NCBI GenBank assembly: GCA_002787235.1
Contig: PCWG01000025.1
Span: forward strand, 1-61,689
Source of the DNA: Nitrospinae bacterium CG11_big_fil_rev_8_21_14_0_20_45_15
Lineage (GTDB): Bacteria > Nitrospinota > Nitrospinia > Nitrospinales > VA-1
Length of the DNA stretch: 61,689 bases
Direction: 5' to 3'
Both the position numbers and the translations under genes were made by a program. This document shows positions 1-61,689 of the stretch, piece by piece. Below the pieces are notes generated by a model. It saw only the letters and a list, made by a program, of their open reading frames with translations. It did not search any database and was not told where the DNA came from. The first letter of the stretch is position 1. The number at the start of each line of letters is the position of its first letter.

Positions 1-405
1 CAAGCCGATGGGACCAACGGGACCGATAGGACCTTGCGGACCTGTCAGACCGATGGGTCCGATAGCACCTGTTGCGCCATTGGCACCGTCATTGCCTGCG
101 GGACCCTGCACACCAGTCAAGCCGATGGGACCAACGGGACCTTGTGGACCCGGGGTCAATTCAATGGTATTGATTTGATTTTGAAGATCGGCTATGAGAG
201 CTGCTAAATTAGCATTTTGTTCTTGTAAATCGGTTACTGCTTGTCTCAGTCCTTTATCACTATCCTTGTCGTTGTCTTTTTCACCCTTAGCAAATGCTTG
301 ATTGGCCATCAATGAATGGTTCGTTACAACACCACTCGCTAATTGAACAAATAAAAATAGAAAAACAAAACTCCATACAGGTAATGATTTTCCAGGTAAC
401 GTCAT
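1..405 (-). CDS. Collagen-like secreted protein, truncated by the window edge
   Basis: The reading frame starts at ATG 405 behind a GGGGAG ribosome site and runs off the window, giving 135 residues. It opens with a signal peptide-like hydrophobic stretch (about residues 8-25), followed by a short Lys/Asp-rich linker ([12 protein letters not shown]), a Leu/Asn/Gln-rich probable coiled coil, and then Gly-X-Y triplets such as [13 protein letters not shown] that continue to the edge. Bacterial collagen-like proteins form trimeric surface stalks; that is family knowledge, while the coiled coil as trimerisation element is inferred. The Lys/Asp linker is shared with two other secreted proteins at 28553-29870. 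The C-terminal part is not visible, so attachment and function cannot be judged. Confidence 0.85.
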
Positions 406-750
406 AAAACTCCCCATTCATTTAAAGCCGTTTAACTGCGAAGGATATTTGTGTATTTTAAGATAAAAATTATCCAATTGTAACAAGACTCAACTATTTA
501 ACAATACCCATATTGGGATAATGCAGGATTGTGACAGGATTGTGACTTTTCTGAATTTTCATAGAAAAGTTGTCACGCCATGCCAACTCAAGAAACCGCA
601 ATAATCGGCGGTTCCTCATGAACAATGTCTTTGTGTTTGAAACATTACTTTCGCAACGCTTTCCTGACTTGCTGTGAAGGGCTTGAGGTGGGGCAATTTT
701 TGGCCGATAAGGAAGGATTGATTTTGTATTACTTACTTTGAGACGCGGTC
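406..750. other. Gene-free region between divergent genes, with tandem repeat and hairpins
   Basis: No coding region is seen. It must hold the promoters of the collagen-like gene (leftward) and possibly of the gene at 751, but I find no convincing -35/-10 pair. It contains the 11-base direct repeat CAGGATTGTGA twice in tandem at 524-545, immediately overlapping a hairpin at 542-576 (GTGAC TTTTCT paired to AGAAAA ... GTCAC), and a smaller hairpin at 594-613 (AACCGC/GCGGTT). Confidence 0.5.
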
Positions 751-1524
751 ATGCTGGGAAAAATCATCAAATTTATGGTGTTTGGGTTGGTGCTGTCTCT
801 GGCGGGGGGATACTTTGCCTGGCTTCATTACGAACCCGTTTTGACAAAAAAATGGGAAGAGATTAAGGAGAAAGACCCTGACAAGCACGCTGTGATGGCG
901 GAGGAGCTGGGTGCTTTTCATTTTGAAAAGGCTAAGGCTTTGTACGAAGAAATTGACGCCATGTCTTATGAGGAAGTTTTAGACCTGCGTTACAGGAAAT
1001 TAAACAAGAAAAGGCAGGCTGACAAAAAGTTTCGTATTGAGGAATGGGAGAAAGAGCTGGTGTTGAGGGCTAAAACGAAAGAGGCCCGGGCTGAAATTCA
1101 TCAGAACAAAGCTGATGTTTTGGAAAACTTGAGGACTGAAAGGGAATTCAAAACCGCGCAAGTTTTTTGGGAACGAGCCAGCCCTATGGAAAAGGGGGTG
1201 CTTTTGCGTTTCAACTGTGCGAAATACCTGGAAAAAGAACGATCCAATTCGCAATTGCGATCCCATTCGCCCGATCTCCCATCCGTTTCGGTCCAGTTGG
1301 CACCGCCCCGGGGTCCGAATTTATTGCCATCGGACTATTGCGCCCAACTGATTCCCGATACTCTCGCAAAGGAAGATGTTCTTCGTATCATTGATATTTT
1401 AAAAAAAGAGATGAACTATTTTTATTTTATAGAAATGATGGAAGAAATTGGCATCGCCAAGAGCGATGTGTACAGCTTCGATCTGCAATTGGATCGCATG
1501 TCTTCAGATTTTTCCGACTCGTAG
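751..1524 (+). CDS. Hypothetical protein with N-terminal membrane anchor and coiled coil
   Basis: I do not recognise this 257-residue protein. It begins with one hydrophobic segment (about residues 6-24) that could be an uncleaved anchor, followed by a long, highly charged, Lys/Glu-rich helical region (about 30-160) with coiled-coil character. A Pro/Ser-rich stretch (about 170-195) and a small acidic C-terminal domain follow. The topology suggests a cytoplasmic- or periplasmic-facing anchored coiled-coil protein. It lies 62 bases upstream of a GT-C-like membrane protein on the same strand, so the two may be co-transcribed. A short minus-strand frame inside it is only a shadow. Confidence 0.7.
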   Translation: MLGKIIKFMVFGLVLSLAGGYFAWLHYEPVLTKKWEEIKEKDPDKHAVMAEELGAFHFEKAKALYEEIDAMSYEEVLDLRYRKLNKKRQADKKFRIEEWEKELVLRAKTKEARAEIHQNKADVLENLRTEREFKTAQVFWERASPMEKGVLLRFNCAKYLEKERSNSQLRSHSPDLPSVSVQLAPPRGPNLLPSDYCAQLIPDTLAKEDVLRIIDILKKEMNYFYFIEMMEEIGIAKSDVYSFDLQLDRMSSDFSDS

Positions 1525-1586
1525 AAAAGGTCTTCTTCAAGGGCCATTCTTTGCTGGCATCTGCAACTTTCATTTGCTAGGGTAGC

Positions 1587-2900
1587 ATGCTGAATTTATC
1601 CTTGAAGAATCCACTCATAAGGAATTGTTTCTGCGTGTCAACATTGAATCATCCCAATCCGCTGCATCCTGAATCCGTCCTTGCTGAAACGAATCAAACG
1701 TCACAACAGTGCTGGCATGGTTTTTTTATATTCGTGATCGCTCTGATCACGCGCGGTCTGTATTACTTCCAATATCATGACAATCCCTTTTTTGATCAAT
1801 ACGGTGATTCTGCGGAGTCACGGCACTTCGATCTGGGCGCGCAAAGCTTTGCCAATGGCGATTTTCTGGCCAATGCGCCGGACTATGTGTTCGCACCGCT
1901 TTACAAATACTTTTTAGGGTCGATTTATTGGTTGGCGGGGAGGGACCTGCAAACAGTCTGGGGGGTGCAATTCTTTATGGGTGCGCTCACGGTCCTTCTC
2001 ATTTTTTTGATCTGCAAACAACAGTTCAATATAAGAACTGCCTGGATCGCAGGGCTTGTTTATAATTTTCACGGCCCGGTATTGATGTATGAAGGGGTGA
2101 TTTTACGCGCTTCTTTGATCTCCTTTCTGGGCGTTGTTTCTTTGTACGCATTGATCAGGTTGCCGCAGGAGCCGTCGTTTTTGCGTTTGATTTTGACCGC
2201 TCTCCCGGTGGCTTTATTCATTCAGTGTTCCCCCAATGTTCTGCTGGTTTTTGTTTTTATTCTTATTTTCTATCGACGCTGGTTTCGGAAAGAATATTTA
2301 AAAATCCCCAAACGTCTGGCTTTTCTGGTCTTTCTATTTTGTTTGCCGGCACTGGTGCAGTCTTCTTTTGTGCACGGGAAACCGGTTCTTTTTGAAGGGA
2401 CTGGGGCCACGCTGTTGTTACCGGATCATTCTGTCGAGGGTTCCGGGTGGCTGGATTCTCTTAAAGAGAGTGGTTATTTGTTTTCCAAAAAAGTGTATTT
2501 TTTCTTCAGCTCTTATCAGTTGGAAGACAGTTACGATTTTAAATCGTTTCAGGACTATTCCTTTTTACTGAAAACTCCGTTTTCAAACTTTGGATTATTA
2601 TCCGCTCTTGGTTTGTTTGGTTTTGCTTTGGGGATGCAGGAATTTAAGCGTCATCGCTTGCTGTATGCATACAGTGTGGGGATGTCGCTGGCGGTGATAT
2701 TGATTTTTATATCAGCGCGCTACAGGGTGCCAGTGGTTCCCTTTTTCGCCATTTGGGCGGGATTTGCTCTGGATCGTCTGGCGACCTGGCATGAGAGCAG
2801 AAAGTACTATAAATCCGGAGTCGTTGTGGTTCTCATTGCGGCTTTGTTTACCTTCCTCAATTCTCCCGATCTGATCCCCGACTTGATTGCAAAGCCGTAG
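1587..2900 (+). CDS. Polytopic membrane protein, GT-C/PMT-type glycosyltransferase-like
   Basis: This 437-residue protein has many hydrophobic helices from about residue 45 to the C terminus. The first extracytoplasmic loop after the first helix carries acidic motifs (DQYGDSAESRHFD) and is followed by an APLYKYFLG segment, the arrangement seen in lipid-linked-sugar glycosyltransferases of the GT-C fold (ArnT/PMT/mannosyltransferase superfamily), where a loop-1 Asp is catalytic. Such enzymes transfer sugar from a polyprenyl-phosphate donor on the periplasmic side. The match is at fold level only and the acceptor is unknown. The ATG at 1587 has no strong ribosome site. The N-terminal 40 residues are polar and could be extra, with a later start possible. 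Confidence 0.65.
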   Translation: MLNLSLKNPLIRNCFCVSTLNHPNPLHPESVLAETNQTSQQCWHGFFIFVIALITRGLYYFQYHDNPFFDQYGDSAESRHFDLGAQSFANGDFLANAPDYVFAPLYKYFLGSIYWLAGRDLQTVWGVQFFMGALTVLLIFLICKQQFNIRTAWIAGLVYNFHGPVLMYEGVILRASLISFLGVVSLYALIRLPQEPSFLRLILTALPVALFIQCSPNVLLVFVFILIFYRRWFRKEYLKIPKRLAFLVFLFCLPALVQSSFVHGKPVLFEGTGATLLLPDHSVEGSGWLDSLKESGYLFSKKVYFFFSSYQLEDSYDFKSFQDYSFLLKTPFSNFGLLSALGLFGFALGMQEFKRHRLLYAYSVGMSLAVILIFISARYRVPVVPFFAIWAGFALDRLATWHESRKYYKSGVVVVLIAALFTFLNSPDLIPDLIAKP

Positions 2901-2956
2901 CAAACGCTTCGTATTTAATGGAACAGCCATTCTCAGTATTTTTTTGATGGGATGAT

Positions 2957-2987
2957 AAAAAAAGCCCCGATCCGAAGACCGGGGCTT
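2957..2987 (-). terminator. Intrinsic terminator of groEL
   Basis: Stem AAGCCCCG/CGGGGCTT at 2962-2987 lies 28 bases past the groEL stop; read on the minus strand it is followed by a run of seven T. It could also stop transcription from the convergent gene at 1587, because the other side is AT-rich. Confidence 0.85.
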
Positions 2988-3015
2988 AAAATAATACTAC
3001 AGGGAGGCGTGAAGC

Positions 3016-4698
<1,683 letters not shown>

Positions 4699-4744
4699 TT
4701 AGAAATTAAATAGTTAACGTAGTTGTTTGAGACAGTTGCAGAGC

Positions 4745-5035
4745 TTATTTCTCTACTATGCCTAGAATATCGTCTTCTCGCATCAGGAGGTAATCTTCGC
4801 CATCTACCTTGATTTCTGTTCCGCCGTATTTGCTGTAAAGCACTTTGTCGCCAACTTTTACTTCGAGTGCTATGGCCTTGCCATCATCGCCGATTTTTCC
4901 CTTGCCAACTGCTTTTACGCGACCCTCAATAGGACGCTCTTTGGCTGAGTCTGGAATAATGATTCCGCCTTTGCGGACTTCGCTCTCCAAAATGGGTTGT
5001 ACTAAAATTCGGTCATGAAGTGGTCTGATTTTCAT
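4745..5035 (-). CDS. groES: GroES 10-kDa co-chaperonin
   Basis: The 96-residue protein is the usual length for the GroEL lid. It shows [12 protein letters not shown] at the N terminus, the mobile loop [11 protein letters not shown] (about residues 23-33) that contacts GroEL, and the conserved C-terminal [16 protein letters not shown] 5035 is preceded by AGGGAG. The leader between promoter and start is long (about 180 bases) and holds a hairpin at 5098-5133. Expression is predicted to be under HrcA through the CIRCE element at 5194-5220. Confidence 0.98.
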
Positions 5036-5097
5036 AAATTCTCCCTTAAATAGTGTTAAAATCAGTTATTAAGTTATTAAATGATGCATAAAATTTT

Positions 5098-5133
5098 AAA
5101 AGCTTCCCTTCGAACAACCGGAAGGAAACTTTT
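5098..5133 (-). promoter_or_regulatory. Hairpin in the groES leader
   Basis: On the minus strand AAAAG-TTTCCTTC pairs with GAAGGGAA-GCTTTT around a loop of about nine bases, with one mismatch or bulge. It is followed by an AT stretch rather than a pure T run. It sits between the CIRCE promoter and groES. A thermosensor, attenuator or stability element is possible, but none is demonstrated. Confidence 0.45.
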
Positions 5134-5193
5134 ATTTCAAAATGATTGATGTCATGAATTAGTCATTTCCCCCTAACGAGGGAAAATCTGTGT

Positions 5194-5220
5194 CTAGCAC
5201 TCGCACTGAGGAAGTGCTAG
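5194..5220 (-). promoter_or_regulatory. CIRCE operator (HrcA binding site)
   Basis: CTAGCACTC and AAGTGCTAG are separated by exactly nine bases (GCACTGAGG). The CIRCE consensus is TTAGCACTC-N9-GAGTGCTAA, so each arm has one or two deviations but spacing and core are conserved. The element lies just downstream of the predicted -10, where HrcA binding blocks groESL transcription. hrcA itself is not in the window. Confidence 0.92.
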
Positions 5221-5221
5221 T

Positions 5222-5249
5222 TTAATAATACTTAGATTTTGAAAAGCAA
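5222..5249 (-). promoter_or_regulatory. Predicted sigma-70 promoter of groES-groEL
   Basis: Minus strand: -35 TTGCTT (5249-5244), 16-base spacer, -10 TATTAA (5227-5222). The CIRCE operator follows directly, covering the expected start of transcription. The match is moderate; its position against CIRCE supports it. Confidence 0.55.
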
Positions 5250-5283
5250 GGTCTGCCCACAATTTTTTTGGATTTTTTTTATA

Positions 5284-5685
5284 ATGACTACAAAACCCAC
5301 GCAGGAAATCGAAGTTTTCCCCAATCCTTATCCGGACAGGGAGTATGAAATTGAAATGGAGTGTCCCGAGTTCACCTGTCTTTGTCCCAAAACAGGGCAA
5401 CCTGATTTTGCGGTTTTGAACTTGACCTATATCCCAGGACCTCTCTGTATTGAATTGAAAGCATTAAAGTTATACCTCTGGTCTTACCGTGATCAGGGAG
5501 CGTTTCATGAGAAAGTCGTCAACCAGATACTGGATCATCTGGTCGCGGCCTGCGATCCTGTCTGGATGCAGTTGTCGGGCGAATTCAACGTAAGAGGTGG
5601 GATTCGTACCACGATTACTGTGGAATACGATATGGAAGAAAAAGACGATTTACCGCGCAAGCCTCAAAATAAAAAAATCAATTGA
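5284..5685 (+). CDS. queF: QueF, NADPH-dependent preQ0 reductase
   Basis: QueF reduces 7-cyano-7-deazaguanine to preQ1 in queuosine tRNA modification. The protein has the short, unimodular type length (133 residues). The thioimide-forming Cys lies in LCPKTGQPDF and the substrate-binding Glu in CIELKALKLYLWSYRD, followed by the conserved HE pair. I chose ATG 5284 (MTTKPTQEIEVFPNP); an upstream TTG at 5239 would add 15 hydrophobic residues unlike the family and overlap the groES promoter region. There is no good ribosome site. The gene is divergent from groES and is followed 15 bases later by a YkgJ-type gene on the same strand. No other queuosine gene is nearby. Confidence 0.93.
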   Translation: MTTKPTQEIEVFPNPYPDREYEIEMECPEFTCLCPKTGQPDFAVLNLTYIPGPLCIELKALKLYLWSYRDQGAFHEKVVNQILDHLVAACDPVWMQLSGEFNVRGGIRTTITVEYDMEEKDDLPRKPQNKKIN

Positions 5686-5700
5686 ACGAGACTGAGAGCC

Positions 5701-6042
5701 ATGTTGATTCGCAAGGGAGAATGTCACGGATGCGGGGAATGTTGTGAGACGGTAAATATTACCGTGGTTCGCGATGTGACCTTGCGGCAACATGGGAATC
5801 GGGAAGAGTTGGAACGTTATCTGAAATACAGGGGCATTCGGGTGGTGGGAGAGGATCGTGAAAATAACTATCTTTTCTACGCGATGGATGTGCCCTGTTC
5901 GCAATTGAATGCTGACAAGACCTGCAAAGTCCACGGAACTCCAGAAAAACCCCTCCTCTGTCTGAAATACCCCACCGCTCCAGATGATATAAAAGCTTGC
6001 GGATATTACTTTGAAAAAGAAGGTTCTTTCCTGAAGAAGTAG
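5701..6042 (+). CDS. YkgJ-type cysteine cluster protein (putative metal-binding)
   Basis: This 113-residue protein has the N-terminal pattern CHGCGECC and later Cys at PCSQL, TCKVHGTP and LLCLKYP, which together define the YkgJ/UPF0153 family, thought to chelate zinc or an iron-sulfur cluster. The function in the cell is not known. It lies 15 bases after queF and is likely co-transcribed. It is convergent with the helicase gene and separated from it by a GC-rich hairpin. Confidence 0.8.
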   Translation: MLIRKGECHGCGECCETVNITVVRDVTLRQHGNREELERYLKYRGIRVVGEDRENNYLFYAMDVPCSQLNADKTCKVHGTPEKPLLCLKYPTAPDDIKACGYYFEKEGSFLKK

Positions 6043-6109
6043 GATGTTCGGGTATTTGCCATTTTTCATGGCACTGCACGGGAAGGGATCTAATCAGAGG
6101 ATGCCCATT

Positions 6110-6141
6110 GGGCGGGGTTGCTATTTTGAGCTTCCCCGCCC
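6110..6141. terminator. GC-rich hairpin between convergent genes, probable bidirectional terminator
   Basis: GGGCGGGG (6110-6117) pairs perfectly with CCCCGCCC (6134-6141), with an inner GCT/AGC pair. It sits between the ends of the YkgJ-type gene and the helicase. Only short T stretches flank it. Confidence 0.6.
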
Positions 6142-6159
6142 GCAAGGTTTTAACGTGTT

Positions 6160-7521
6160 TTAACGAGCCGTTCGTGCGCGTCGTCGTTGCATTCCTGCGC
6201 CCGCTGGCTTCGGGCCACCAGCCGTATGACTTCGGCCTTGAATGGGGCGTCGGCTTTTGGCTTTTGAAAAGCGCGAAGAGGGGCCACTTTTAGACCGGTA
6301 ACCGTCTTTTCTAGCATCTCCACCGTCTCCGGAAACGCGTTTGTTCGCAACCGAAATGGAGTGGAAAGGATGGCTCGTGTCCACGGGGACAGAACGATTG
6401 ATGGTGCGCTCTATCCTTTTGAGATAAGGGCGTTCCCCAGCATCACAAAAGGAAATAGCAGATCCTTTGGCTCCTGCGCGTGCGGTTCGGCCTATTCTGT
6501 GTACGTAGCTTTCAGGCTCTTTCGGCAACTCAAAGTTGATGACATGTGAGATGCTGTCCACATCGAGACCGCGTGAAGCAACGTCGGTTGCTACCAGGAC
6601 GCGAACTTTTCCCGATTTGAATTTTTTCAAAGCCGCCATTCGTGCCGCTTGTGATTTGTTTCCGTGAATGGCTTCCGTGAAGATCCGTTTCTTTGTCAGC
6701 TCCTTGGCAAGGTTGTTTGCGCCGTGCTTGGTGCGTGCAAATACAAGAACGCGGTGCAGAGCCTCGTTTTCCAAGAGGGAATGTAAAAGCGCACTTTTAT
6801 TTTCCCGATCCACGTACAGGATACGCTGATCAATATTTTCCACCGTGCTGGAAGGCGGAGAGACTGCAATTTTAATGGGATCTTTCAAAAATTTCTGCGT
6901 CAGTTCCAGAATCTCCTTGGGCAGGGTCGCGGAAAAGAGCAGGCCTTGCGGGCGATTGGGTATGGTTGCATAAATCTTTTTGATGTCGGGAAGAAATCCA
7001 CGATCGAGCATTTGATCGGCTTCGTCCAGAACAAACATTTCAACGCGGTCCATGGAAATGTGTCCCTGCTCGAAAAGATCGAGCAAACGTCCCGGTGTCG
7101 CAACTAAAATATCCGTTCCTTTAGATAAGGAGCGGATTTGCAACATGGGACTGGCACCTCCAAAAATGGTGGTGTGATTGAGTTTCAGGTAACGTCCATA
7201 AACGCGAAAACTGTCACTGATTTGTACGGCAAGTTCGCGTGTGGGGGTCAGAATGAGTGCTCGTGGACTTTTACGTCGACTCGGAACGGGGTTGTTCGCA
7301 AGGCGTTGCAAAATCGGCAAAGCAAAAGCGGCTGTTTTTCCTGTTCCTGTCTGGGCGGAGGCCAATATGTCACGGCCTTCAATAATTTTTGGGATTGCTT
7401 GCGCCTGAATAGGGGTGGGATTGGCGTACTTCTCATCTTGTATTGCATGTAAAAGAGGTGCGATGAGATTGAGACCTTCCCAGCCTTCGCAAGGGATAAC
7501 ACTGGTTGATTCGATTAGCAT
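6160..7521 (-). CDS. DEAD-box ATP-dependent RNA helicase
   Basis: The 453-residue protein contains the ordered helicase motifs: Q-motif region PTPIQAQAIP, Walker A AQTGTGKT, PTRELA, DEADQML, FSATLPK, and HRIGRTARAG. A basic, Ser/Arg-rich tail of about 60 residues follows and may hold RNA nonspecifically. It belongs to the RhlE/DeaD group and would unwind structured RNA in ribosome assembly or mRNA decay. I chose ATG 7521 (MLIESTSV) because AAGGA lies six bases upstream; the longer open frame to 7623 is not needed. Upstream is a long gene-free stretch with several hairpins that may form a leader, as is known for cold-shock helicases of this type. Confidence 0.95.
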   Translation of the reverse strand: MLIESTSVIPCEGWEGLNLIAPLLHAIQDEKYANPTPIQAQAIPKIIEGRDILASAQTGTGKTAAFALPILQRLANNPVPSRRKSPRALILTPTRELAVQISDSFRVYGRYLKLNHTTIFGGASPMLQIRSLSKGTDILVATPGRLLDLFEQGHISMDRVEMFVLDEADQMLDRGFLPDIKKIYATIPNRPQGLLFSATLPKEILELTQKFLKDPIKIAVSPPSSTVENIDQRILYVDRENKSALLHSLLENEALHRVLVFARTKHGANNLAKELTKKRIFTEAIHGNKSQAARMAALKKFKSGKVRVLVATDVASRGLDVDSISHVINFELPKEPESYVHRIGRTARAGAKGSAISFCDAGERPYLKRIERTINRSVPVDTSHPFHSISVANKRVSGDGGDARKDGYRSKSGPSSRFSKAKSRRPIQGRSHTAGGPKPAGAGMQRRRARTAR

Positions 7522-8284
7522 AATTTCCTTAGTTTTAAAAATGGATAAGCGAAAAAATGGATAGAAGGCTCCTGAACTTCCGTCACTAAGGAAACCTTGC
7601 AAATAATTTTTTATCTGGTTCACCCGCTAAACAAACGGGTGTGAATAGGCCAGCTTTTTTAAGAAAGCTTGTTCTTAAAAAATGCCGAAAATTTTCTCTA
7701 TTTTCTACAGGCATTGCCTGCGGGGCCTGCCCCTCCGTAATGGAGGTATGAATAGGCCGACCTTGTATAGAGAGAACGATTGCCCTTTATAATCCAGGGA
7801 ATCCTTCTATTTCCAGCAGGTTTTACTACCTGCATTGGCCCGTAACGTTTTATTTTCTAAAATCGTGTGTATCTTCTGGGAGCCAGTAAAGGAGGGAATA
7901 TTCAAAAAGTAGGGTTATTGATCAACCCAAGGCGATTCAACTCAAATAATAAACCATTACCATTTCATCAACATTAATATTTCCATGAATCATTGGTGTG
8001 AAAATGATTTGTGGAATGAGTCTTCAAATATAACTCATTGATATTGTGTTTGGCAACAATAAAATTACATGACCCCTCATTAAATTGATCTAAAGTGATT
8101 GTGCTCCCGTTTTTAAATGAAGAGGAGGGCTCTTTGTTCCTTGTCTTAATCGGGCTTCCCCAATATAATGCCTGCAGGGATGTCTCTCTAAATTCAGAAA
8201 ACTCACCTCAGAAATGTTTCTCTTTGGCGTTATGAGAGGGATTCGTAGTTTTTTATCACTCTGGTTGTAACTATTGGAATCTTT
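7522..8284. other. 763-base gene-free region with clustered hairpins
   Basis: No credible coding frame exists on either strand. Between 7621 and 7746 there are consecutive stems: CACCCG/CGGGTG (7621-7641), an 11-pair perfect stem TTTTTTAAGAA/TTCTTAAAAAA (7655-7682), CAGGC/GCCTG (7708-7720), GGGG/CCCC (7722-7733) and CCTCC/GGAGG (7732-7746, mutually exclusive with the previous one at its edge). The 14-mer GGTrTGAATAGGCC occurs twice (7639-7652 and 7745-7758), each time right after a stem. A further six-pair hairpin GCAGGT/ACCTGC lies at 7816-7833. The remainder (7834-8284) is AT-rich and featureless to me. Confidence 0.6.
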
Positions 8285-8941
8285 ATGTTTTTTACGTTCA
8301 AAAAAAAGTTAAAAACTATTTTTCTTACGGGAATGCTGATCACGCTTCCGATTGCCCTCACCCTGTTCATCCTCAAGTTTTTGTTTCGGAACCTGGACGC
8401 GCTTTCTCCTACCTTCACTCAATTGTTGATTCAAATGGGTGCGCCTATTCCTGAAGGTTACAGGATTCCCTTTCTTGGCGTGTTCATGACACTGTTCATC
8501 ATTTTCCTCATCGGGGTATTTGTTAATAATATTTTTGGCAAACAATTGGTGTTGCTGGGGGAAACGATTGTTCAAAAAATCCCTTTTTTCAGGCGTATCT
8601 ATTCCGGTTCCAAACAGATTGTTTCCTCTTTTACTTCGGTGGATACGAAATCGTTCAATCAGGTGGTCTTGATTGAATTCCCGCGCCGGGGCGTTTACGC
8701 ACTGGGATTTGTCACCAGCGAAACCAGGGGAGAAATTCAGAAAAAAACAGCGGACAATGTCTTGAATGTTTTTGTTCCAACGACGCCCAATCCCACTTCT
8801 GGATTCCTTATATTCTCTCCAGCGGAAGAGTTGTTACCGTTGATGATGACGATTGAGGAGGGTGTGAAATACGTCATATCGGGTGGAATTGTTGACCCGA
8901 TTGCCACTAAAGAATTCCTCAAGAAGCAGGATGCGAATTGA
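8285..8941 (+). CDS. DUF502 family membrane protein (first copy)
   Basis: The 218-residue protein has two hydrophobic segments (about 13-32 and 66-88) and a soluble C-terminal domain with the DUF502 signatures IPFFRRIYSGSKQ and NVFVPTTPNPTSGFL. The family is widespread in bacteria and of unknown function; plant relatives (LCV/COV) act in trafficking. ATG 8285 has no clear ribosome site. It overlaps the next gene by the four bases TTGA, so translation is probably coupled. A second paralogue lies at 41832-42494. Confidence 0.85.
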   Translation: MFFTFKKKLKTIFLTGMLITLPIALTLFILKFLFRNLDALSPTFTQLLIQMGAPIPEGYRIPFLGVFMTLFIIFLIGVFVNNIFGKQLVLLGETIVQKIPFFRRIYSGSKQIVSSFTSVDTKSFNQVVLIEFPRRGVYALGFVTSETRGEIQKKTADNVLNVFVPTTPNPTSGFLIFSPAEELLPLMMTIEEGVKYVISGGIVDPIATKEFLKKQDAN

Positions 8942-9612
8942 TTTCGGAATCTCAAATTCTGTTCATCGACAATCATCTCATCGCTGTACACAAGCCGGTG
9001 GGTTTGCTGGTGCAAGGGGACTCTTCCGGCGATCCTTCTTTATTTGAGATGACGAAGGAGTGGCTCAAATTCAAGTTCAACAAACCGGGTGAGGTTTATC
9101 TGGGGTTGTTGCATCGTCTGGATCGACCCGTGTCTGGAGTGGTTCTTTTTGCGCGTACTTCGAAAGCGGCGTCACGCCTCTCACTTCAATTCCGCGAACA
9201 CAGCATTTGCAAAATTTATAAGGCGGTCGTCCATGGCAAGTTGTGGCCGGAGTCGGGCAAGCTTGAGCATTATTTAAGAAAAGAACGAAGTTTGAAGGCG
9301 ACGGTTTTTCCCAATCCCGCGCCGGATGCAAAACGGGCAGAACTTTCATACCGCACTCTGGAAATTCTGAACAAGGCGAGCATTGTTGAGATCGAATTGC
9401 AGACCGGACGTTTTCATCAAATCCGTGCGCAACTGTCTTTTTCAGGCTGCCCCATTCTGGGAGACATCAAATACCGCTCTACCGTTACTTTGCCGGATAA
9501 TGGAATTGCCCTGTTCGCGCATCGCCTGGAGTTTGCCCACCCTGTCACAGGTGAAACCATTCGAATTGTCGCAAAAGCCCCTCAGGGCTGGCCTTTTAAG
9601 GTTCTCAGCTAA
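8938..9612 (+). CDS. RluA-family RNA pseudouridine synthase
   Basis: The enzyme isomerises uridine to pseudouridine in rRNA or tRNA. The catalytic Asp is in HRLDRPVSGVVLFAR, and the family's later blocks RFHQIRAQL and LFAHRLEFAHPVT are present. There is no N-terminal S4 domain, so it resembles the short RluA/TruC type at 224 residues. The start must be a non-ATG codon: TTG 8938 overlaps the preceding stop as TTGA, while the first ATG would remove the conserved VHKPVG block. The uridine target cannot be assigned. Confidence 0.88.
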   Translation: MISESQILFIDNHLIAVHKPVGLLVQGDSSGDPSLFEMTKEWLKFKFNKPGEVYLGLLHRLDRPVSGVVLFARTSKAASRLSLQFREHSICKIYKAVVHGKLWPESGKLEHYLRKERSLKATVFPNPAPDAKRAELSYRTLEILNKASIVEIELQTGRFHQIRAQLSFSGCPILGDIKYRSTVTLPDNGIALFAHRLEFAHPVTGETIRIVAKAPQGWPFKVLS

Positions 9613-9912
9613 AGCACGGTCCTTTTTTGAGGATATGTTGCGTAGAGGCCGCTTGATATTTTTCAGATGAGGTTCTTCTCATTTTGAGCACCGGGCTATA
9701 CATTTGCAGGTGAATGCCTTAGAATAATTAAATGGAGTAATCAGGTCGTTCAGGTGAAATTTTCGATGCGGCGAATTTGACAGTTTTCCTCAAGTTTCCG
9801 CCGCTTTATGTCGAAAAAATAGTATCACGCTGGTTCTCTCCATTCATTTTCTACAAGGAGGGGAATATGCGTTCTAATTCCTCCAGACTAATTTGAAAAA
9901 GAGTTTTACCGA
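9613..9912. other. Gene-free region with a short, well-started leader frame
   Basis: No gene of normal size is seen. Near the right end, AAGGAGGGG precedes ATG 9867, which opens a nine-codon frame ending at TGA 9896, 16 bases before the glycosyltransferase start. The rest shows no convincing promoter. Confidence 0.4.
9867..9896 (+). CDS. Possible nine-residue leader peptide
   Basis: ATG 9867 follows a strong ribosome site (AAGGAGGGG, three bases away) and encodes MRSNSSRLI before TGA. The downstream glycosyltransferase start at 9913 has only AAGAG. It may load ribosomes for the next gene or be chance. Confidence 0.3.
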   Translation: MRSNSSRLI

Positions 9913-10746
9913 ATGGAATCGCTTGTTGCAATGAAACAGGGAAACCCAAAGATGCCTTCTGTCCCTGTCGAGGGCGTGGAAGATTTGCTCGATCCTCTGG
10001 CTTTCCTTTCGGTTGCACCTACAGACACTCCGGCAAAAGCAGACAAGCCACTCATTGTGATTCCGGCATTTGATGAGGAAAAGAACATTGGTGCGGTTAT
10101 CACGAGTATCCGCGAGTGGGTGCCACAGTTTCCCATTCTGGTGGTCAACGATGGCTCCAGCGATGGTACGGAACGTATCGCTGAGGAAATGGGTGTGGAT
10201 GTCATCACATTGCCTTACAATCTGGGTTACGGCATAGCTCTCCAAACGGGATTCATCTACGCTTTGCAAAATGGCTACAACTCAATCATTCAGATCGATG
10301 CCGATGGCCAGCACGATCCTCGTCATATATTGGATTTACACCGTGAGCTGATGTCTGGAGATGCCGATGTTGTCATTGGCTCCCGTTTTTTGAACGGTGG
10401 GAAATACAAGACCCCTTTTTTCCGACGTATGGGAATCAAAATGTTCAGTTTGCTGGCGTCTATCTGTTGCCGTCAAAAGGTGACGGATCCCACCTCTGGT
10501 TTTCAGGCTTTGAGGGGGAAAGCCATTCGGCTGGTTGCGAGCAGTTATTATCCGCCGGACTATCCCGATGCGGATTATTTGATTCTGGTGCATCGTTGTG
10601 GCATCAAGATGAAAGAAATTCCTGTTCAAATGGATCCCAAGCCCGGTGGCAAGTCCATGCATCATGGGCACAAGCCGTTGTATTATGTCTTTAAGATGTT
10701 TCTTTCTATCTTTGTAACACTGTTGCGACAAAAACCGAGTATCTGA
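9913..10746 (+). CDS. GT2 glycosyltransferase, polyprenyl-phosphate mannose/glucose synthase-like
   Basis: The 277-residue protein has the GT-A fold hallmarks LIVIPAFDEEKNI, VVNDGSSDGT and the metal-binding DADGQHDP, and later VIGSRF. These place it in the dolichyl-phosphate-mannose synthase-like branch of family GT2, which charges a lipid carrier with a sugar at the cytoplasmic face. It is followed three bases later by a DUF2304 membrane protein; that pair is common and DUF2304 may anchor the enzyme (inference). The first 45 residues are poorly conserved, and ATG 9931 is an alternative start. Confidence 0.88.
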   Translation: MESLVAMKQGNPKMPSVPVEGVEDLLDPLAFLSVAPTDTPAKADKPLIVIPAFDEEKNIGAVITSIREWVPQFPILVVNDGSSDGTERIAEEMGVDVITLPYNLGYGIALQTGFIYALQNGYNSIIQIDADGQHDPRHILDLHRELMSGDADVVIGSRFLNGGKYKTPFFRRMGIKMFSLLASICCRQKVTDPTSGFQALRGKAIRLVASSYYPPDYPDADYLILVHRCGIKMKEIPVQMDPKPGGKSMHHGHKPLYYVFKMFLSIFVTLLRQKPSI

Positions 10747-10749
10747 GCC

Positions 10750-11130
10750 ATGCCTCCCCGAATAAGAATCATATCTATCTGCATTTGTATTTTCATAGTG
10801 GTCTACGTATTTGAATTGGTACGCCGTAAACGGCTCAATGAAGAATACTCCTTTGGCTGGCTGGTAACGGGTAGCTTGATGTTGATACTTTCTATCTCTG
10901 AAGACCTGCTGACCTGGGTTTCTGAGACGGTGGGGGCGACCTTGTTCACGTCCACCCTGTTTTTTTTCGGTCTCACGTTTCTAGTGATTATCTGCCTGCA
11001 TTTTTCGATCAGAATTTCAGTGCTCACCAATCAGGTGCGCACTTTGAGTCAACATATCGGTATTCTTTATCATGAGAAAAAACGTCTGGAAAAGGTCGTC
11101 GTGGAGCCGCCGGACGGGCGTTCGCCCTGA
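10750..11130 (+). CDS. DUF2304 small membrane protein
   Basis: The 126-residue protein has three hydrophobic segments (about 6-21, 38-55 and 67-89) followed by a short charged helix. The pattern RRKRLNEEYSFGWLV between helices one and two is typical of DUF2304. Such proteins often sit beside GT2 lipid-sugar synthases, as here with a three-base gap. Exact role unknown. Confidence 0.78.
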   Translation: MPPRIRIISICICIFIVVYVFELVRRKRLNEEYSFGWLVTGSLMLILSISEDLLTWVSETVGATLFTSTLFFFGLTFLVIICLHFSIRISVLTNQVRTLSQHIGILYHEKKRLEKVVVEPPDGRSP

Positions 11131-11161
11131 TTTTTCCAAAAACGTTGTCTGATGGGTCCCA

Positions 11162-11479
11162 TTGAAAATATTAAGAACCATCGAATCTTTTCTGCCCTAT
11201 GTTTGCGGCCCCGTGAACCAGGCTTTCCAGATTTCCAAACGGCTGGAGGCCCGGGGCGTTCGTTCCCCTGTGCTCACAACTTACTCGGATGTGGATTCCC
11301 GACTGCCCGCAAGTGAGATCATGGAGGGTGTCGATGTCACACGCTTTCCCGTTCTTTTCCCATTGATGCGCTATTGCGTCAGCCCGAAAATGTATTTCGG
11401 GCAGGCAGACTTTGATATTCTGCACAGCCACAACTATCGCAATTTCCCCACAGACGCTGGTTTTTTTTTGCCCGATTGA
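11162..11479 (+). CDS. GT4 glycosyltransferase, N-terminal part (frame broken at T9)
   Basis: This 105-residue frame encodes the donor-independent N-terminal half of a GT-B glycosyltransferase: MKILRTIESFLPYVCGPVNQ, then an ILHSHNYRN motif. It starts at TTG 11162. It ends early at TGA 11477-11479, right after a run of nine T (11461-11469). One additional T (or a -1 slip) would continue as GFFFARLKRRPFVLNTHGS into the next frame, giving a normal protein of about 375 residues. So the two halves are one gene by descent. Confidence 0.75.
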   Translation: MKILRTIESFLPYVCGPVNQAFQISKRLEARGVRSPVLTTYSDVDSRLPASEIMEGVDVTRFPVLFPLMRYCVSPKMYFGQADFDILHSHNYRNFPTDAGFFLPD

Positions 11480-12294
11480 AGAGACGCCCCTTCGTCCTCA
11501 ACACCCACGGCTCCCTACTGGGCTATAAAAAATACTTGTCCTCCCCCTGGCAACGCTTGCCCTACCAGTTTTACGATTGGGTCACGCTCAAAACTTCCGC
11601 CCGGCGCGCACAGGCCGTTGTGGTTTCTTCAAAGCTGGAATATTCCGATGCTTTGGAATTTGGCATCGACAAGCGTAAAATACACATCATCCCCATGGGA
11701 ATCGATTGCATTGCGGAAGTTGACCGGACAAGGGAAAACGAAACGAAAGAATTGCGCCTGTTGTTTGTGGGAAGGATCGCACGTGTGCGCCGGTTGGAAC
11801 TGGTTCTTCAGGCCGTCCAGAAATTATTGATTCCCTGGAAGCTGACTGTGGTCGGCGGTGAGGCCGAGACTGCGAGTGTGGCGCGTTCGGGTTACATGGG
11901 AGAACTGAAAAATTTATGCCGCTCGCTGGAGATCGAAGACCGCGTCCACTTTGCGGGATTCAAAAATCCAGAAGAATTGCGAACGTATTACCAGTCGTCC
12001 GATGTTTTTGTTTATGCGTCCTTGTACGAAAACTTTTCGCAACCCTTGCTGGAAGCGGCGGGAGCCGGGCTACCTCTGGTTACGACCGAAGTGGGCATCG
12101 CAAAAGAAATTGCGGACGATGGAGGTGCGCTTCTCGCTGAGGGCAGTCCTGAGAGTTTGAGTGCTTGCATTGAATCCTTGCAGGACCCCGGCTTGCGTTT
12201 GAGCATGGGCAAAGCGGCGCAAAAGAGCGTTCAAAAACGATTCGACTGGAATACAATCATGCAGAACTATATGGAACTGTATCGGTCTTTGTGA
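11476..12294 (+). CDS. GT4 glycosyltransferase, C-terminal part (out of frame with N-terminal part)
   Basis: This 272-residue frame holds the rest of the same glycosyltransferase, with the nucleotide-sugar-binding domain: LLFVGRIARVR, VHFAGF and the ENFSQPLLEAAGAGLPLVTT block containing the EX7E pair. A formal TTG start exists at 11476 overlapping the preceding stop, yet the frame begins in the middle of a conserved block. Whether a functional protein is made depends on slippage at T9 or on the reads being wrong there. The neighbours point to cell-surface glycan synthesis. Confidence 0.8.
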   Translation: MKRRPFVLNTHGSLLGYKKYLSSPWQRLPYQFYDWVTLKTSARRAQAVVVSSKLEYSDALEFGIDKRKIHIIPMGIDCIAEVDRTRENETKELRLLFVGRIARVRRLELVLQAVQKLLIPWKLTVVGGEAETASVARSGYMGELKNLCRSLEIEDRVHFAGFKNPEELRTYYQSSDVFVYASLYENFSQPLLEAAGAGLPLVTTEVGIAKEIADDGGALLAEGSPESLSACIESLQDPGLRLSMGKAAQKSVQKRFDWNTIMQNYMELYRSL

Positions 12295-12347
12295 AAGAGC
12301 GAGGTCCCGATGTTTTCAAATAACTTTTTTCCAAAGGAAATTGGATC

Positions 12348-12917
12348 ATGAAATATAAGCAAGCAATCCTCACACTGTTAGTCACCCTGATGTTTGGTGT
12401 CGCCGTGATGCCCGCCCAATCTGCCAGCGTTACTGCGGGCGGTCGAACCTTGACCTTGCTCGGGGAAGCCTTGGAAGTCGGAAAACCGCTCCCCGAAATT
12501 TCGCTACCCGATAGCGGAATGAACATGACGGCTCTGCAATCGCTCAAAGGACGTGTCGCGATCTTGAGCGTTGTCCCATCCATCGACACCAAAGTTTGTG
12601 AAAAACAGACGCATATTTTGAGTGAAGAAAATGAAGGACTGGACGCGCAATTGCTCACCATCAGCCGGGATCTTCCCTTTGCGCAAAAACGATTCGCGAA
12701 GGAAGCGAAGATTGCCAACCTGATGTTTTTGTCAGACTATCGCGACGGAAGTTTCGGGCAGGCGACAGGATTGTTGATTGAAGAAAGCCGATTGCTCACC
12801 CGGGCGGTGATCGTGGTGGACAAAGCAGGCATTGTGCGTCATCTGGAAATCGTTCCCGATCTCCGACAACTGCCCGACATGAAAAAAGCTTTTGAGGTCG
12901 CCCGCAATCTGAACTAG
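12348..12917 (+). CDS. Thiol peroxidase (Tpx)-like, exported, single cysteine
   Basis: The 189-residue protein is an atypical 2-Cys peroxiredoxin homologue. The peroxidatic Cys84 sits in SIDTKVCEKQT, and ISRDLPFAQKRF is highly Tpx-like. Unlike cytoplasmic Tpx it has a signal peptide (residues 1-26, cleavage near AQSA), placing it in the periplasm. The resolving Cys expected after KRF is Ala117, and no other Cys exists, so it must work with an outside thiol. The expected role is reduction of lipid or hydrogen peroxide. ATG 12348 has AAAGGAA upstream. It converges on the parE gene. Confidence 0.85.
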   Translation: MKYKQAILTLLVTLMFGVAVMPAQSASVTAGGRTLTLLGEALEVGKPLPEISLPDSGMNMTALQSLKGRVAILSVVPSIDTKVCEKQTHILSEENEGLDAQLLTISRDLPFAQKRFAKEAKIANLMFLSDYRDGSFGQATGLLIEESRLLTRAVIVVDKAGIVRHLEIVPDLRQLPDMKKAFEVARNLN

Positions 12918-12937
12918 CCCCGGGCGGCTTGCCGGGG
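12918..12937. terminator. Hairpin between convergent tpx-like and parE genes
   Basis: CCCCGG and CCGGGG enclose an eight-base loop, directly after the tpx-like stop. No T run follows on the plus strand; AT-rich sequence lies on both sides. Confidence 0.4.
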
Positions 12938-12939
12938 AA

Positions 12940-13239
12940 TTAAAGAACTTCTAAATGATGAGGGTGGTCCATACTCTTGTGCAAAATCCGAGCTACGAAA
13001 ATTCCTGAAGGCTGGATCACATAGAAAATCATATGACTCACGAAATTGAATTTGTAAATTCCATCTTCGATATCTTTGGCCTCACGGCCTTTCAACGGAT
13101 GTTTTGCGAGGTCTCTCAAACACAGGCTGATATCCTGCAAGTACTTATCTGCCTGCCTTTCCCCAAATGACTGCAAAGAATAAGAATATATATTCACCAA
13201 GTCTTGATCGGCCTTTTGGGAAAGCTCGTACCGCGACAT
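12940..13239 (-). CDS. parE: ParE-family toxin
   Basis: The 99-residue protein has the RelE/ParE fold pattern: YELSQKADQDLVNIYSYS at the N terminus, a middle block DLAKHPLKGREA, and the C-terminal IFVARILHKSMD. ParE toxins poison DNA gyrase; this is known for the family and not shown here. It begins three bases after the antitoxin stop, the usual antitoxin-toxin order. Length and end are normal, so the system looks intact. Confidence 0.9.
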   Translation of the reverse strand: MSRYELSQKADQDLVNIYSYSLQSFGERQADKYLQDISLCLRDLAKHPLKGREAKDIEDGIYKFNFVSHMIFYVIQPSGIFVARILHKSMDHPHHLEVL

Positions 13240-13242
13240 ATT

Positions 13243-13467
13243 TTATTTTTTTCGCTTGATATCTTTAACGATATCCTCAATCTGTCGAGGACTCGTACCG
13301 CTATTCAAGCCTTCCAGGACAGCTATCTTCAAAGCTTCGCGTTTTCTCTGATCCATACGGATCAAATCGCGAATATAATCGCTTGCGTTGGAAAAATCGC
13401 CGCCCTTTACTTGTGCGTCAATCCAGCTACGCATGGTATCGGGTAAGGAAACATTCAAACTCGCCAT
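13243..13467 (-). CDS. parD: ParD-family antitoxin
   Basis: The 74-residue protein begins with a ribbon-helix-helix DNA-binding domain (MASLNVSLPDTMRSWIDAQV, then SDYIRDLIR) and ends in a charged tail that would wrap ParE. ATG 13467 follows AAAGGAGG. The pair is expected to repress its own promoter (13504-13533), which contains TGCC/GGCA and further ATTGGCA-like repeats that could be the operator. Confidence 0.9.
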   Translation of the reverse strand: MASLNVSLPDTMRSWIDAQVKGGDFSNASDYIRDLIRMDQRKREALKIAVLEGLNSGTSPRQIEDIVKDIKRKK

Positions 13468-13503
13468 AACAACCTCCTTTAAATATTAATGACAATATCT
13501 GCC

Positions 13504-13533
13504 ATTATATGCCAATAAGCAGGCATTGCGCAA
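13504..13533 (-). promoter_or_regulatory. Promoter of parDE
   Basis: Minus strand: -35 TTGCGC (13533-13528), 18-base spacer, perfect -10 TATAAT (13509-13504). The motif TGCC-N8-GGCA lies within the spacer, followed by ATGGCA after the -10, suitable for ParD autorepression (inferred). Confidence 0.7.
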
Positions 13534-13619
13534 GAATGTGACTGCAAATTTTTTAAGCGGAAAAAGGGTCGTTGTTCCGAACTTTGACACACTCCTAATT
13601 TTCCAGACACCTTGTCGTT

Positions 13620-14057
13620 TTATTTTTCTAACAGGAAGGTGACGGGTCCGTCGTTGAGCAGTTCGATTTTCATGTCGGCGGCGAAGCGTCCGCTTGCCGT
13701 TGCGATACCGCAGGCTTCAATTTTTTTTATGTAACGTTCGTACAGTGTGCGGGCACTATCGGGATGGGCGGCTTTGTCGAAGCTGGGACGACGTCCTTTG
13801 GAGCAATTCCCGGCCAGGGTGAACTGGGAAACGGCAAGGATTTCTCCGCCAATGTCCAGGCAGGAAAGATTCATTTTCCCCGCATCATCGGGGAAAATAC
13901 GGAGCAGGGCGGTTTTCTCTGCGAGGTGGTCGGCTGTCTCGGGGGCATCTCCTTCTTCGATCCCTACCAGAGCCAGGATGCCTTTTCCAATGCGGGCGAT
14001 TTCTTCACCATTCACGCGCACGACAGCATAGGCGACGCGCTGTAATAAAATTTTCAT
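13620..14057 (-). CDS. dtd: D-aminoacyl-tRNA deacylase
   Basis: The 145-residue enzyme removes D-amino acids (and glycine) mischarged on tRNA. The two active-site strands are present: SQFTLAGNC (canonical SQFTL) and NDGPVTFLLE near the C terminus (canonical cis Gly-Pro). ATG 14057 is chosen from homology; the nearest AAAGGA is 13 bases away. It lies 97 bases downstream of the aminoacyl-ligase-like gene on the same strand and may share its transcript. Confidence 0.95.
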   Translation of the reverse strand: MKILLQRVAYAVVRVNGEEIARIGKGILALVGIEEGDAPETADHLAEKTALLRIFPDDAGKMNLSCLDIGGEILAVSQFTLAGNCSKGRRPSFDKAAHPDSARTLYERYIKKIEACGIATASGRFAADMKIELLNDGPVTFLLEK

Positions 14058-14154
14058 TGTGAAAAGTTCATTTCCTTTGAGTCGTTATTTTCATGAAGTT
14101 AAAATTTCCCCCTGGCTAATTAATTGCTGGCAGATCGTTACCGCTTGTGCTATT

Positions 14155-15219
14155 TCAAATTTCCTTACGAACGGATTCTGGCCAGCGTTTTGTATCCAAT
14201 CCGTATTGCGCGAGAAATCCCCAGGTCAAGCGTTCGATGCCGAATCCGGCGCAACCTGTGGCGGCTGTGTTTCCTCCCTCTGAGATCTCAAACGGTCTGC
14301 TGTAGTGATCCGCATGATAATTGAACGATGCGGCCGCCAGTGAGGCTCCCGATGCCGGGAGCGCAATTCTCAATTCCCACTTAAGAGGTACTGAGGCTGT
14401 AAAGTCTGAGCCGGAAACGGGATCGTCCGCTTCCTGCACCCAGGCACGCAAACCGAGGCTTTGCATCCATTCGACGGTCAGGGTTTCGATTTCCCTCAAC
14501 GAGTTGCGCACGAAGATGGGCGTTCCCATATAAACCGTTTCCCGCATGATGAATTCCCATAACCGGTCCGGGGAGAATCGGTCGGAACCTTCATAGCGAT
14601 AACATCGGCCCTGGGTGGTGAGGGTGGTGTCTCCGGGAAGTGTTCGCTTGCTGAAATGCGGGTAACAGTGCAGGCAAACTGCGGGCTTGCCGAGGTGCTC
14701 GGGCGTTTGCGTTCCGGGTACAAACCAGGTGGCGTCTTGATCGGTTCCGTAATCTGGATAGTGCATCAGTTTGCGGGGAATCAGATTCGGGTAGACAAAT
14801 TCCTCAGGGCCTTGCTTCAGAGCCATGCGATAACACTCCCGCTCAAAATATTTGAAGGTCTTGAGGAACAGATGCCCCATGCCGTATTGACCGGGACCGA
14901 AAGAGATGAGATGGTCGCCTTCAAGCAGTTCTGGAAGGAGATCGTGTTTGCAGAAACAGGGAGCAGTGCGATTGTCGAAGACAGGGCGCATTTGCAATGA
15001 ATCCAAAAACTCCGCATCGGTGGAATCGTTGAGCATGGCCTGGACGATCGACTCGATATGAGGAACGCTGTCTGCATCCTTGCAGGTGTAACGGAGTTCA
15101 GTTTCGGAAACGACAGTCAGGCCGAGAACCTGATCACAGACATACGGAAGATAAAAACGGAGCCGGGCCAGCGCATTGGCAGTGGCTGTTGAGTTCAAGA
15201 TCAGGGATTTCTCAATCAT
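14155..15219 (-). CDS. Amino acid:carrier-protein-ligase-like class II synthetase homologue
   Basis: The 354-residue protein resembles the class II catalytic core of atypical seryl-tRNA synthetases without tRNA-binding arm. Motif 2-like QGRCYRYEGSDRFSP and motif 3-like TGCAGFGIERLTWGF are seen, along with ASFNYHADHYSRPF. Candidate zinc ligands are Cys in VCLHCYPHF, Glu in CYRYEG and Cys in TGCAGFG, as in the Bradyrhizobium amino acid:[carrier protein] ligases that adenylate Gly or Ala and load it on a phosphopantetheine carrier. I take ATG 15219; TTG 15231 is possible. No carrier protein is visible nearby. Substrate and partner are unknown. Confidence 0.75.
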   Translation of the reverse strand: MIEKSLILNSTATANALARLRFYLPYVCDQVLGLTVVSETELRYTCKDADSVPHIESIVQAMLNDSTDAEFLDSLQMRPVFDNRTAPCFCKHDLLPELLEGDHLISFGPGQYGMGHLFLKTFKYFERECYRMALKQGPEEFVYPNLIPRKLMHYPDYGTDQDATWFVPGTQTPEHLGKPAVCLHCYPHFSKRTLPGDTTLTTQGRCYRYEGSDRFSPDRLWEFIMRETVYMGTPIFVRNSLREIETLTVEWMQSLGLRAWVQEADDPVSGSDFTASVPLKWELRIALPASGASLAAASFNYHADHYSRPFEISEGGNTAATGCAGFGIERLTWGFLAQYGLDTKRWPESVRKEI

Positions 15220-15292
15220 GATAGCAGTCAAAAAGTAGGAAAGGACAAGCTCAAAAACCGAAGCTCTGGTGTGTTAAATTCAAGGTCACAAT

Positions 15293-15321
15293 ATCATATA
15301 AACCTTTCCAATCCGTGACAA
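15293..15321 (-). promoter_or_regulatory. Promoter of the ligase-like gene (and probably dtd)
   Basis: Minus strand: -35 TTGTCA (15321-15316), 17-base spacer, -10 TATGAT (15298-15293), about 70 bases ahead of the start codon. Confidence 0.65.
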
Positions 15322-15440
15322 ACTGACGTGATTTTGCCCTGTAATAGTGGACAAGAAAAAAGTGATTTATAATCATTTTCATAGGTGTTCAAATGAGAAA
15401 GAAGCGTAGGCAATTGAGTTGAGAACGGGGCGGCTCTGCA

Positions 15441-17240
15441 TTATTTTTCCTTGCTAAGGGCCAGCAATTCTTTTTTCCAGTCGCGCAGGGGATGGGGACG
15501 GCTCAGGGCAAATCGTTCGCAAAAAGTTTTTATGGTTTTCTGAACAGCGGGGCCATTCCACCATTCCGCAGGATTATTAAAAACTTTGTTTATCATGGAT
15601 GCGGCAGATTCGGGTGTGTCGTGAAGTATTCCCGTTTTTCTTAGCTCGTCAAAGTAGGGTTGTACATTTTTGCGCAATGGGCAATGCTCGAAATTCCAGA
15701 ACACCACGGTGGGATGGTTGATTGTCAGAGTTTCCAGAAAGGTTGTTGAATTGTTCGTGCTCACGCACAATCGACTTTGTTTGAGCTGACTCATCATAGA
15801 TTGCTTGCCCGTATAAGTTTTGAAACGAGGTTCGATTTCGAGCAAGCGGGATGTGACATCCCAGTCATAATCGTGGGGATACAATCGAAAAACAAACTGG
15901 GTTTGAATTCCAGACTCTAAGTTTTGAAAGAAACGGATCTGTTCGTTAAAGTAGTTTCCCATGTGAGGGCCAACGGTGTCCCCCCCGTTCCACTGAAAAG
16001 CATAACGTGGATTGCTTATGCCGATGACGAGTAGGTTGCCTTTGGATTCAGTTTTTATTTTTTTCAGGCCAATCAGTTTCCCTGCCGGGAGAGGGCGTGT
16101 TTTTGGACTGCCATTTAATTTCCAGCCCCAGGTGTAATATCGGTCGCAAGCACGAATTTCATTGTATGTGACCGAGTCTACCTTTCGGGTTCCATATCCC
16201 CCTCCATGCTGTACACCTGCCAGTTTGGCCCCCAGCGAAACATGATGTGCGGCCCAAAATTTGAATCCTTCTTCAGCAAATAAACTGTTAGAGGTTAATA
16301 TCACTTTGGGTTTTTTGGGGAAATATTCAAGTGCTGTCTGGTGAGTGGACTTGTAAGATTCGACATAAGCGGTGGGTAATTGCAGTGCGATGAGTTTTTC
16401 GGCCAATGTTTCAAATTCATTTTTTCCACCGATCAGTTTCAGTTGGCTTCGAGTTGTTAAATCAGGGGCAACGGTCGGGACTTCAGGCGGTGAGAAGAGT
16501 ATCGGTATCTGCCGAAGAGATAATTGCAGGCGAAACAGATCCCAAAACTGAAAGTAGCTGGAAACCAAAACGATGCGTTTGTACCGCTCGGGAATTTTTT
16601 GCAATAAAGGGTATAAGGATGATTTAAGAAAAAATTTTACCCCTTTTGGGATGGGTACATATTTGACTTGAGGCAAATGCAATGTTTCGTTTTTTGTTTC
16701 ATAAGGGATGCCATCCAGTTCGCGAATGATCCAACTGTATAAATACAAGTTGTAATCATCATTGCTGTTCCAGTTCACAAAGGCATCGTAATCTTTTGGG
16801 ATGTGTGGAAACGATGGGTTTTCGGGAAGCCAGGTGTTGGTGACGGTCCCTAAACCGATTGCGGAACGAATGGACAGATAGCGGTCGTAGAGTCCTGTCA
16901 AAAAATAAAACAGCCAGGGACCGATGATTATTCTCCAGTATCTGAGGTCGTAATCCACCTGATGCAATTCATTGAAACGCTTCGATAGAACTTTTAAATA
17001 TTTACTGTAGAGTTTATTGATGTAACCCGAGCTCTGGATTACCTGCTGTCTCTCCTCCCAGTTAAAGGGGAGGACTTCATATTCCATCTGCGACCAAATT
17101 TCTCGATCTCGGTGCAGTTTGCACCACTCACCAAGGAAGAGCGTTTTCTCTGCGGGATTCCAGAATTTCTGGTTGGCGGTGGTTGTTAGAAACACAAAAG
17201 TATCCAGATGGAAAAGTTTTTCAGAGATGGCACGAGACAA
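15441..17240 (-). CDS. LIC12162-family putative surface polysaccharide transferase
   Basis: The 599-residue soluble protein matches the LIC12162 transferase family first noted in Leptospira O-antigen regions: TLFLGEWCKLH near residue 32, KLAGVQHGGGYG in the middle, and CVSTNNSTTFLETLTINHPTVVFWN near residue 500. The last part resembles GT-B nucleotide-sugar domains. The acceptor and donor are unknown; its divergent neighbours build a sialic-acid-like sugar, so it may transfer or modify that sugar (inference). The start is TTG 17240, without clear ribosome site. No membrane segment is seen. Confidence 0.82.
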   Translation of the reverse strand: MSRAISEKLFHLDTFVFLTTTANQKFWNPAEKTLFLGEWCKLHRDREIWSQMEYEVLPFNWEERQQVIQSSGYINKLYSKYLKVLSKRFNELHQVDYDLRYWRIIIGPWLFYFLTGLYDRYLSIRSAIGLGTVTNTWLPENPSFPHIPKDYDAFVNWNSNDDYNLYLYSWIIRELDGIPYETKNETLHLPQVKYVPIPKGVKFFLKSSLYPLLQKIPERYKRIVLVSSYFQFWDLFRLQLSLRQIPILFSPPEVPTVAPDLTTRSQLKLIGGKNEFETLAEKLIALQLPTAYVESYKSTHQTALEYFPKKPKVILTSNSLFAEEGFKFWAAHHVSLGAKLAGVQHGGGYGTRKVDSVTYNEIRACDRYYTWGWKLNGSPKTRPLPAGKLIGLKKIKTESKGNLLVIGISNPRYAFQWNGGDTVGPHMGNYFNEQIRFFQNLESGIQTQFVFRLYPHDYDWDVTSRLLEIEPRFKTYTGKQSMMSQLKQSRLCVSTNNSTTFLETLTINHPTVVFWNFEHCPLRKNVQPYFDELRKTGILHDTPESAASMINKVFNNPAEWWNGPAVQKTIKTFCERFALSRPHPLRDWKKELLALSKEK

Positions 17241-17669
17241 CGATTACAACAGGGTCACATATAAAAGACTTGAGAGTCCGGCTGATTTTATGAACGATAC
17301 GGGACAAATTGGGATGCCTGATGATTGCTTTGGACCGTGATTATTTTACATTAAATTTTCACGAAATTCGGCCATTACCTTACGAATCATCGGCTTGCTT
17401 TGTTCTAAACCTTGTAGCATAATAAGCGATTTAATGTAGATTATGAATACAGAGTTGTTGCCTGCAACTCAGACTTCCAAGCTCCTTTGAGCGTCTTTTC
17501 TATTTTTTTCCAGAATTTTTCTAAGCTATAAATCGCGTAAATCTTGTGCCAAGTTTAGCGAGGTATGAATACGTTAACAAGTGTTTATTGAACGGAATGT
17601 TTTCAGGATTTGAATCTTCTCAAGATTTGCCAACCAGGCAGGTTGTGAACTTACTCAGGTTTAAATGAA
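17241..17669. other. Divergent intergenic region of the sugar locus
   Basis: The 429 bases hold no gene. They must carry promoters for both the leftward transferase and the rightward kdnB-like operon, but no good -35/-10 pair stands out. A six-pair hairpin GAGTTG/CAACTC lies at 17452-17470. No JUMPstart-like element was seen. Confidence 0.4.
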
Positions 17670-18779
17670 ATGATCAAAGCATTAAAAAATACAGGGATCG
17701 GGAACTCAAAAAATGTTTTGAGATATATTTTTGGACCCGGAACTCTTAAAGAGCTGGATGGCTTGATCTCAAAACAAACCAAACTGGAAACCGACTATAC
17801 GGTTTTTTTTGTTGATAGTTTTTTTGAGAAAGATTCTGCTCTATTGCAAGGTGTCCAGATTTCTTCGCGGGATCGGGTTATCTATGTCGATACTGGAAAT
17901 GAACCCACGACCGATTACGTAGATCAGTTGACACAGTCACTTTCCCAAAATAGCGATACGATCCCTTGTGCCATAGTGGGTGTGGGGGGAGGTGCCACTT
18001 TGGACATTGCCAAGGCGGTCGCAAATCTTTTGACAAATCAGGGGAAGGCTGAAGATTATCAAGGCTGGGATTTGGTGAAAAACCCGGGCGTTTATAAAAT
18101 TGGCATTCCCACACTTTCAGGTACAGGTGCTGAGGCAACGCGTACTTGTGTGATGACCAACCCCAAAAGCGGTCTGAAGTTGGGGATGAATAGTGACCAC
18201 ACCGTTTTTGATCAGTTGATACTCGATCCGGATCTGACGGCAACGGTTCCCCGCAATCAGTATTTTTATTCTGGCATGGATTCCTATATCCACTGCATTG
18301 AGTCGCTGTCTGGCCATTATCGCAATGCAATTGGGGACGCATTTTCTGATCAGTCCCTCAAACTTTGCCGTGAGGTCTTTCAGGACTCTTCAGCGCAGAG
18401 TGATGGGAACCGGGCAAAACTCATGGTGGCTTCTTACCTTGGTGGTTGTGCGATTGCGACCAGTTATGTCGGGATCATACATCCTTTTTCAGCAGGTCTT
18501 AGCGTTGTTCTTGGCGTGCACCATTGTCTTGCGAACTGTATAACGATCAAGGCTATGGCAGAGTTTTATCCCCGTGAAGTGGAGGAGTTTCTTAAATTTG
18601 TGGATTTTCAGTCGATACAAATTCCTGAAGGAATTTGTAAAAACTTAAGTTCCGATCAGTACGAGAGGTTGTATCAGTCGACAATCATTCACGAAAAGCC
18701 CCTTATGAATGCCTTGGGAGAAGATTTTAAAAATATTCTCACTCAGGAAAAAGTCATAGAAATATTCAATCGAATGTGA
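17670..18779 (+). CDS. kdnB: KdnB-like iron-containing alcohol dehydrogenase
   Basis: The 369-residue protein is a group III metal-dependent alcohol dehydrogenase. It has the dinucleotide site GVGGGATLDIAKAVA, the GIPTLSGTGAEATRT block, and metal ligands in MDSYIHCIES and LGVHHCLAN. From memory, YQGWDLVKNPGVYKIGIPT closely resembles Shewanella KdnB, which oxidises C8 of Kdo before amination to 8-amino-Kdo. Here the following genes are an aminotransferase and a NeuB-type synthase rather than KdsA, so the substrate may be a nonulosonic acid instead of Kdo (inference). The aminotransferase frame overlaps its stop or begins six bases later. Confidence 0.85.
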   Translation: MIKALKNTGIGNSKNVLRYIFGPGTLKELDGLISKQTKLETDYTVFFVDSFFEKDSALLQGVQISSRDRVIYVDTGNEPTTDYVDQLTQSLSQNSDTIPCAIVGVGGGATLDIAKAVANLLTNQGKAEDYQGWDLVKNPGVYKIGIPTLSGTGAEATRTCVMTNPKSGLKLGMNSDHTVFDQLILDPDLTATVPRNQYFYSGMDSYIHCIESLSGHYRNAIGDAFSDQSLKLCREVFQDSSAQSDGNRAKLMVASYLGGCAIATSYVGIIHPFSAGLSVVLGVHHCLANCITIKAMAEFYPREVEEFLKFVDFQSIQIPEGICKNLSSDQYERLYQSTIIHEKPLMNALGEDFKNILTQEKVIEIFNRM

Positions 18780-18784
18780 AAAAT

Positions 18785-19963
18785 ATGGAATTTAAAATTC
18801 CCTTCAGCGGCCGAGCGCACGATTATACAGAAGAGGAAATCGATACAGTTGTTACGGCGATGAAGTCGGCTAACCCGTTGACGCAGGGAAAATATCTCCA
18901 CGCCTTTGAGGAAAAGTTTTGCGATTATATCGGGGCAAAATATGCTTTTGCGGTTTCCAATGCAACGGCGGCTCTTGAGATTGCGGCCCAGCTCTGCCAA
19001 TTTGAATCGGGAGATGAGATTGTAATTCCTTCCCATACCTTCACATCTTCAGCGTATCCTTTTGCCAAAAAAGGGGCACGTCTGGTGTGGGCAGATATCG
19101 ATCCTAAAACCCGAGTGGTCACAGCAGAAACACTGTCCCGAAAAATTACAAAAAATACCAGGGCCATGGTGGTGCCTCACTTATACGGTTATGGTGCGGA
19201 TATGCCTGCCATAATGGACTTGGCAAAGAAACATGATTTGTTGGTTATTGAAGATGCGGCCCAGGCAATGGGAGTGGAGATAGAGGGAAATAAATCCGGA
19301 ACTTTTTCTGATTTTGGAGTTTTCTCTTTTCACTCACATAAAAATATTACGACTCTGGGCGAAGGGGGAATACTTGTTGTGAAGGATGAAGAAATCGCAA
19401 AAGTAATTCCTCTTTTGCGTCACAACGGACATTGCGCATTTCCTTATACAAGAAAGGATTATTGGATACCCGCAATGGGGAATCTGGATTTTCCTCGGAT
19501 CCATGGAAAAGACCTGTGGCCCAATAATTATTGTCTGGGGGAAATCGAGTGTGCTTTGGGGGCAAAACTTCTCGACAGGGTGGATCAAATAAATTTGGAA
19601 AAAAGGAATCGTGCCTTATATTTTATAGACGCGTTGGTAAATTTCCCAATGCTTGAATTTCACAGGGAAGACTCTGTTCGGCATAATTATCATCTCTTGG
19701 CCGCACGCATACTGAACGGGCAACGAGACAATTTTATTCGAAAAATGGCCTTAGAAAAGGGCATTCAATGCGTGGTGCAATACTATCCGCTGAACAGGTA
19801 TCCTCTTTATCAGCAGGCGGGATTTGGTGTGGCGGATTGTCCTGATGCGGATGAATTTTTCGATAATATGGTTTCGTTTCCATTTCATCACTGGTTGTCT
19901 GACGAGGACATGGACTACCTGTTGACTTCGACACGTGAAGTTCTTGAAAGCATGGAGTTGTAA
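18785..19963 (+). CDS. DegT/DnrJ/EryC1/StrS-family sugar aminotransferase
   Basis: The 392-residue PLP enzyme shows IPSHTFTSSAYP, VIEDAAQAMG and FSFHSHKNITTLGEGG, where the Lys of SHKN binds PLP. Members aminate keto or aldehyde sugars with glutamate. Directly behind a KdnB-like oxidase, it probably aminates the carbonyl that oxidase makes. It is not obviously orthologous to Shewanella KdnA. ATG 18785 is taken; GTG 18776 overlapping the previous stop would add three residues. It abuts the next gene without a gap. Confidence 0.88.
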   Translation: MEFKIPFSGRAHDYTEEEIDTVVTAMKSANPLTQGKYLHAFEEKFCDYIGAKYAFAVSNATAALEIAAQLCQFESGDEIVIPSHTFTSSAYPFAKKGARLVWADIDPKTRVVTAETLSRKITKNTRAMVVPHLYGYGADMPAIMDLAKKHDLLVIEDAAQAMGVEIEGNKSGTFSDFGVFSFHSHKNITTLGEGGILVVKDEEIAKVIPLLRHNGHCAFPYTRKDYWIPAMGNLDFPRIHGKDLWPNNYCLGEIECALGAKLLDRVDQINLEKRNRALYFIDALVNFPMLEFHREDSVRHNYHLLAARILNGQRDNFIRKMALEKGIQCVVQYYPLNRYPLYQQAGFGVADCPDADEFFDNMVSFPFHHWLSDEDMDYLLTSTREVLESMEL

Positions 19964-21583
19964 GTGAAAAAAGCGGTCATCATCCCCGCAGTTAAGAAAA
20001 ATGTTGCTTTTCAGGATGATCTTGTAAAAAAACTTGCAGGGGAGTCTCTGATTCAGCGAGCGATCGACAAGGCAATCGAGATCGTTGGTAAAGACAACAT
20101 CTATGTGGTGACAGATTCAGAAGAAATTTGTCTTCTGAGTCAGAGAAAAGGCGTTTGTTATTTCTACGAGAAATCACTCAATCTGCAACAAGCGGCCATC
20201 ATCGAAAATCTGATTGATTTTCTTTTTACCCTTTCTGATAAATTTAAAACCTTTATTCTCCTGTCTCCATACGCCCCCCTGCTCTCATCTGAAGAAATAA
20301 AAAAAGCCTTGCTGGAGTTTGAGTCGAAAGGTGAAAAACTTTTAATACCTGTTAAAAGGCAGTATGCGCGTGTTTTCACCAAAGATCACAAAAATGTTCA
20401 GGAGGTTTTGTCGGGGGAAGAAGAAAGAACCTTTCTGATAGAATCTCAGGCGTTTCAGATCATTGACAGCTCAGTGATTCGGAATGAAAAATTAAGATCG
20501 GCTCTCAAGCCTTATATTTATGAGCTGAGTTGCGATTTGTTTGATATCAAGGGGTATCAAGACTGGTGGGTATGCGAAAAGTTGTTGAAGCGGAAAAGAA
20601 TTGTTATTCGTGTGATCGGCGATGAAGAAGTGGGTATGGGGCATTTACAGCGCGCTCTGACGCTGGCCCACGAAATGAGCGATCATGAAATCCGATTTGT
20701 ATGCGATGAAAAAAGTAAGGTTGCGACCGATAAGTTGGCAGGTTACGACTACTGGTTAGGCATCTATAAACCGGATGAAATAGAGGATGCGATCGTGGCC
20801 TTGAAGCCAGATCTTGTCATCAACGATATTCTTGATTCGGGTCATGACTATATCAGGAAGTTACGTGACAATCATATTCCCGTCATAAATTTTGAAGATT
20901 TGGGTGAAGGTGCGAAGTTAGCAAACCTTACCATTAACGAGTTGTATGATGAACCACTGATTCCTGGTGAAAATTTCAAGTGGGGGAAAGATTATTTTTT
21001 TGTACGGGAAGAGTTTAACGATGCCTGCCCCAATCACTTTAAAGAATCCGTTACAAGTGTATTGATCATGTTTGGTGGTACAGATCCCAGTGATTACACT
21101 CGAAAAATTCTGCGGATTATAAAGAACGATTGTCGAATGAGAAATATTAAAATATATGTGATAACCGGCGGAGGTTATCCCTATATTGAAGAGCTTGAAC
21201 AGGAAATCGCTCAATGTACGGATCAAGAGATCGAGTATCACCACTCCATTGGAGTGGTTTCTCATATAATGGAAAAGGTGCAGGTGGCCATCTCTGCCAA
21301 TGGCAGAACCACATACGAGCTGGCTCATATGAATATACCTGCCATCGTTCTTTCGCATCATGAGAGAGAGAATACCCACAAGTTCACTCGCGAAGAGAAT
21401 GGCCATGTTCCTTTAGGTATTTGCGATGATTTTGAGGCAGAAAAAAAAGTGATAACAGCATTTAGACAATTGATCGACAATGTGGAATACAGAAAAAAGT
21501 TTCATGATCGCTTAAAAAAGTTTCAGTTCACTAAGAACAAAGACAAGGTGATCAGTTTGATTCATTCGATCATTGAACGCTGA
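19964..21583 (+). CDS. Fusion of cytidylyltransferase-like domain and PseG-like glycosyltransferase-fold domain
   Basis: The 539-residue protein starts at GTG, immediately after the preceding stop. Residues 1 to about 205 look like the CMP-sialate synthetase fold (KKAVIIPAVKK, VVTDSEEI), but the usual loop AARGGSKGIPxKN is degenerate, so catalysis is doubtful. From about 210 it resembles PseG/SpsG UDP-sugar hydrolases: IRVIGDEEVGMGHLQRALTLA, VINFEDLG, LIMFGGTDPSD, and AISANGRTTYELAHMNIPAI. PseG removes UDP from the hexosamine that feeds pseudaminic acid synthase. So it may supply the NeuB-type enzyme downstream. The fusion is unusual. Confidence 0.78.
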   Translation: MKKAVIIPAVKKNVAFQDDLVKKLAGESLIQRAIDKAIEIVGKDNIYVVTDSEEICLLSQRKGVCYFYEKSLNLQQAAIIENLIDFLFTLSDKFKTFILLSPYAPLLSSEEIKKALLEFESKGEKLLIPVKRQYARVFTKDHKNVQEVLSGEEERTFLIESQAFQIIDSSVIRNEKLRSALKPYIYELSCDLFDIKGYQDWWVCEKLLKRKRIVIRVIGDEEVGMGHLQRALTLAHEMSDHEIRFVCDEKSKVATDKLAGYDYWLGIYKPDEIEDAIVALKPDLVINDILDSGHDYIRKLRDNHIPVINFEDLGEGAKLANLTINELYDEPLIPGENFKWGKDYFFVREEFNDACPNHFKESVTSVLIMFGGTDPSDYTRKILRIIKNDCRMRNIKIYVITGGGYPYIEELEQEIAQCTDQEIEYHHSIGVVSHIMEKVQVAISANGRTTYELAHMNIPAIVLSHHERENTHKFTREENGHVPLGICDDFEAEKKVITAFRQLIDNVEYRKKFHDRLKKFQFTKNKDKVISLIHSIIER

Positions 21584-21596
21584 TGTTCTCTCTCCT

Positions 21597-22286
21597 ATGA
21601 AAACCAACACGGTCGCAATCATTCAGGCCAGAATGGGCTCCAGCCGCCTGCCAGGGAAAATGATGTTGCCGTTGCAAGGCATTCCCGTTGTCGAATGGGT
21701 TTTTAGAAGGACAAAAAGTGCCCAATCAATTCAGAATATCGTGTTTGCAATTCCAGCTACGGCCGATAATGACGTTTTAAATAATTATTTGACCGGGATG
21801 GGCGCGAATGTTTTCAGGGGCAATGAAAAGGATGTGGTCGAAAGATTTTTTTTAGCGGCAAAGGAATGGAATGCTTCTCATATCGTTCGGATATGTGCGG
21901 ATAATCCCTTTGTCACGGGTACGGAGATCGATCACCTTGTGAAGTTCTATTTCGAAATGGACTGCGATTACGCCTATAATCATATCCCCAGAAACAATCG
22001 TTATCCTGACGGAATGGGTGCCGAGATCGTTTCTTTTCGTATTTTGCAAACAATACATGAAGAGGCCGGGGTAGACGATCATCGGGAACATATTTTTAAT
22101 TACATCTGGGCGAATCCAGGAAAATTCAAAATTCTTACCTTTGATCCCGAAGATGAGAGGCTTGCTCAACCGGATATTAAATTGGATTTGGACACCTTGC
22201 AGGATTATGAAAAACTATGTTCGATGAATGTAGATATCGAAATGACGGCATATGAAATAATAGAACAGGCACTCTTAAAAAAATGA
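21597..22286 (+). CDS. SpsF/CMP-sugar nucleotidyltransferase-family protein
   Basis: The 229-residue protein has the nucleotidyltransferase loop AIIQARMGSSRLPGKMM, DVVERFFLAA and ICADNPFVTG, typical of SpsF-like cytidylyltransferases in spore-coat and glycan clusters. Sequence and context suggest activation of the keto sugar as CMP-sugar (inference). ATG 21597 fits the family start; a TTG at 21573 would overlap the preceding gene. It overlaps neuB by ATGA. Confidence 0.82.
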   Translation: MKTNTVAIIQARMGSSRLPGKMMLPLQGIPVVEWVFRRTKSAQSIQNIVFAIPATADNDVLNNYLTGMGANVFRGNEKDVVERFFLAAKEWNASHIVRICADNPFVTGTEIDHLVKFYFEMDCDYAYNHIPRNNRYPDGMGAEIVSFRILQTIHEEAGVDDHREHIFNYIWANPGKFKILTFDPEDERLAQPDIKLDLDTLQDYEKLCSMNVDIEMTAYEIIEQALLKK

Positions 22287-23365
22287 AATTATCTGAGATT
22301 TTAATAGCAGGTTGTCAGAATACCCGTGAGGTCGTTCGGCCTTATATCATTGCGGAAGCAGGCGTCAATCATGAAGGAGATCTGGATTTAGCCAGGCGGT
22401 TGATAGATGAAGCTTGCGAGGGCGGGGCTCATGCCATAAAATTCCAAACTTACAAGGCAGAAACTATCGCGTCCAAACATTCCCCTTCTTACTGGAATCT
22501 GAATGAAGAACCCACGGACAGCCAGTTCAAATTATTTCAAAAATACGATAAGTTCTGGAAAAAAGAATTTGAAGTTCTGAAGTATCACTGCGATAAGGTG
22601 GGCATCGAATTTCTCAGCACCCCCTTTGATTTAGAGTCGGCAACCTTCCTCAACGATTTGATGGAGGTATTTAAGATATCTTCTTCAGATATTACCAATA
22701 AACCCTTCATCGAGTTTATATGTGATTTTAAAAAGCCGATCATTTTATCGACAGGGGCATCTGATTTGGAGGAGATAGCGGACGCGGTCCGGTGGATTGA
22801 GGAAAAAGGGAATGTTTTAGCTCTTTTGCACTGTATTCTCAACTATCCCACAGAGGATGCAAATGCAAATCTGGCAATGATCGGAGACCTGAAAGTAAAA
22901 TTTCCAGGTAAAATCGTCGGGTATTCTGACCACACGCTTCCCAAAGACATGAAAACCCTGGAAACTGCGGTGATATTAGGCGCGAGCATTCTTGAAAAGC
23001 ATTTTACTCACGACAAAACCCTTCCCGGCAACGACCATTACCATGCGATGGATAAAGAAGATTTAAAAACATTCACGCAAAACCTTGATCGACTTTTTGA
23101 AATACTGGGGGAAAATGTCAAACGTTCGATTCCTTCCGAAAATCCGGCCAGACAAAATGCTCGGCGTAGTCTGGTCGCCAGCCGATTGATTCCAGCAGGA
23201 AAACAAATAGAGCCTGAAGACTTAACCTGGAAACGTCCAGCGCATGGCATCAGTCCCAAGGCGATTGACCAGGTATTGAATGCCAGAGCGTCGAGGGAGA
23301 TCGCTGAAGACAGTGTTTTGCAGTGGAGTGATGTTATTACAGGGGAAGAACCTAAAACCAGATAA
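22283..23365 (+). CDS. neuB: NeuB-type nonulosonic acid synthase
   Basis: The 360-residue enzyme condenses phosphoenolpyruvate with a six-carbon sugar to give a nine-carbon acid (sialic, legionaminic or pseudaminic type). Seen are IIAEAGVNHEGDLDLARRLI, AIKFQTYKAE, FLSTPFD, VGYSDHT and EKHFTHDKTLPGNDH, followed by a C-terminal antifreeze-like SAF domain (about 295-350). The sugar cannot be read from the sequence. It overlaps the upstream gene by ATGA and is last in the operon; a 10-pair hairpin covers its stop codon. Confidence 0.93.
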   Translation: MKLSEILIAGCQNTREVVRPYIIAEAGVNHEGDLDLARRLIDEACEGGAHAIKFQTYKAETIASKHSPSYWNLNEEPTDSQFKLFQKYDKFWKKEFEVLKYHCDKVGIEFLSTPFDLESATFLNDLMEVFKISSSDITNKPFIEFICDFKKPIILSTGASDLEEIADAVRWIEEKGNVLALLHCILNYPTEDANANLAMIGDLKVKFPGKIVGYSDHTLPKDMKTLETAVILGASILEKHFTHDKTLPGNDHYHAMDKEDLKTFTQNLDRLFEILGENVKRSIPSENPARQNARRSLVASRLIPAGKQIEPEDLTWKRPAHGISPKAIDQVLNARASREIAEDSVLQWSDVITGEEPKTR

Positions 23366-23384
23366 CGTTCAATTGTTTTAGGTT
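23349..23384 (+). repeat. Ten-base inverted repeat across the neuB stop
   Basis: AACCTAAAAC and GTTTTAGGTT, perfect, with a 16-base loop that contains the stop codon. No T run follows, so it may protect or end the transcript. Confidence 0.5.
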
Positions 23385-23493
23385 ATCTAAAATCGGAGTT
23401 CTATTGTCTGCGATGAGGCAGGTATTGCCTTGGTATCGAGTAGTATTTTGAGGCGGTTTAATGATCCTTTGAATCATTTAGCCACGCTAATAG

Positions 23494-23528
23494 AAAAAAT
23501 ACCTTTAAATCTTGAATCCCAAAAAGGT
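23494..23528 (-). terminator. Probable terminator of tRNA-Leu
   Basis: Minus strand: ACCTTT ... AAAGGT with a 16-base loop, then ATTTTTT. It starts nine bases past the tRNA 3' end. The stem is short. Confidence 0.4.
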
Positions 23529-23536
23529 TACAAGAA

Positions 23537-23620
23537 TGCCGAAGAGAAGACTCGAACTTCCACGCCCTTACGGACACATGACCCTGAATCATGCGCGTCT
23601 ACCAATTCCGCCACTTCGGC
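23537..23620 (-). tRNA. tRNA-Leu(CAG)
   Basis: The 84-base minus-strand sequence folds into a class II tRNA. The acceptor stem is GCCGAAG/CTTCGGC with discriminator A, and the D arm contains GGTAGACGCG. The anticodon stem CATGA/TCATG encloses TTCAGGG, so the anticodon is CAG (codon CUG). A long variable arm and the T arm GTTCGAGTC follow. CCA is not encoded. Confidence 0.95.
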
Positions 23621-23642
23621 TCTTGTGATTTACAGCGGACTC

Positions 23643-23671
23643 ATTATGAGTTGTCCGCTTACTAATTTCAA
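23643..23671 (-). promoter_or_regulatory. Promoter of tRNA-Leu
   Basis: Minus strand: -35 TTGAAA (23671-23666), 17-base spacer, -10 CATAAT (23648-23643), about 23 bases before the tRNA. The -10 sits in a near-palindrome at 23634-23659 (AGCGGA ... TCCGCT around CTCATAATGAG). Confidence 0.7.
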
Positions 23672-23692
23672 GATGATTGTTTCCTAATTGTT

Positions 23693-23743
23693 CACTTCTC
23701 TCATTTTTTCTTTATAATGCGGCATTTTTGCATGAGAGAAGTG
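23693..23743. repeat. Perfect 12-base inverted repeat
   Basis: CACTTCTCTCAT and ATGAGAGAAGTG flank a 27-base loop, just past the stop of the gene at 23752. Possibly a transcript end for that gene, but there is no T tract. Confidence 0.55.
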
Positions 23744-23751
23744 CTCTGTTT

Positions 23752-24855
23752 CTACTTTTCAGAGCTTGAATCCCCGGGTTGGATCGGTGGCTCTTCATCG
23801 ATATGATGTTCCAATTCGTCGATTTCAGCTTCCCCCTCGGCTTCAGCGTTCAATAGTTGTCGCACGGACAGGGAGTCGTGAAAAATGAAATAGATTCCAG
23901 CGAGAAAGATCACCAGAAAGTTCAGCCCCCATCCCGCCATTCCTACCCCTGCGGCGGCGACTTCAGTTTCTCCCATGATGTTGTGTAATGCGATCGTTAC
24001 CCCCGCATGGAAGGAACCCAATAAGGCCGGCGTGGGCAACACCGTTACCATGATCGCGATCATCACTGTCAGAAGGATAACAGAAATTTGCGATTTGTCT
24101 TTCAGGTCGTAAGCCCAATACAGAGGGTACATGCTGTAAATATTAACGGCCCATTCCATGCTCGTCAAAAAGATGATTTTAGCAAAGGCCTGAAAATCTT
24201 TTAAGATCAAAATTCCAAGCCGAAACTCCTGCACCCAGAAGTCGGTTTTTTCATGCCATTTTTTAGGCAAACGCGATACGACCCATTGCATGAACCTTCT
24301 GGCTTTGCCTTCATGGTGGAGTAAGGAATAAATGAAGATGAGAATGAAAATGGAGATGGCTCCCGCAATTTTACCGAAATTCAAAGCCAGGTCTTGAACG
24401 GAGAGTCCTGAAAATACCGCTTCCGGGCTAAAAATTTCGGGGTGACCCACGAAGACCCAAAGGAAAATCAAGAGCAGGATGACGATGTCGGTAACGCGCT
24501 CGACTACAATGGTGGCCAAGGCTCCCGAAAAAGGGATGTCATATTTTTTCCCGACCAGATAGGGTCGCAAAATTTCGCCAGCACGAGCCGGTAGAATGTT
24601 TCCCATGTAGCCAACCATGAGCGGGGAAAACAGGCCCACCGTATCCACTTTTTTCATGGGAGAAAGGAGAATTCGCCAACGCCAGCAACGTAGCACGTAG
24701 CTGAAAGCCATCAATAATATGGCAGGAACCATGTAGACGTAATGCGCCTGAGCGAAGGAATCGCTCAGTTCTTTTAGCGAGACATTGTGTAAGGTGTAAT
24801 AAAGCGCACCCGCGGTTATTATAAGAGAAACTATAAACTGTGTGGTTCGGTTCAA
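23752..24855 (-). CDS. UPF0104/lysylphosphatidylglycerol-synthase-TM-type membrane protein (copy 2)
   Basis: The 367-residue protein has about eight membrane helices, with family motifs YVLRCWRWRILLSPM, VGYMGNILPARAGEILRPYL and FSGALATIVVERVTD. This AglD/MprF N-domain-like family includes lipid flippases. It lacks the soluble lysyl-transferase domain, so lipid translocation rather than aminoacylation is more likely (inference). The tail is acidic. Start TTG 24855, five bases after the stop of its paralogue, with which it shares long blocks such as YPLYWAYDL and LHNIMGE. Confidence 0.85.
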   Translation of the reverse strand: MNRTTQFIVSLIITAGALYYTLHNVSLKELSDSFAQAHYVYMVPAILLMAFSYVLRCWRWRILLSPMKKVDTVGLFSPLMVGYMGNILPARAGEILRPYLVGKKYDIPFSGALATIVVERVTDIVILLLIFLWVFVGHPEIFSPEAVFSGLSVQDLALNFGKIAGAISIFILIFIYSLLHHEGKARRFMQWVVSRLPKKWHEKTDFWVQEFRLGILILKDFQAFAKIIFLTSMEWAVNIYSMYPLYWAYDLKDKSQISVILLTVMIAIMVTVLPTPALLGSFHAGVTIALHNIMGETEVAAAGVGMAGWGLNFLVIFLAGIYFIFHDSLSVRQLLNAEAEGEAEIDELEHHIDEEPPIQPGDSSSEK

Positions 24856-24860
24856 GGCGG

Positions 24861-25916
24861 TCAGTCCAATTTATCGGGATTGTTGGTGTTCTCTAAAATT
24901 TCTTCGGCTTCAACTAGTTTTCCAAAAGACAAATGATCGCGAAACAAATAATAAATGCCTCCTGCTGTCATGACAAAAAATCCAACGGCCCAGGCGACCA
25001 TCCCAAAGCTGACGGCTTTCAATTCATCTTCTCCCATAATATTGTGGAGGGAAATTAAAATCGCGGCATTCGTCGAACCCAAAAACGCTGGGGTCGGGAG
25101 GATGGTGATGAATATGCCTACCATTACGGTAACCAATACCAGAGAATCTATGGATTTGTCATGTAAATCATAAGCCCAATAAAGAGGATAAAATGTCAAA
25201 GTAATGGTTGCCCAGATCAGAACGCTGTATGCGGTGATTTTTGCCAACGCTTTGGGATCACGAATGACTGACAGTCCGATGCTGAACTCGTCGACCCAGT
25301 ATTGAAGTTTATTGCTCCATTTTTCAGGCAATCGGGCTTCAATCCAGATAATAATTTTCATAAAAGTGTGTTTTTCCCAGACCAGACAATAGATGAAAAT
25401 GACAAGTACGAAAATAAGTGCCGCTCCCGCTTGACCAAATTTTATCGCCAAATCATGCATGGAAAGGCCCAGTGTTTGAGTCTTTGCAGAAAAAACATCG
25501 GCTCGCAAGGCAAACAGCCAGATGAACATCAATAACATCATGACCAGATCAAACAATCTCTCAACAACGATCGTTGCAAACGCACCCGAAAAGGAAATCG
25601 TAGTTCTTTGTTTGAGCAGATAAGCCCTGATAAATTCGCCGGCACGACCGGGTAAAATATTGCTCATGAATCCCACCATGACCGGACCAAACAATTGCGA
25701 CTTCTTTACCTTCTGCATGGGTGACAATAGGACCTGCCAGCGGTAGACTCTAAATACGTACGTCAATGCAATTATTAAAGTGGAAGGGATGAGGTAAACC
25801 CACTCGACGGATTGAAAGGATGCCAGAAGATCCTTCCCTGATACGTTGCTCAAGGTGTAATACAATGCACCCAAAGCGATGCCAAGACCGATCAGTAATT
25901 GAACTGTTTTTTTCAA
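24861..25916 (-). CDS. UPF0104/lysylphosphatidylglycerol-synthase-TM-type membrane protein (copy 1)
   Basis: This 351-residue protein is the tandem paralogue of the next gene, with VFRVYRWQVLLSPMQKV, GFMSNILPGRAGEFIRAYL and FSGAFATIVVERLFD at equivalent places and the same helix pattern. The start is TTG 25916, overlapping the ribF stop as TTGA, so translation is probably coupled. An unknown lipid or lipid-linked substrate may be flipped. The two copies may work as a pair or on different lipids. Confidence 0.85.
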   Translation of the reverse strand: MKKTVQLLIGLGIALGALYYTLSNVSGKDLLASFQSVEWVYLIPSTLIIALTYVFRVYRWQVLLSPMQKVKKSQLFGPVMVGFMSNILPGRAGEFIRAYLLKQRTTISFSGAFATIVVERLFDLVMMLLMFIWLFALRADVFSAKTQTLGLSMHDLAIKFGQAGAALIFVLVIFIYCLVWEKHTFMKIIIWIEARLPEKWSNKLQYWVDEFSIGLSVIRDPKALAKITAYSVLIWATITLTFYPLYWAYDLHDKSIDSLVLVTVMVGIFITILPTPAFLGSTNAAILISLHNIMGEDELKAVSFGMVAWAVGFFVMTAGGIYYLFRDHLSFGKLVEAEEILENTNNPDKLD

Positions 25917-26842
25917 CGAACGCCCCCTAATAACTGTTTTGCATTTTGGATGTCTTTGCGAATCTGTTCGACGAGGGCATCTGCTGAAGAAAATTTGAAT
26001 TCATCGCGGAGGCGACTGATAAATTCTACTTCAATTTCCTGCCCATACAAATCACCTTCAAATTCAAAAATGTGAACTTCAACACTCAATTCATTGGAGT
26101 TGAATGTGGGTTTGATGCCTACGTTGGCGACAGCGGGTTTTCGTTCCCCATTTATCAGAGCGTATACAGTGTAGACCCCCGTCGCGGGAACCAAAGCCTC
26201 TCCGGGATTGATGTTTGCAGTAGGAAAGCCAATGGATTGGCCTCTGTGATGCCCATGAACCACTTCGCCACGCAAAGAATAGTTGCGCCCTAAAAAATCT
26301 TTTGCCGTCTCAACCCGTCCCGCCTCAAGCATGGCTCGGACTGTGGAGCTACTGATCATTTGGCCTTTGATTTTTACCGGTTCAATGGCATGGACGACGA
26401 AGTTTAACTCATCCCCCATTTGTTTTAAATACTCTAATGTACCCTCCCGTCCCCGACCAAAGGCGTAGTCAAAACCAACAACGACTTCGCGTGCGCCAAT
26501 TTTGTCAACGAGGACATTTTGTGCAAATTCGCGGGGCGACTGGCTGGCAAAGCCAGCGTTAAAATCCGCGCAAATCACCTGGTCGAGTCCGCAAGCTTCA
26601 AACAGTTCCATTTTCTTTTGAAAAGTAGTGAGCTGGAGAGGAAACTTTTCAGGAGCAATTATTTTTAAAGGGTGTGGCTCAAACGTAAACGCTATTGCCG
26701 TCCCATTATTATTGTGGGCAATTTCGCAGGTTTTCTGAAGCAAAGCCTGATGACCTTTATGCACTCCATCAAAATTTCCTATCGTAATGACCGGATAAGG
26801 CAATTGAGATAAAATATTACTTGTTCCTCGTACGATTTTCAT
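25913..26842 (-). CDS. ribF: RibF, bifunctional riboflavin kinase/FAD synthetase
   Basis: The 309-residue enzyme makes FMN and then FAD from riboflavin. The N-terminal adenylyltransferase domain shows ITIGNFDGVHKGHQALL, and SSSTVRAMLEAGRV closes it. The C-terminal kinase domain starts at NYSLRGEVVHGHHRG with GFPTANI and ends with the usual helix. ATG 26842 (MKIVRGTSNI) gives the normal family length; the frame remains open another 27 codons upstream, without homology. It is first of a three-gene minus-strand group with the two flippase-like genes. Confidence 0.95.
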   Translation of the reverse strand: MKIVRGTSNILSQLPYPVITIGNFDGVHKGHQALLQKTCEIAHNNNGTAIAFTFEPHPLKIIAPEKFPLQLTTFQKKMELFEACGLDQVICADFNAGFASQSPREFAQNVLVDKIGAREVVVGFDYAFGRGREGTLEYLKQMGDELNFVVHAIEPVKIKGQMISSSTVRAMLEAGRVETAKDFLGRNYSLRGEVVHGHHRGQSIGFPTANINPGEALVPATGVYTVYALINGERKPAVANVGIKPTFNSNELSVEVHIFEFEGDLYGQEIEVEFISRLRDEFKFSSADALVEQIRKDIQNAKQLLGGVR

Positions 26843-26984
26843 GCAAAACTCTGTTTCAATCGATATTCCCCTAATACGGCAGTTTTCCTGTATTCTGATG
26901 GTTGTCTGGGAGTCGAGTAGCACTCAACCCTGTTTTTTGGTAGAATCAACTTTTCACTAAATACTGTTTTCAGGAGCTCGCCAA

Positions 26985-27290
26985 ATGTTTGATATTGGTT
27001 TTTTTGAGTTGATGATCATTATGGGAATCGCAGTTGTGGTGATTGGACCACAAAACCTTCCCAAGCTGGCCAAGGCAATAGGCAAGGGATGGGGCGAATT
27101 TCAATCCACATTCAACACTCTGAAGCAAGACGTAATGGATGAAGCGGAAGACTTAAAACAACAGGTAAATATAGAAGGGTTAGAGCAAGACGTGAGCTCC
27201 GTTACCAAAATTGACGTAGACGTTAATCTTGACCTTCCAGACACAACGGCCCTTCGTAACCTGAAGAACAAAAGAGCCTCTGAGTTATAA
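26985..27290 (+). CDS. tatB: TatB/TatA-family twin-arginine translocase subunit
   Basis: The 101-residue protein has one N-terminal membrane helix (MFDIGFFELMIIMGIAVVVI), the hinge GPQNLPKLAKAIGKGWGEF, then an amphipathic helix and acidic tail. The MFDIGF beginning and longer tail favour TatB over TatA. The protein helps export folded proteins with RR signal peptides. AGGAG lies seven bases before ATG 26985. tatC is not adjacent, so partners must lie elsewhere. Confidence 0.88.
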   Translation: MFDIGFFELMIIMGIAVVVIGPQNLPKLAKAIGKGWGEFQSTFNTLKQDVMDEAEDLKQQVNIEGLEQDVSSVTKIDVDVNLDLPDTTALRNLKNKRASEL

Positions 27291-27364
27291 CGCACCTTGC
27301 TTCAAGGAGCAACGGATTAATAATTGATGGAAAGAAAATCAGGGGGCAGGTCGATTTTTTTCGC

Positions 27365-27784
27365 ATGCCGGCGGTTCAGCCTTATGAAACCATGATCAGT
27401 TCCGTATCATTTCATCCATTTCTTTCCCATCTTCCAATAGCTCTTTATATTGGTGCTTTGGGATTACTCTACAAAAACCGGGCTCAAAAAAACACCCTGT
27501 CGGGGCAGGCCGCCTCTTTTAATTTGAGCCTGGGTTTCATCGGCGCGGCGATGGCTGATTTTACAGGTATGATTTCAGCAGATATCAATCTAACTCCGAA
27601 TGTCGAAGTGGAAGGCCATCAGGGCTATTCTTTTCTATTCACCTGTCTGATTGGTGTGGCTACGGTTTATTCCTTCACCCGAGCCAATACCCAAACTGCG
27701 GTCGGAGTTTATATCGCCGGATTCCTCGCCCTTTGCGCCTCCGCCTTCAGCGGCTATCTCCTTGCTTTCCCCCCCCACCTTTAA
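27365..27784 (+). CDS. DUF2231 membrane protein
   Basis: The 139-residue protein has four hydrophobic helices and the family hallmark FHPFLSHLPIALYIGAL. DUF2231 members are predicted membrane proteins, sometimes with redox partners; the job is unknown. ATG 27392 (MISSVSFHP) is an alternative start nearer the conserved region. The convergent gene at 27864 encodes another DUF2231 protein. Confidence 0.75.
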   Translation: MPAVQPYETMISSVSFHPFLSHLPIALYIGALGLLYKNRAQKNTLSGQAASFNLSLGFIGAAMADFTGMISADINLTPNVEVEGHQGYSFLFTCLIGVATVYSFTRANTQTAVGVYIAGFLALCASAFSGYLLAFPPHL

Positions 27785-27863
27785 ATCACGCTCGAATCGC
27801 CGCAGAGGACGAATGGCATGAGGGCGGATGGCTTCGATTTGTTTTGATTCCCGTTTCATTGTC

Positions 27864-28298
27864 TCAATCCATACCAAGTTGTAATGGAAGGTCAAAGCGA
27901 TGCGCCAATTCCCCGCCAAAGTATCCCGTAGCCAGAATGCAGAAAAACCCTACAAATGAAAAAATAGTATAGAGAATTTTCCCCATTCGGCCATGCAAAA
28001 ATCGAGAGGCAAGTAATGTCAATGAAAAGGCGAAGAGAGAAGAGAAAGCAAAAAGGATGTGCTTGCTTATGAAATCTCGAAAATTGTCACGCATCTCAAT
28101 GTCAGACAATCCCAGCAGACCCGCACCCAGTGCCGGAAATATGAAAAGGTAACCCAAGCGAAGATTGAATGCACCGGCTCTTTCTACCGCAGGTTCCGAG
28201 CGCAGTTTCCCATAAGTTTCAAACAGCACGCCCGTAAAAAGAAGACCCACCGGAAAATGGACCAATAATGGGTGAATGAGTGCGAACGAAAAATTCAT
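27864..28298 (-). CDS. DUF2231 membrane protein, second copy
   Basis: The 144-residue protein has LIHPLLVHFPVGLLFTGV at the start, several helices, and the C-terminal GYFGGELAHRFDL. This GGxLV/AxxHG-like end is typical of DUF2231 and was linked to heme-binding-like histidines only by pattern. I chose ATG 28298 with GGAAAG upstream, over an ATG at 28346. It converges on its relative. Confidence 0.78.
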   Translation of the reverse strand: MNFSFALIHPLLVHFPVGLLFTGVLFETYGKLRSEPAVERAGAFNLRLGYLFIFPALGAGLLGLSDIEMRDNFRDFISKHILFAFSSLFAFSLTLLASRFLHGRMGKILYTIFSFVGFFCILATGYFGGELAHRFDLPLQLGMD

Positions 28299-28552
28299 TT
28301 TGCTTTCCAATGCGATGAAGTTTCTGAACCAGCGCGGGAAGACCACCGTATTTTAGGGTTAACGGCAGTAACCGCAGGGGTAGGATAACATTTTTCAAAA
28401 AATAAATGTCATGCGGCGTGACATCGAGATCAGCAATGACAAGCAGAATTTAAGGTCGAGCGATCGATTTAAATTAAAGATGCTCCCGAAATTGCAGTCC
28501 GTAGCATAGAACACTTTTCAAGTACCCAGCTCCGCTCCCCTTTACATACCGA

Positions 28553-29284
28553 TCAGAACTTGCAGGGTGGTGACGTGACTTTGATGGGGCTCACGAAAAA
28601 ATAATTTGCCACATATCCAACCAATTCAAAATTGCAAGCGGGACAGTTCGTGAATTTGTTCACCGTTTTGGATGAGGTGGAGACAATTGAGTGTTTGTAT
28701 TGCGAATCGCGTTGGAAACGAATGTTCGTTGCATCGCTACCATCCGCAGAAATATTTACCTGAATGACATTCAAGATACCTCCTGGGGCTATATTTTGCA
28801 GTGGCACGCAATACTGGACGCGAATATTGCCGGTATCGGTGATAAATTTTCCCAGTCGGGTCAAGCCGTTACCGGAAATATCCCCTGACAGAGAACCCAG
28901 GTAAACATCGTCGGAAGTGACGTCGGCGAGAATACTGCCGGTACTGGAAGCCGCCATCATTTTTGCTTTCATTCCCGATATTTTGGTCACCGCCTTGTAG
29001 GCACAAATCCCAAAATCGAGCAGAGTGCAATTGGTGATGGTTGTAATTTCGGGGGGGACTTCAACATCATTGTCTTTATCCTTGTCTTTGTCCGAGTCTT
29101 TGTCCTTGTCCGAGTCTTTGTCCTTGTCTTTATCCTTGTCTTCTTTTTCTTTGTCGTCGTCTTTTGCCCAGGCGGGATCAGGAGACAAGTTCAATATATT
29201 GTTGAAGGAACTGTCCACGTCCAAGGCAACAAAGCAAATGACTACGAAGAAAGGAAACAAATAATTTTTTATTTTTGTCATCAT
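28553..29284 (-). CDS. Secreted protein with Lys/Asp repeat linker
   Basis: The 243-residue protein starts with a signal peptide (about 1-38, ending AWA), then a low-complexity stretch of Lys, Asp, Glu and Ser (DKDKDSDKDK type, residues 41-74), and a C-terminal region of beta character with several Cys (TNCTLLDFGIC, NCPACNFE). I do not recognise the C-terminal domain. It shares the N-terminal plan with the gene at 29361, 76 bases upstream, and with the collagen-like gene at the window start. It could be a calcium-dependent surface protein, but no known calcium fold was seen. Confidence 0.75.
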   Translation of the reverse strand: MMTKIKNYLFPFFVVICFVALDVDSSFNNILNLSPDPAWAKDDDKEKEDKDKDKDKDSDKDKDSDKDKDKDNDVEVPPEITTITNCTLLDFGICAYKAVTKISGMKAKMMAASSTGSILADVTSDDVYLGSLSGDISGNGLTRLGKFITDTGNIRVQYCVPLQNIAPGGILNVIQVNISADGSDATNIRFQRDSQYKHSIVSTSSKTVNKFTNCPACNFELVGYVANYFFVSPIKVTSPPCKF

Positions 29285-29360
29285 GGGATGATCTCTTTTG
29301 CAACGGGCCGATCCAGTGGAAACGTGTTTTCTTATCGACCGCAGTATGGGTTTGAAATCT

Positions 29361-29870
29361 TTAATTCAGAGGCACTATTAAAACCGTTCGTGGCATGGTG
29401 GCTTTGATTTGCATTTCGCAATCGTTTGCGCCGTTACGGGCATCTGTTTGTACCGCCAGATTCACAGCGGTCTTGCTCACATTCCATCCACAATCGCTTC
29501 CACCGCTGATTTTTGTTATTTCTAAAACGCAGATGCCATTATCGGTACCTTCTACAAGAATATTGGGACCGTTCACATTATCCGTCGCGATAAAATCTTT
29601 ATCGTACTCGAGTTGAAATTTTGTGATTGCACAGGGACTGTAAATTTGGGAGAAGGTTGTATCGTTGTAATTGAAGTCGATATTTTCGTCGGTATCTTTA
29701 TCCTTGTCCTTCTCCGAATCATTATCTTTATCCTTATCCTTGTCGTCTCCGGCCCAAACCTTAGTGGGTGAGAAGTGGAAGGCATCCTCCAGAAATACAT
29801 TCCCATTGAGAGAGACAAAACTAAAAATAAACAAAATGGCAATCAGATAGTTTTTTACTGTTTTTGTCAT
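29361..29870 (-). CDS. Secreted protein with Lys/Asp repeat linker
   Basis: The 169-residue protein has a signal peptide (about 1-40, ending VWAGD), a Lys/Asp/Glu-rich linker (GDDKDKDKDNDSEKDKDK), and an unrecognised C-terminal domain of about 110 residues with four Cys. Its first 60 residues are clearly related to the next gene (28553) and less so afterwards. GGGAGAG stands eight bases before ATG 29870. The two are probably one transcript. Confidence 0.75.
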   Translation of the reverse strand: MTKTVKNYLIAILFIFSFVSLNGNVFLEDAFHFSPTKVWAGDDKDKDKDNDSEKDKDKDTDENIDFNYNDTTFSQIYSPCAITKFQLEYDKDFIATDNVNGPNILVEGTDNGICVLEITKISGGSDCGWNVSKTAVNLAVQTDARNGANDCEMQIKATMPRTVLIVPLN

Positions 29871-30060
29871 AAGACGAACTCTCCCAAATCGGGTCGGATA
29901 GGCAAAGGATTTCTCGATTCATTTTTTCAACTGATATTAAAAGTATAAGGACTCAAAGTAAGCAAGACAAGGGTAAATTCCTGTTTAATTCATAGCTGTT
30001 TGAAGGAAGCGAAAAATCAATGTATTTTGTTGAATTATTTTTGATTATGAATATCTTGTT

Positions 30061-30089
30061 TTGACAGCTACCTGAGGCGAACCTATAAT
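30061..30089 (+). promoter_or_regulatory. Perfect consensus sigma-70 promoter of the pilus locus
   Basis: TTGACA (30061-30066), 17-base spacer, TATAAT (30084-30089). The start of transcription would fall at about 30096-30097, which is the ATG of the next gene, so the message may be leaderless. Confidence 0.85.
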
Positions 30090-30096
30090 AAAAGTT

Positions 30097-30606
30097 ATGA
30101 GAAAACGATTTTTAAATCATGACGGTTGGTTGAAAATTCGCGCCAGAATCAAAAAAAATGATGGATTTTCGCTCATTGAGTTGATCAGTGTGATCCTTAT
30201 TTTAGGGATTGTCGCCGGCGTGGTGGCCCCTATGTTTGACACAAGTTCTACCAGTGTGACTCTTGCGGCGGCGACCATTGAAACCGATTTGCGTTTTACT
30301 CAAGAACTGGCCATGGCGAGGAACCCTACCTCTGGCACGCAGGAAGTTGGGATTACTTTTACTGCTGGACTTGGGGATTATACGATCACCGACCCGGCGA
30401 ATATGTTTACCACAACACGTGTGTTGCCTCAGGGAGTGATTGTTCTGACAGCACCTGCAACCACTGGTGGCAAAATCGCATTCAATAAATATGGCGAACC
30501 GGAGATCGGCGCGAGCAATCTCACGTTCGATATAGGAGGGGGCGGTGAAATTGCCAGGATCACGGTTGAGATCTATTCCGGGCGCGTCACTTACGCCAAG
30601 TTGTAG
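30097..30606 (+). CDS. Minor pilin with GspH/FimT-like prepilin end (MshC-like)
   Basis: The 169-residue protein has a type IV prepilin leader cleaved at G/FSLIELISVILILGIVAGV. The Glu at +5 of the mature form is present. The remainder is a small beta-rich pilin head. It begins the MSHA-like cluster. ATG 30097 lies only seven bases after the -10 box and has no ribosome site; TTG 30130 would give a 12-residue leader (MKIRARIKKNDG), more usual in length. Confidence 0.82.
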   Translation: MRKRFLNHDGWLKIRARIKKNDGFSLIELISVILILGIVAGVVAPMFDTSSTSVTLAAATIETDLRFTQELAMARNPTSGTQEVGITFTAGLGDYTITDPANMFTTTRVLPQGVIVLTAPATTGGKIAFNKYGEPEIGASNLTFDIGGGGEIARITVEIYSGRVTYAKL

Positions 30607-30674
30607 AGTTTTTCAGATTGAAAAAATAGAATTGCAGGAAGGTGGTTTGTTTGCAGATTTCGAGGAACGATGAA

Positions 30675-31148
30675 ATGACAAAGAAAATGCCAAAGGGCAT
30701 CTGTTTCTGGAAAAACCAGAAGGGTGTTACTTTGATCGAGATCATTGTGACTCTGGTCGTCATCGGCATTGCTGTTCCCGCAATCATGATTCCATTTTCT
30801 GGATTGAACGATTCGAAGAAACCCGAAATTGCCGTGCAGGCGACCTATCTGGCGAATCGGCAGATGGAAGCACTTGCCGATCGCAAATTCGATGACTTGC
30901 CAGCTTCGAGTGCCCCGCATTCTACTTGCGCGAACTTTGTGGCCAATGGATTGGGACTGGGCAATATCAACTGTTCCGTGGCAGGTTTTACCGATTACAC
31001 TTTCAGTTGGTTGGTTGAAGATGTCAGTGCCGCCAGCCCCGGTGGTGCCGCACTGGGAAGTGCGAATTTTGCCAAACGAGTGACGTTAACGGTTACCCAC
31101 ACACCGACCAACGAAGCCTTTGATTTCTTTTTCCTGGTCACTGACTGA
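30675..31148 (+). CDS. Minor pilin (MshD/PilV-like)
   Basis: The 157-residue prepilin has the site QKG/VTLIEIIVTLVVIGIAVP with Glu+5. The head contains two Cys (TCANF, INCSV) that could form a disulfide. I chose ATG 30675, preceded by GAGG, rather than the GTG at 30642. The stop overlaps the next ATG (TGATG). Confidence 0.82.
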   Translation: MTKKMPKGICFWKNQKGVTLIEIIVTLVVIGIAVPAIMIPFSGLNDSKKPEIAVQATYLANRQMEALADRKFDDLPASSAPHSTCANFVANGLGLGNINCSVAGFTDYTFSWLVEDVSAASPGGAALGSANFAKRVTLTVTHTPTNEAFDFFFLVTD

Positions 31149-31639
31149 TGAATATTCATAAACATTCCAAGTTGGAGCGCGAAGAGGGGTTCACCCTCAT
31201 TGAGCTGATCATCGGGATAGTTATTACCGGGATTCTGGGTGGATTTGGCGTGCAGTTCCTGGCCAGCTCTATGAACATGAATCAACAAATGGCTGGAAGG
31301 AAGGATTTGGTGGACGATGCGAAAATAGCTTTCGAGCGAATGGTGCGTGAAATTCGATTTGCCGACAGCGTCACGCTTAATAGCAGTACTTCCATCACCA
31401 TAACGAAATCTGCCTATCCTGAAGACACGGCGACAACGGTGACTTTTACTTATGTGGGAAACTCCATTCAACGCAATGGGACTGCCATCGGGACGCTTGC
31501 CGACAATGTATCGGCTTTCAGTATCGTAGAAGTGGGGACTAATTTTTACGAAATATCTGCCACGCTGACAAAACCAAACAGTGGGACTTTTCAATTGCTG
31601 ACCGCAGTTTATCCACGCATAGAGGTTCCTGTCACATGA
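31148..31639 (+). CDS. Minor pilin (MshO/PilW-like)
   Basis: The 163-residue prepilin is cleaved at EEG/FTLIELIIGIVITGILGG and continues with a long helix, then a beta-rich head. The position between PilV-like and PilX-like genes and the helix motif MVREIRFADSV are PilW/GspJ-like. It overlaps its upstream and downstream neighbours by one to four bases, so the four pilins are one operon. Confidence 0.82.
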   Translation: MNIHKHSKLEREEGFTLIELIIGIVITGILGGFGVQFLASSMNMNQQMAGRKDLVDDAKIAFERMVREIRFADSVTLNSSTSITITKSAYPEDTATTVTFTYVGNSIQRNGTAIGTLADNVSAFSIVEVGTNFYEISATLTKPNSGTFQLLTAVYPRIEVPVT

Positions 31640-33282
31640 TGAATTTTTGGATGCAATTAAAAAATAGGTTGTGGCAGGGGCAGGAAGGGGCTTCCATGTT
31701 GATGGCGGTGGTTTTGGCAATTGTCACCATGGCCGCCATTGTGTTTAACTTTTTGGCTGAGTCTGAGCAAAAGCAGTCGGGTGCTTCCGTAACCTATACT
31801 TCTACCAACGCTTTTTTACTCGCGGATGCGGGCGTTCGTTACGTCGAAAAATGCCTGAAAAATCCTCCCGTCACTCCTGACGCTTGCCCCACGGGCGCGA
31901 GCAGTATTGATTGGAAAAACGATTTCATAACCACTCCGGCGACGACTTTCACTAAAAATTTTCCCACGTCGGACAGTTCGGGAACCTTCAGTATTGAATT
32001 CATTCAAAATGCGATCAATGACACCAATAACATTCGCATTCGATCTACGGGAACCTACAAAGGGGCAATTCGAACGATAGGTTCCACGGTTTCCCGTTTC
32101 ACGACCTGTGTTCTGGGGCAACAAGCCATTTCCTACTGCACGGCCTCCAATATAAAAAACAGCGCCAGTACCACCGATCCCAATTCACCGGTGCAATCTT
32201 GTCCAGCGGTCACCGTCGATCTTTTTTACCCGTCGGAATATCCCGATGATCCGACTTCCTGCCCCAATCCAGAGTATCTCGATTACACGAATGGTTCGCC
32301 CACACTGGCACCTCCCTACCAGTATTGCGATTGGAATTTGGACGGCACGACTGCCGTGTCGGTCGGGGCTTTCAACTACATCGCCAGTGGCGGTGCGGCT
32401 AGTGGGCAAGCTGTGGTGAAAGTCAATTCCACTAGCGGGTTTGTTGCGGGGATGAAGGTTCGCCTCACCCGAGGGGCCCTTCTGCCCGGTGGGGCATCTG
32501 CGGGTGCCACAACGGTGACTTTGAACAGCACGTCGGGTTTTGCCGCCAATCAATTGGTAAAGTTTGTCAATCTCAGTACATTGGGCAGTGTGTTGCCGAC
32601 GATTGAAGAGATCAAAATTCAGAGCGTTGATTCGGCAACGCAATTGACCCTCGCCTCTGCCTTGGGTAGCAGTTACAATGCAAATGACGTGGCCGATTTG
32701 ACAGATATTTCCACCTCAGCCACTAATGAGGAACACACGATCTCCAGTGTTAATGGCGGTACCAATGAGCTGACCTTGTCCGGCAATCTGAGCAGTACCT
32801 ATCCTGAAGGAAGCAGTGTCGAATCTGTCATTGAGATGTGGGTAGCGAACGATTTCAGTATGCGTAACAAATCGTCTTTAACGGTGAAGGGTGCTTTGAA
32901 GATCAATGTGGGCAATGATGTGATCCTGGAAAACACGTCTGAAATGCTGGTTTTTGGTTCGGTGGCATTGCATATGGACAATAACTTTCTTTTGAAGAAT
33001 GCCGCGAAGATGAATGAGGTCATGAGCTTTGCAGGTGATCTGCTGATTCAGGTGGGTAACGATGCCTTGTTTGCGAATTCATCCAGTTTCGCAGGTGGTG
33101 TCATTGCGAATCATGATATCGTCGTTGAGAACAATGCCGAACTCACAGGCTCTCTTTCTGGAGACACAGTGAATCTGGTAAACAATGCGACATTGATCTT
33201 TGACCCCAGCTCAGGGGCCGACAGTGAAGGCATTGATGATTGTGTACCTGCAACTTTTAATCCCCCCTCACAGAACGAATAA
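31636..33282 (+). CDS. Large PilX-like minor pilin with extra C-terminal domains
   Basis: The 548-residue protein starts as PilX (EGASMLMAVVLAIVTMAAIVF, lacking Glu+5 like GspK/PilX). After residue 180 come inserts unlike a simple pilin: two related segments with TSGF (VNSTSGFVAGMKVRL and LNSTSGFAANQLVKF) and then a run of short beta strands (MRNKSSLTVKGALKINVGND ...) resembling bactofilin-like or beta-helix repeats. It may cap the pilus and bear an adhesin, as in MSHA and PilX/PilY systems (inference). It begins with ATGA overlap. Confidence 0.75.
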   Translation: MMNFWMQLKNRLWQGQEGASMLMAVVLAIVTMAAIVFNFLAESEQKQSGASVTYTSTNAFLLADAGVRYVEKCLKNPPVTPDACPTGASSIDWKNDFITTPATTFTKNFPTSDSSGTFSIEFIQNAINDTNNIRIRSTGTYKGAIRTIGSTVSRFTTCVLGQQAISYCTASNIKNSASTTDPNSPVQSCPAVTVDLFYPSEYPDDPTSCPNPEYLDYTNGSPTLAPPYQYCDWNLDGTTAVSVGAFNYIASGGAASGQAVVKVNSTSGFVAGMKVRLTRGALLPGGASAGATTVTLNSTSGFAANQLVKFVNLSTLGSVLPTIEEIKIQSVDSATQLTLASALGSSYNANDVADLTDISTSATNEEHTISSVNGGTNELTLSGNLSSTYPEGSSVESVIEMWVANDFSMRNKSSLTVKGALKINVGNDVILENTSEMLVFGSVALHMDNNFLLKNAAKMNEVMSFAGDLLIQVGNDALFANSSSFAGGVIANHDIVVENNAELTGSLSGDTVNLVNNATLIFDPSSGADSEGIDDCVPATFNPPSQNE

Positions 33283-33318
33283 AGACCCGGTGGATTTCGG
33301 CGTCTGCTCCCGCTCGGA

Positions 33319-33341
33319 TTGAATTACTTTATATAATTCAA
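33319..33341 (+). repeat. Inverted repeat after the pilin operon
   Basis: TTGAATTA and TAATTCAA with a seven-base loop, about 40 bases past the pilin stop. AT-only, so at best a weak terminator. A second hairpin GCCATC/GATGGC lies at 33403-33420. Confidence 0.35.
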
Positions 33342-33465
33342 TGGCTTTTCTTATAAAAGCGTAGACCTTTTCCGATGGTTTGTGAGATAATCACAGACGA
33401 TTGCCATCTATCAGGATGGCAGGCATCTCTGCTATTTTCAATTTGTTATAAAATTTAAGAACCCC

Positions 33466-35247
33466 ATGAAATTACAATTTCCATTTTCGCTCCCGGTTAA
33501 AAAGCTGAAACTCGGAGACAGTGCCATTGGACTCGATATCGGTTTCCATTCGATAAAAATGGCTGAAATCATTGTTCGGGATGAAGGCATTGAAATTGTA
33601 AATTTTGGTTTGAAGGAGATCAAGGGGAGTCCCAAGAAAGGGCAGAGCCGAGCCGACTTCATGGGCGGTCTCATCAAACAATTGTTTGCAGAGAGGAAAG
33701 TTCACGGGAAAAAAGTATACATCTCTGTGAGTGGACACAATGTGGTGATCCGTCGTGCAGTCCTTCCCAAAATGCCAGAAGAGGAATTACGAGATGCTAT
33801 CAAATGGGAAGCTAAGAAAGAGGTTTTATTTTCGCTGGATGACGCCGATGTGGATTATCACATCTCAGGCGAAGTCACGAAAGATGGAGCTGATTTTTAT
33901 GAATTGCTGACGGTAATGGCCCGGGCCGATATCGTTCCATTCATGATGGAAATGATCCAGAAAGCCGGGTTGAAGCCTCAAGGTGTAACCGTTGTCCCAA
34001 TGGCATTGTGGGATTACGATCGGGCAATCAACACCATCAATCCCGATGAAGTCACCAGCTACATTGATATGGGAGCTGAGAGAACCCGGGTTTATTTCGT
34101 CGCAGATGATCAACTGCTCTTTTCCAGAGAAATCCCCAGTGGCAGTAAAAATATTACCTCTGCACTGATTGGGGAATACGAGACAGAAAATGGCAATGGT
34201 GCGGTGGTCGATGAGCAAAGAGCAGAAGACATTAAAAAAAGTTATGGATTGCCGCCAGAAGACAGCAAAGAAAAAACCGAAGAAGGAATTCTTTTGAGTG
34301 ATCTACGTAAGCGGATTCTCCCTATCGTCACCAAACAAGTTGAGGAATTTTACCGATCCATTGAATATTTCAAAAACAAGTATAAGAGAAATAAGGTGCA
34401 TCGGCTGATTGTTTCCGGCGGCGGTGTGGGATTACGTGGTCTGTATCAATTCTTGACCGAAAATCTTGATATGAATATTGAGAGGTGCAACGCCTTGTTT
34501 GAGGCGTCGACCGAGAACCTGGAGTTAACGAAGGAAGAAGCCAAGTTGATGGGTCCGGGCTTGACAGCGGCGGCAGGACTGGCGATTGGCAGATGTGCCA
34601 AAATTAATATCATGCCAGACAAGTATCGGGAGACTTGGCAAAAAACCCTGGTGAAATTAGCTCCACTGGCTTTGCTTCCCTTTGTAATTGCAGGACTGTT
34701 TTTTTTGGGAGGATACCTTCGCGCCGACCTGAAAGCCGCAGAAAAAACCCTTGAGGAGAAGAAACAATTGCTGGAAAATTTGCAATTGCAATTTGGGAAA
34801 GTTCAGGGTCCGATAAGAAAATTGCAGAGTCTGGGTAAAGAAGAACGCGATTTGAGGAGGGAAAAGGAAAATTTGCCTGGGGGGGCTCTTGCCTCTGCCG
34901 ATTTTGGTTTTGTGTTTGATGAATTAGAAAAAATTGTGGGAAACAATACTTCCTTGTCTCGGTTTACCTACACCGATTCCCGGTTTGGTAGAGAAGACAA
35001 CGAGGAAGAGGTGGTTGGGCGGCGGGAATCCCGGTTGCTCATTGATATTAAAGGTCATATTTTTGGAGACGATCTTTCAGTACAAACAACCCTGCAATAT
35101 TTACTTGAAGACTTGAAAAAATCCCCAGCGTTTCAGGATGTCAAATTACTCAAGTCCGAACCATTTAAAATAGGCAGATACACCAGTTCGGGAATTGAAT
35201 TCGAGTTACTTTTGGTTCCGGTGACACAAGCTGATGGGAATGCCTGA
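33466..35247 (+). CDS. mshI: PilM-PilN fusion (MshI-like)
   Basis: The 593-residue protein begins with the actin-fold PilM domain (about 18-380): AIGLDIGFHSIKMAEI, SYIDMGAERTRVYF, LIVSGGGVGLRGLYQFL. A membrane helix (about 400-422) and a PilN-like coiled coil with a ferredoxin-like end follow. In other pili these are two proteins, or the MshI/GspL type. It forms the inner-membrane alignment complex with the PilO- and PilP-like products downstream. The ATG 33466 ribosome site is weak. Confidence 0.88.
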   Translation: MKLQFPFSLPVKKLKLGDSAIGLDIGFHSIKMAEIIVRDEGIEIVNFGLKEIKGSPKKGQSRADFMGGLIKQLFAERKVHGKKVYISVSGHNVVIRRAVLPKMPEEELRDAIKWEAKKEVLFSLDDADVDYHISGEVTKDGADFYELLTVMARADIVPFMMEMIQKAGLKPQGVTVVPMALWDYDRAINTINPDEVTSYIDMGAERTRVYFVADDQLLFSREIPSGSKNITSALIGEYETENGNGAVVDEQRAEDIKKSYGLPPEDSKEKTEEGILLSDLRKRILPIVTKQVEEFYRSIEYFKNKYKRNKVHRLIVSGGGVGLRGLYQFLTENLDMNIERCNALFEASTENLELTKEEAKLMGPGLTAAAGLAIGRCAKINIMPDKYRETWQKTLVKLAPLALLPFVIAGLFFLGGYLRADLKAAEKTLEEKKQLLENLQLQFGKVQGPIRKLQSLGKEERDLRREKENLPGGALASADFGFVFDELEKIVGNNTSLSRFTYTDSRFGREDNEEEVVGRRESRLLIDIKGHIFGDDLSVQTTLQYLLEDLKKSPAFQDVKLLKSEPFKIGRYTSSGIEFELLLVPVTQADGNA

Positions 35248-35285
35248 TTCTGAAATTTTAATGATTAAGATTTCGTAAAAATACG

Positions 35286-35876
35286 ATGCCGCCCAAAATC
35301 GAAAAGTTTGATATCAATAATATCTCTACCCGTGATCGGATTTTTCTTGCCTTCACTCTAACAGTTGCGTTGGGCTATGGTTTTTATGAATTTGAATACA
35401 AAAAAACAAAGGAAAAGGAGAAAAGGCTCGCGCTGGAAATCTCCAATGTCAATGCCCCTCTGGAATTGATGCAAAAATCCTTGCAGGACGTGTCTGTAAG
35501 AGATCCTGAAGGTAGGATCAAACAACTGGAAGCAAATATCGACAAGCTTCACGACGATATCAAAGAGATGAAGGCGAGCTTGCATGGCAAGTCTTTGGAT
35601 GTGCTCAATGGCCTGCAGGCCTCTGCAAACAAGACCGGAGTGATTGTTAAAAACATAGACATCAAGGAAAAGGATATTAAACGAGGCGATTTGAATATCA
35701 AGGAGTTGTCGCTTATTCTTATTTTGAACAGCGATTACAAAAGCTTACGGAATTTTATGGCGTCGCTTAAAGATTTTCCGCTCGCCGTTGGAGTAAAAAG
35801 TGTGGAGACCAAGCGCGACGAGGAAATCTCGCCACTTGTAGAAACGCGACTGTTTTTAAAGCTATTTTTATTATGA
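35286..35876 (+). CDS. PilO/MshJ-like inner-membrane assembly protein
   Basis: The 196-residue protein has a cytoplasmic N-terminal stretch, one membrane helix (about 18-33), a long coiled coil (35-100) and a C-terminal ferredoxin-like domain with LSLILILNSDYKSLRNFMASLKD, characteristic of PilO/GspM. It partners the PilN part of the upstream fusion. It overlaps the next gene by ATGA. Confidence 0.8.
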   Translation: MPPKIEKFDINNISTRDRIFLAFTLTVALGYGFYEFEYKKTKEKEKRLALEISNVNAPLELMQKSLQDVSVRDPEGRIKQLEANIDKLHDDIKEMKASLHGKSLDVLNGLQASANKTGVIVKNIDIKEKDIKRGDLNIKELSLILILNSDYKSLRNFMASLKDFPLAVGVKSVETKRDEEISPLVETRLFLKLFLL

Positions 35877-36304
35877 AATGGAAGCGAAGTTTAAAAATGA
35901 TGGAAGGCCACTCCTCCAGACTTCTGATTTTGTTGGGTCTGACTCTGGTGACAGGGGCCAGTTCTTTGCCCAGTGTGGCTCTGTCGCAGGAAAGTCAAAA
36001 TTTAGATGAGATCAAAAAACATCCCTTCATGCTTCCAACTGGAATTTATCTCAAGGGACTCGAACCCAAGGAAGAGGTCGAAGAGCTCTTTCTGGAAGCA
36101 ATCGTCACCTTTGATGATAAAAAACAAGCCGTAATAAACGGAAACAATTATTCTGTGGGTGATTTGGTGTTGGGGCGAAAGCTGGTTGGAATTTATTACA
36201 ATCGCGTCAGCCTGGAAGAAAATGGCCAGATCAAAGATATTATCATAAAATCTTTGCGTCCCGATTCGCAACGATTTTCCCTCACTGTAAAACAGCCCGA
36301 GTAG
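35873..36304 (+). CDS. PilP/MshK-like periplasmic pilus protein
   Basis: The 143-residue protein has a signal-like hydrophobic start (about 15-38) and a C-terminal domain with AIVTFDDKKQAVINGNNYSVGD, similar in pattern to the homology-region domain of PilP/GspC/MshK that links the inner platform and the secretin. Assignment rests on pattern and position between PilO-like and secretin genes. Confidence 0.7.
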   Translation: MKWKRSLKMMEGHSSRLLILLGLTLVTGASSLPSVALSQESQNLDEIKKHPFMLPTGIYLKGLEPKEEVEELFLEAIVTFDDKKQAVINGNNYSVGDLVLGRKLVGIYYNRVSLEENGQIKDIIIKSLRPDSQRFSLTVKQPE

Positions 36305-36518
36305 ATCGTTTTCCCACCTTAGACCATGGCGATCATCGCAGTCCTTGCATTCTTCCGATAGAGGGCTCCCGCAAGGCCTCATCCGTTTTTCCAACTCCTG
36401 TTTTGGAGTCCTCCCGGTTCGATCCTCCCTTGCAGATATACGATTCTCTATCGAACTTATGGTAAGTCAAATTCCTTCAATATTAATATGAGTTAATTCA
36501 ATAAAAACAACAATTTAT

Positions 36519-36548
36519 TTGACTTTTCGAGGGCTGGTGGTGTAGATT
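36519..36548 (+). promoter_or_regulatory. Possible promoter before the secretin gene
   Basis: TTGACT (36519-36524), 18-base spacer, TAGATT (36543-36548). It lies in the 285-base gap between the PilP-like gene and mshL. Confidence 0.4.
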
Positions 36549-36589
36549 TACATTGTATAAATTTATATAAATTTAACCAAATTACTATT

Positions 36590-38473
36590 GTGACTTTTTT
36601 TAATATCAAATTCTTTCGAGTGCTTTCGCTTGTGTTCTCGCTATTTCAGGTGGTTTCCTGTGCCTTGCCGCAGGTCACTCCCGAATCTGGCGGAGATCCC
36701 ACGGCTCCGCCTATGAAAAATTTGCTTCAGTTGCAATCTTCGGTTTCTGAAAAAGTCTCAAAGAAGAAAGTCGACAATCCCGAAGTTGTTCCTGAAGGAT
36801 TGACGTTTGTTCAGCCAGATATGGATCTTCAGTCAGCAGACAACGGACCCAAGTTGACACTTTCGGCCAGGGATGTAGATGTCAAGACAGTGTTGTTTGC
36901 GATCTCAAGCGAAATTTCGCAGAACGTGGTGATTGATCCAACAATTGAAAGTAATGTGACGGTCGACTTGAAAGATGTTTCATTAGAAACTGCCCTGTCT
37001 AACATACTCAAACCGTTGCATCTCAAATACGTGATCGATGGCAAGACCATCACGATCGGTCGCGAAGAGTTGGAAACCCGTATTTTTCAGTTGGATTACG
37101 TCATTTCGCAACGGACGGGGCTCAGCAATATGAACTCTTCCAGTGGTAACGGTAGAAGCGGACAAACCAGTGCTTCCAGCGGTAGTACTGGGACTTCGGG
37201 CTCGGGCAGATCGACCAGTTCCGTCCGATCCACAGAAATCGCCAATATCTGGAATGAAGTCATCTCCAACCTCAAAAAAATTGTTACCCGATCAAAATCC
37301 TCCAACTCATCAAATTCATCCAGTTCGAGTGGAAACTCCAGCTCGAATGGAACCAGCGGAACCAGTGGAACCAGTGGATTGGGAGGATCATCGGCGGCAA
37401 CCGGGCTTTTAAGTAGCTTGTCCGGTAGCGGGAGTGGGGGATCATCCACATTATCGGCTGCAGGTATAGGCGGAGGTCTCGCTTCAAGTACAACCGTCGA
37501 TGAAACGGCAGAGGGTGAGCCAAACAAACCATACTTCACAGCCAACAAGCAGGCCGGGCTTATCATTGTCCGAGATTATCCTGACGTTCTCCTTCGCGTT
37601 GCGGAAATGCTCGAAGTGGTTGAAGGTTCCGCACAAAGGCAAGTTTTTATTCAGGCAAAAATACTGGAAGTGACTTTGAAAGACGAATATCGTCTGGGCA
37701 TCGATTGGAGCAAGATTTCTCCTTTGACGATTGCAAGTTCAACTGAAGGAGCCGGTACCTTTCTGGGAAGTCTGAAAAATGCCACACTGACAGGTTCATC
37801 CCCTTTCACTTTCGGACTGGCCAACGCTAATTTCAGTTTGATCGTCAGTGCGTTGTCACAACAGGGTGAGGTCAACGTTCTTTCCAATCCTAAAATTGCG
37901 ACTTTGAACAACCAGCGTGCGGTTATCAAAGTGGGTACGGAAGATGTGTTTTTTCTTCCCCAAACCACCGCCGCGACCACGACAACTGCCGCAGTAACAA
38001 CCTTCACGGTTGAGTCTGTGACGATCGGTATAGTTCTTGACGTTGTCCCACAGATCAGTTCCGATGGCGATATCATGATGAGTATCAACACGAGCATCAC
38101 CGAACAGAACGGGACGCGCACGACACCGGATGGTATTACATCGGTGCCCATATTGGATATCAGAGAAGCTTCTAACGTGGTATTGGCTGAAAATGGACAG
38201 ACCATTGTTCTTGGTGGCTTGATGAAGACCAAATCAGAGGATAAAGATAATTCGGTGCCATTGCTGGGCGAAATCCCGATTGTAGGCAGATTGTTTCAAT
38301 CCAAAGACCGAACGAATGAGAAGTCTGAATTGATCATTATGTTGACGCCTCAGATCATGGTGGGTAAAGCCGTCGATGAAGAGAAGGCGAAACAATTGGC
38401 AATGTTAGGGAAAAGGGGTATTACTGAACCTAATGATCCACCCTGGGGTCCAAAATCCAGAATGATGAGGTAG
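36590..38473 (+). CDS. mshL: MshL/PilQ-type outer-membrane secretin
   Basis: The 627-residue protein forms the outer-membrane pore for the pilus. The start is GTG 36590. Its signal peptide ends in a lipobox VVSC (Cys22), so it is probably a lipoprotein. An STN-type domain lies at about 85-150. A long Ser/Gly/Thr-rich insert follows (about 165-300), partly coded by tandem nine-base repeats at 37350-37378. The secretin domain (about 390-600) shows GEVNVLSNPKIATLNNQ, VPILDIREASNVVLAENGQT and VPLLGEIPIVGRLF. It is followed at once by mshM. Confidence 0.93.
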   Translation: MTFFNIKFFRVLSLVFSLFQVVSCALPQVTPESGGDPTAPPMKNLLQLQSSVSEKVSKKKVDNPEVVPEGLTFVQPDMDLQSADNGPKLTLSARDVDVKTVLFAISSEISQNVVIDPTIESNVTVDLKDVSLETALSNILKPLHLKYVIDGKTITIGREELETRIFQLDYVISQRTGLSNMNSSSGNGRSGQTSASSGSTGTSGSGRSTSSVRSTEIANIWNEVISNLKKIVTRSKSSNSSNSSSSSGNSSSNGTSGTSGTSGLGGSSAATGLLSSLSGSGSGGSSTLSAAGIGGGLASSTTVDETAEGEPNKPYFTANKQAGLIIVRDYPDVLLRVAEMLEVVEGSAQRQVFIQAKILEVTLKDEYRLGIDWSKISPLTIASSTEGAGTFLGSLKNATLTGSSPFTFGLANANFSLIVSALSQQGEVNVLSNPKIATLNNQRAVIKVGTEDVFFLPQTTAATTTTAAVTTFTVESVTIGIVLDVVPQISSDGDIMMSINTSITEQNGTRTTPDGITSVPILDIREASNVVLAENGQTIVLGGLMKTKSEDKDNSVPLLGEIPIVGRLFQSKDRTNEKSELIIMLTPQIMVGKAVDEEKAKQLAMLGKRGITEPNDPPWGPKSRMMR

Positions 38474-38481
38474 TGAGGGAT

Positions 38482-39960
38482 ATGTACGAAAAGTATTACA
38501 ACTTTCGGGAAAAGCCTTTCCGCTTGACGCCGGATCCCGAATATCTGTACCTCAGCAAGCAACACCAAGGCGCGCTCGACCATATGACCTATGGCATCAA
38601 TCAGCAGGAAGGTTTTATGGCGATTGTCGGTGATGTGGGGACTGGAAAGACCACACTGTGCCGACGTTTGCTGGATCAACTGGATCCCAAAATTGCGGTT
38701 GCGTTGGTCCTCAACCCCATGTTGTCAGACATGGATTTGTTGAGAACCTGTGTTCACGATCTGGGTGTGCCTTCTTTGAAGGCTGTGAGAAAGCTTGCCG
38801 CTAAAGTGGGTGGCGATAGTGATGTTGAAGCAAGCGACATGGAAGTGATTGTCGAAATTGAAGAGGACCCACTGGATCATTGGGTGAACTCCGCAACTAA
38901 GAAAGAATTGATCGATGCGTTGAATCATTTTCTGATCGCCCAGCATAAAAAAGGCGGAGCCACGGTTTTAATCATTGATGAAGCCCAGAATCTTCTTTTG
39001 GATGTTTTGGAACAATTGCGAATTTTGTCGAATCTGGAAACAGAAAAAGACAAATTGCTTCAGATAATTTTTGTAGGACAACTGGAGTTTTCCCAGAAAT
39101 TACAACTGCCGGAACTCAAACAGTTGAATCAGAGAATCGCGATTCGATACGAAGTCACTCCCTTATCCGAAGAAGAAACCCGAAAATATATCAACCATCG
39201 TTTGAAAGTCGCAGGGATTGGGTCCAAAGTTGCATTCTCACCGGACGCAATACACCGGGTTTATCTTTTTTCTGGAGGCTACCCGCGGTTGATCAATCTA
39301 GCCTGTGATAGAGCCTTATTGGCTGGGTACAACAGTCAAACAGATTATCTTGAAGAAGAGCACGCACAAAAAGGGATCGAAAGCCTGGGCTTGCAGAAAT
39401 CTACTGAAGGTCGTGTTCGATCTGAAAAACCGAAAAGGAATAAACTGTACTACATTATCCCCATTCTGGTTCTCGCATGCGCCTGGATCGGGTATGAATT
39501 TCTGAATTCAAATTTTGGAATTCAAAAGGCATTGCAGTCTATCAAGACACCGACTTTGCCAATCTCAGCTGAAAGCAGAGTGGCACCTGTGGTGCCGTCA
39601 CTTGGGGCAAAAGATTCAGCTCAAAAGTTAGAGCCTGAGAGTGCACCCGCACTTGCACAAGAGGTCGAACCAACTCATTCAGATCCCAGCGTGTCCTCGG
39701 TCGAAACAAAAGCGGGCCCTGATGGATACCGCATTCATGTAGGCGATTTTAGCTCAGAGAACGAAGCCAAACTTGAAATTGAAGCATTGAAGGATTTTGG
39801 ATTTCAAGTCTATTTGGAAAAGACGAACAGTTCCGGGCAAACGTTGCATACGGTGTACGTGGGTCCTTATGAAAACGAAAAATCCGCAAAAATTCATATA
39901 CAGGCTTTGAAGTATTCAGGGCGCACTCCTGTTTTACTTTCAGCAACAGATAAGGGATAA
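38482..39960 (+). CDS. mshM: MshM/ExeA-like AAA ATPase with SPOR domain
   Basis: The 492-residue protein starts MYEKYYNFREKPFRLTPDPEYL, the ExeA/MshM signature. Walker A is GDVGTGKTTL, Walker B VLIIDEAQ. A membrane helix (about 320-340) and a variable linker lead to a C-terminal SPOR domain (YRIHVGDFSSENEA ... TVYVGPY), which binds denuded peptidoglycan. So it could open or mark the cell wall for secretin insertion. ATG 38482 has GAGG upstream; GTG 38473 overlapping the mshL stop is the alternative. Confidence 0.9.
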   Translation: MYEKYYNFREKPFRLTPDPEYLYLSKQHQGALDHMTYGINQQEGFMAIVGDVGTGKTTLCRRLLDQLDPKIAVALVLNPMLSDMDLLRTCVHDLGVPSLKAVRKLAAKVGGDSDVEASDMEVIVEIEEDPLDHWVNSATKKELIDALNHFLIAQHKKGGATVLIIDEAQNLLLDVLEQLRILSNLETEKDKLLQIIFVGQLEFSQKLQLPELKQLNQRIAIRYEVTPLSEEETRKYINHRLKVAGIGSKVAFSPDAIHRVYLFSGGYPRLINLACDRALLAGYNSQTDYLEEEHAQKGIESLGLQKSTEGRVRSEKPKRNKLYYIIPILVLACAWIGYEFLNSNFGIQKALQSIKTPTLPISAESRVAPVVPSLGAKDSAQKLEPESAPALAQEVEPTHSDPSVSSVETKAGPDGYRIHVGDFSSENEAKLEIEALKDFGFQVYLEKTNSSGQTLHTVYVGPYENEKSAKIHIQALKYSGRTPVLLSATDKG

Positions 39961-40098
39961 TACAGCAGTGATCGAAGTGAAAGATGTTTGTGATTCGTTT
40001 TTGAAAATACGAAGAAATCTTTCAGTTTAATAGTCCCTCTCAGAATCCGATTTTCAGATTAAAGTTAAATATTACTAGAAATATCCCAATCGTTTTAG

Positions 40099-40119
40099 AG
40101 AACCCTTGTAGGGTTCTTT
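40099..40119 (+). terminator. Short hairpin between mshM and the TPR gene
   Basis: AGAACCC/GGGTTCT with loop TTGTA, then TTT. It is weak and may only attenuate. Confidence 0.4.
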
Positions 40120-40146
40120 GAGCGGATTCTACTTCAGAGCCAGAAA

Positions 40147-41673
40147 TTGAGTTTAATAGCTGACAGTTTAAAGAAGGCCTTGGAGGATAAAGCTCAAGAG
40201 AAGAGGTCTGTCCTGCAGTTCAACCTGCTCTCCCGGTCTGACGAAAGTAAGGGCAGTGGTTCTAGTGGCCAGTCAGAATTCAAGCGAGCCATGCTATTGA
40301 TCGGCTTGCCGGGCATCATATTGGCCGGCATGATCTATGGTGGTGCGTTTGATTCTCAGGGTGCTAAAATTGCGAATTTGTCGATTTGGGAAACTTTGGG
40401 ACTGAAGAAGAAAGCACCGCGAATTCGTCCACTGCCAAAAGTAGCCAGCCAGCCCGCTCCCAAACCACAACCCGCCCCGGCTCCAACTGTGACTCCACCG
40501 GCTCCACAACCGGCTGGATCCGCTCCCGTAGCGATTCCTGCGCCTCCCCCAGTGGCATCCGTTGCTCCGGTTCCCGTCGAAAGAACCGTGACGCCAGAGC
40601 CCTCTCAAAAAACCATGGAAGCCCGGATGAAACCGGCTCAAAATATTGAAGTTGCCGAGGTATTTCCGCCTGCAGAAATACCAATTGCTGAGAGGCCAGC
40701 CATAGAGAAACGTCCATCTCGGTCGGAGATAAAAAGCATCATTGAAAAGCCAAAGGTCAAAAAAGTGGCCCCGCAAAAAAGCTTATTCCAAACCGAAGTG
40801 AATTCGTTACCGGAGAAAAAAGAAGATTTTGAATCCAGTTCCTACTCGATGAAGCCCGCAGAAAAGAATTTCAATGATTCGAACTCTGGGGCGATGAAAG
40901 AGCCAACGCAATCCCCAAGAGAAAATACATATCAAGAGCGATCCGATGCTGATGACTTGAAAATGAGATCTAAAGTTTCAGTGAACCGGGGCCGGGCCGA
41001 TTCAGATTCCATGTACGCCCCTGAGGCATTTGAGGCCTCTGAGAGATCAAGAATACGGCCTGAAAGGACACCTCCGAACCTTAAAGAACCCGTTCCCAAT
41101 GTTTTCAAAAACAGCAGTTTTTACTTCAATAGAGCGGTTTTTTATCAGCAATCGAAAGAATGGGAGAAGGCTCTGCAAAATTATAGCAAAGCCGCCGAGC
41201 TGAATCCTGACAACCCAAATATTTATAATAATATGGGAGTTATTTACAAGGAGTTGGGCAAATACGATTTGGCAGTGAATGAGTTTTTACAGGCGGTTTA
41301 TCTGGATCCTGAATATGGCAAAGTCTACAACAATCTCGGTGTGGTATATTTTCTAAAAATGAATTATGCTGGAGCGGTTCGAAATTATCAGAAGGCGATT
41401 GAAATCGATCCATCAAATATGGGCGCGTTGAACAATCTTGCTACTTCATACAAAGCGCAAGGTGAATTTGGAAATGCACGTGAAGTCCTGAACCGGGCTT
41501 TGAAACTCGATCCCGATCATCCTGGCACCAACTACAATCTTGCTGTCCTTTATGAAACAGAACGCAATCTTGAGACCGCAAAACATTATTACTGGCGTTT
41601 TCTTGAGTTGGGGGAAAACGATCATCCCGCTCTGGCGCAACAGGTCAAGCGTCATTTGGAAACACTCAAATAG
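40147..41673 (+). CDS. TPR protein of the pilus locus (MshN-like)
   Basis: The 508-residue protein begins MSLIADSLKKALEDK, as do MshN/GspB-like proteins, with one membrane helix (about 42-62). A long Pro/Ala-rich and charged linker (75-310) spans the periplasm, and five or so TPR units follow (about 330-500), e.g. AVFYQQSKEWEKALQNYSKA. It probably scaffolds pilus parts. The start is TTG 40147. In Vibrio mshN precedes mshE and mshG; here the next gene is unrelated. Confidence 0.8.
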   Translation: MSLIADSLKKALEDKAQEKRSVLQFNLLSRSDESKGSGSSGQSEFKRAMLLIGLPGIILAGMIYGGAFDSQGAKIANLSIWETLGLKKKAPRIRPLPKVASQPAPKPQPAPAPTVTPPAPQPAGSAPVAIPAPPPVASVAPVPVERTVTPEPSQKTMEARMKPAQNIEVAEVFPPAEIPIAERPAIEKRPSRSEIKSIIEKPKVKKVAPQKSLFQTEVNSLPEKKEDFESSSYSMKPAEKNFNDSNSGAMKEPTQSPRENTYQERSDADDLKMRSKVSVNRGRADSDSMYAPEAFEASERSRIRPERTPPNLKEPVPNVFKNSSFYFNRAVFYQQSKEWEKALQNYSKAAELNPDNPNIYNNMGVIYKELGKYDLAVNEFLQAVYLDPEYGKVYNNLGVVYFLKMNYAGAVRNYQKAIEIDPSNMGALNNLATSYKAQGEFGNAREVLNRALKLDPDHPGTNYNLAVLYETERNLETAKHYYWRFLELGENDHPALAQQVKRHLETLK

Positions 41674-41831
41674 CCAGTTTTTTCTCAATCACCCCGTGTC
41701 ACCACATTATCAAAATCATCTTAAAATTTTAAGAGATGCGTTCTGCAGTGCCGTCATATCCTCGAATGCAGTTTTTTACCTCAGTGGGGCTTTTAGAAAA
41801 AAGTCCGTTGTTTTGAAGGGAGGATGTTTCA

Positions 41832-42494
41832 TTGAAAGGTTTTAAGAATACGATAAAAAAGAATATGATTGCGGGTTTACTCGTTACCATTCCGGCTGGG
41901 CTGACCTACATGTCCTTTAAATTTGTGGTCAAGGGCGTAGACAACTCAATGAACCCCATCATGCACAAAATTTTGGGTGAATCGCAGATGCAGTTTCTGG
42001 AATCGCACTCAATACCCGGAGTTGGCTTACTCATTATTTTTTTATTCATTATGTTAGTGGGCTTGCTGGGAGCTAATTTCATCGGGCTCAAGTTTGTTTC
42101 AATCGGTGAAAATCTGCTGAATAAAATCCCCTATGTGCGCGCGATTTATACCAGTATCAAAAAAGTGATTCAAACGGTTTCCCAAACCGATAACCCCACC
42201 TTTGAAAAAATGGCTTTGTTGACCTATCCTCGCGAGCCATTAAAAACTTTGGGAATTGTTTGCTGTACCGCACGTGGAGAAATCGCAAAGGTAGGAGGGG
42301 ATGATCTGGTCAATGTTTTTGTACCCACTTCGCCCAACCCGACCACAGGTTATTTGCTGTTAGTTCCCATTAAGGATTTGCAGTTACTGGACATGTCCGT
42401 CGAAGATGGTTTGAAAATGATCATCTCCTTTGGAATGGTTAAGATTGAAGAAAACAATGAAAATATCAATCTGACTCCTTTACTACCCCTCTAG
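41832..42494 (+). CDS. DUF502 family membrane protein (second copy)
   Basis: The 220-residue protein is a paralogue of 8285-8941: two helices (about 12-30, 65-88), KIPYVRAIYTSIKKVIQTVS and NVFVPTSPNPTTGYLL. The start is TTG 41832 with GGGAGGA eight bases upstream. It ends 10 bases from the convergent protease gene. Function unknown. Confidence 0.85.
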   Translation: MKGFKNTIKKNMIAGLLVTIPAGLTYMSFKFVVKGVDNSMNPIMHKILGESQMQFLESHSIPGVGLLIIFLFIMLVGLLGANFIGLKFVSIGENLLNKIPYVRAIYTSIKKVIQTVSQTDNPTFEKMALLTYPREPLKTLGIVCCTARGEIAKVGGDDLVNVFVPTSPNPTTGYLLLVPIKDLQLLDMSVEDGLKMIISFGMVKIEENNENINLTPLLPL

Positions 42495-42504
42495 CCATAC
42501 CCGC

Positions 42505-44283
42505 TCAATTTATTCCGGATGTGCTATCGTGCAAGTCGCCAATGAATTCCATCGCGAAGCCATTGTTGTTAGATGACTGGACCAGGACGATCGCTCCCCA
42601 ATAACTCAATAACGTCACATCGGGATAGCCGCGTCCGTTCGCATTTGCGGAGCCAAGAATTTCTTTAGGCGAAGTGGCTTTGGGATGAATGACCAATTGC
42701 CCACCCCCCGACCCGTTCCCTGTCAAGAAGCTGGAATCTGAAGAATTGAGCGTGAAAGTTTGTGCGGCGGAAGTGATAAAAACGCGCTGAGTCTGTCCCG
42801 CAGAAACGGTGAAGTCTACCGCCGCCCCGAAGGAATCGCCGTTATTTTTTATCGCATAAACGACCACTCCGATTTGGGAGCTCATCATTTCCAGCGATGG
42901 ATGTGACACCGCCATGAAGGTGTACGAATTTGTACCTGCCTGCCAGTAAGGTGAAACCACGCTACTTGTCGCATCATAATTGTTGATGAAATTATCTATG
43001 ACCACCGATGTGCGAAAATTTGCGACGGTTGAAGCAGTTTGATTCAATGTCTTGCGATTGTCTGCCGCCAAAGACTGGCCCTCAGCGATTCCCGCAGGGG
43101 CACCGTTGACAGTGACATCGGGATTGGACATGTACTGTACCCTTGGGCATGTTGCGCACCCCGTTTGCGTTGCCATGACCGTGCGAAAATTATTGGTTGC
43201 ATCCGCATAGCCATGATTATAAGTAAACGGTGATCCGTCAACATTGTCTTCGGCGCGATCGTGTCGTGCTCCCATGTTGTGCGCCAATTCATGAGTAAAG
43301 GTTTGATTGGTGATGCAATTGCGCTGAACGACAGAATAGGCGTTGGAAGCAAAAGAAGAAGACACGCTGGTTTGCAAAAACGCGAGTCCGCACAGACTGT
43401 TATCACCCTCAACCAACAAGGTGACCTGATCGGCTCCAAATTGATCTCGAAAAGTATGCAAATTGGTTATATTGCCATTGGCGGCGTCATTGAGAGCCGT
43501 TGAAAAACTGAACCCGGTTTCGCTGTATGTGACTTCGACTTTAGACACAATGCGAATTCTCGGGACAACACCACTGTTCGAAAACGTCGTGTTAGCCAGA
43601 GATTCGGCCAAATCAATTTCGTTTTCGATAGCCGTGGTTCCTCCCGCGGCCGCCCTTGCCGTCGCCGTGTAAGCGACAAGTACATCGATTTGAGTGCCAT
43701 CGTCCTGTGCGGTGGTTGGAGACGTATCCGAGCTTGTCACATTGGTGATTCGGATCGGTTCACCTGCAGGTGGAAAACCATCCGCCTTGATTTGTTCGAT
43801 CCAATGCCAGCCGTCTTGAATGTAACGAATTCTATAAACACCGTTTTGCGTTTCGATTTGCCCGGCGACCGCTGAGTCTTTTAAGATCATGGTGACCTTG
43901 CTGAAAGCATCGCCCGGCACATGTCCCTGGATCGTCAGGCTTCCAGAGGGGTTTTTGTAATAGGCATCCAACACACAGGCCAAAGAAGTGTCGTTGAACA
44001 AATTGAGATGGATGTCCTCGCTGTATTCCAGGCCATTGGCTGGCATCAACAGAGAACTATTCAAAGTGACAAAGCGTGAACGTCGGACTTCCACCCCTGT
44101 AGAAAAGGCATCTGCTGAAATCTCAGCGGATAGAGAAGTATCCAGAAATAGATTTTGCGGCGAACCGGCCCAGGCATTAGCCGTTCCCGTAAAAATTATA
44201 AATAGGAGAAAGAGAGACTTCGACCTGCAAATAAAAAACATTTCCCTGAAGTTAAAAAGGAGAAAATGGGGCAGAAGACTCAT
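42505..44283 (-). CDS. Secreted M12-type zinc metalloprotease
   Basis: The protein has the extended zinc motif HELAHNMGARHD, where the three His bind zinc and Glu is catalytic; the family is reprolysin-like/peptidyl-Asp metallopeptidase. A signal peptide ends near AWAG. The first module (to about residue 195) precedes the catalytic part IDVLVAYTATARAAAGG (to about 430), and a C-terminal beta domain of about 150 residues follows. ATG 44283 overlaps the upstream stop as ATGA; ATG 44241 gives a more normal signal peptide. The N-terminal module resembles the neighbouring lipoprotein. Confidence 0.9.
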   Translation of the reverse strand: MSLLPHFLLFNFREMFFICRSKSLFLLFIIFTGTANAWAGSPQNLFLDTSLSAEISADAFSTGVEVRRSRFVTLNSSLLMPANGLEYSEDIHLNLFNDTSLACVLDAYYKNPSGSLTIQGHVPGDAFSKVTMILKDSAVAGQIETQNGVYRIRYIQDGWHWIEQIKADGFPPAGEPIRITNVTSSDTSPTTAQDDGTQIDVLVAYTATARAAAGGTTAIENEIDLAESLANTTFSNSGVVPRIRIVSKVEVTYSETGFSFSTALNDAANGNITNLHTFRDQFGADQVTLLVEGDNSLCGLAFLQTSVSSSFASNAYSVVQRNCITNQTFTHELAHNMGARHDRAEDNVDGSPFTYNHGYADATNNFRTVMATQTGCATCPRVQYMSNPDVTVNGAPAGIAEGQSLAADNRKTLNQTASTVANFRTSVVIDNFINNYDATSSVVSPYWQAGTNSYTFMAVSHPSLEMMSSQIGVVVYAIKNNGDSFGAAVDFTVSAGQTQRVFITSAAQTFTLNSSDSSFLTGNGSGGGQLVIHPKATSPKEILGSANANGRGYPDVTLLSYWGAIVLVQSSNNNGFAMEFIGDLHDSTSGIN

Positions 44284-44813
44284 GGTACAGGAATGGGAGC
44301 CGCATCGGTGGGAAATTTTAAGGGATTGATTTCATCAACGATGTGATAGCCAAACTCAGAATAGCGAATACGATATTGTTTTTCTGGAAGAAAAACAGCA
44401 CCCACCATAATATTATCTTTGAACGTTAAAATCGCATTGGAAGTAGAAGGCAGGCCTGGAAAACTGACAGCCAACGATAGGCTTCCATTTTTATGCAAGT
44501 CGATTCGCTCCACCTTGCAAGTCAATTCGACATCGTCAAACAGATTCAAAAGAAACGATTGTCCCTGCAACGAAGTGACTTCAAGCGCATTATCATTTTT
44601 ATTCAAAATCGACCATACAACGTTCACCCGACGCGAACGAATGACGGGTGGTTGGGTACTTTCAGTACCCGGCAAGGGTAGGAGCAAACGTGGGATGGTG
44701 GGTACCGAAGCGCAGGAGGAACCGCCCAATCCCAAAAATAAAAAGAATAACGTTGCGAGAAACACTCCCGATGAATGTTGAAAGTGCTGTGTGAACAACG
44801 AAAATCCTTTCAT
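44280..44813 (-). CDS. Lipoprotein related to the protease N-terminal module
   Basis: The 177-residue protein has a signal peptide with lipobox GSSC (Cys34). Its mature part lines up with the module before the protease's catalytic domain: RSRRVNV against [18 protein letters not shown] against [24 protein letters not shown] against MILKDSAVAGQI, and [16 protein letters not shown] against YRIRYIQDGWHWIEQI. So it may be a free propeptide-like inhibitor, chaperone or anchor. It overlaps both neighbours by ATGA, indicating coupled synthesis with yajQ and the protease. Confidence 0.8.
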
Positions 44814-45313
44814 CGGTAGTTGGTGAAACTCATGTCGATAGAAAAATCTTTTTCCTTGAGGCTTGCGATCACGCTTTGCAAGTCGTCGCGGTCTTTGCCC
44901 GTAACGCGCAATTGGTCGTCCATGATTTGAGCTTGAACTTTTTTGATGCCGAGATCTTTGATGAATTTGACAATTTCTCGCCCTTTTTCCTGAGAAATTC
45001 CCTGTTGCAATTTAGCGACCTGACGCACTTTTCCACCAGATGCGCTTTCAATCGTTCCATAGTCGAGAGCCTTGATAGACACCTTTCGTTTGATCAACTT
45101 GGTATGCAAAATATCTATGACAGATTTTAATTTGAATTCGTCTTCAGACATCAAGGTGAGTTCTTCAGCTTTTTGATCGAATTTGATTTCACTGCAACTT
45201 CCTTTGAAATCGAAACGTTGTCCTATCTCCATCATGGCTTGGTTGACCGCGTTTTTTACTTCGGCCAGATCGATGACGGAAACAATGTCGAATGAAGCGT
45301 TTTTGGATGCCAT
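44810..45313 (-). CDS. yajQ: YajQ-family nucleotide-binding protein
   Basis: The 167-residue protein matches YajQ over its full length: [30 protein letters not shown], and [20 protein letters not shown]. Xanthomonas relatives bind cyclic di-GMP and regulate transcription; E. coli YajQ binds nucleotides. GGAG stands before ATG 45313. It is first in an operon with the lipoprotein and the protease, an unusual setting. Confidence 0.93.
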
Positions 45314-45452
45314 AAAAACTGATTCTCCTTTATGAGATTTCCTGATTGAGTTTTGAATGCTATTTTAAATGATACTCGATTCGTTTTGGAATTATTTATT
45401 CGCAAAAAAAATCGTTCCAGATTACGTTTATAGTGATTCTGGAAATCATTTT

Positions 45453-46343
45453 TCAGGAAGCAGGAATCGGGGGATACCATCCAAATCGATTTCGCAAGTA
45501 ACGCTCATTGAACACTCGGAAAAGATTGGCGCGCCATTTGAGAGGGAGTCCCGTGTCCAGTAAAAAAATAACGGCGTAACGAAACAGAGCGTGCAGGATT
45601 CCTTGCGGTGGTGAGTCAAATCGCGAGAGAGCAGGCAGAGGAGGAATAGGCTTGTTCTCTATGACGGCTAGCAATCGTTCACTTGCAACTTGACGATACG
45701 TTCTCAATCCGGTAAAGGCTTCGTCACCGACATCCATCTGCCCGCGTGCGGAATAGGTTGCATCGTAAGACGACTTGCCCACCCTGAAATGCATGTGTTC
45801 GATTTCAACCGCACTCAAGTAAATCACACGATCTATGCCCGCATGGAGCAATCGTTTGAAAATATCAAATAGATGATAGTCAATGAAACCGCCTTGATAC
45901 TCATGCGGAAACGGTCGCACCAATGCCTCACAGGTTTTTCGGGAAAGAATCGGAATGTGGCACAGGAGTTCGCCGGCGATCATATCGTTGGCGTAAGCGA
46001 GGTAGATTTCGTCGGCAAAGCGTTCATGCGTTGCACGTATCTTCGTGTCCCATCCCGGTGTCCGAACGGCCATGTCATCGTTCAGTAAAATAATAATTTC
46101 ACCGCTGCACTGCTGATAACATTCGGTATTGAGAATGCCCATGCTGGCACGGGGACCGATGATTTTTTTGTGAGGGATAAGATTTGGTTCCAGCGCATGA
46201 CTGTTGGTGTCGTCATCGTCCAGACGTATGATAATTTCGATCTGTTCGAGATTGTCAGAATGCTCTGCGATACTTTCAAAGAGACGTTGTGCTTGATCGG
46301 GACGACCGCGAGTGGGTAAAAGGATGGATATTTTTGGGGTCAT
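45453..46343 (-). CDS. GT2-type glycosyltransferase
   Basis: The 296-residue protein has ISILLPTRGRPDQAQRLFESI, IIRLDDDDTN and IILLNDDMAVRTPGWD, giving the GT-A core with the metal-binding acidic group. No membrane helix is evident. ATG 46343 overlaps the lhgO stop as ATGA. Being last in the flagellar transcript, it might glycosylate flagellin or another surface structure, but this rests on context only. Confidence 0.8.
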   Translation of the reverse strand: MTPKISILLPTRGRPDQAQRLFESIAEHSDNLEQIEIIIRLDDDDTNSHALEPNLIPHKKIIGPRASMGILNTECYQQCSGEIIILLNDDMAVRTPGWDTKIRATHERFADEIYLAYANDMIAGELLCHIPILSRKTCEALVRPFPHEYQGGFIDYHLFDIFKRLLHAGIDRVIYLSAVEIEHMHFRVGKSSYDATYSARGQMDVGDEAFTGLRTYRQVASERLLAVIENKPIPPLPALSRFDSPPQGILHALFRYAVIFLLDTGLPLKWRANLFRVFNERYLRNRFGWYPPIPAS

Positions 46344-47539
46344 CTCCCCTGTTCCTCGATTCGGTCGCAAACGTATTCAGCAAAGGGAAGGGCACAGGTG
46401 AAGGCAGGTGAAACAGCGTTCAGGACATGCATGGAATGTTTGTCCCCTTCCAGAACAAAGTCCATTTCTAAAGTACGTGTACGCAAATCGAGGAGTTGTG
46501 CCCGTATGCCAGGCTTGCCCCATTTCTTATATTGTGCCGGTCGTACGTTTTCCAGTAAAACACTGGATAGGGAAACCAGATGCCGCCTCCAGTATTTTTT
46601 GATTTCGTCAAACGCAAGAGATTTGAAATCGAAATTTGAAAAAAGGAATAAGCCCATTTGCCGAAATAGAATTTCCGCTAATTCATCGGGGCGAAATCTA
46701 CCGAATCCCTCATATTGTTCACGCCAAAAAGCGGGGATGGCAGTGGGGCCGATTTTCATCTTTCCATCAGCAGTGACTGTGAAGTGCACTCCCAGGAAAG
46801 GATTGCGCAAATCAGGGACTGGATAAATATTGGTCCGTAAAGAGCCCGGTTCTTCGTTGGAATACAGGTAAAGTCCCTTAAAAGGCAAAATGCGATAATG
46901 CTCAGAGAAACCAAAATCGCGCCCAATGCGGTCGGCGTATAAGCCTGCGCAATTGACAACGTATTTCGCTTCGATAGGTCCTGCAGTGGTGCGAATGGTG
47001 TTGGCGTTTCTTCCCAGATAAGCGGCTCCGGTTTCAATCTCTACCCCTTCCGCCAAGGCATCTTGTTTCATAGAGAGCATGACTTCACCGGGGTCTACAG
47101 AAGACGTTGTGGGAGAAAACAAGGCTCTTTGAAACGTTTTCACTCGCGGTTCTATTTCGCGAGCCTCCTGTTCGGAGATAGATTTTAACTCGACACCGTT
47201 GGTCTTTGCGCGTGACAGCAGTTCGTCCAGCCAGGGCAATTCGCTTTCATCTTTAGCGACGACCAGTTTGCCGCAGGGATTGATCTTTAATTTTTTTTCT
47301 TTGCAATACGCGGTCATACGCTGATTGCCATCGCGTGTGAATTTTGCTTTCAGGCTATCAGCAGAATAATAAAAACCAGCGTGCAGAACACCGCTGTTTC
47401 TTCCGCTGGCGTGGGTTCCGCATTGGCTTTCTTTTTCGGTCAGCAGGACACGTTCATCAGGATAGCGTCGTTTCAGTTCACGCGCGACGTTCAAACCGAT
47501 GACGCCGCCACCGATGATTAAAAACTGAGTGCTTTTCAT
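46340..47539 (-). CDS. lhgO: L-2-hydroxyglutarate oxidase/dehydrogenase (LhgO)
   Basis: The 399-residue flavoprotein has FLIIGGGVIGLNVARELKRR (FAD fold), GTHASGRNSGVLHAGFYY, KFTRDGNQRM and VNAVSPAFTCALPFAEYV, all typical of LhgO, which oxidises L-2-hydroxyglutarate to 2-oxoglutarate and feeds electrons to the membrane. It begins six bases after motE, without ribosome site, so it probably depends on upstream translation. A metabolic enzyme inside a flagellar operon is odd. Confidence 0.92.
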   Translation of the reverse strand: MKSTQFLIIGGGVIGLNVARELKRRYPDERVLLTEKESQCGTHASGRNSGVLHAGFYYSADSLKAKFTRDGNQRMTAYCKEKKLKINPCGKLVVAKDESELPWLDELLSRAKTNGVELKSISEQEAREIEPRVKTFQRALFSPTTSSVDPGEVMLSMKQDALAEGVEIETGAAYLGRNANTIRTTAGPIEAKYVVNCAGLYADRIGRDFGFSEHYRILPFKGLYLYSNEEPGSLRTNIYPVPDLRNPFLGVHFTVTADGKMKIGPTAIPAFWREQYEGFGRFRPDELAEILFRQMGLFLFSNFDFKSLAFDEIKKYWRRHLVSLSSVLLENVRPAQYKKWGKPGIRAQLLDLRTRTLEMDFVLEGDKHSMHVLNAVSPAFTCALPFAEYVCDRIEEQGR

Positions 47540-47545
47540 GGAGAT

Positions 47546-48175
47546 TTATTTTTTTGTGTCGTCTTTTAAAATTTTACCGGCAAGCCGTTCGCTGATCGTT
47601 TTTGCAATTTTGACATTCAATTGGCTCAAGACCTGACCCGCAGTTTGACTCTTCATGCCTGAAATGATTTTGATGGCAAGATCTTCGTCCAAAGCCTCAA
47701 GAATACTGGCCGCTTCCTCTGGTTTCATGCTGGAATAAACTTTGATGAGAGAATCGATATTTTGTCGCGTTCTTTCATCTTTGAGGCCGAGTTGTTCATC
47801 GCTTTTGGCCAGAGCCAGATTTATTTTTTGCAAATCTTCACGCAATTTTAATTCCAGTTTTTTGAGTTGCAGTTCTCTATTTTTGAGTTCTTCTTCCTTT
47901 TGTTGAAGTTCCCGATTTTTCTTTTCGATCATTTCAATCATTCGGAAAGTTTCGGGACTGATCACTGAACGTTGCTCTGGAAGTTTTATCACCACGCCGG
48001 AATTTTTATCTTCTCCCTGGATGTCTTCTTCCTGATTGCTGACCTTGTCAGGATTTGGAGTAACCGCTTCCTGTGCATAGGCTTTGTTTGAGGTGAGGAT
48101 AATGCCCGTTGCACCCAAACTCCACAGAAGAGCGAAGAAAGACAGTGTTGTGCTGGCGTATTTGGAGAATCTCAT
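47546..48175 (-). CDS. MotE-like flagellar protein with MgtE N-type domain
   Basis: The 209-residue protein has a membrane anchor or signal segment (about 7-30), a charged coiled coil (90-140), and a C-terminal MgtE-N-like domain: YSSMKPEEAASILEALDED and IISGMKSQTAGQVL. MotE-type proteins stabilise or help MotC/stator assembly and sit after fliJ, as here. I chose ATG 48175, four bases past the fliJ stop; the frame stays open upstream inside fliJ. Confidence 0.82.
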   Translation of the reverse strand: MRFSKYASTTLSFFALLWSLGATGIILTSNKAYAQEAVTPNPDKVSNQEEDIQGEDKNSGVVIKLPEQRSVISPETFRMIEMIEKKNRELQQKEEELKNRELQLKKLELKLREDLQKINLALAKSDEQLGLKDERTRQNIDSLIKVYSSMKPEEAASILEALDEDLAIKIISGMKSQTAGQVLSQLNVKIAKTISERLAGKILKDDTKK

Positions 48176-48179
48176 GATC

Positions 48180-48617
48180 CTAATTATTGTGAAGGCGCCA
48201 GGAATTGGCGGCGATTTCATCCATTTCTTTGAGCTCCCGTTTCGTCTGTCGGGATTTTTCGGCGCGAAGTTCTTTGTCTTTGAGGATTTCAAGGGTTTTT
48301 CGTTTTCTCATCGCTTCTACCAGTTTTGTTCGGGTATTTTCCAATCGGGTTTGAACTTCGGAAATAACTTCGTTTTGCTTGGCATTTTGTATTTTAACAC
48401 CTTGAAAAAAGTTATCATACAATGCCAGCGTACCGATATCCATCCCTTCCTGTAGTCGCCCATTCCGCGCATCAATTCGCTCGTCTGCGATAGATAACAT
48501 GAAGTTGCTTCTTTGTTTCTGGTCTTGCAGATGGGAGTTGATTCGCCCCAATTCACGCATTACCAGGTCTTCTTTACTTTTGTTGAGTTTTAACAGTGCT
48601 TCCAGTTTGAAGTTCAT
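48180..48617 (-). CDS. fliJ: FliJ flagellar export chaperone
   Basis: The 145-residue all-helical coiled-coil protein begins MNFKLEALLKLNKSKED, typical of FliJ. FliJ sits in the FliI ring and links it with FlhA in the type III export gate. It overlaps fliI by ATGA. Charge and length are normal. Confidence 0.9.
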   Translation of the reverse strand: MNFKLEALLKLNKSKEDLVMRELGRINSHLQDQKQRSNFMLSIADERIDARNGRLQEGMDIGTLALYDNFFQGVKIQNAKQNEVISEVQTRLENTRTKLVEAMRKRKTLEILKDKELRAEKSRQTKRELKEMDEIAANSWRLHNN

Positions 48618-49942
48618 TTGACGTCAGCCAACAGAGTGTTGATGAGTTCAATACTTTTTGGAAGAGATGTTGTTTCCATGATTCCTTGTTTCAGGAAGGC
48701 GTTGATGCCATCCATTTTTGAAATGGCCAGATCGATTTTTGGATTGGTTCCTTTGACGTAGGCACCGATATTGATCAAGTCTTCAGCTTCTTTATAAGTA
48801 GCGATCAGTGCCTTGAGTTTCATAGATTTTTCGAGATGATCATTGGTCACTACATCTATCATGAGTCGGCTGATGCTTTCCAAAATATCAATAGCAGGGA
48901 AATGATTGTGCGCGGCAAGGTTTCTGCTGAGCACGATATGTCCGTCGAGTATGGCTCGTACAGCGTCCGATACAGGCTCGTTCAAATCATCGCCTTCGAC
49001 TAATACGGTGTACAGTCCGGTGATGGACCCTTCTCCTTTTCCTGTTCCTGCACGTTCAAGCAAGCGTGGAAGCATGGAAAAAACAGAGGGTGTGTAACCG
49101 CGCGTTGCTGGCGGCTCGCCAATGGACAGGCCAATTTCTCTTTGTGCTTGCGCAAAACGAGTGACCGAATCCATCATCATGAGAACATCTTTTCCCTGAT
49201 CGCGAAAGAATTCGGCGATGGTAGTTGCGATGAAGGCACCGCGCAATCTTGTGAGCGGTGACTGGTCTGAAGTCGCGGCGATCACAATGGATTTTTTCAT
49301 CCCTTCGGATCCAAGGTTTTCTTCGATGAATTCCTTGACTTCGCGTCCGCGCTCACCGATCAGGGCGATGATATTTATTTCGGCATCGGTGTTGCGGGCG
49401 ATCATTCCTAACAGGACCGATTTACCGACACCTGTACCTGCCATGATGCCAATGCGTTGACCGCGCGCGCAGGTCAACAATCCATTGATGGAACGTACTC
49501 CCATATCCAGCGGTTTTTTGATGCGAACGCGCTCAAGGGGATTCAGGGGAATTCCCATGAGCGGGTATTCTGAACCCATGGGTATGGGGCCTTTGCCATC
49601 CAATGGAACGCCGTTGCCATCGATGATTCGACCGAGCAGGGCGTTGCTCACATTGAATGTGGGAAAACTGTCTTTTGATTCTATGAGGGCTCCGGGTTCG
49701 ATGCCTATGATGTCGCCGAGTGGCATCAGCAAAGTACGATTGTCGCGAAACCCGACGACTTGAGCCTGTACGGTGGGGCGGCCTCCGCCCGGTACGATAT
49801 TGCAAAGGCTTCCTACGCTGGCGGCGGGTCCGTTGCCTTCGATGACAAGACCGATGATTCGATTCACGCGTCCGGTTTTGGATACGAAATCATTTTTGTC
49901 GATGTAGGAACGATATTTTTTTAAGTCGATTACAGGTTGCAT
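48614..49942 (-). CDS. fliI: FliI flagellar export ATPase
   Basis: The 442-residue protein shows Walker A MAGTGVGKSVLLGMIARN, the FliI/YscN blocks GLLTCARGQRIG, LIGERGREVKEFIEE and MMDSVTRFAQAQREIGLSIGEPPATRGY. It energises unloading of export substrates at the flagellar base. It follows fliH after nine bases and overlaps fliJ. Confidence 0.97.
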   Translation of the reverse strand: MQPVIDLKKYRSYIDKNDFVSKTGRVNRIIGLVIEGNGPAASVGSLCNIVPGGGRPTVQAQVVGFRDNRTLLMPLGDIIGIEPGALIESKDSFPTFNVSNALLGRIIDGNGVPLDGKGPIPMGSEYPLMGIPLNPLERVRIKKPLDMGVRSINGLLTCARGQRIGIMAGTGVGKSVLLGMIARNTDAEINIIALIGERGREVKEFIEENLGSEGMKKSIVIAATSDQSPLTRLRGAFIATTIAEFFRDQGKDVLMMMDSVTRFAQAQREIGLSIGEPPATRGYTPSVFSMLPRLLERAGTGKGEGSITGLYTVLVEGDDLNEPVSDAVRAILDGHIVLSRNLAAHNHFPAIDILESISRLMIDVVTNDHLEKSMKLKALIATYKEAEDLINIGAYVKGTNPKIDLAISKMDGINAFLKQGIMETTSLPKSIELINTLLADVK

Positions 49943-49951
49943 TGAGACCCC

Positions 49952-50848
49952 TTAAGGAACGGATGGATCGAGAGGCGATTCCATCTCATCTTGTGCGGAT
50001 TTTTCTTCAGCCTCTTTTTGTGCGGTTGCTTCTTCAGGTGAAAGGGAAGTCATATCGTCCTCAAAATTTGGAGGCGTCATTTCCAGGATTCGGTCAAGCT
50101 GTGCATCCAGCTGATCGATCTGGGAGTCGATCGTTCCAAAGTTACTTTCTACTATGCATCCGCCACGTTGAATGCCGGGATGTGCTGTCAGGGTGATATT
50201 CTTGATATCATGAAACATGTGGTGCAACTCAGATCGAAAGCTTTCCGCATAACCTTTGTCTTCAGGATTGATTTTTATAGTGAGATGTTCCCGGTTTAAG
50301 ACGGATTGGACACCCAGTCGAATCATGGCCTGAACGGCACCTTCGTTCGTCGATAATTCAAAATGTATAACGCGTTTGGAAAGTGCCACGACCATTTCGA
50401 TCATCTCCCGCTCGACCTTGCCGTACATTTTTGTACGAAATTGACTCAAATGTTCGATGGAATTCTGCAAAGATTTCAGAAACGGATCAAAGTCTTCCTG
50501 AGCGGCAACTCGGGCTTTTTCCAAGCCTTCCAAAAAACCCGCATCGAATCCTTCTTTATGGGCCTGGCTTTTGATCAGATTGACTTGAGATTTGGCCTTA
50601 TTGATCGCATCGGCCATGATCTCCTTAACACCGATTTTTGCTTTATTGACATTGTTGTCGTTAAAGTTTCTAGCAGTTTCGGACTCGTAGCTGAATTCTC
50701 GGCGACCCCCTTTGTGTGTTACACCAAAATCCATCCGCTCGAAAATATCTGTATGCTCTTCAAGGTCTTCATCAGGAGCGGGAGCAGGAAGCATTTCCTC
50801 CCTTGTGAAACTACTTTTTGTAAAATGTGTGTTATCAGACAAGGGCAT
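49952..50848 (-). CDS. fliH: FliH flagellar export ATPase regulator
   Basis: The 298-residue protein has a variable acidic N terminus, a coiled coil (about 75-140) and the conserved FliH/V-ATPase E-like C-terminal domain (EREMIEMVVALSKRVIHFEL, AHPGIQRGGCIVES, FGTIDSQIDQLDAQLDRI). It restrains FliI and tethers it to the C ring. ATG 50848 overlaps fliG by 14 bases; GTG 50860 is an alternative. Confidence 0.92.
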   Translation of the reverse strand: MPLSDNTHFTKSSFTREEMLPAPAPDEDLEEHTDIFERMDFGVTHKGGRREFSYESETARNFNDNNVNKAKIGVKEIMADAINKAKSQVNLIKSQAHKEGFDAGFLEGLEKARVAAQEDFDPFLKSLQNSIEHLSQFRTKMYGKVEREMIEMVVALSKRVIHFELSTNEGAVQAMIRLGVQSVLNREHLTIKINPEDKGYAESFRSELHHMFHDIKNITLTAHPGIQRGGCIVESNFGTIDSQIDQLDAQLDRILEMTPPNFEDDMTSLSPEEATAQKEAEEKSAQDEMESPLDPSVP

Positions 50849-51842
50849 CTCCTCCACCACCGATTACGATTTTTCCATCTTCTTCGAGTTTTTTACAAAT
50901 AGCGATGACTTTTTGCTGAGCTTTTTCTACATCGCTGATTTTGGTCGGCCCGAGGGATTCCAAATCTTCTTTTAGCATGAGTGCGGCACGTTCGGACATA
51001 TTAGAAAATAATTTATCCTTGAGAGCATCGCTGGCAGTTTTTAAGGCAATGAGCAGATCTTCCTGATTGACTTCTTTGAGAACCAACTGAATCCCCTGAT
51101 CGTCGATCTTGAGAATATCTTCATAGGTGAAACGTAGATTGCGAATTTCGTTGGCCAGGTCTGGATCAACTTCATCCATGGATGTCAGGATGGACGTTTC
51201 TGTAGTACGATCCAGCGAACCCATGATTGCGGCGGCGGCTTCGATGCCTCCCAATTTACTACCCGAGACAGCACCGGATGCGCGGAACTCGTTTTGCAAT
51301 GCTTCGTCCAATTCGCGAATGACACCCGGTGAAACACGCTCCAGAGTCGCCATTCTGCGAATGATTTCCATTCGCTCTTCTTCTGAAATTTCCCGTAAAA
51401 CAAGGCTGGCAACCGGCGCGTCGAGATGGGCCATGATGATAGCGGCTGTTTGCGGATGCTCGTTTTGCAAAAATGCGGCAATGACACGGGGTTCCAGCAT
51501 GCGGACGGTTTCAAGACCACCACCCATTTCTTCGCCGGGCGAAGTAATGTTGTTTAAAATTTCGGTGGCTTTATTGGGGTCCATGGCTTTCATCAGTGTG
51601 CTACGGAGAAAGTCCATGCCCGGAATGCCTAATCCACCCGAACCCGATTCGACCATGTCGTGAAATTCCCTAGTCACCATATCCATTGATCCGGTATCGA
51701 GATCACCGAGGGATGAAATATAGTTTCCCAAAGTCTGTATTTCTCTTTCATCGAGCATGCTGAGGACAAGAGCGGCATTTTCTTCTCCCAGAGACATCAG
51801 GAGGGATGCGGCTTTTTCGGGTCCTGTCAATTTTCTGGCCAT
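50835..51842 (-). CDS. fliG: FliG flagellar switch protein
   Basis: The 335-residue protein has the three FliG domains. The hinge signature EHPQTAAIIMAHLD lies near residue 133. The motor end has LKDKLFSNMSERAALMLKEDLESLGP, with the charged residues that contact MotA. It couples stator force to the MS ring. It follows fliF after 67 bases. Confidence 0.97.
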   Translation of the reverse strand: MARKLTGPEKAASLLMSLGEENAALVLSMLDEREIQTLGNYISSLGDLDTGSMDMVTREFHDMVESGSGGLGIPGMDFLRSTLMKAMDPNKATEILNNITSPGEEMGGGLETVRMLEPRVIAAFLQNEHPQTAAIIMAHLDAPVASLVLREISEEERMEIIRRMATLERVSPGVIRELDEALQNEFRASGAVSGSKLGGIEAAAAIMGSLDRTTETSILTSMDEVDPDLANEIRNLRFTYEDILKIDDQGIQLVLKEVNQEDLLIALKTASDALKDKLFSNMSERAALMLKEDLESLGPTKISDVEKAQQKVIAICKKLEEDGKIVIGGGGDALV

Positions 51843-51909
51843 TGTTATGATCCTTATGCCTTTTGTTGCGTGTCTGAAATTGTTAAAGGTCGTGTTCGTT
51901 AGAGATATT

Positions 51910-53490
51910 TTACTTCTCTTTATCCTTCATCCATTTCCTGATAATGCCTGCGGTGAACTTGGGATCGGTTGCGACAAATTCAGCAACCGCTTCTCGCATT
52001 TTGGCGGTTTCACCTGCGATTTGTCCGATACGCATTTTTTCTTCTTCGAGAGCAAGTTCTTCAGGGCTTACCATTTCCACTTCGTCGACTACTTCAACCG
52101 AGGTGGTTACCCAATTTACCATGGGTCGGATGATTCGTGTGAAGAACAATATTACAAATATAATCCCTAGTACATATTTTGCACCTTGAAATCCGAGGTC
52201 AAACCAACCTTCTTTTTCGATGCGCTGAGCCTCTTCCTCTAATATGGATCGATCGAATTGAATATTCTCAACTTTCACCTGGTCGCCACGGTCGGGGTTG
52301 AAGCCGACGGCGGACTGGACGATTTGCAAGTATTTGGCCATGTCGTCGGCACTGCGTGCCTGGTACGCTGGCGGGTCTCCGGCCATGACACCATCGATCA
52401 ATACAGCGACCGAGAGTTTGTCAATTTCACCGATGGGTTTGGTGACATGACGGACGACTTTATTGATTTCGAAGTTTTGAGTCAGGTTCGATTTATCGCG
52501 TTTCGCGGCCTGGCCCACGACGCCTTCCTGTGCTTGGCCACCGGGAATCAAAGATTGTACGCCGGGGATACCACCGGGTGGTACAGACCCTACGGTGGCT
52601 TCGGTAATGGTCTGCTGACTGCGCACGACTTGTGAGTCGGGATCGTAAATTTCTTCAGTTCGTTCGACTTTTTCAAAATCGAGCGTGGCGGATACTTTGG
52701 CAATGACTTTTCCCTTACCGAGAGCTTCTTCAAGAATGGTCAGGATTTTATGTTCCATTTCCTTCTCAACACGTTGTTTGTGTTGATGATTATTGGAAGT
52801 CAAAAGTGCTCCTTCGGAGCCTTGAGAGTTCCCTGAAAGGAGATTCCCTTTCAAATCCAGTATGACAACGTCAGCGGCATTGATGCCCTCGACACTGGCA
52901 GAAATCAAATGCACAATGCCTTGAATTTGAGAAGGCGAGAGATTTTTTCCGGGTTTGATTTTCAAGGTGACAGAGGCTTTGCCTTTGGGAGTGTCACGAA
53001 TAAAAAGAGTCTCCTTCGGGATCACGAGATGAACTCTGGCCTGGTCTACGGCATCCAAAGTTGTGATGGTTCGTGCCAGTTCGCCTTGCAAGGCACGCTG
53101 AAAATTCAGTTTCTGAACGAACTCCGTCATTCCCAACGCAGATTTGTCGAACACTTCCAGTCCCACTTCGCTTCCTTCCGGCAGACCTTCGCTCGCCATT
53201 GTCAAACGTATTTCGTACACTTTGTCTGAAGGCACACGAATGGTTTTCCCCTGGTTGGATAACTCGTAAGGAGTTTTCTCTGCTTTCAGCTTTTCCACAA
53301 TGGCGGAGGCATCGGCAGGGGAAAGATTTGCGTAAAGTAGTTGAAAGTCGGGTGTGCGGAACCAAAATGACATGGCGATCAATGATCCGCCAGCGGCGGC
53401 AATCAAAGCCAGAGCCATTACTTTTTTGGTTTGTGGCAAATGGTTAAAGCGTTCCGACAAATTGCTAATAAATGCGTTTAGAGTTTCCAT
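51910..53490 (-). CDS. fliF: FliF flagellar MS-ring protein
   Basis: The 526-residue protein has two membrane helices (about 25-45 and 432-452), the periplasmic ring-building domains with ETLFIRDTPKGKASVTLKI and SVEGINAADVVILDLKGNLL, and the FliG-binding C-terminal helix MREAVAEFVATDPKFTAGII. It starts the basal body. It lies 39 bases after flgC; the fliE expected between them is absent. Confidence 0.97.
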   Translation of the reverse strand: METLNAFISNLSERFNHLPQTKKVMALALIAAAGGSLIAMSFWFRTPDFQLLYANLSPADASAIVEKLKAEKTPYELSNQGKTIRVPSDKVYEIRLTMASEGLPEGSEVGLEVFDKSALGMTEFVQKLNFQRALQGELARTITTLDAVDQARVHLVIPKETLFIRDTPKGKASVTLKIKPGKNLSPSQIQGIVHLISASVEGINAADVVILDLKGNLLSGNSQGSEGALLTSNNHQHKQRVEKEMEHKILTILEEALGKGKVIAKVSATLDFEKVERTEEIYDPDSQVVRSQQTITEATVGSVPPGGIPGVQSLIPGGQAQEGVVGQAAKRDKSNLTQNFEINKVVRHVTKPIGEIDKLSVAVLIDGVMAGDPPAYQARSADDMAKYLQIVQSAVGFNPDRGDQVKVENIQFDRSILEEEAQRIEKEGWFDLGFQGAKYVLGIIFVILFFTRIIRPMVNWVTTSVEVVDEVEMVSPEELALEEEKMRIGQIAGETAKMREAVAEFVATDPKFTAGIIRKWMKDKEK

Positions 53491-53529
53491 GGCGTTTTGG
53501 ATCGGGGTTCAGGTTCCTCAAATTACGAT

Positions 53530-53967
53530 TTACCTGCCAAGGTCTATGGCTCTCAGAGCCATGGATTTGGCGGCGTTGATTGCGGTAACGTTGGCTTCAA
53601 ACGAGCGCGTTGCACTCATCATATTCACCATTTCGCTCATCAAGTCGATGTTTGGCATGCCAACATATCCGGCTTCGTTGGCATCGGGATGATCGGGTTT
53701 GAACACCAGTTTGGGTTCGGACTGATCTTCGATGACATCAGTGACCAGTGCTTGCTTGATGTTGCCGCCAAATTCGTTTTGCAAGATACTTCCAAATTCA
53801 TTTTCCAGTGGCATGGCAGAAATCACGACATCTTTACGCCGATAAGGCCCGCCTTCGGGGGTTCGTGTGGTCTCTATGTTAGCGAGATTGCTGGAAATGG
53901 TCTCCATGCGCTTGCGCTGGGCACTGAGCCCTGAAGAACTGATTTTCATTGAAGTTAAAAAATCCAT
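53530..53967 (-). CDS. flgC: FlgC proximal rod protein
   Basis: The 145-residue protein starts MDFLTSMKISSSGLSAQRKRM with the rod-type SNLANIETTRTPEGGPYRRK block and ends MMSATRSFEANVTAINAAKSM, the paired helices of axial proteins. ATG 53967 (AAAGGAAAAAATC upstream) fits the family; the frame opens at 53994. It follows a clear sigma-54 promoter. Neither flgB nor fliE adjoins it, which is unusual. Confidence 0.95.
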   Translation of the reverse strand: MDFLTSMKISSSGLSAQRKRMETISSNLANIETTRTPEGGPYRRKDVVISAMPLENEFGSILQNEFGGNIKQALVTDVIEDQSEPKLVFKPDHPDANEAGYVGMPNIDLMSEMVNMMSATRSFEANVTAINAAKSMALRAIDLGR

Positions 53968-54027
53968 GATTTTTTCCTTTGTCGGGGTCAACAATTTTTT
54001 GACACTATTCTATTTCATAAATATTAA

Positions 54028-54042
54028 GCAATACTCGTGCCA
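54028..54042 (-). promoter_or_regulatory. Sigma-54 promoter of the flgC-fliF operon
   Basis: Minus strand TGGCACGAGTATTGC matches the -24/-12 consensus TGGCAC-N5-TTGC in full with correct spacing. It stands about 60 bases before flgC and downstream of a gene for a sigma-54 activator, its probable regulator. Confidence 0.92.
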
Positions 54043-54171
54043 TAAGTTAGTTTGGGTAAGGAAAATGCGCGCGGACAGACTTCGCAGATTGCAATTCGGG
54101 AGATTTGCTTTCGCGCTTATTGGCGGGGATACCTGTGCGGGTATCGCTTGATTTTTCCGGCGATTCGCCGG

Positions 54172-55536
54172 TCAGGAATCTTTGTTGTACTCGGCCAGTT
54201 TGTTCCGCAAGGTGCGAATGCTGATGCCGAGGCGTTGTGCGGCCTGGGTTCTGTTGCCCTGAAGTTCTTCCAGGGTTTTCAGTATGAGTTCTTTTTCCAT
54301 CTCATGGATGGTTCCCTGATAGAGGTGTTTCGGCAGTTCCATGTGTTGGTTTTCGGATTCAAACTCGTCCTCATCAAAGAACAGATGATGGGGTTGAATG
54401 ATGGCCCCCCGGCAAAGAAGGACCGCTCTCTCGACGATGTTGCCCAATTCCCGGACATTGCCTGGCCAACGATATTTTTTGAGTAATTCCAGCGTCTGAT
54501 CGTCGATTTCTGGAGCGGGTTTGTTGTTTTCCGCACTGTGATTGTTAATAAAATATCTTGCGAGATGGGGGATGTCTTCGGGCCGTTCGCGTAAGGGTAA
54601 AAGTTTTAGCGGGATCACGTTGAGGCGATAGTAGAGGTCTTCCCGGAACAGGTTCTCGCGGATCCTGCTTTTGACATCGGCGTTGGTTGTTGCGATGACA
54701 CGTACATCTACGGGAATGGGTTGTTTGCCTCCTACTTTGTCGATTTCATGTTCTTGTAAAACGCGCAGAAGTTTGGCTTGCAGGGGCAGGCTCATTTCAG
54801 TGACTTCGTCGAGCAAGAGAGTTCCCTTGTGGGCGAGTTCAAATTTTCCTTCTTTGCGTTGTGACGCGCCGGTGAAGGCTCCTTTTTCATGACCAAATAA
54901 TTCGGTTTCCAGCAGGTTTTCGGGCAATGCGGCACAATTGATTGCTAAAAAGGGTTTGTCGGCGCGTGGACTGCATTGATGTATGTAACGAGAAAATACC
55001 TCTTTGCCGACTCCGGTTTCACCGCTGATGAGGACGGTGGATTTGCTGTAGGCGATGCTTTCAGCAAATCCAATGAGTTCCTGCATGCGCTGATTTTGAG
55101 TGATGATGGCATGTTTGGGTTTGTTCTGTTTTATTGCGGGTATTGTACTGCTTTCTGCAGAAGGGAGTTCGCGTAAAGCCCGATTCACGGTGGTTACAAG
55201 AACGTCGGCCTTAAAGGGTTTGATTAAAAAATCATAGGCTCCTTCTTTCATCGCATCCACGGCGTTGTCGATGATCTCAAAGGCGGTCATCATCACGACT
55301 TGAATATTTGGCCACCGGGATTTGACGGTGCGTAGCAGTTCCAGTCCACTCATTCCGGGCATTTTGACGTCGGTGACGATCAAGTTGAAATCTTCCTGCT
55401 CCAGCTTTTCGAGAGCCTGTTGCCCATTTTCGGCAGAGTCGGTTTGGTAGTCCTCTCTCTTGAGCGTTGTTTCGAGAGCAAGACGCATGTCTTCTTCGTC
55501 GTCTACAACTAGAATTTTAAGCGTATTCTTCTTCAT
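54172..55536 (-). CDS. Sigma-54-dependent response regulator (FleR/FlgR/NtrC type)
   Basis: The 454-residue protein has a receiver domain (phospho-acceptor Asp56 in VTDVKMPG), a sigma-54 AAA domain with Walker A ISGETGVGKE and the sigma-contact loop GAFTGA, and a C-terminal Fis-type helix-turn-helix (GNRTQAAQRLGISIRTLRNKL). It is expected to activate sigma-54 flagellar promoters such as 54028-54042. It overlaps the kinase gene by 20 bases. A CCGGCG hairpin follows the stop. Confidence 0.92.
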   Translation of the reverse strand: MKKNTLKILVVDDEEDMRLALETTLKREDYQTDSAENGQQALEKLEQEDFNLIVTDVKMPGMSGLELLRTVKSRWPNIQVVMMTAFEIIDNAVDAMKEGAYDFLIKPFKADVLVTTVNRALRELPSAESSTIPAIKQNKPKHAIITQNQRMQELIGFAESIAYSKSTVLISGETGVGKEVFSRYIHQCSPRADKPFLAINCAALPENLLETELFGHEKGAFTGASQRKEGKFELAHKGTLLLDEVTEMSLPLQAKLLRVLQEHEIDKVGGKQPIPVDVRVIATTNADVKSRIRENLFREDLYYRLNVIPLKLLPLRERPEDIPHLARYFINNHSAENNKPAPEIDDQTLELLKKYRWPGNVRELGNIVERAVLLCRGAIIQPHHLFFDEDEFESENQHMELPKHLYQGTIHEMEKELILKTLEELQGNRTQAAQRLGISIRTLRNKLAEYNKDS

Positions 55537-56806
55537 CTAAGTAGGGGTCCCAGCAGGGAAGGGTGACGGTGAATTGAGTTCCTTTGCCTTCTTCGGTCTC
55601 AAAATTAACGGCTCCCTGATGTGCCTTGATAATATTATGTGAAATCGAAAGACCCAGGCCTGCGCCTTTGTCTTTGGTTGTAAAAAATGGATTGAATATC
55701 TGGTCGCGTTTGTCTTTGGGAATCCCCGGGCCGTTATCGGCGACACATACATTGATGAACTTGCGACCGGGTATATCGTTTGTGCCTGCGGGGGTTTCGA
55801 CCTTGGCACTCAGCCGGAGTTGTCCGCCACCGGGCATTGCCTGGATTGCGTTTTGCACGAGGTTTCTGAACACTTGTTTGAGTAAGGACGCATCGCCATT
55901 GGCCAAGGCATCCCCCAGATCATATTGTTGTGTGATTTCAACATTGTCTGGAACGATGAAGTCGGAGTGGTCTGTGAGCAGGTCTTTCAAAAGATGATCT
56001 ATGCGGCACTTCTTGCGAGACGGTTTGGCCGATTTTGCGAACAGCAGAACGCTGGAGATAATCCGATCCATGTTCTTGACTCCAGAAGAAATGCGTTCGA
56101 CTAATTTTCGTTTTTCGGGTTCCTCTGCCAAGTCCTGATGCAGGAGCGATGCAAACAGCTCGATGCTGGCCAGTGGGTTTCGTATTTCGTGTGCGATGCC
56201 GGCGGCCATTTCCCCAGTGGCACGTAATCGCTGGTTGCGCTGTGCTTCTTCTTCAAGCCGTCGAAGCAGGGTGATGTCTTGAATGATCAATACGGTTCCC
56301 CCTTCGGGTTCATCGTTGGGGTCTTTGACTGCGGAAGCTGAGATGCGAAGAGCCTGTTGTCCACGCAGACCGATTTCTAATTCTTTATCCAGAGTGATTG
56401 CTTCGCCAGGGTTTTGACTGCTCAAACTTACAATATTGTCGAGCAGTTCACCCGCAGGGGCTTGTTTCAATGGCTGGCCCAGACAGGTTCGTGGATCGAC
56501 TGAAAAAATAACTCCGGCGGTCGTGTTGAAGGTGGTGACAACTCCATTGGCATTGACGACAACGACACCGGTGGTCAAGCTTTCGAGTATGTTGTGGAGA
56601 TGGTTTTTAACCTCTTCTTTTTCTTTTAGGTTCGCCGACAGCTCCTCGTTTTTACGGGCCAGTTCGAGATCAAGTTCTTTAATGCGCTCCTCGAGACTGT
56701 CGTATGAATTTTGTAGTTGTTGCGTCGCATCGTTAAAAGCCTGAAACGCACGGTTGAGTATTTCGACTTCTTTCTTATTATATTCTTTTGGGAGAGGGTC
56801 GTTCAT
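55517..56806 (-). CDS. Soluble PAS histidine kinase (FleS/FlgS/AtoS-like)
   Basis: The 429-residue protein has no membrane helix. An N-terminal coiled coil (about 10-70) leads to a PAS domain ([18 protein letters not shown]), the phospho-acceptor His near residue 205 in [19 protein letters not shown], and the ATPase domain with [21 protein letters not shown] and [12 protein letters not shown]. It is the cognate kinase of the overlapping regulator. Cytosolic kinases of this form (FleS, FlgS) sense flagellar assembly state. Confidence 0.92.
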
Positions 56807-56888
56807 ACTCGTTTTTCAGGTGATGGGTCACTTTGTTTTGGATGGTGTTTCCAAAGAGCAACGTTAGGTGCTGGGTTATTGTAATGGA

Positions 56889-59417
56889 TTAGAGCGTATC
56901 TTTTAACTTTTTTTCCCATTCCAGAACTTTCGATCTGGAGCGAGCGGCTCGCCGCATGAGTTCATCGAAATCTTTTCCCTTGGCGAGGTCGGCAAATTGT
57001 GTTTGGGCTTTTTCCGGTTCGTTCATCTTGTTGTATATTTCTCCGCGCAAGAGTTCTGCCCATTCCCTCAAAGGATGTTTGGGATTTTGTTGTATTGCGG
57101 TATCCAGGGCTTTTAAAGCGGGTGAAAACTGGTCATTTTGGTAATAGGACATGCCCAGTTTGTAATAAGACTCCATGATGTAATCAGGAATATTTATAGC
57201 GGCGGGGCGATCAAAATTGGCTATGGCAGAGCCGTATTCCTGAGCGGCTTTTGCAAAGTCTTTTTGTTCCTCATGAATTTGTGCGATTTTGTAAAATGTG
57301 TGCGATACATCGGTTTCACTTTTTGAAAGCAGGATACGGTAAGTCTTGATGGCTTCTTCGGGTTGATTCTGGTTCTGCTGAGCCTGAGCCAGCAACTTTA
57401 AAGCAGAGGGAACTCTTGTGCTTCGCGGATAGTTTTTAAGAAAACTGCGGGCAACCAATTCTCCCTCCTGGTTGGCACCACGAGACAAATGAATTTCTCC
57501 AAGGTTCAGGAATATGCGATCCGCAAAGGACTCCCGTGAATCAGCACGCTTGACACGCTCATAAAATTTGACGCTTTCCTGATACATGCCGATGTTTTGA
57601 TAGGCCTCACCGAGTTGCATCAAAGTCCGTAAATTTTTCACCTGTCCCAGAGAAAGACTCATGAAATCGCTGTAGGCGTAGAGAATGGGCAGATACCCTT
57701 TTTCGCGACTGTATACGTCTACGAGTTGGATCAAGGTCTGACGCAGGTATTTTTTAGCCTCATCATAAAATTTGGATTTGGGGCCGAGAGGCAACAATTT
57801 TTTGAATTCGTCAAAAGCCTTTAAAAAGTTTTGTTCACGCAAAAGTGCAATGCCACGACTTAAAGTGACTTCCGCCAGAATATCAATGCTTTTAGCATTG
57901 TGTGATATTTCATCATAAGTCTTGAGCGGATTGAAATAGGGTTCGACCTTAAAGACAACGTCTTGAACGGGCAGACTGGGATTTTTAACGCCTATGTCGG
58001 CCATTCTGATGATGCTGTATTGTGATGAGGCAGAACCGGGGCGCCTTTTGGAAGACTCGTCGAAAACAGAGAGTGCATCCATGTGCTTGCCTTCCAGAAA
58101 ATAGGAATCGCCAATACGATTGATAGCGGTGTGGGCGATGGGTCTGCCGGGGTTCAAGTTGATGAGATCGAAATAATGTTCTCTGGCTTTATCGAATTTT
58201 CGCTGGGCAAAATAGATTTCCCCCATATTGAAATCGATTTCAGGACGTTCTGCTAATTCACGTGGCCAGCGTTTTGCGGCGTCTTCATAAGCGATGATGG
58301 CCTGGTCATAGTTTTTTTCATCGTAATAATGTTGCGCAATATCAAACAATGCAGATTTAGCATTCAGGTCCTGGGGTGATTTTTTAAGAAATTTATTGAA
58401 TGCTTCATAGGCCTCGTCGTATTTCCCAACCTTCATCAACATCGTTGCGAGGCCACTTTCCCGAGCGTTGTTGTATATGCTTCTGCTATTGTTATTAATC
58501 CCTTCCTGATACAAATTACGTGCTTCCAGTACGTAATTCATTTGGTCATAAATATAGGCAATCTTGTAAAGAGCATGATCGAAAAATTGTGAGTCGGGAT
58601 AAGTGCGAACGGCTCGCAAATATGCTTCCATAGCTTTTTCGAAAACCGGGTTACTTTCTGAATTGAATACGGAAAAGAATTCGGCTTCTGCTTTCAGATA
58701 AAAAATGTGATCCAAAAACTTGCTTTCAGGATAATCTTTCGTAAACTTGTCAAACAGGGGTACGGCCTCATCGTATTTCCGAACTTGAAACATAGTGAGA
58801 GCTTTTTTATAGTCCTCTGCCCCATCGCGGAGCTTGTCTGTTTCGGATTGTTTGACGATTTTTTCGATTTGTTGCTGATTGAGTCCCGGGATTTTAGGAT
58901 TGTTACGAGGGGTTTCCCCGTCATCTTGTCCCTGTTTTTGTTGTGATTTGGCAGATAAAGCACCTGCATTATTAGTGGACTTGCCAACTTTTGCTTTTGT
59001 AAAGGGTGTGCTTCGTCCTTCTAGGTCGAGTGCTACTTGTGGAGGTGCATTCTGTAAAAAGTGGAAGAATCGGGTGTTCGCGTTTCGAAGTCGTAGTGTC
59101 AATTGAACCGATCCTTCTCTGGAACGCACTCCTATATACTCTAAATTATTGTCAGTGAAACTTCGTGATACCAAGTTGGGACCGGCAGTGGCGTTGTCAA
59201 ATGTCAGAGTTATTTTTTTCTTAACGAAGTCGGCAGACACGGTGTAGGGAATGGCTTCACTCAATTCCACCAATATGCGTGTGTGTTCGGGGTGAGGGCC
59301 GATGCTCAATCGCTTGACTTGTGGAAACGCGCCATTTTCCTGCGCAAATGCAGGGATTTCCACAGACAGCCATCCCAGTATCAACAGGATATAAATTAAA
59401 GGTAAAGTTTTTTTCAT
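56889..59417 (-). CDS. AMIN-like/TPR periplasmic protein upstream of the flagellar kinase
   Basis: The 842-residue protein has a signal peptide (ending FAQE), an AMIN-like domain (about 30-135; RILVELSEAIPYTVSADFV), which binds peptidoglycan in other proteins, a charged linker, and many TPR repeats from about 200 to the end. It could scaffold a periplasmic complex. Located just ahead of the sensor kinase gene (82 bases), it may be part of flagellar control or wall passage. ATG 59417 (MKKTLPLIYIL) is preferred; ATG 59429 is four codons upstream. Confidence 0.8.
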   Translation of the reverse strand: MKKTLPLIYILLILGWLSVEIPAFAQENGAFPQVKRLSIGPHPEHTRILVELSEAIPYTVSADFVKKKITLTFDNATAGPNLVSRSFTDNNLEYIGVRSREGSVQLTLRLRNANTRFFHFLQNAPPQVALDLEGRSTPFTKAKVGKSTNNAGALSAKSQQKQGQDDGETPRNNPKIPGLNQQQIEKIVKQSETDKLRDGAEDYKKALTMFQVRKYDEAVPLFDKFTKDYPESKFLDHIFYLKAEAEFFSVFNSESNPVFEKAMEAYLRAVRTYPDSQFFDHALYKIAYIYDQMNYVLEARNLYQEGINNNSRSIYNNARESGLATMLMKVGKYDEAYEAFNKFLKKSPQDLNAKSALFDIAQHYYDEKNYDQAIIAYEDAAKRWPRELAERPEIDFNMGEIYFAQRKFDKAREHYFDLINLNPGRPIAHTAINRIGDSYFLEGKHMDALSVFDESSKRRPGSASSQYSIIRMADIGVKNPSLPVQDVVFKVEPYFNPLKTYDEISHNAKSIDILAEVTLSRGIALLREQNFLKAFDEFKKLLPLGPKSKFYDEAKKYLRQTLIQLVDVYSREKGYLPILYAYSDFMSLSLGQVKNLRTLMQLGEAYQNIGMYQESVKFYERVKRADSRESFADRIFLNLGEIHLSRGANQEGELVARSFLKNYPRSTRVPSALKLLAQAQQNQNQPEEAIKTYRILLSKSETDVSHTFYKIAQIHEEQKDFAKAAQEYGSAIANFDRPAAINIPDYIMESYYKLGMSYYQNDQFSPALKALDTAIQQNPKHPLREWAELLRGEIYNKMNEPEKAQTQFADLAKGKDFDELMRRAARSRSKVLEWEKKLKDTL

Positions 59418-59455
59418 AGCAATAGGCATCGGTTTTTTGTCGCTTTGCTTTAGTT

Positions 59456-59492
59456 AACGGTATAAAAGCAATTTTTATGCCGTTTTTTTTTG
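59456..59492 (+). terminator. Strong intrinsic terminator-like hairpin on the plus strand
   Basis: Positions 59456-59467 pair with 59473-59484 (12 pairs with one G-T; loop GCAAT), and 59483-59492 are ten T. No plus-strand gene ends here; it lies in the divergent region between the TPR and GGDEF genes. Confidence 0.6.
59468..59482 (-). promoter_or_regulatory. Possible sigma-54 promoter of the TPR-kinase-regulator operon
   Basis: Minus strand CGGCATAAAAATTGC has GGCA and TTGC at exact -24/-12 spacing; two consensus positions differ. It is about 50 bases before the TPR gene and overlaps the hairpin at 59456-59484. Confidence 0.5.
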
Positions 59493-59662
59493 AAGGAGGA
59501 GTGGTTTTTCTTTTTGTATCGTGTTCCTCTTTAACTATAGTGTAAGGGATTAATATTATATAATGATAAACGAAATGGAAAAATTACAGGTGATATTTTT
59601 CCAGTCACTGGATTTTATGTCAATATTTTGACTTTTAATACGATTGTCTTCGGCAAAATGTA

Positions 59663-60766
59663 ATGGATGGGAATAAAAAAGAGAGATTAAAATACCAGGA
59701 AATGTTTGTTGTGCGTTCTTTGTTAATGCGCCAAAACAAACTTTTGGGGGAGTCTCTGGAAAATCTGGATCGCCTGATTTACCTTCAAAAAAGTATCAGC
59801 CTGCTCAGTTGCGAAGAGATTCACCGGGTATTGATTCATAAGCTCCCTTATATACTTTCAATCCGTTATTTTAGTTTGTTCCTGTACGACAAAAGTAAGC
59901 GGTATCTCACTTCAAGCTGTCATAATCATCCTGAGTTGGCCCCTGATATTCGTATTCATTACAGCAAATCAGAAATCATGCGGGATGCGATTACCAGTGG
60001 ATCGTACGTTCTGGAGCAGGATTTTACCCGATGCAAATATTATGTGGGTCAAGTCAACCCTCTATTTAAAAGTAATTTCTTAGTTTCTATCCCCTTGATG
60101 ATCGAAAATGAAATCATTGGAGTTCTTAACCTGAATGACAATGATTCGGGTATTTTTAGTGTCAAGGATTTGGATTTTGCCTTGAATATTTCAGAGTTCA
60201 TTGCCCTTTCTCTAAGTAACGCTCTATTGTATGAAACGACTCAAAAGAATTCGGTGACGGATGGTTTGACGGGCTTGGCGAACAGACAGCGAATGCAGAT
60301 TCTGTTGGAAAATGAAACGGCTCGGTGTTTGCGCTATCCTGCAGACTTGTCTCTGGTGATGTTTGATGTGGATTTCTTTAAACGTGTGAATGATGATTAC
60401 GGTCACCAAAAAGGAGATGAGGTTTTGATGGCCTTCGCCCAGGTTTTAAAAAAGGCCTGTCGTTCCAACGACTGTGCGGCGCGATATGGGGGAGAAGAGT
60501 TTATACTGATTTTGCCACAAACAGATCCGCAGGGTGCTTATCAAATTGCAGAAAGAATTCGTTTGGAAACTCAGACACTGCGTTTTTCTTCGGGAGACGG
60601 TGAGTTCCAGGTGACGGTGAGTTGTGGTGTGGGGAGTTTCGATCCCAAAAAAATGGATGGGGTTGACGATTTTATTACTTCTGTGGACTCGGCCTTGTAC
60701 GAGGCAAAGGAAAGCGGACGAAACAGGACGGTTGCGAGCGATTGGAATGAAATCACCCCTTCTTGA
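59663..60766 (+). CDS. GAF-GGDEF diguanylate cyclase
   Basis: The 367-residue protein has an N-terminal helix, a GAF domain (about 45-195), and a GGDEF domain with an intact RYGGEEF active site. The inhibitory site RSND lies five residues before it, so feedback by cyclic di-GMP is likely. No membrane helix. Its product is cyclic di-GMP, which governs the switch between flagella and pili, both encoded in this window. It overlaps the HDOD gene by 20 bases. Confidence 0.92.
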   Translation: MDGNKKERLKYQEMFVVRSLLMRQNKLLGESLENLDRLIYLQKSISLLSCEEIHRVLIHKLPYILSIRYFSLFLYDKSKRYLTSSCHNHPELAPDIRIHYSKSEIMRDAITSGSYVLEQDFTRCKYYVGQVNPLFKSNFLVSIPLMIENEIIGVLNLNDNDSGIFSVKDLDFALNISEFIALSLSNALLYETTQKNSVTDGLTGLANRQRMQILLENETARCLRYPADLSLVMFDVDFFKRVNDDYGHQKGDEVLMAFAQVLKKACRSNDCAARYGGEEFILILPQTDPQGAYQIAERIRLETQTLRFSSGDGEFQVTVSCGVGSFDPKKMDGVDDFITSVDSALYEAKESGRNRTVASDWNEITPS

Positions 60767-61598
60767 CAGATTTGAGGATCTGGATGGTTTGCCATCCTTA
60801 CCCGACCAGATATTGCGGGTTCTGGAAGAGACCTGTCGGGTTTCGTCGATGGATTATAATATCATTGAGGTCATCCAGTACGATCCGCCCATGGCACTCC
60901 GAGTTTTAAGGCGAGCTAATTTACCTTTATACGGGTATTCGGAGAGCATCGGGTCTTTGCAACAAGCGGTGGGACTGTTGGGACCGGAAGCTTTAAAAAA
61001 TATCGTTGCTACGGTTCCTGCTCTGGAAAGATTTTTTGATAGTGAAAGGGATTATCTGGATTTGGATTATCCCGGCATTTGGTTACATATGCAGATGATG
61101 GCCGCTTTGGCTGGCCGCATCGCACGCTTGAGAGGCGGACTTGAAATCGACCTGTGTTTTACAGCGGGGCTGGTTCACAACGCCGGGAAAATTGCCATGA
61201 TTGTAAAAACGCCAGATGTTTTACTCAATGCTTTGAATTTGGCCAGCAACAGGCTGATCCCTCTGTCCCGTGCGGGTGAAGAGTTGGCAGGATTGTCTCA
61301 CCTGGATATCTGCGGACGTTTGGCAAAGAAATGGAATTTCCCAAAATCTTTAGTCTCTTCTATGAGAACGGGTTTTTACACCGCGATCGGAGAGGAGGCA
61401 GGAGAGCTTGAGGCCATTACCTGTATGGCTAATTATGCGGCATGGGAACTGGGTTTCCCCGACAAAATGGAATTTCTCCCCCCTCCCATACCTAAAGCGG
61501 CGTCTGATTTGTTGGGAATATCCGCTCACGATTGGGAGACTTGGATGCCGGAACTAAAGACCTTTGCCGGAGAAATGTCGGTATTTTTAAGAAACTAG
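60747..61598 (+). CDS. HDOD domain protein
   Basis: The 283-residue protein has LPSLPDQILRVLEE, DPPMALRVLRRAN and the degenerate HD motif AGLVHNAGKIAM, as in HDOD signalling proteins that lack clear hydrolase activity. A second copy of metal residues is missing, so a scaffold role is likelier. The ATG 60747 (MKSPLLDRF) lies inside the preceding gene; coupling with the diguanylate cyclase is probable. No gene is seen from 61599 to the end. Confidence 0.88.
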   Translation: MKSPLLDRFEDLDGLPSLPDQILRVLEETCRVSSMDYNIIEVIQYDPPMALRVLRRANLPLYGYSESIGSLQQAVGLLGPEALKNIVATVPALERFFDSERDYLDLDYPGIWLHMQMMAALAGRIARLRGGLEIDLCFTAGLVHNAGKIAMIVKTPDVLLNALNLASNRLIPLSRAGEELAGLSHLDICGRLAKKWNFPKSLVSSMRTGFYTAIGEEAGELEAITCMANYAAWELGFPDKMEFLPPPIPKAASDLLGISAHDWETWMPELKTFAGEMSVFLRN

Positions 61599-61689
61599 GT
61601 CTGTGAAATGGCGGCGGATTCAACCCGTAAGTGCAATTCCCTTTTATAAAAGGGGTACGAATTGATTGTTAAAGATTTGGTTTGGAGTC

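Follow-up and report, generated by a model that had tools for sequence, protein, structure and literature searches.

What does an amino acid:carrier-protein ligase (aaCPL) do when there is no carrier protein beside it to load? The question is posed by one gene on a 61.7-kb contig of a Nitrospinota bacterium, the whole of which was analysed and is here called the window. In a passage of PMC9437257, aaCPLs are described as zinc-dependent dimers without a tRNA-binding domain, which they lost. The original prediction placed in the window a seryl-tRNA synthetase (SerRS)-like ligase that keeps motifs 2 and 3 and a Cys/Glu/Cys set, with no neighbouring carrier and with dtd, the gene for D-aminoacyl-tRNA deacylase, behind it. 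Text searches of the literature returned no paper on this Nitrospinota ligase clade.

A SerRS-like ligase and its relatives

The gene occupies 14155-15219 on the minus strand, runs from an ATG at 15219 to a stop codon at 14155-14157 and encodes 354 amino acids, exactly within the limits first proposed, where the strand was not given; a TTG 12 bases upstream of the ATG is also a possible start. The predicted SerRS-like ligase with the two motifs and the Cys/Glu/Cys set is confirmed. Against NCBIfam PRK07080 (‘amino acid--[acyl-carrier-protein] ligase’) the protein scores 113.8 bits (E 7.8e-33), which is not above the curated cut-off of 357 bits, and the match spans residues 178-353 only, the C-terminal half. 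A search of PDB sequences returned the aaCPL Bll0957 of Bradyrhizobium (9.7e-18) and archaeal SerRS (1.5e-11). The AlphaFold model (pLDDT 86.9, pTM 0.88; built on a 20-sequence input that replaced a 6-sequence input with pLDDT 52) matched aaCPLs and methanogen-type SerRS at Z 28-31, with archaeal SerRS at Z 31.3, aligned from model residue 75, and Bll0957 at Z 28.4, from residue 92. As judged by sequence and predicted fold, the protein is related to the aaCPLs, though far below the NCBIfam cut-off.

Like Bll0957 and the PRK07080 proteins, the window ligase has a SerRS-like class II catalytic core with motif 2 (CYRYE, residues 206-210, 14590-14604, minus strand) and motif 3 (CAGFGIER, residues 323-330, 14230-14253, minus strand). 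By alignment, the zinc-type ligands are C182 (14674-14676, minus strand), E227 (14539-14541, minus strand) and C323, the last within motif 3. These three, together with R208 and E210 of motif 2 and R330 of motif 3, fall in conserved columns of an alignment with 25 relatives; R226, K280, E282, S298, N300 and H302 are retained as well. Since the catalytic residues and the zinc set are kept, amino acid activation likely still works.

Unlike Bll0957, the window ligase has an extra N-terminal domain (residues 1-78, 14986-15219, minus strand), modelled as strand-helix-strand-strand-helix and without a PDB sequence match. The domain and the core also occur together in relatives from Streptomyces, from a gut scaffold (MT835751) and from genome G104, where the N-terminal match starts at model position 13; the domain is absent from the relatives of Rhizobium and Priestia. 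Methanogen-type (type 2) SerRS share the core (Z 29-31), but 3W3S is aligned only from model residue 75, with its N-terminal tRNA-binding domain unmatched, and residues 1-74 are unaligned to archaeal SerRS chains among the structural matches listed.

A canonical SerRS, moreover, is already found in five of the seven Nitrospinota genomes that carry the ligase. That of the window's genome (G000) lies on contig C21 and scores 547 bits; the window ligase is not the cell's SerRS. A serS gene above cut-off was not found in G042 or G047, and we rejected G042 as a genome that lacks SerRS. In G008 dnaX stands 1.8 kb after serS, and in G042 the first 1.57 kb of contig C63 (L152:1-1573) precede dnaX; because this contig starts where serS would be expected, the missing gene is likely an assembly gap. 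Neither gyrA nor gyrB was seen in the 1.82 Mb read of G042 (of ~ 2.9 Mb).

Carrier genes near the ligase

The predicted lack of a neighbouring carrier holds throughout the Nitrospinota loci. We trained a carrier HMM on 15 carriers and ran it over every reading frame at each locus. No carrier was detected anywhere in the window, and the count within ~ 1.3 kb of the ligase frame was 0 of 7 for Nitrospinota versus 24 of 26 for outside loci (four weakly). The flanks scanned were 61.7 kb for the window and 7.5-18 kb for the other Nitrospinota loci, G042 being short on one side. Nine of the 24 positive loci match by construction, because their sequences fed the HMM; the carriers of these nine are also named in their records or matched by Pfam. 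In a Pfam check of 20 carrier frames, PF00550 was found in 16 at E < 0.01 and in 12 of these above the gathering score, and the four without a match (L073-L076) were weak matches of our own HMM.

The two outside loci without a carrier match are L027 and the contig-end fragment L086. The first of these (Streptomyces sp. NBC_01237) has an intact FF...Q segment, described below, yet no carrier within 15 kb. In genome G143 (L043:7134-9152) a fusion protein has a domain resembling aminoglycoside 3-N-acetyltransferase (PF02522, 111.6 bits) in front of the ligase core. A carrier gene stands immediately upstream, and the protein is perhaps an aminoacyl transferase.

Degeneration of a putative carrier-recognition segment

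The absence of a carrier is accompanied by loss of the segment with which the ligase would recognise one. Native Bll0957 was compared over the stretch 24-328 with 4H2W, an engineered form whose crystal contains a carrier of different origin; there are seven differences, and every one falls within 241-251. Since the changes are so confined and the carrier in the crystal is foreign, it is very probably this segment that determines which carrier is used; we take it to be the carrier-recognition helix of Bll0957. In the PDB-construct numbering of Bll0957 the FF...Q segment comprises residues 237-251, and F237 and Q249 are each present in 26 of 26 outside sequences. Among the Nitrospinota ligases F237 is lost in five of six and Q249 in all six.

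In the window ligase the putative recognition segment (residues 266-280, 14380-14424, minus strand) is not intact: FF and Q are gone, it is six residues shorter than in Bll0957, and the AlphaFold model draws residues 264-279 as coil. Residues 157-177 (14689-14751, minus strand) are likewise shortened: a Y..SFP motif and the greater part of a helical stretch, both conserved in relatives, are missing. Among 26 outside rows (25 relatives plus Bll0957), conservation reaches 92% or more in 37 columns. Of these the window ligase keeps 28 and differs in nine, at 138, 161, 162, 207, 241, 268, 269, 274 and 306. Positions 268, 269 and 274 belong to the FF...Q segment and 161 and 162 to the Y..SFP stretch, and at 207 and 306 an F is replaced by Y.

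The loss of the segment is graded. It is of full length with FF in G047, of full length without FF in G004, two residues shorter in G008 and G042, and six shorter in G000 and G002. In a midpoint-rooted tree the relatives that share the N-terminal domain and the Nitrospinota clade fall to one side of a branch with 100/100 support. Unlike that clade, these relatives have an adjoining carrier (except L027) and keep FF...Q, the only deviations being a single F-to-I change in the gut scaffold and a single F-to-Y change in S. decoyicus.

Distribution and probable exchange of the gene

Within Nitrospinota the ligase is patchy, being found in 7 of 77 genomes (G000, G002, G004, G008, G042, G045 and G047), and close GTDB records carry the names Nitrospinaceae and Nitrospinae. 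Six of these ligases form one clade (support 100/99) in a tree that also includes 25 relatives from outside the phylum and leaves out G045, a contig-end fragment, and the fragment L086. Across the domain, 12 of 387 genomes matched, five of them outside the phylum and two of those with short, weak stretches. Further relatives occur on 67 plasmid records, all below 60% identity, and in a group of large genomes around G103, which we take to be Myxococcota.

Sequence comparison gives signs of horizontal exchange of the ligase as a single gene. A unit comprising the ligase and ~ 84 bases of leader (14146-15303, minus strand) is 93% identical between G000 and G002, which exceeds any of ten neighbours (ligase DNA 93.1%, neighbouring genes 64.6-86.8%), and dS between the two genomes is 0.19 for the ligase and 0.56 for dtd. 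Between G008 and G042, which are of different families, the ligase genes are 82% identical and the dtd genes 63%.

A viral source of the gene was considered and rejected: scans of IMG/VR found no relative, and the only match in a phage collection, MT835751, carries its own carrier. This record (L030), labelled Bacteriophage sp., is an unverified gut scaffold that holds a ligase gene, a carrier gene and genes like those of ABC transporters, and nothing near its ligase is clearly phage-like by eye. In G042, G047 and G045 the ligase has a CBS-domain gene as its neighbour; the domain is too common to weigh, and the place and direction of the gene in G042 are unlike those in G047 and G045.

Where does the amino acid go?

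With both the carrier gene and the carrier-recognition piece lost, the ligase probably passes its amino acid elsewhere. We tentatively favour the reading that it is a carrier-independent derivative of aaCPLs, which still adenylates an amino acid and hands it to an acceptor other than a carrier. The Nitrospinota enzymes would then be a derived clade of aaCPL relatives that gave up the carrier protein. To go by the residues kept, zinc would assist in binding the amino group of the amino acid, aminoacyl-AMP would form on the class II core, and the aminoacyl group might then move to an acceptor present in any host cell. Candidates are free thiols (CoA, for instance) and the amines or hydroxyls of small molecules or proteins; the structure of Bll0957 has been solved with coenzyme A (PDB 3PZC). 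An acceptor of this kind would explain how the gene can move alone and work without partners.

A more specific version, possible but held with less assurance, is a path from a tRNA-synthetase-derived ligase through a carrier loader to a carrier-free, solitary gene, with CoA or a small amine as the third kind of acceptor after tRNA and carrier. Should a carrier-free ligase prove true, the catalytic core used in tRNA charging and carrier loading would gain a further acceptor, the graded losses from G047 to the genus of the window would show steps of acceptor change, and the annotation ‘carrier-protein ligase’ would be wrong for the Nitrospinota clade.

The main rival is a regulatory or decaying enzyme, that is, a non-catalytic relative that binds an amino acid, an adenylate or only a partner protein, or a gene drifting to decay. 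HisZ is a regulatory, non-catalytic relative of HisRS. The ligase of G004 has lost all three zinc ligands together (C182 to G, E227 to G, C323 to S) and has probably lost or changed its adenylation chemistry, yet it is an open frame of 375 amino acids. Pairs that involve it have dN/dS of 0.165-0.215, a constraint similar to that within the clade as a whole (pairwise 0.14-0.22; in distant pairs dS approaches or exceeds saturation), and a frame so constrained despite the loss of the zinc ligands fits a non-catalytic role as well. The graded loss of the carrier segment and the patchy presence of the gene also favour regulation or decay. However, motif 2, motif 3 and the putative zinc site are intact in the other five ligases compared (the window and four of the five other aligned Nitrospinota sequences), and decay alone would not spare them. 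We consider a regulatory or decaying enzyme rather unlikely.

Carriers elsewhere in the genome

Could the ligase be an ordinary aaCPL that acts in trans on AcpP or another carrier encoded elsewhere? Its core fold matches Bll0957 at Z 28, and G000 encodes a holo-ACP synthase and has three PF00550 matches, on contigs C30, C21 and C41. A carrier elsewhere in a known cluster would have counted against the original prediction, and the outcome is mixed: carriers do exist, but none is on the window contig and each belongs to a pathway of its own. The C30 carrier is AcpP, between fabG and fabF (gene names by eye). The neighbours of the C21 carrier are a pair of FAD oxidases and genes that resemble fabZ and a reductase gene (names by eye). 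We rejected this carrier as the partner of the ligase, since G014, a ligase-free genome, also has the cluster's flavoprotein, dehydratase and reductase genes; a PF00550 match adjoins them there, though the gene picker drew no gene for it. The C41 carrier is part of a Dlt-like operon that includes an adenylation enzyme of its own (AMP-binding, 248.9 bits) along with MBOAT-like and SGNH-like proteins (the last two by eye). It, too, was rejected, as the Cys-rich gene beside it is found in 1 of 77 genomes and thus in one of the seven with the ligase.

The Cys-rich family, which has no Pfam match, adjoins carriers at L041:10241-10999 and L024:6648-7391. Its members in the G104 ligase-carrier locus and in the G000 Dlt-like operon, two unrelated settings, are 30% identical (1e-37).

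The ligase genomes have three PF00550 matches (G000, G002, G008 and G047), four (G004) or one (G042 and G045). In G042, which is 97% complete, the sole match is the AcpP of the fatty acid operon (gene names by eye), a count that carries the same caution as the missing serS of that genome, a likely assembly gap. Holo-AcpP, present in every host, could be the acceptor after all. Nevertheless, the degenerate recognition segment, the separate pathways of the G000 carriers, the single ligase genome with the Cys-rich gene beside its C41 carrier and the AcpP-only G042 all argue against action in trans, which we regard as distinctly improbable.

dtd and the neighbourhood

As predicted, dtd (13620-14057, minus strand; PF02580, 174.6 bits) follows the ligase, 97 bases downstream on the same strand. 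The two genes adjoin in two of the seven ligase genomes, G000 and G002, which are of the same genus; in the other five dtd is on another contig. Their order is p599-ligase-dtd in G000 and p584-dtd-ligase in G002, where a 148-bp second copy of the 3' end of dtd, ~ 90% identical, follows the ligase (L016:9427-9573). The opposite order and the partial copy argue that ligase and dtd were shuffled at one spot and form no fixed operon. The suggested tie to editing is unsupported, because adjacency is limited to one genus and the order is swapped. That the ligase works with Dtd on mis-acylated or D-amino acids, whether free or tRNA-bound, is barely credible: it has the adjacency in G000 and G002 in its favour, but against it are the five genomes without adjacency, the swapped order, the lack of a visible archaeal-SerRS-like tRNA-binding domain (3W3S aligning only from residue 75) and the canonical SerRS of five genomes. 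What probability remains beyond these four readings goes to something else.

Beside dtd, the window holds a ParE-type toxin gene (PF05016, 63.1 bits) and a likely antitoxin gene (12940-13467), and the same interval in G002 holds a DUF2971 gene in their place. Farther along, at 17670-23365, genes for an Fe-ADH, a DegT aminotransferase, a cytidylyltransferase and a NeuB-like protein (NeuB by eye) stand in a row and resemble a surface sugar cluster of the nonulosonic acid type.
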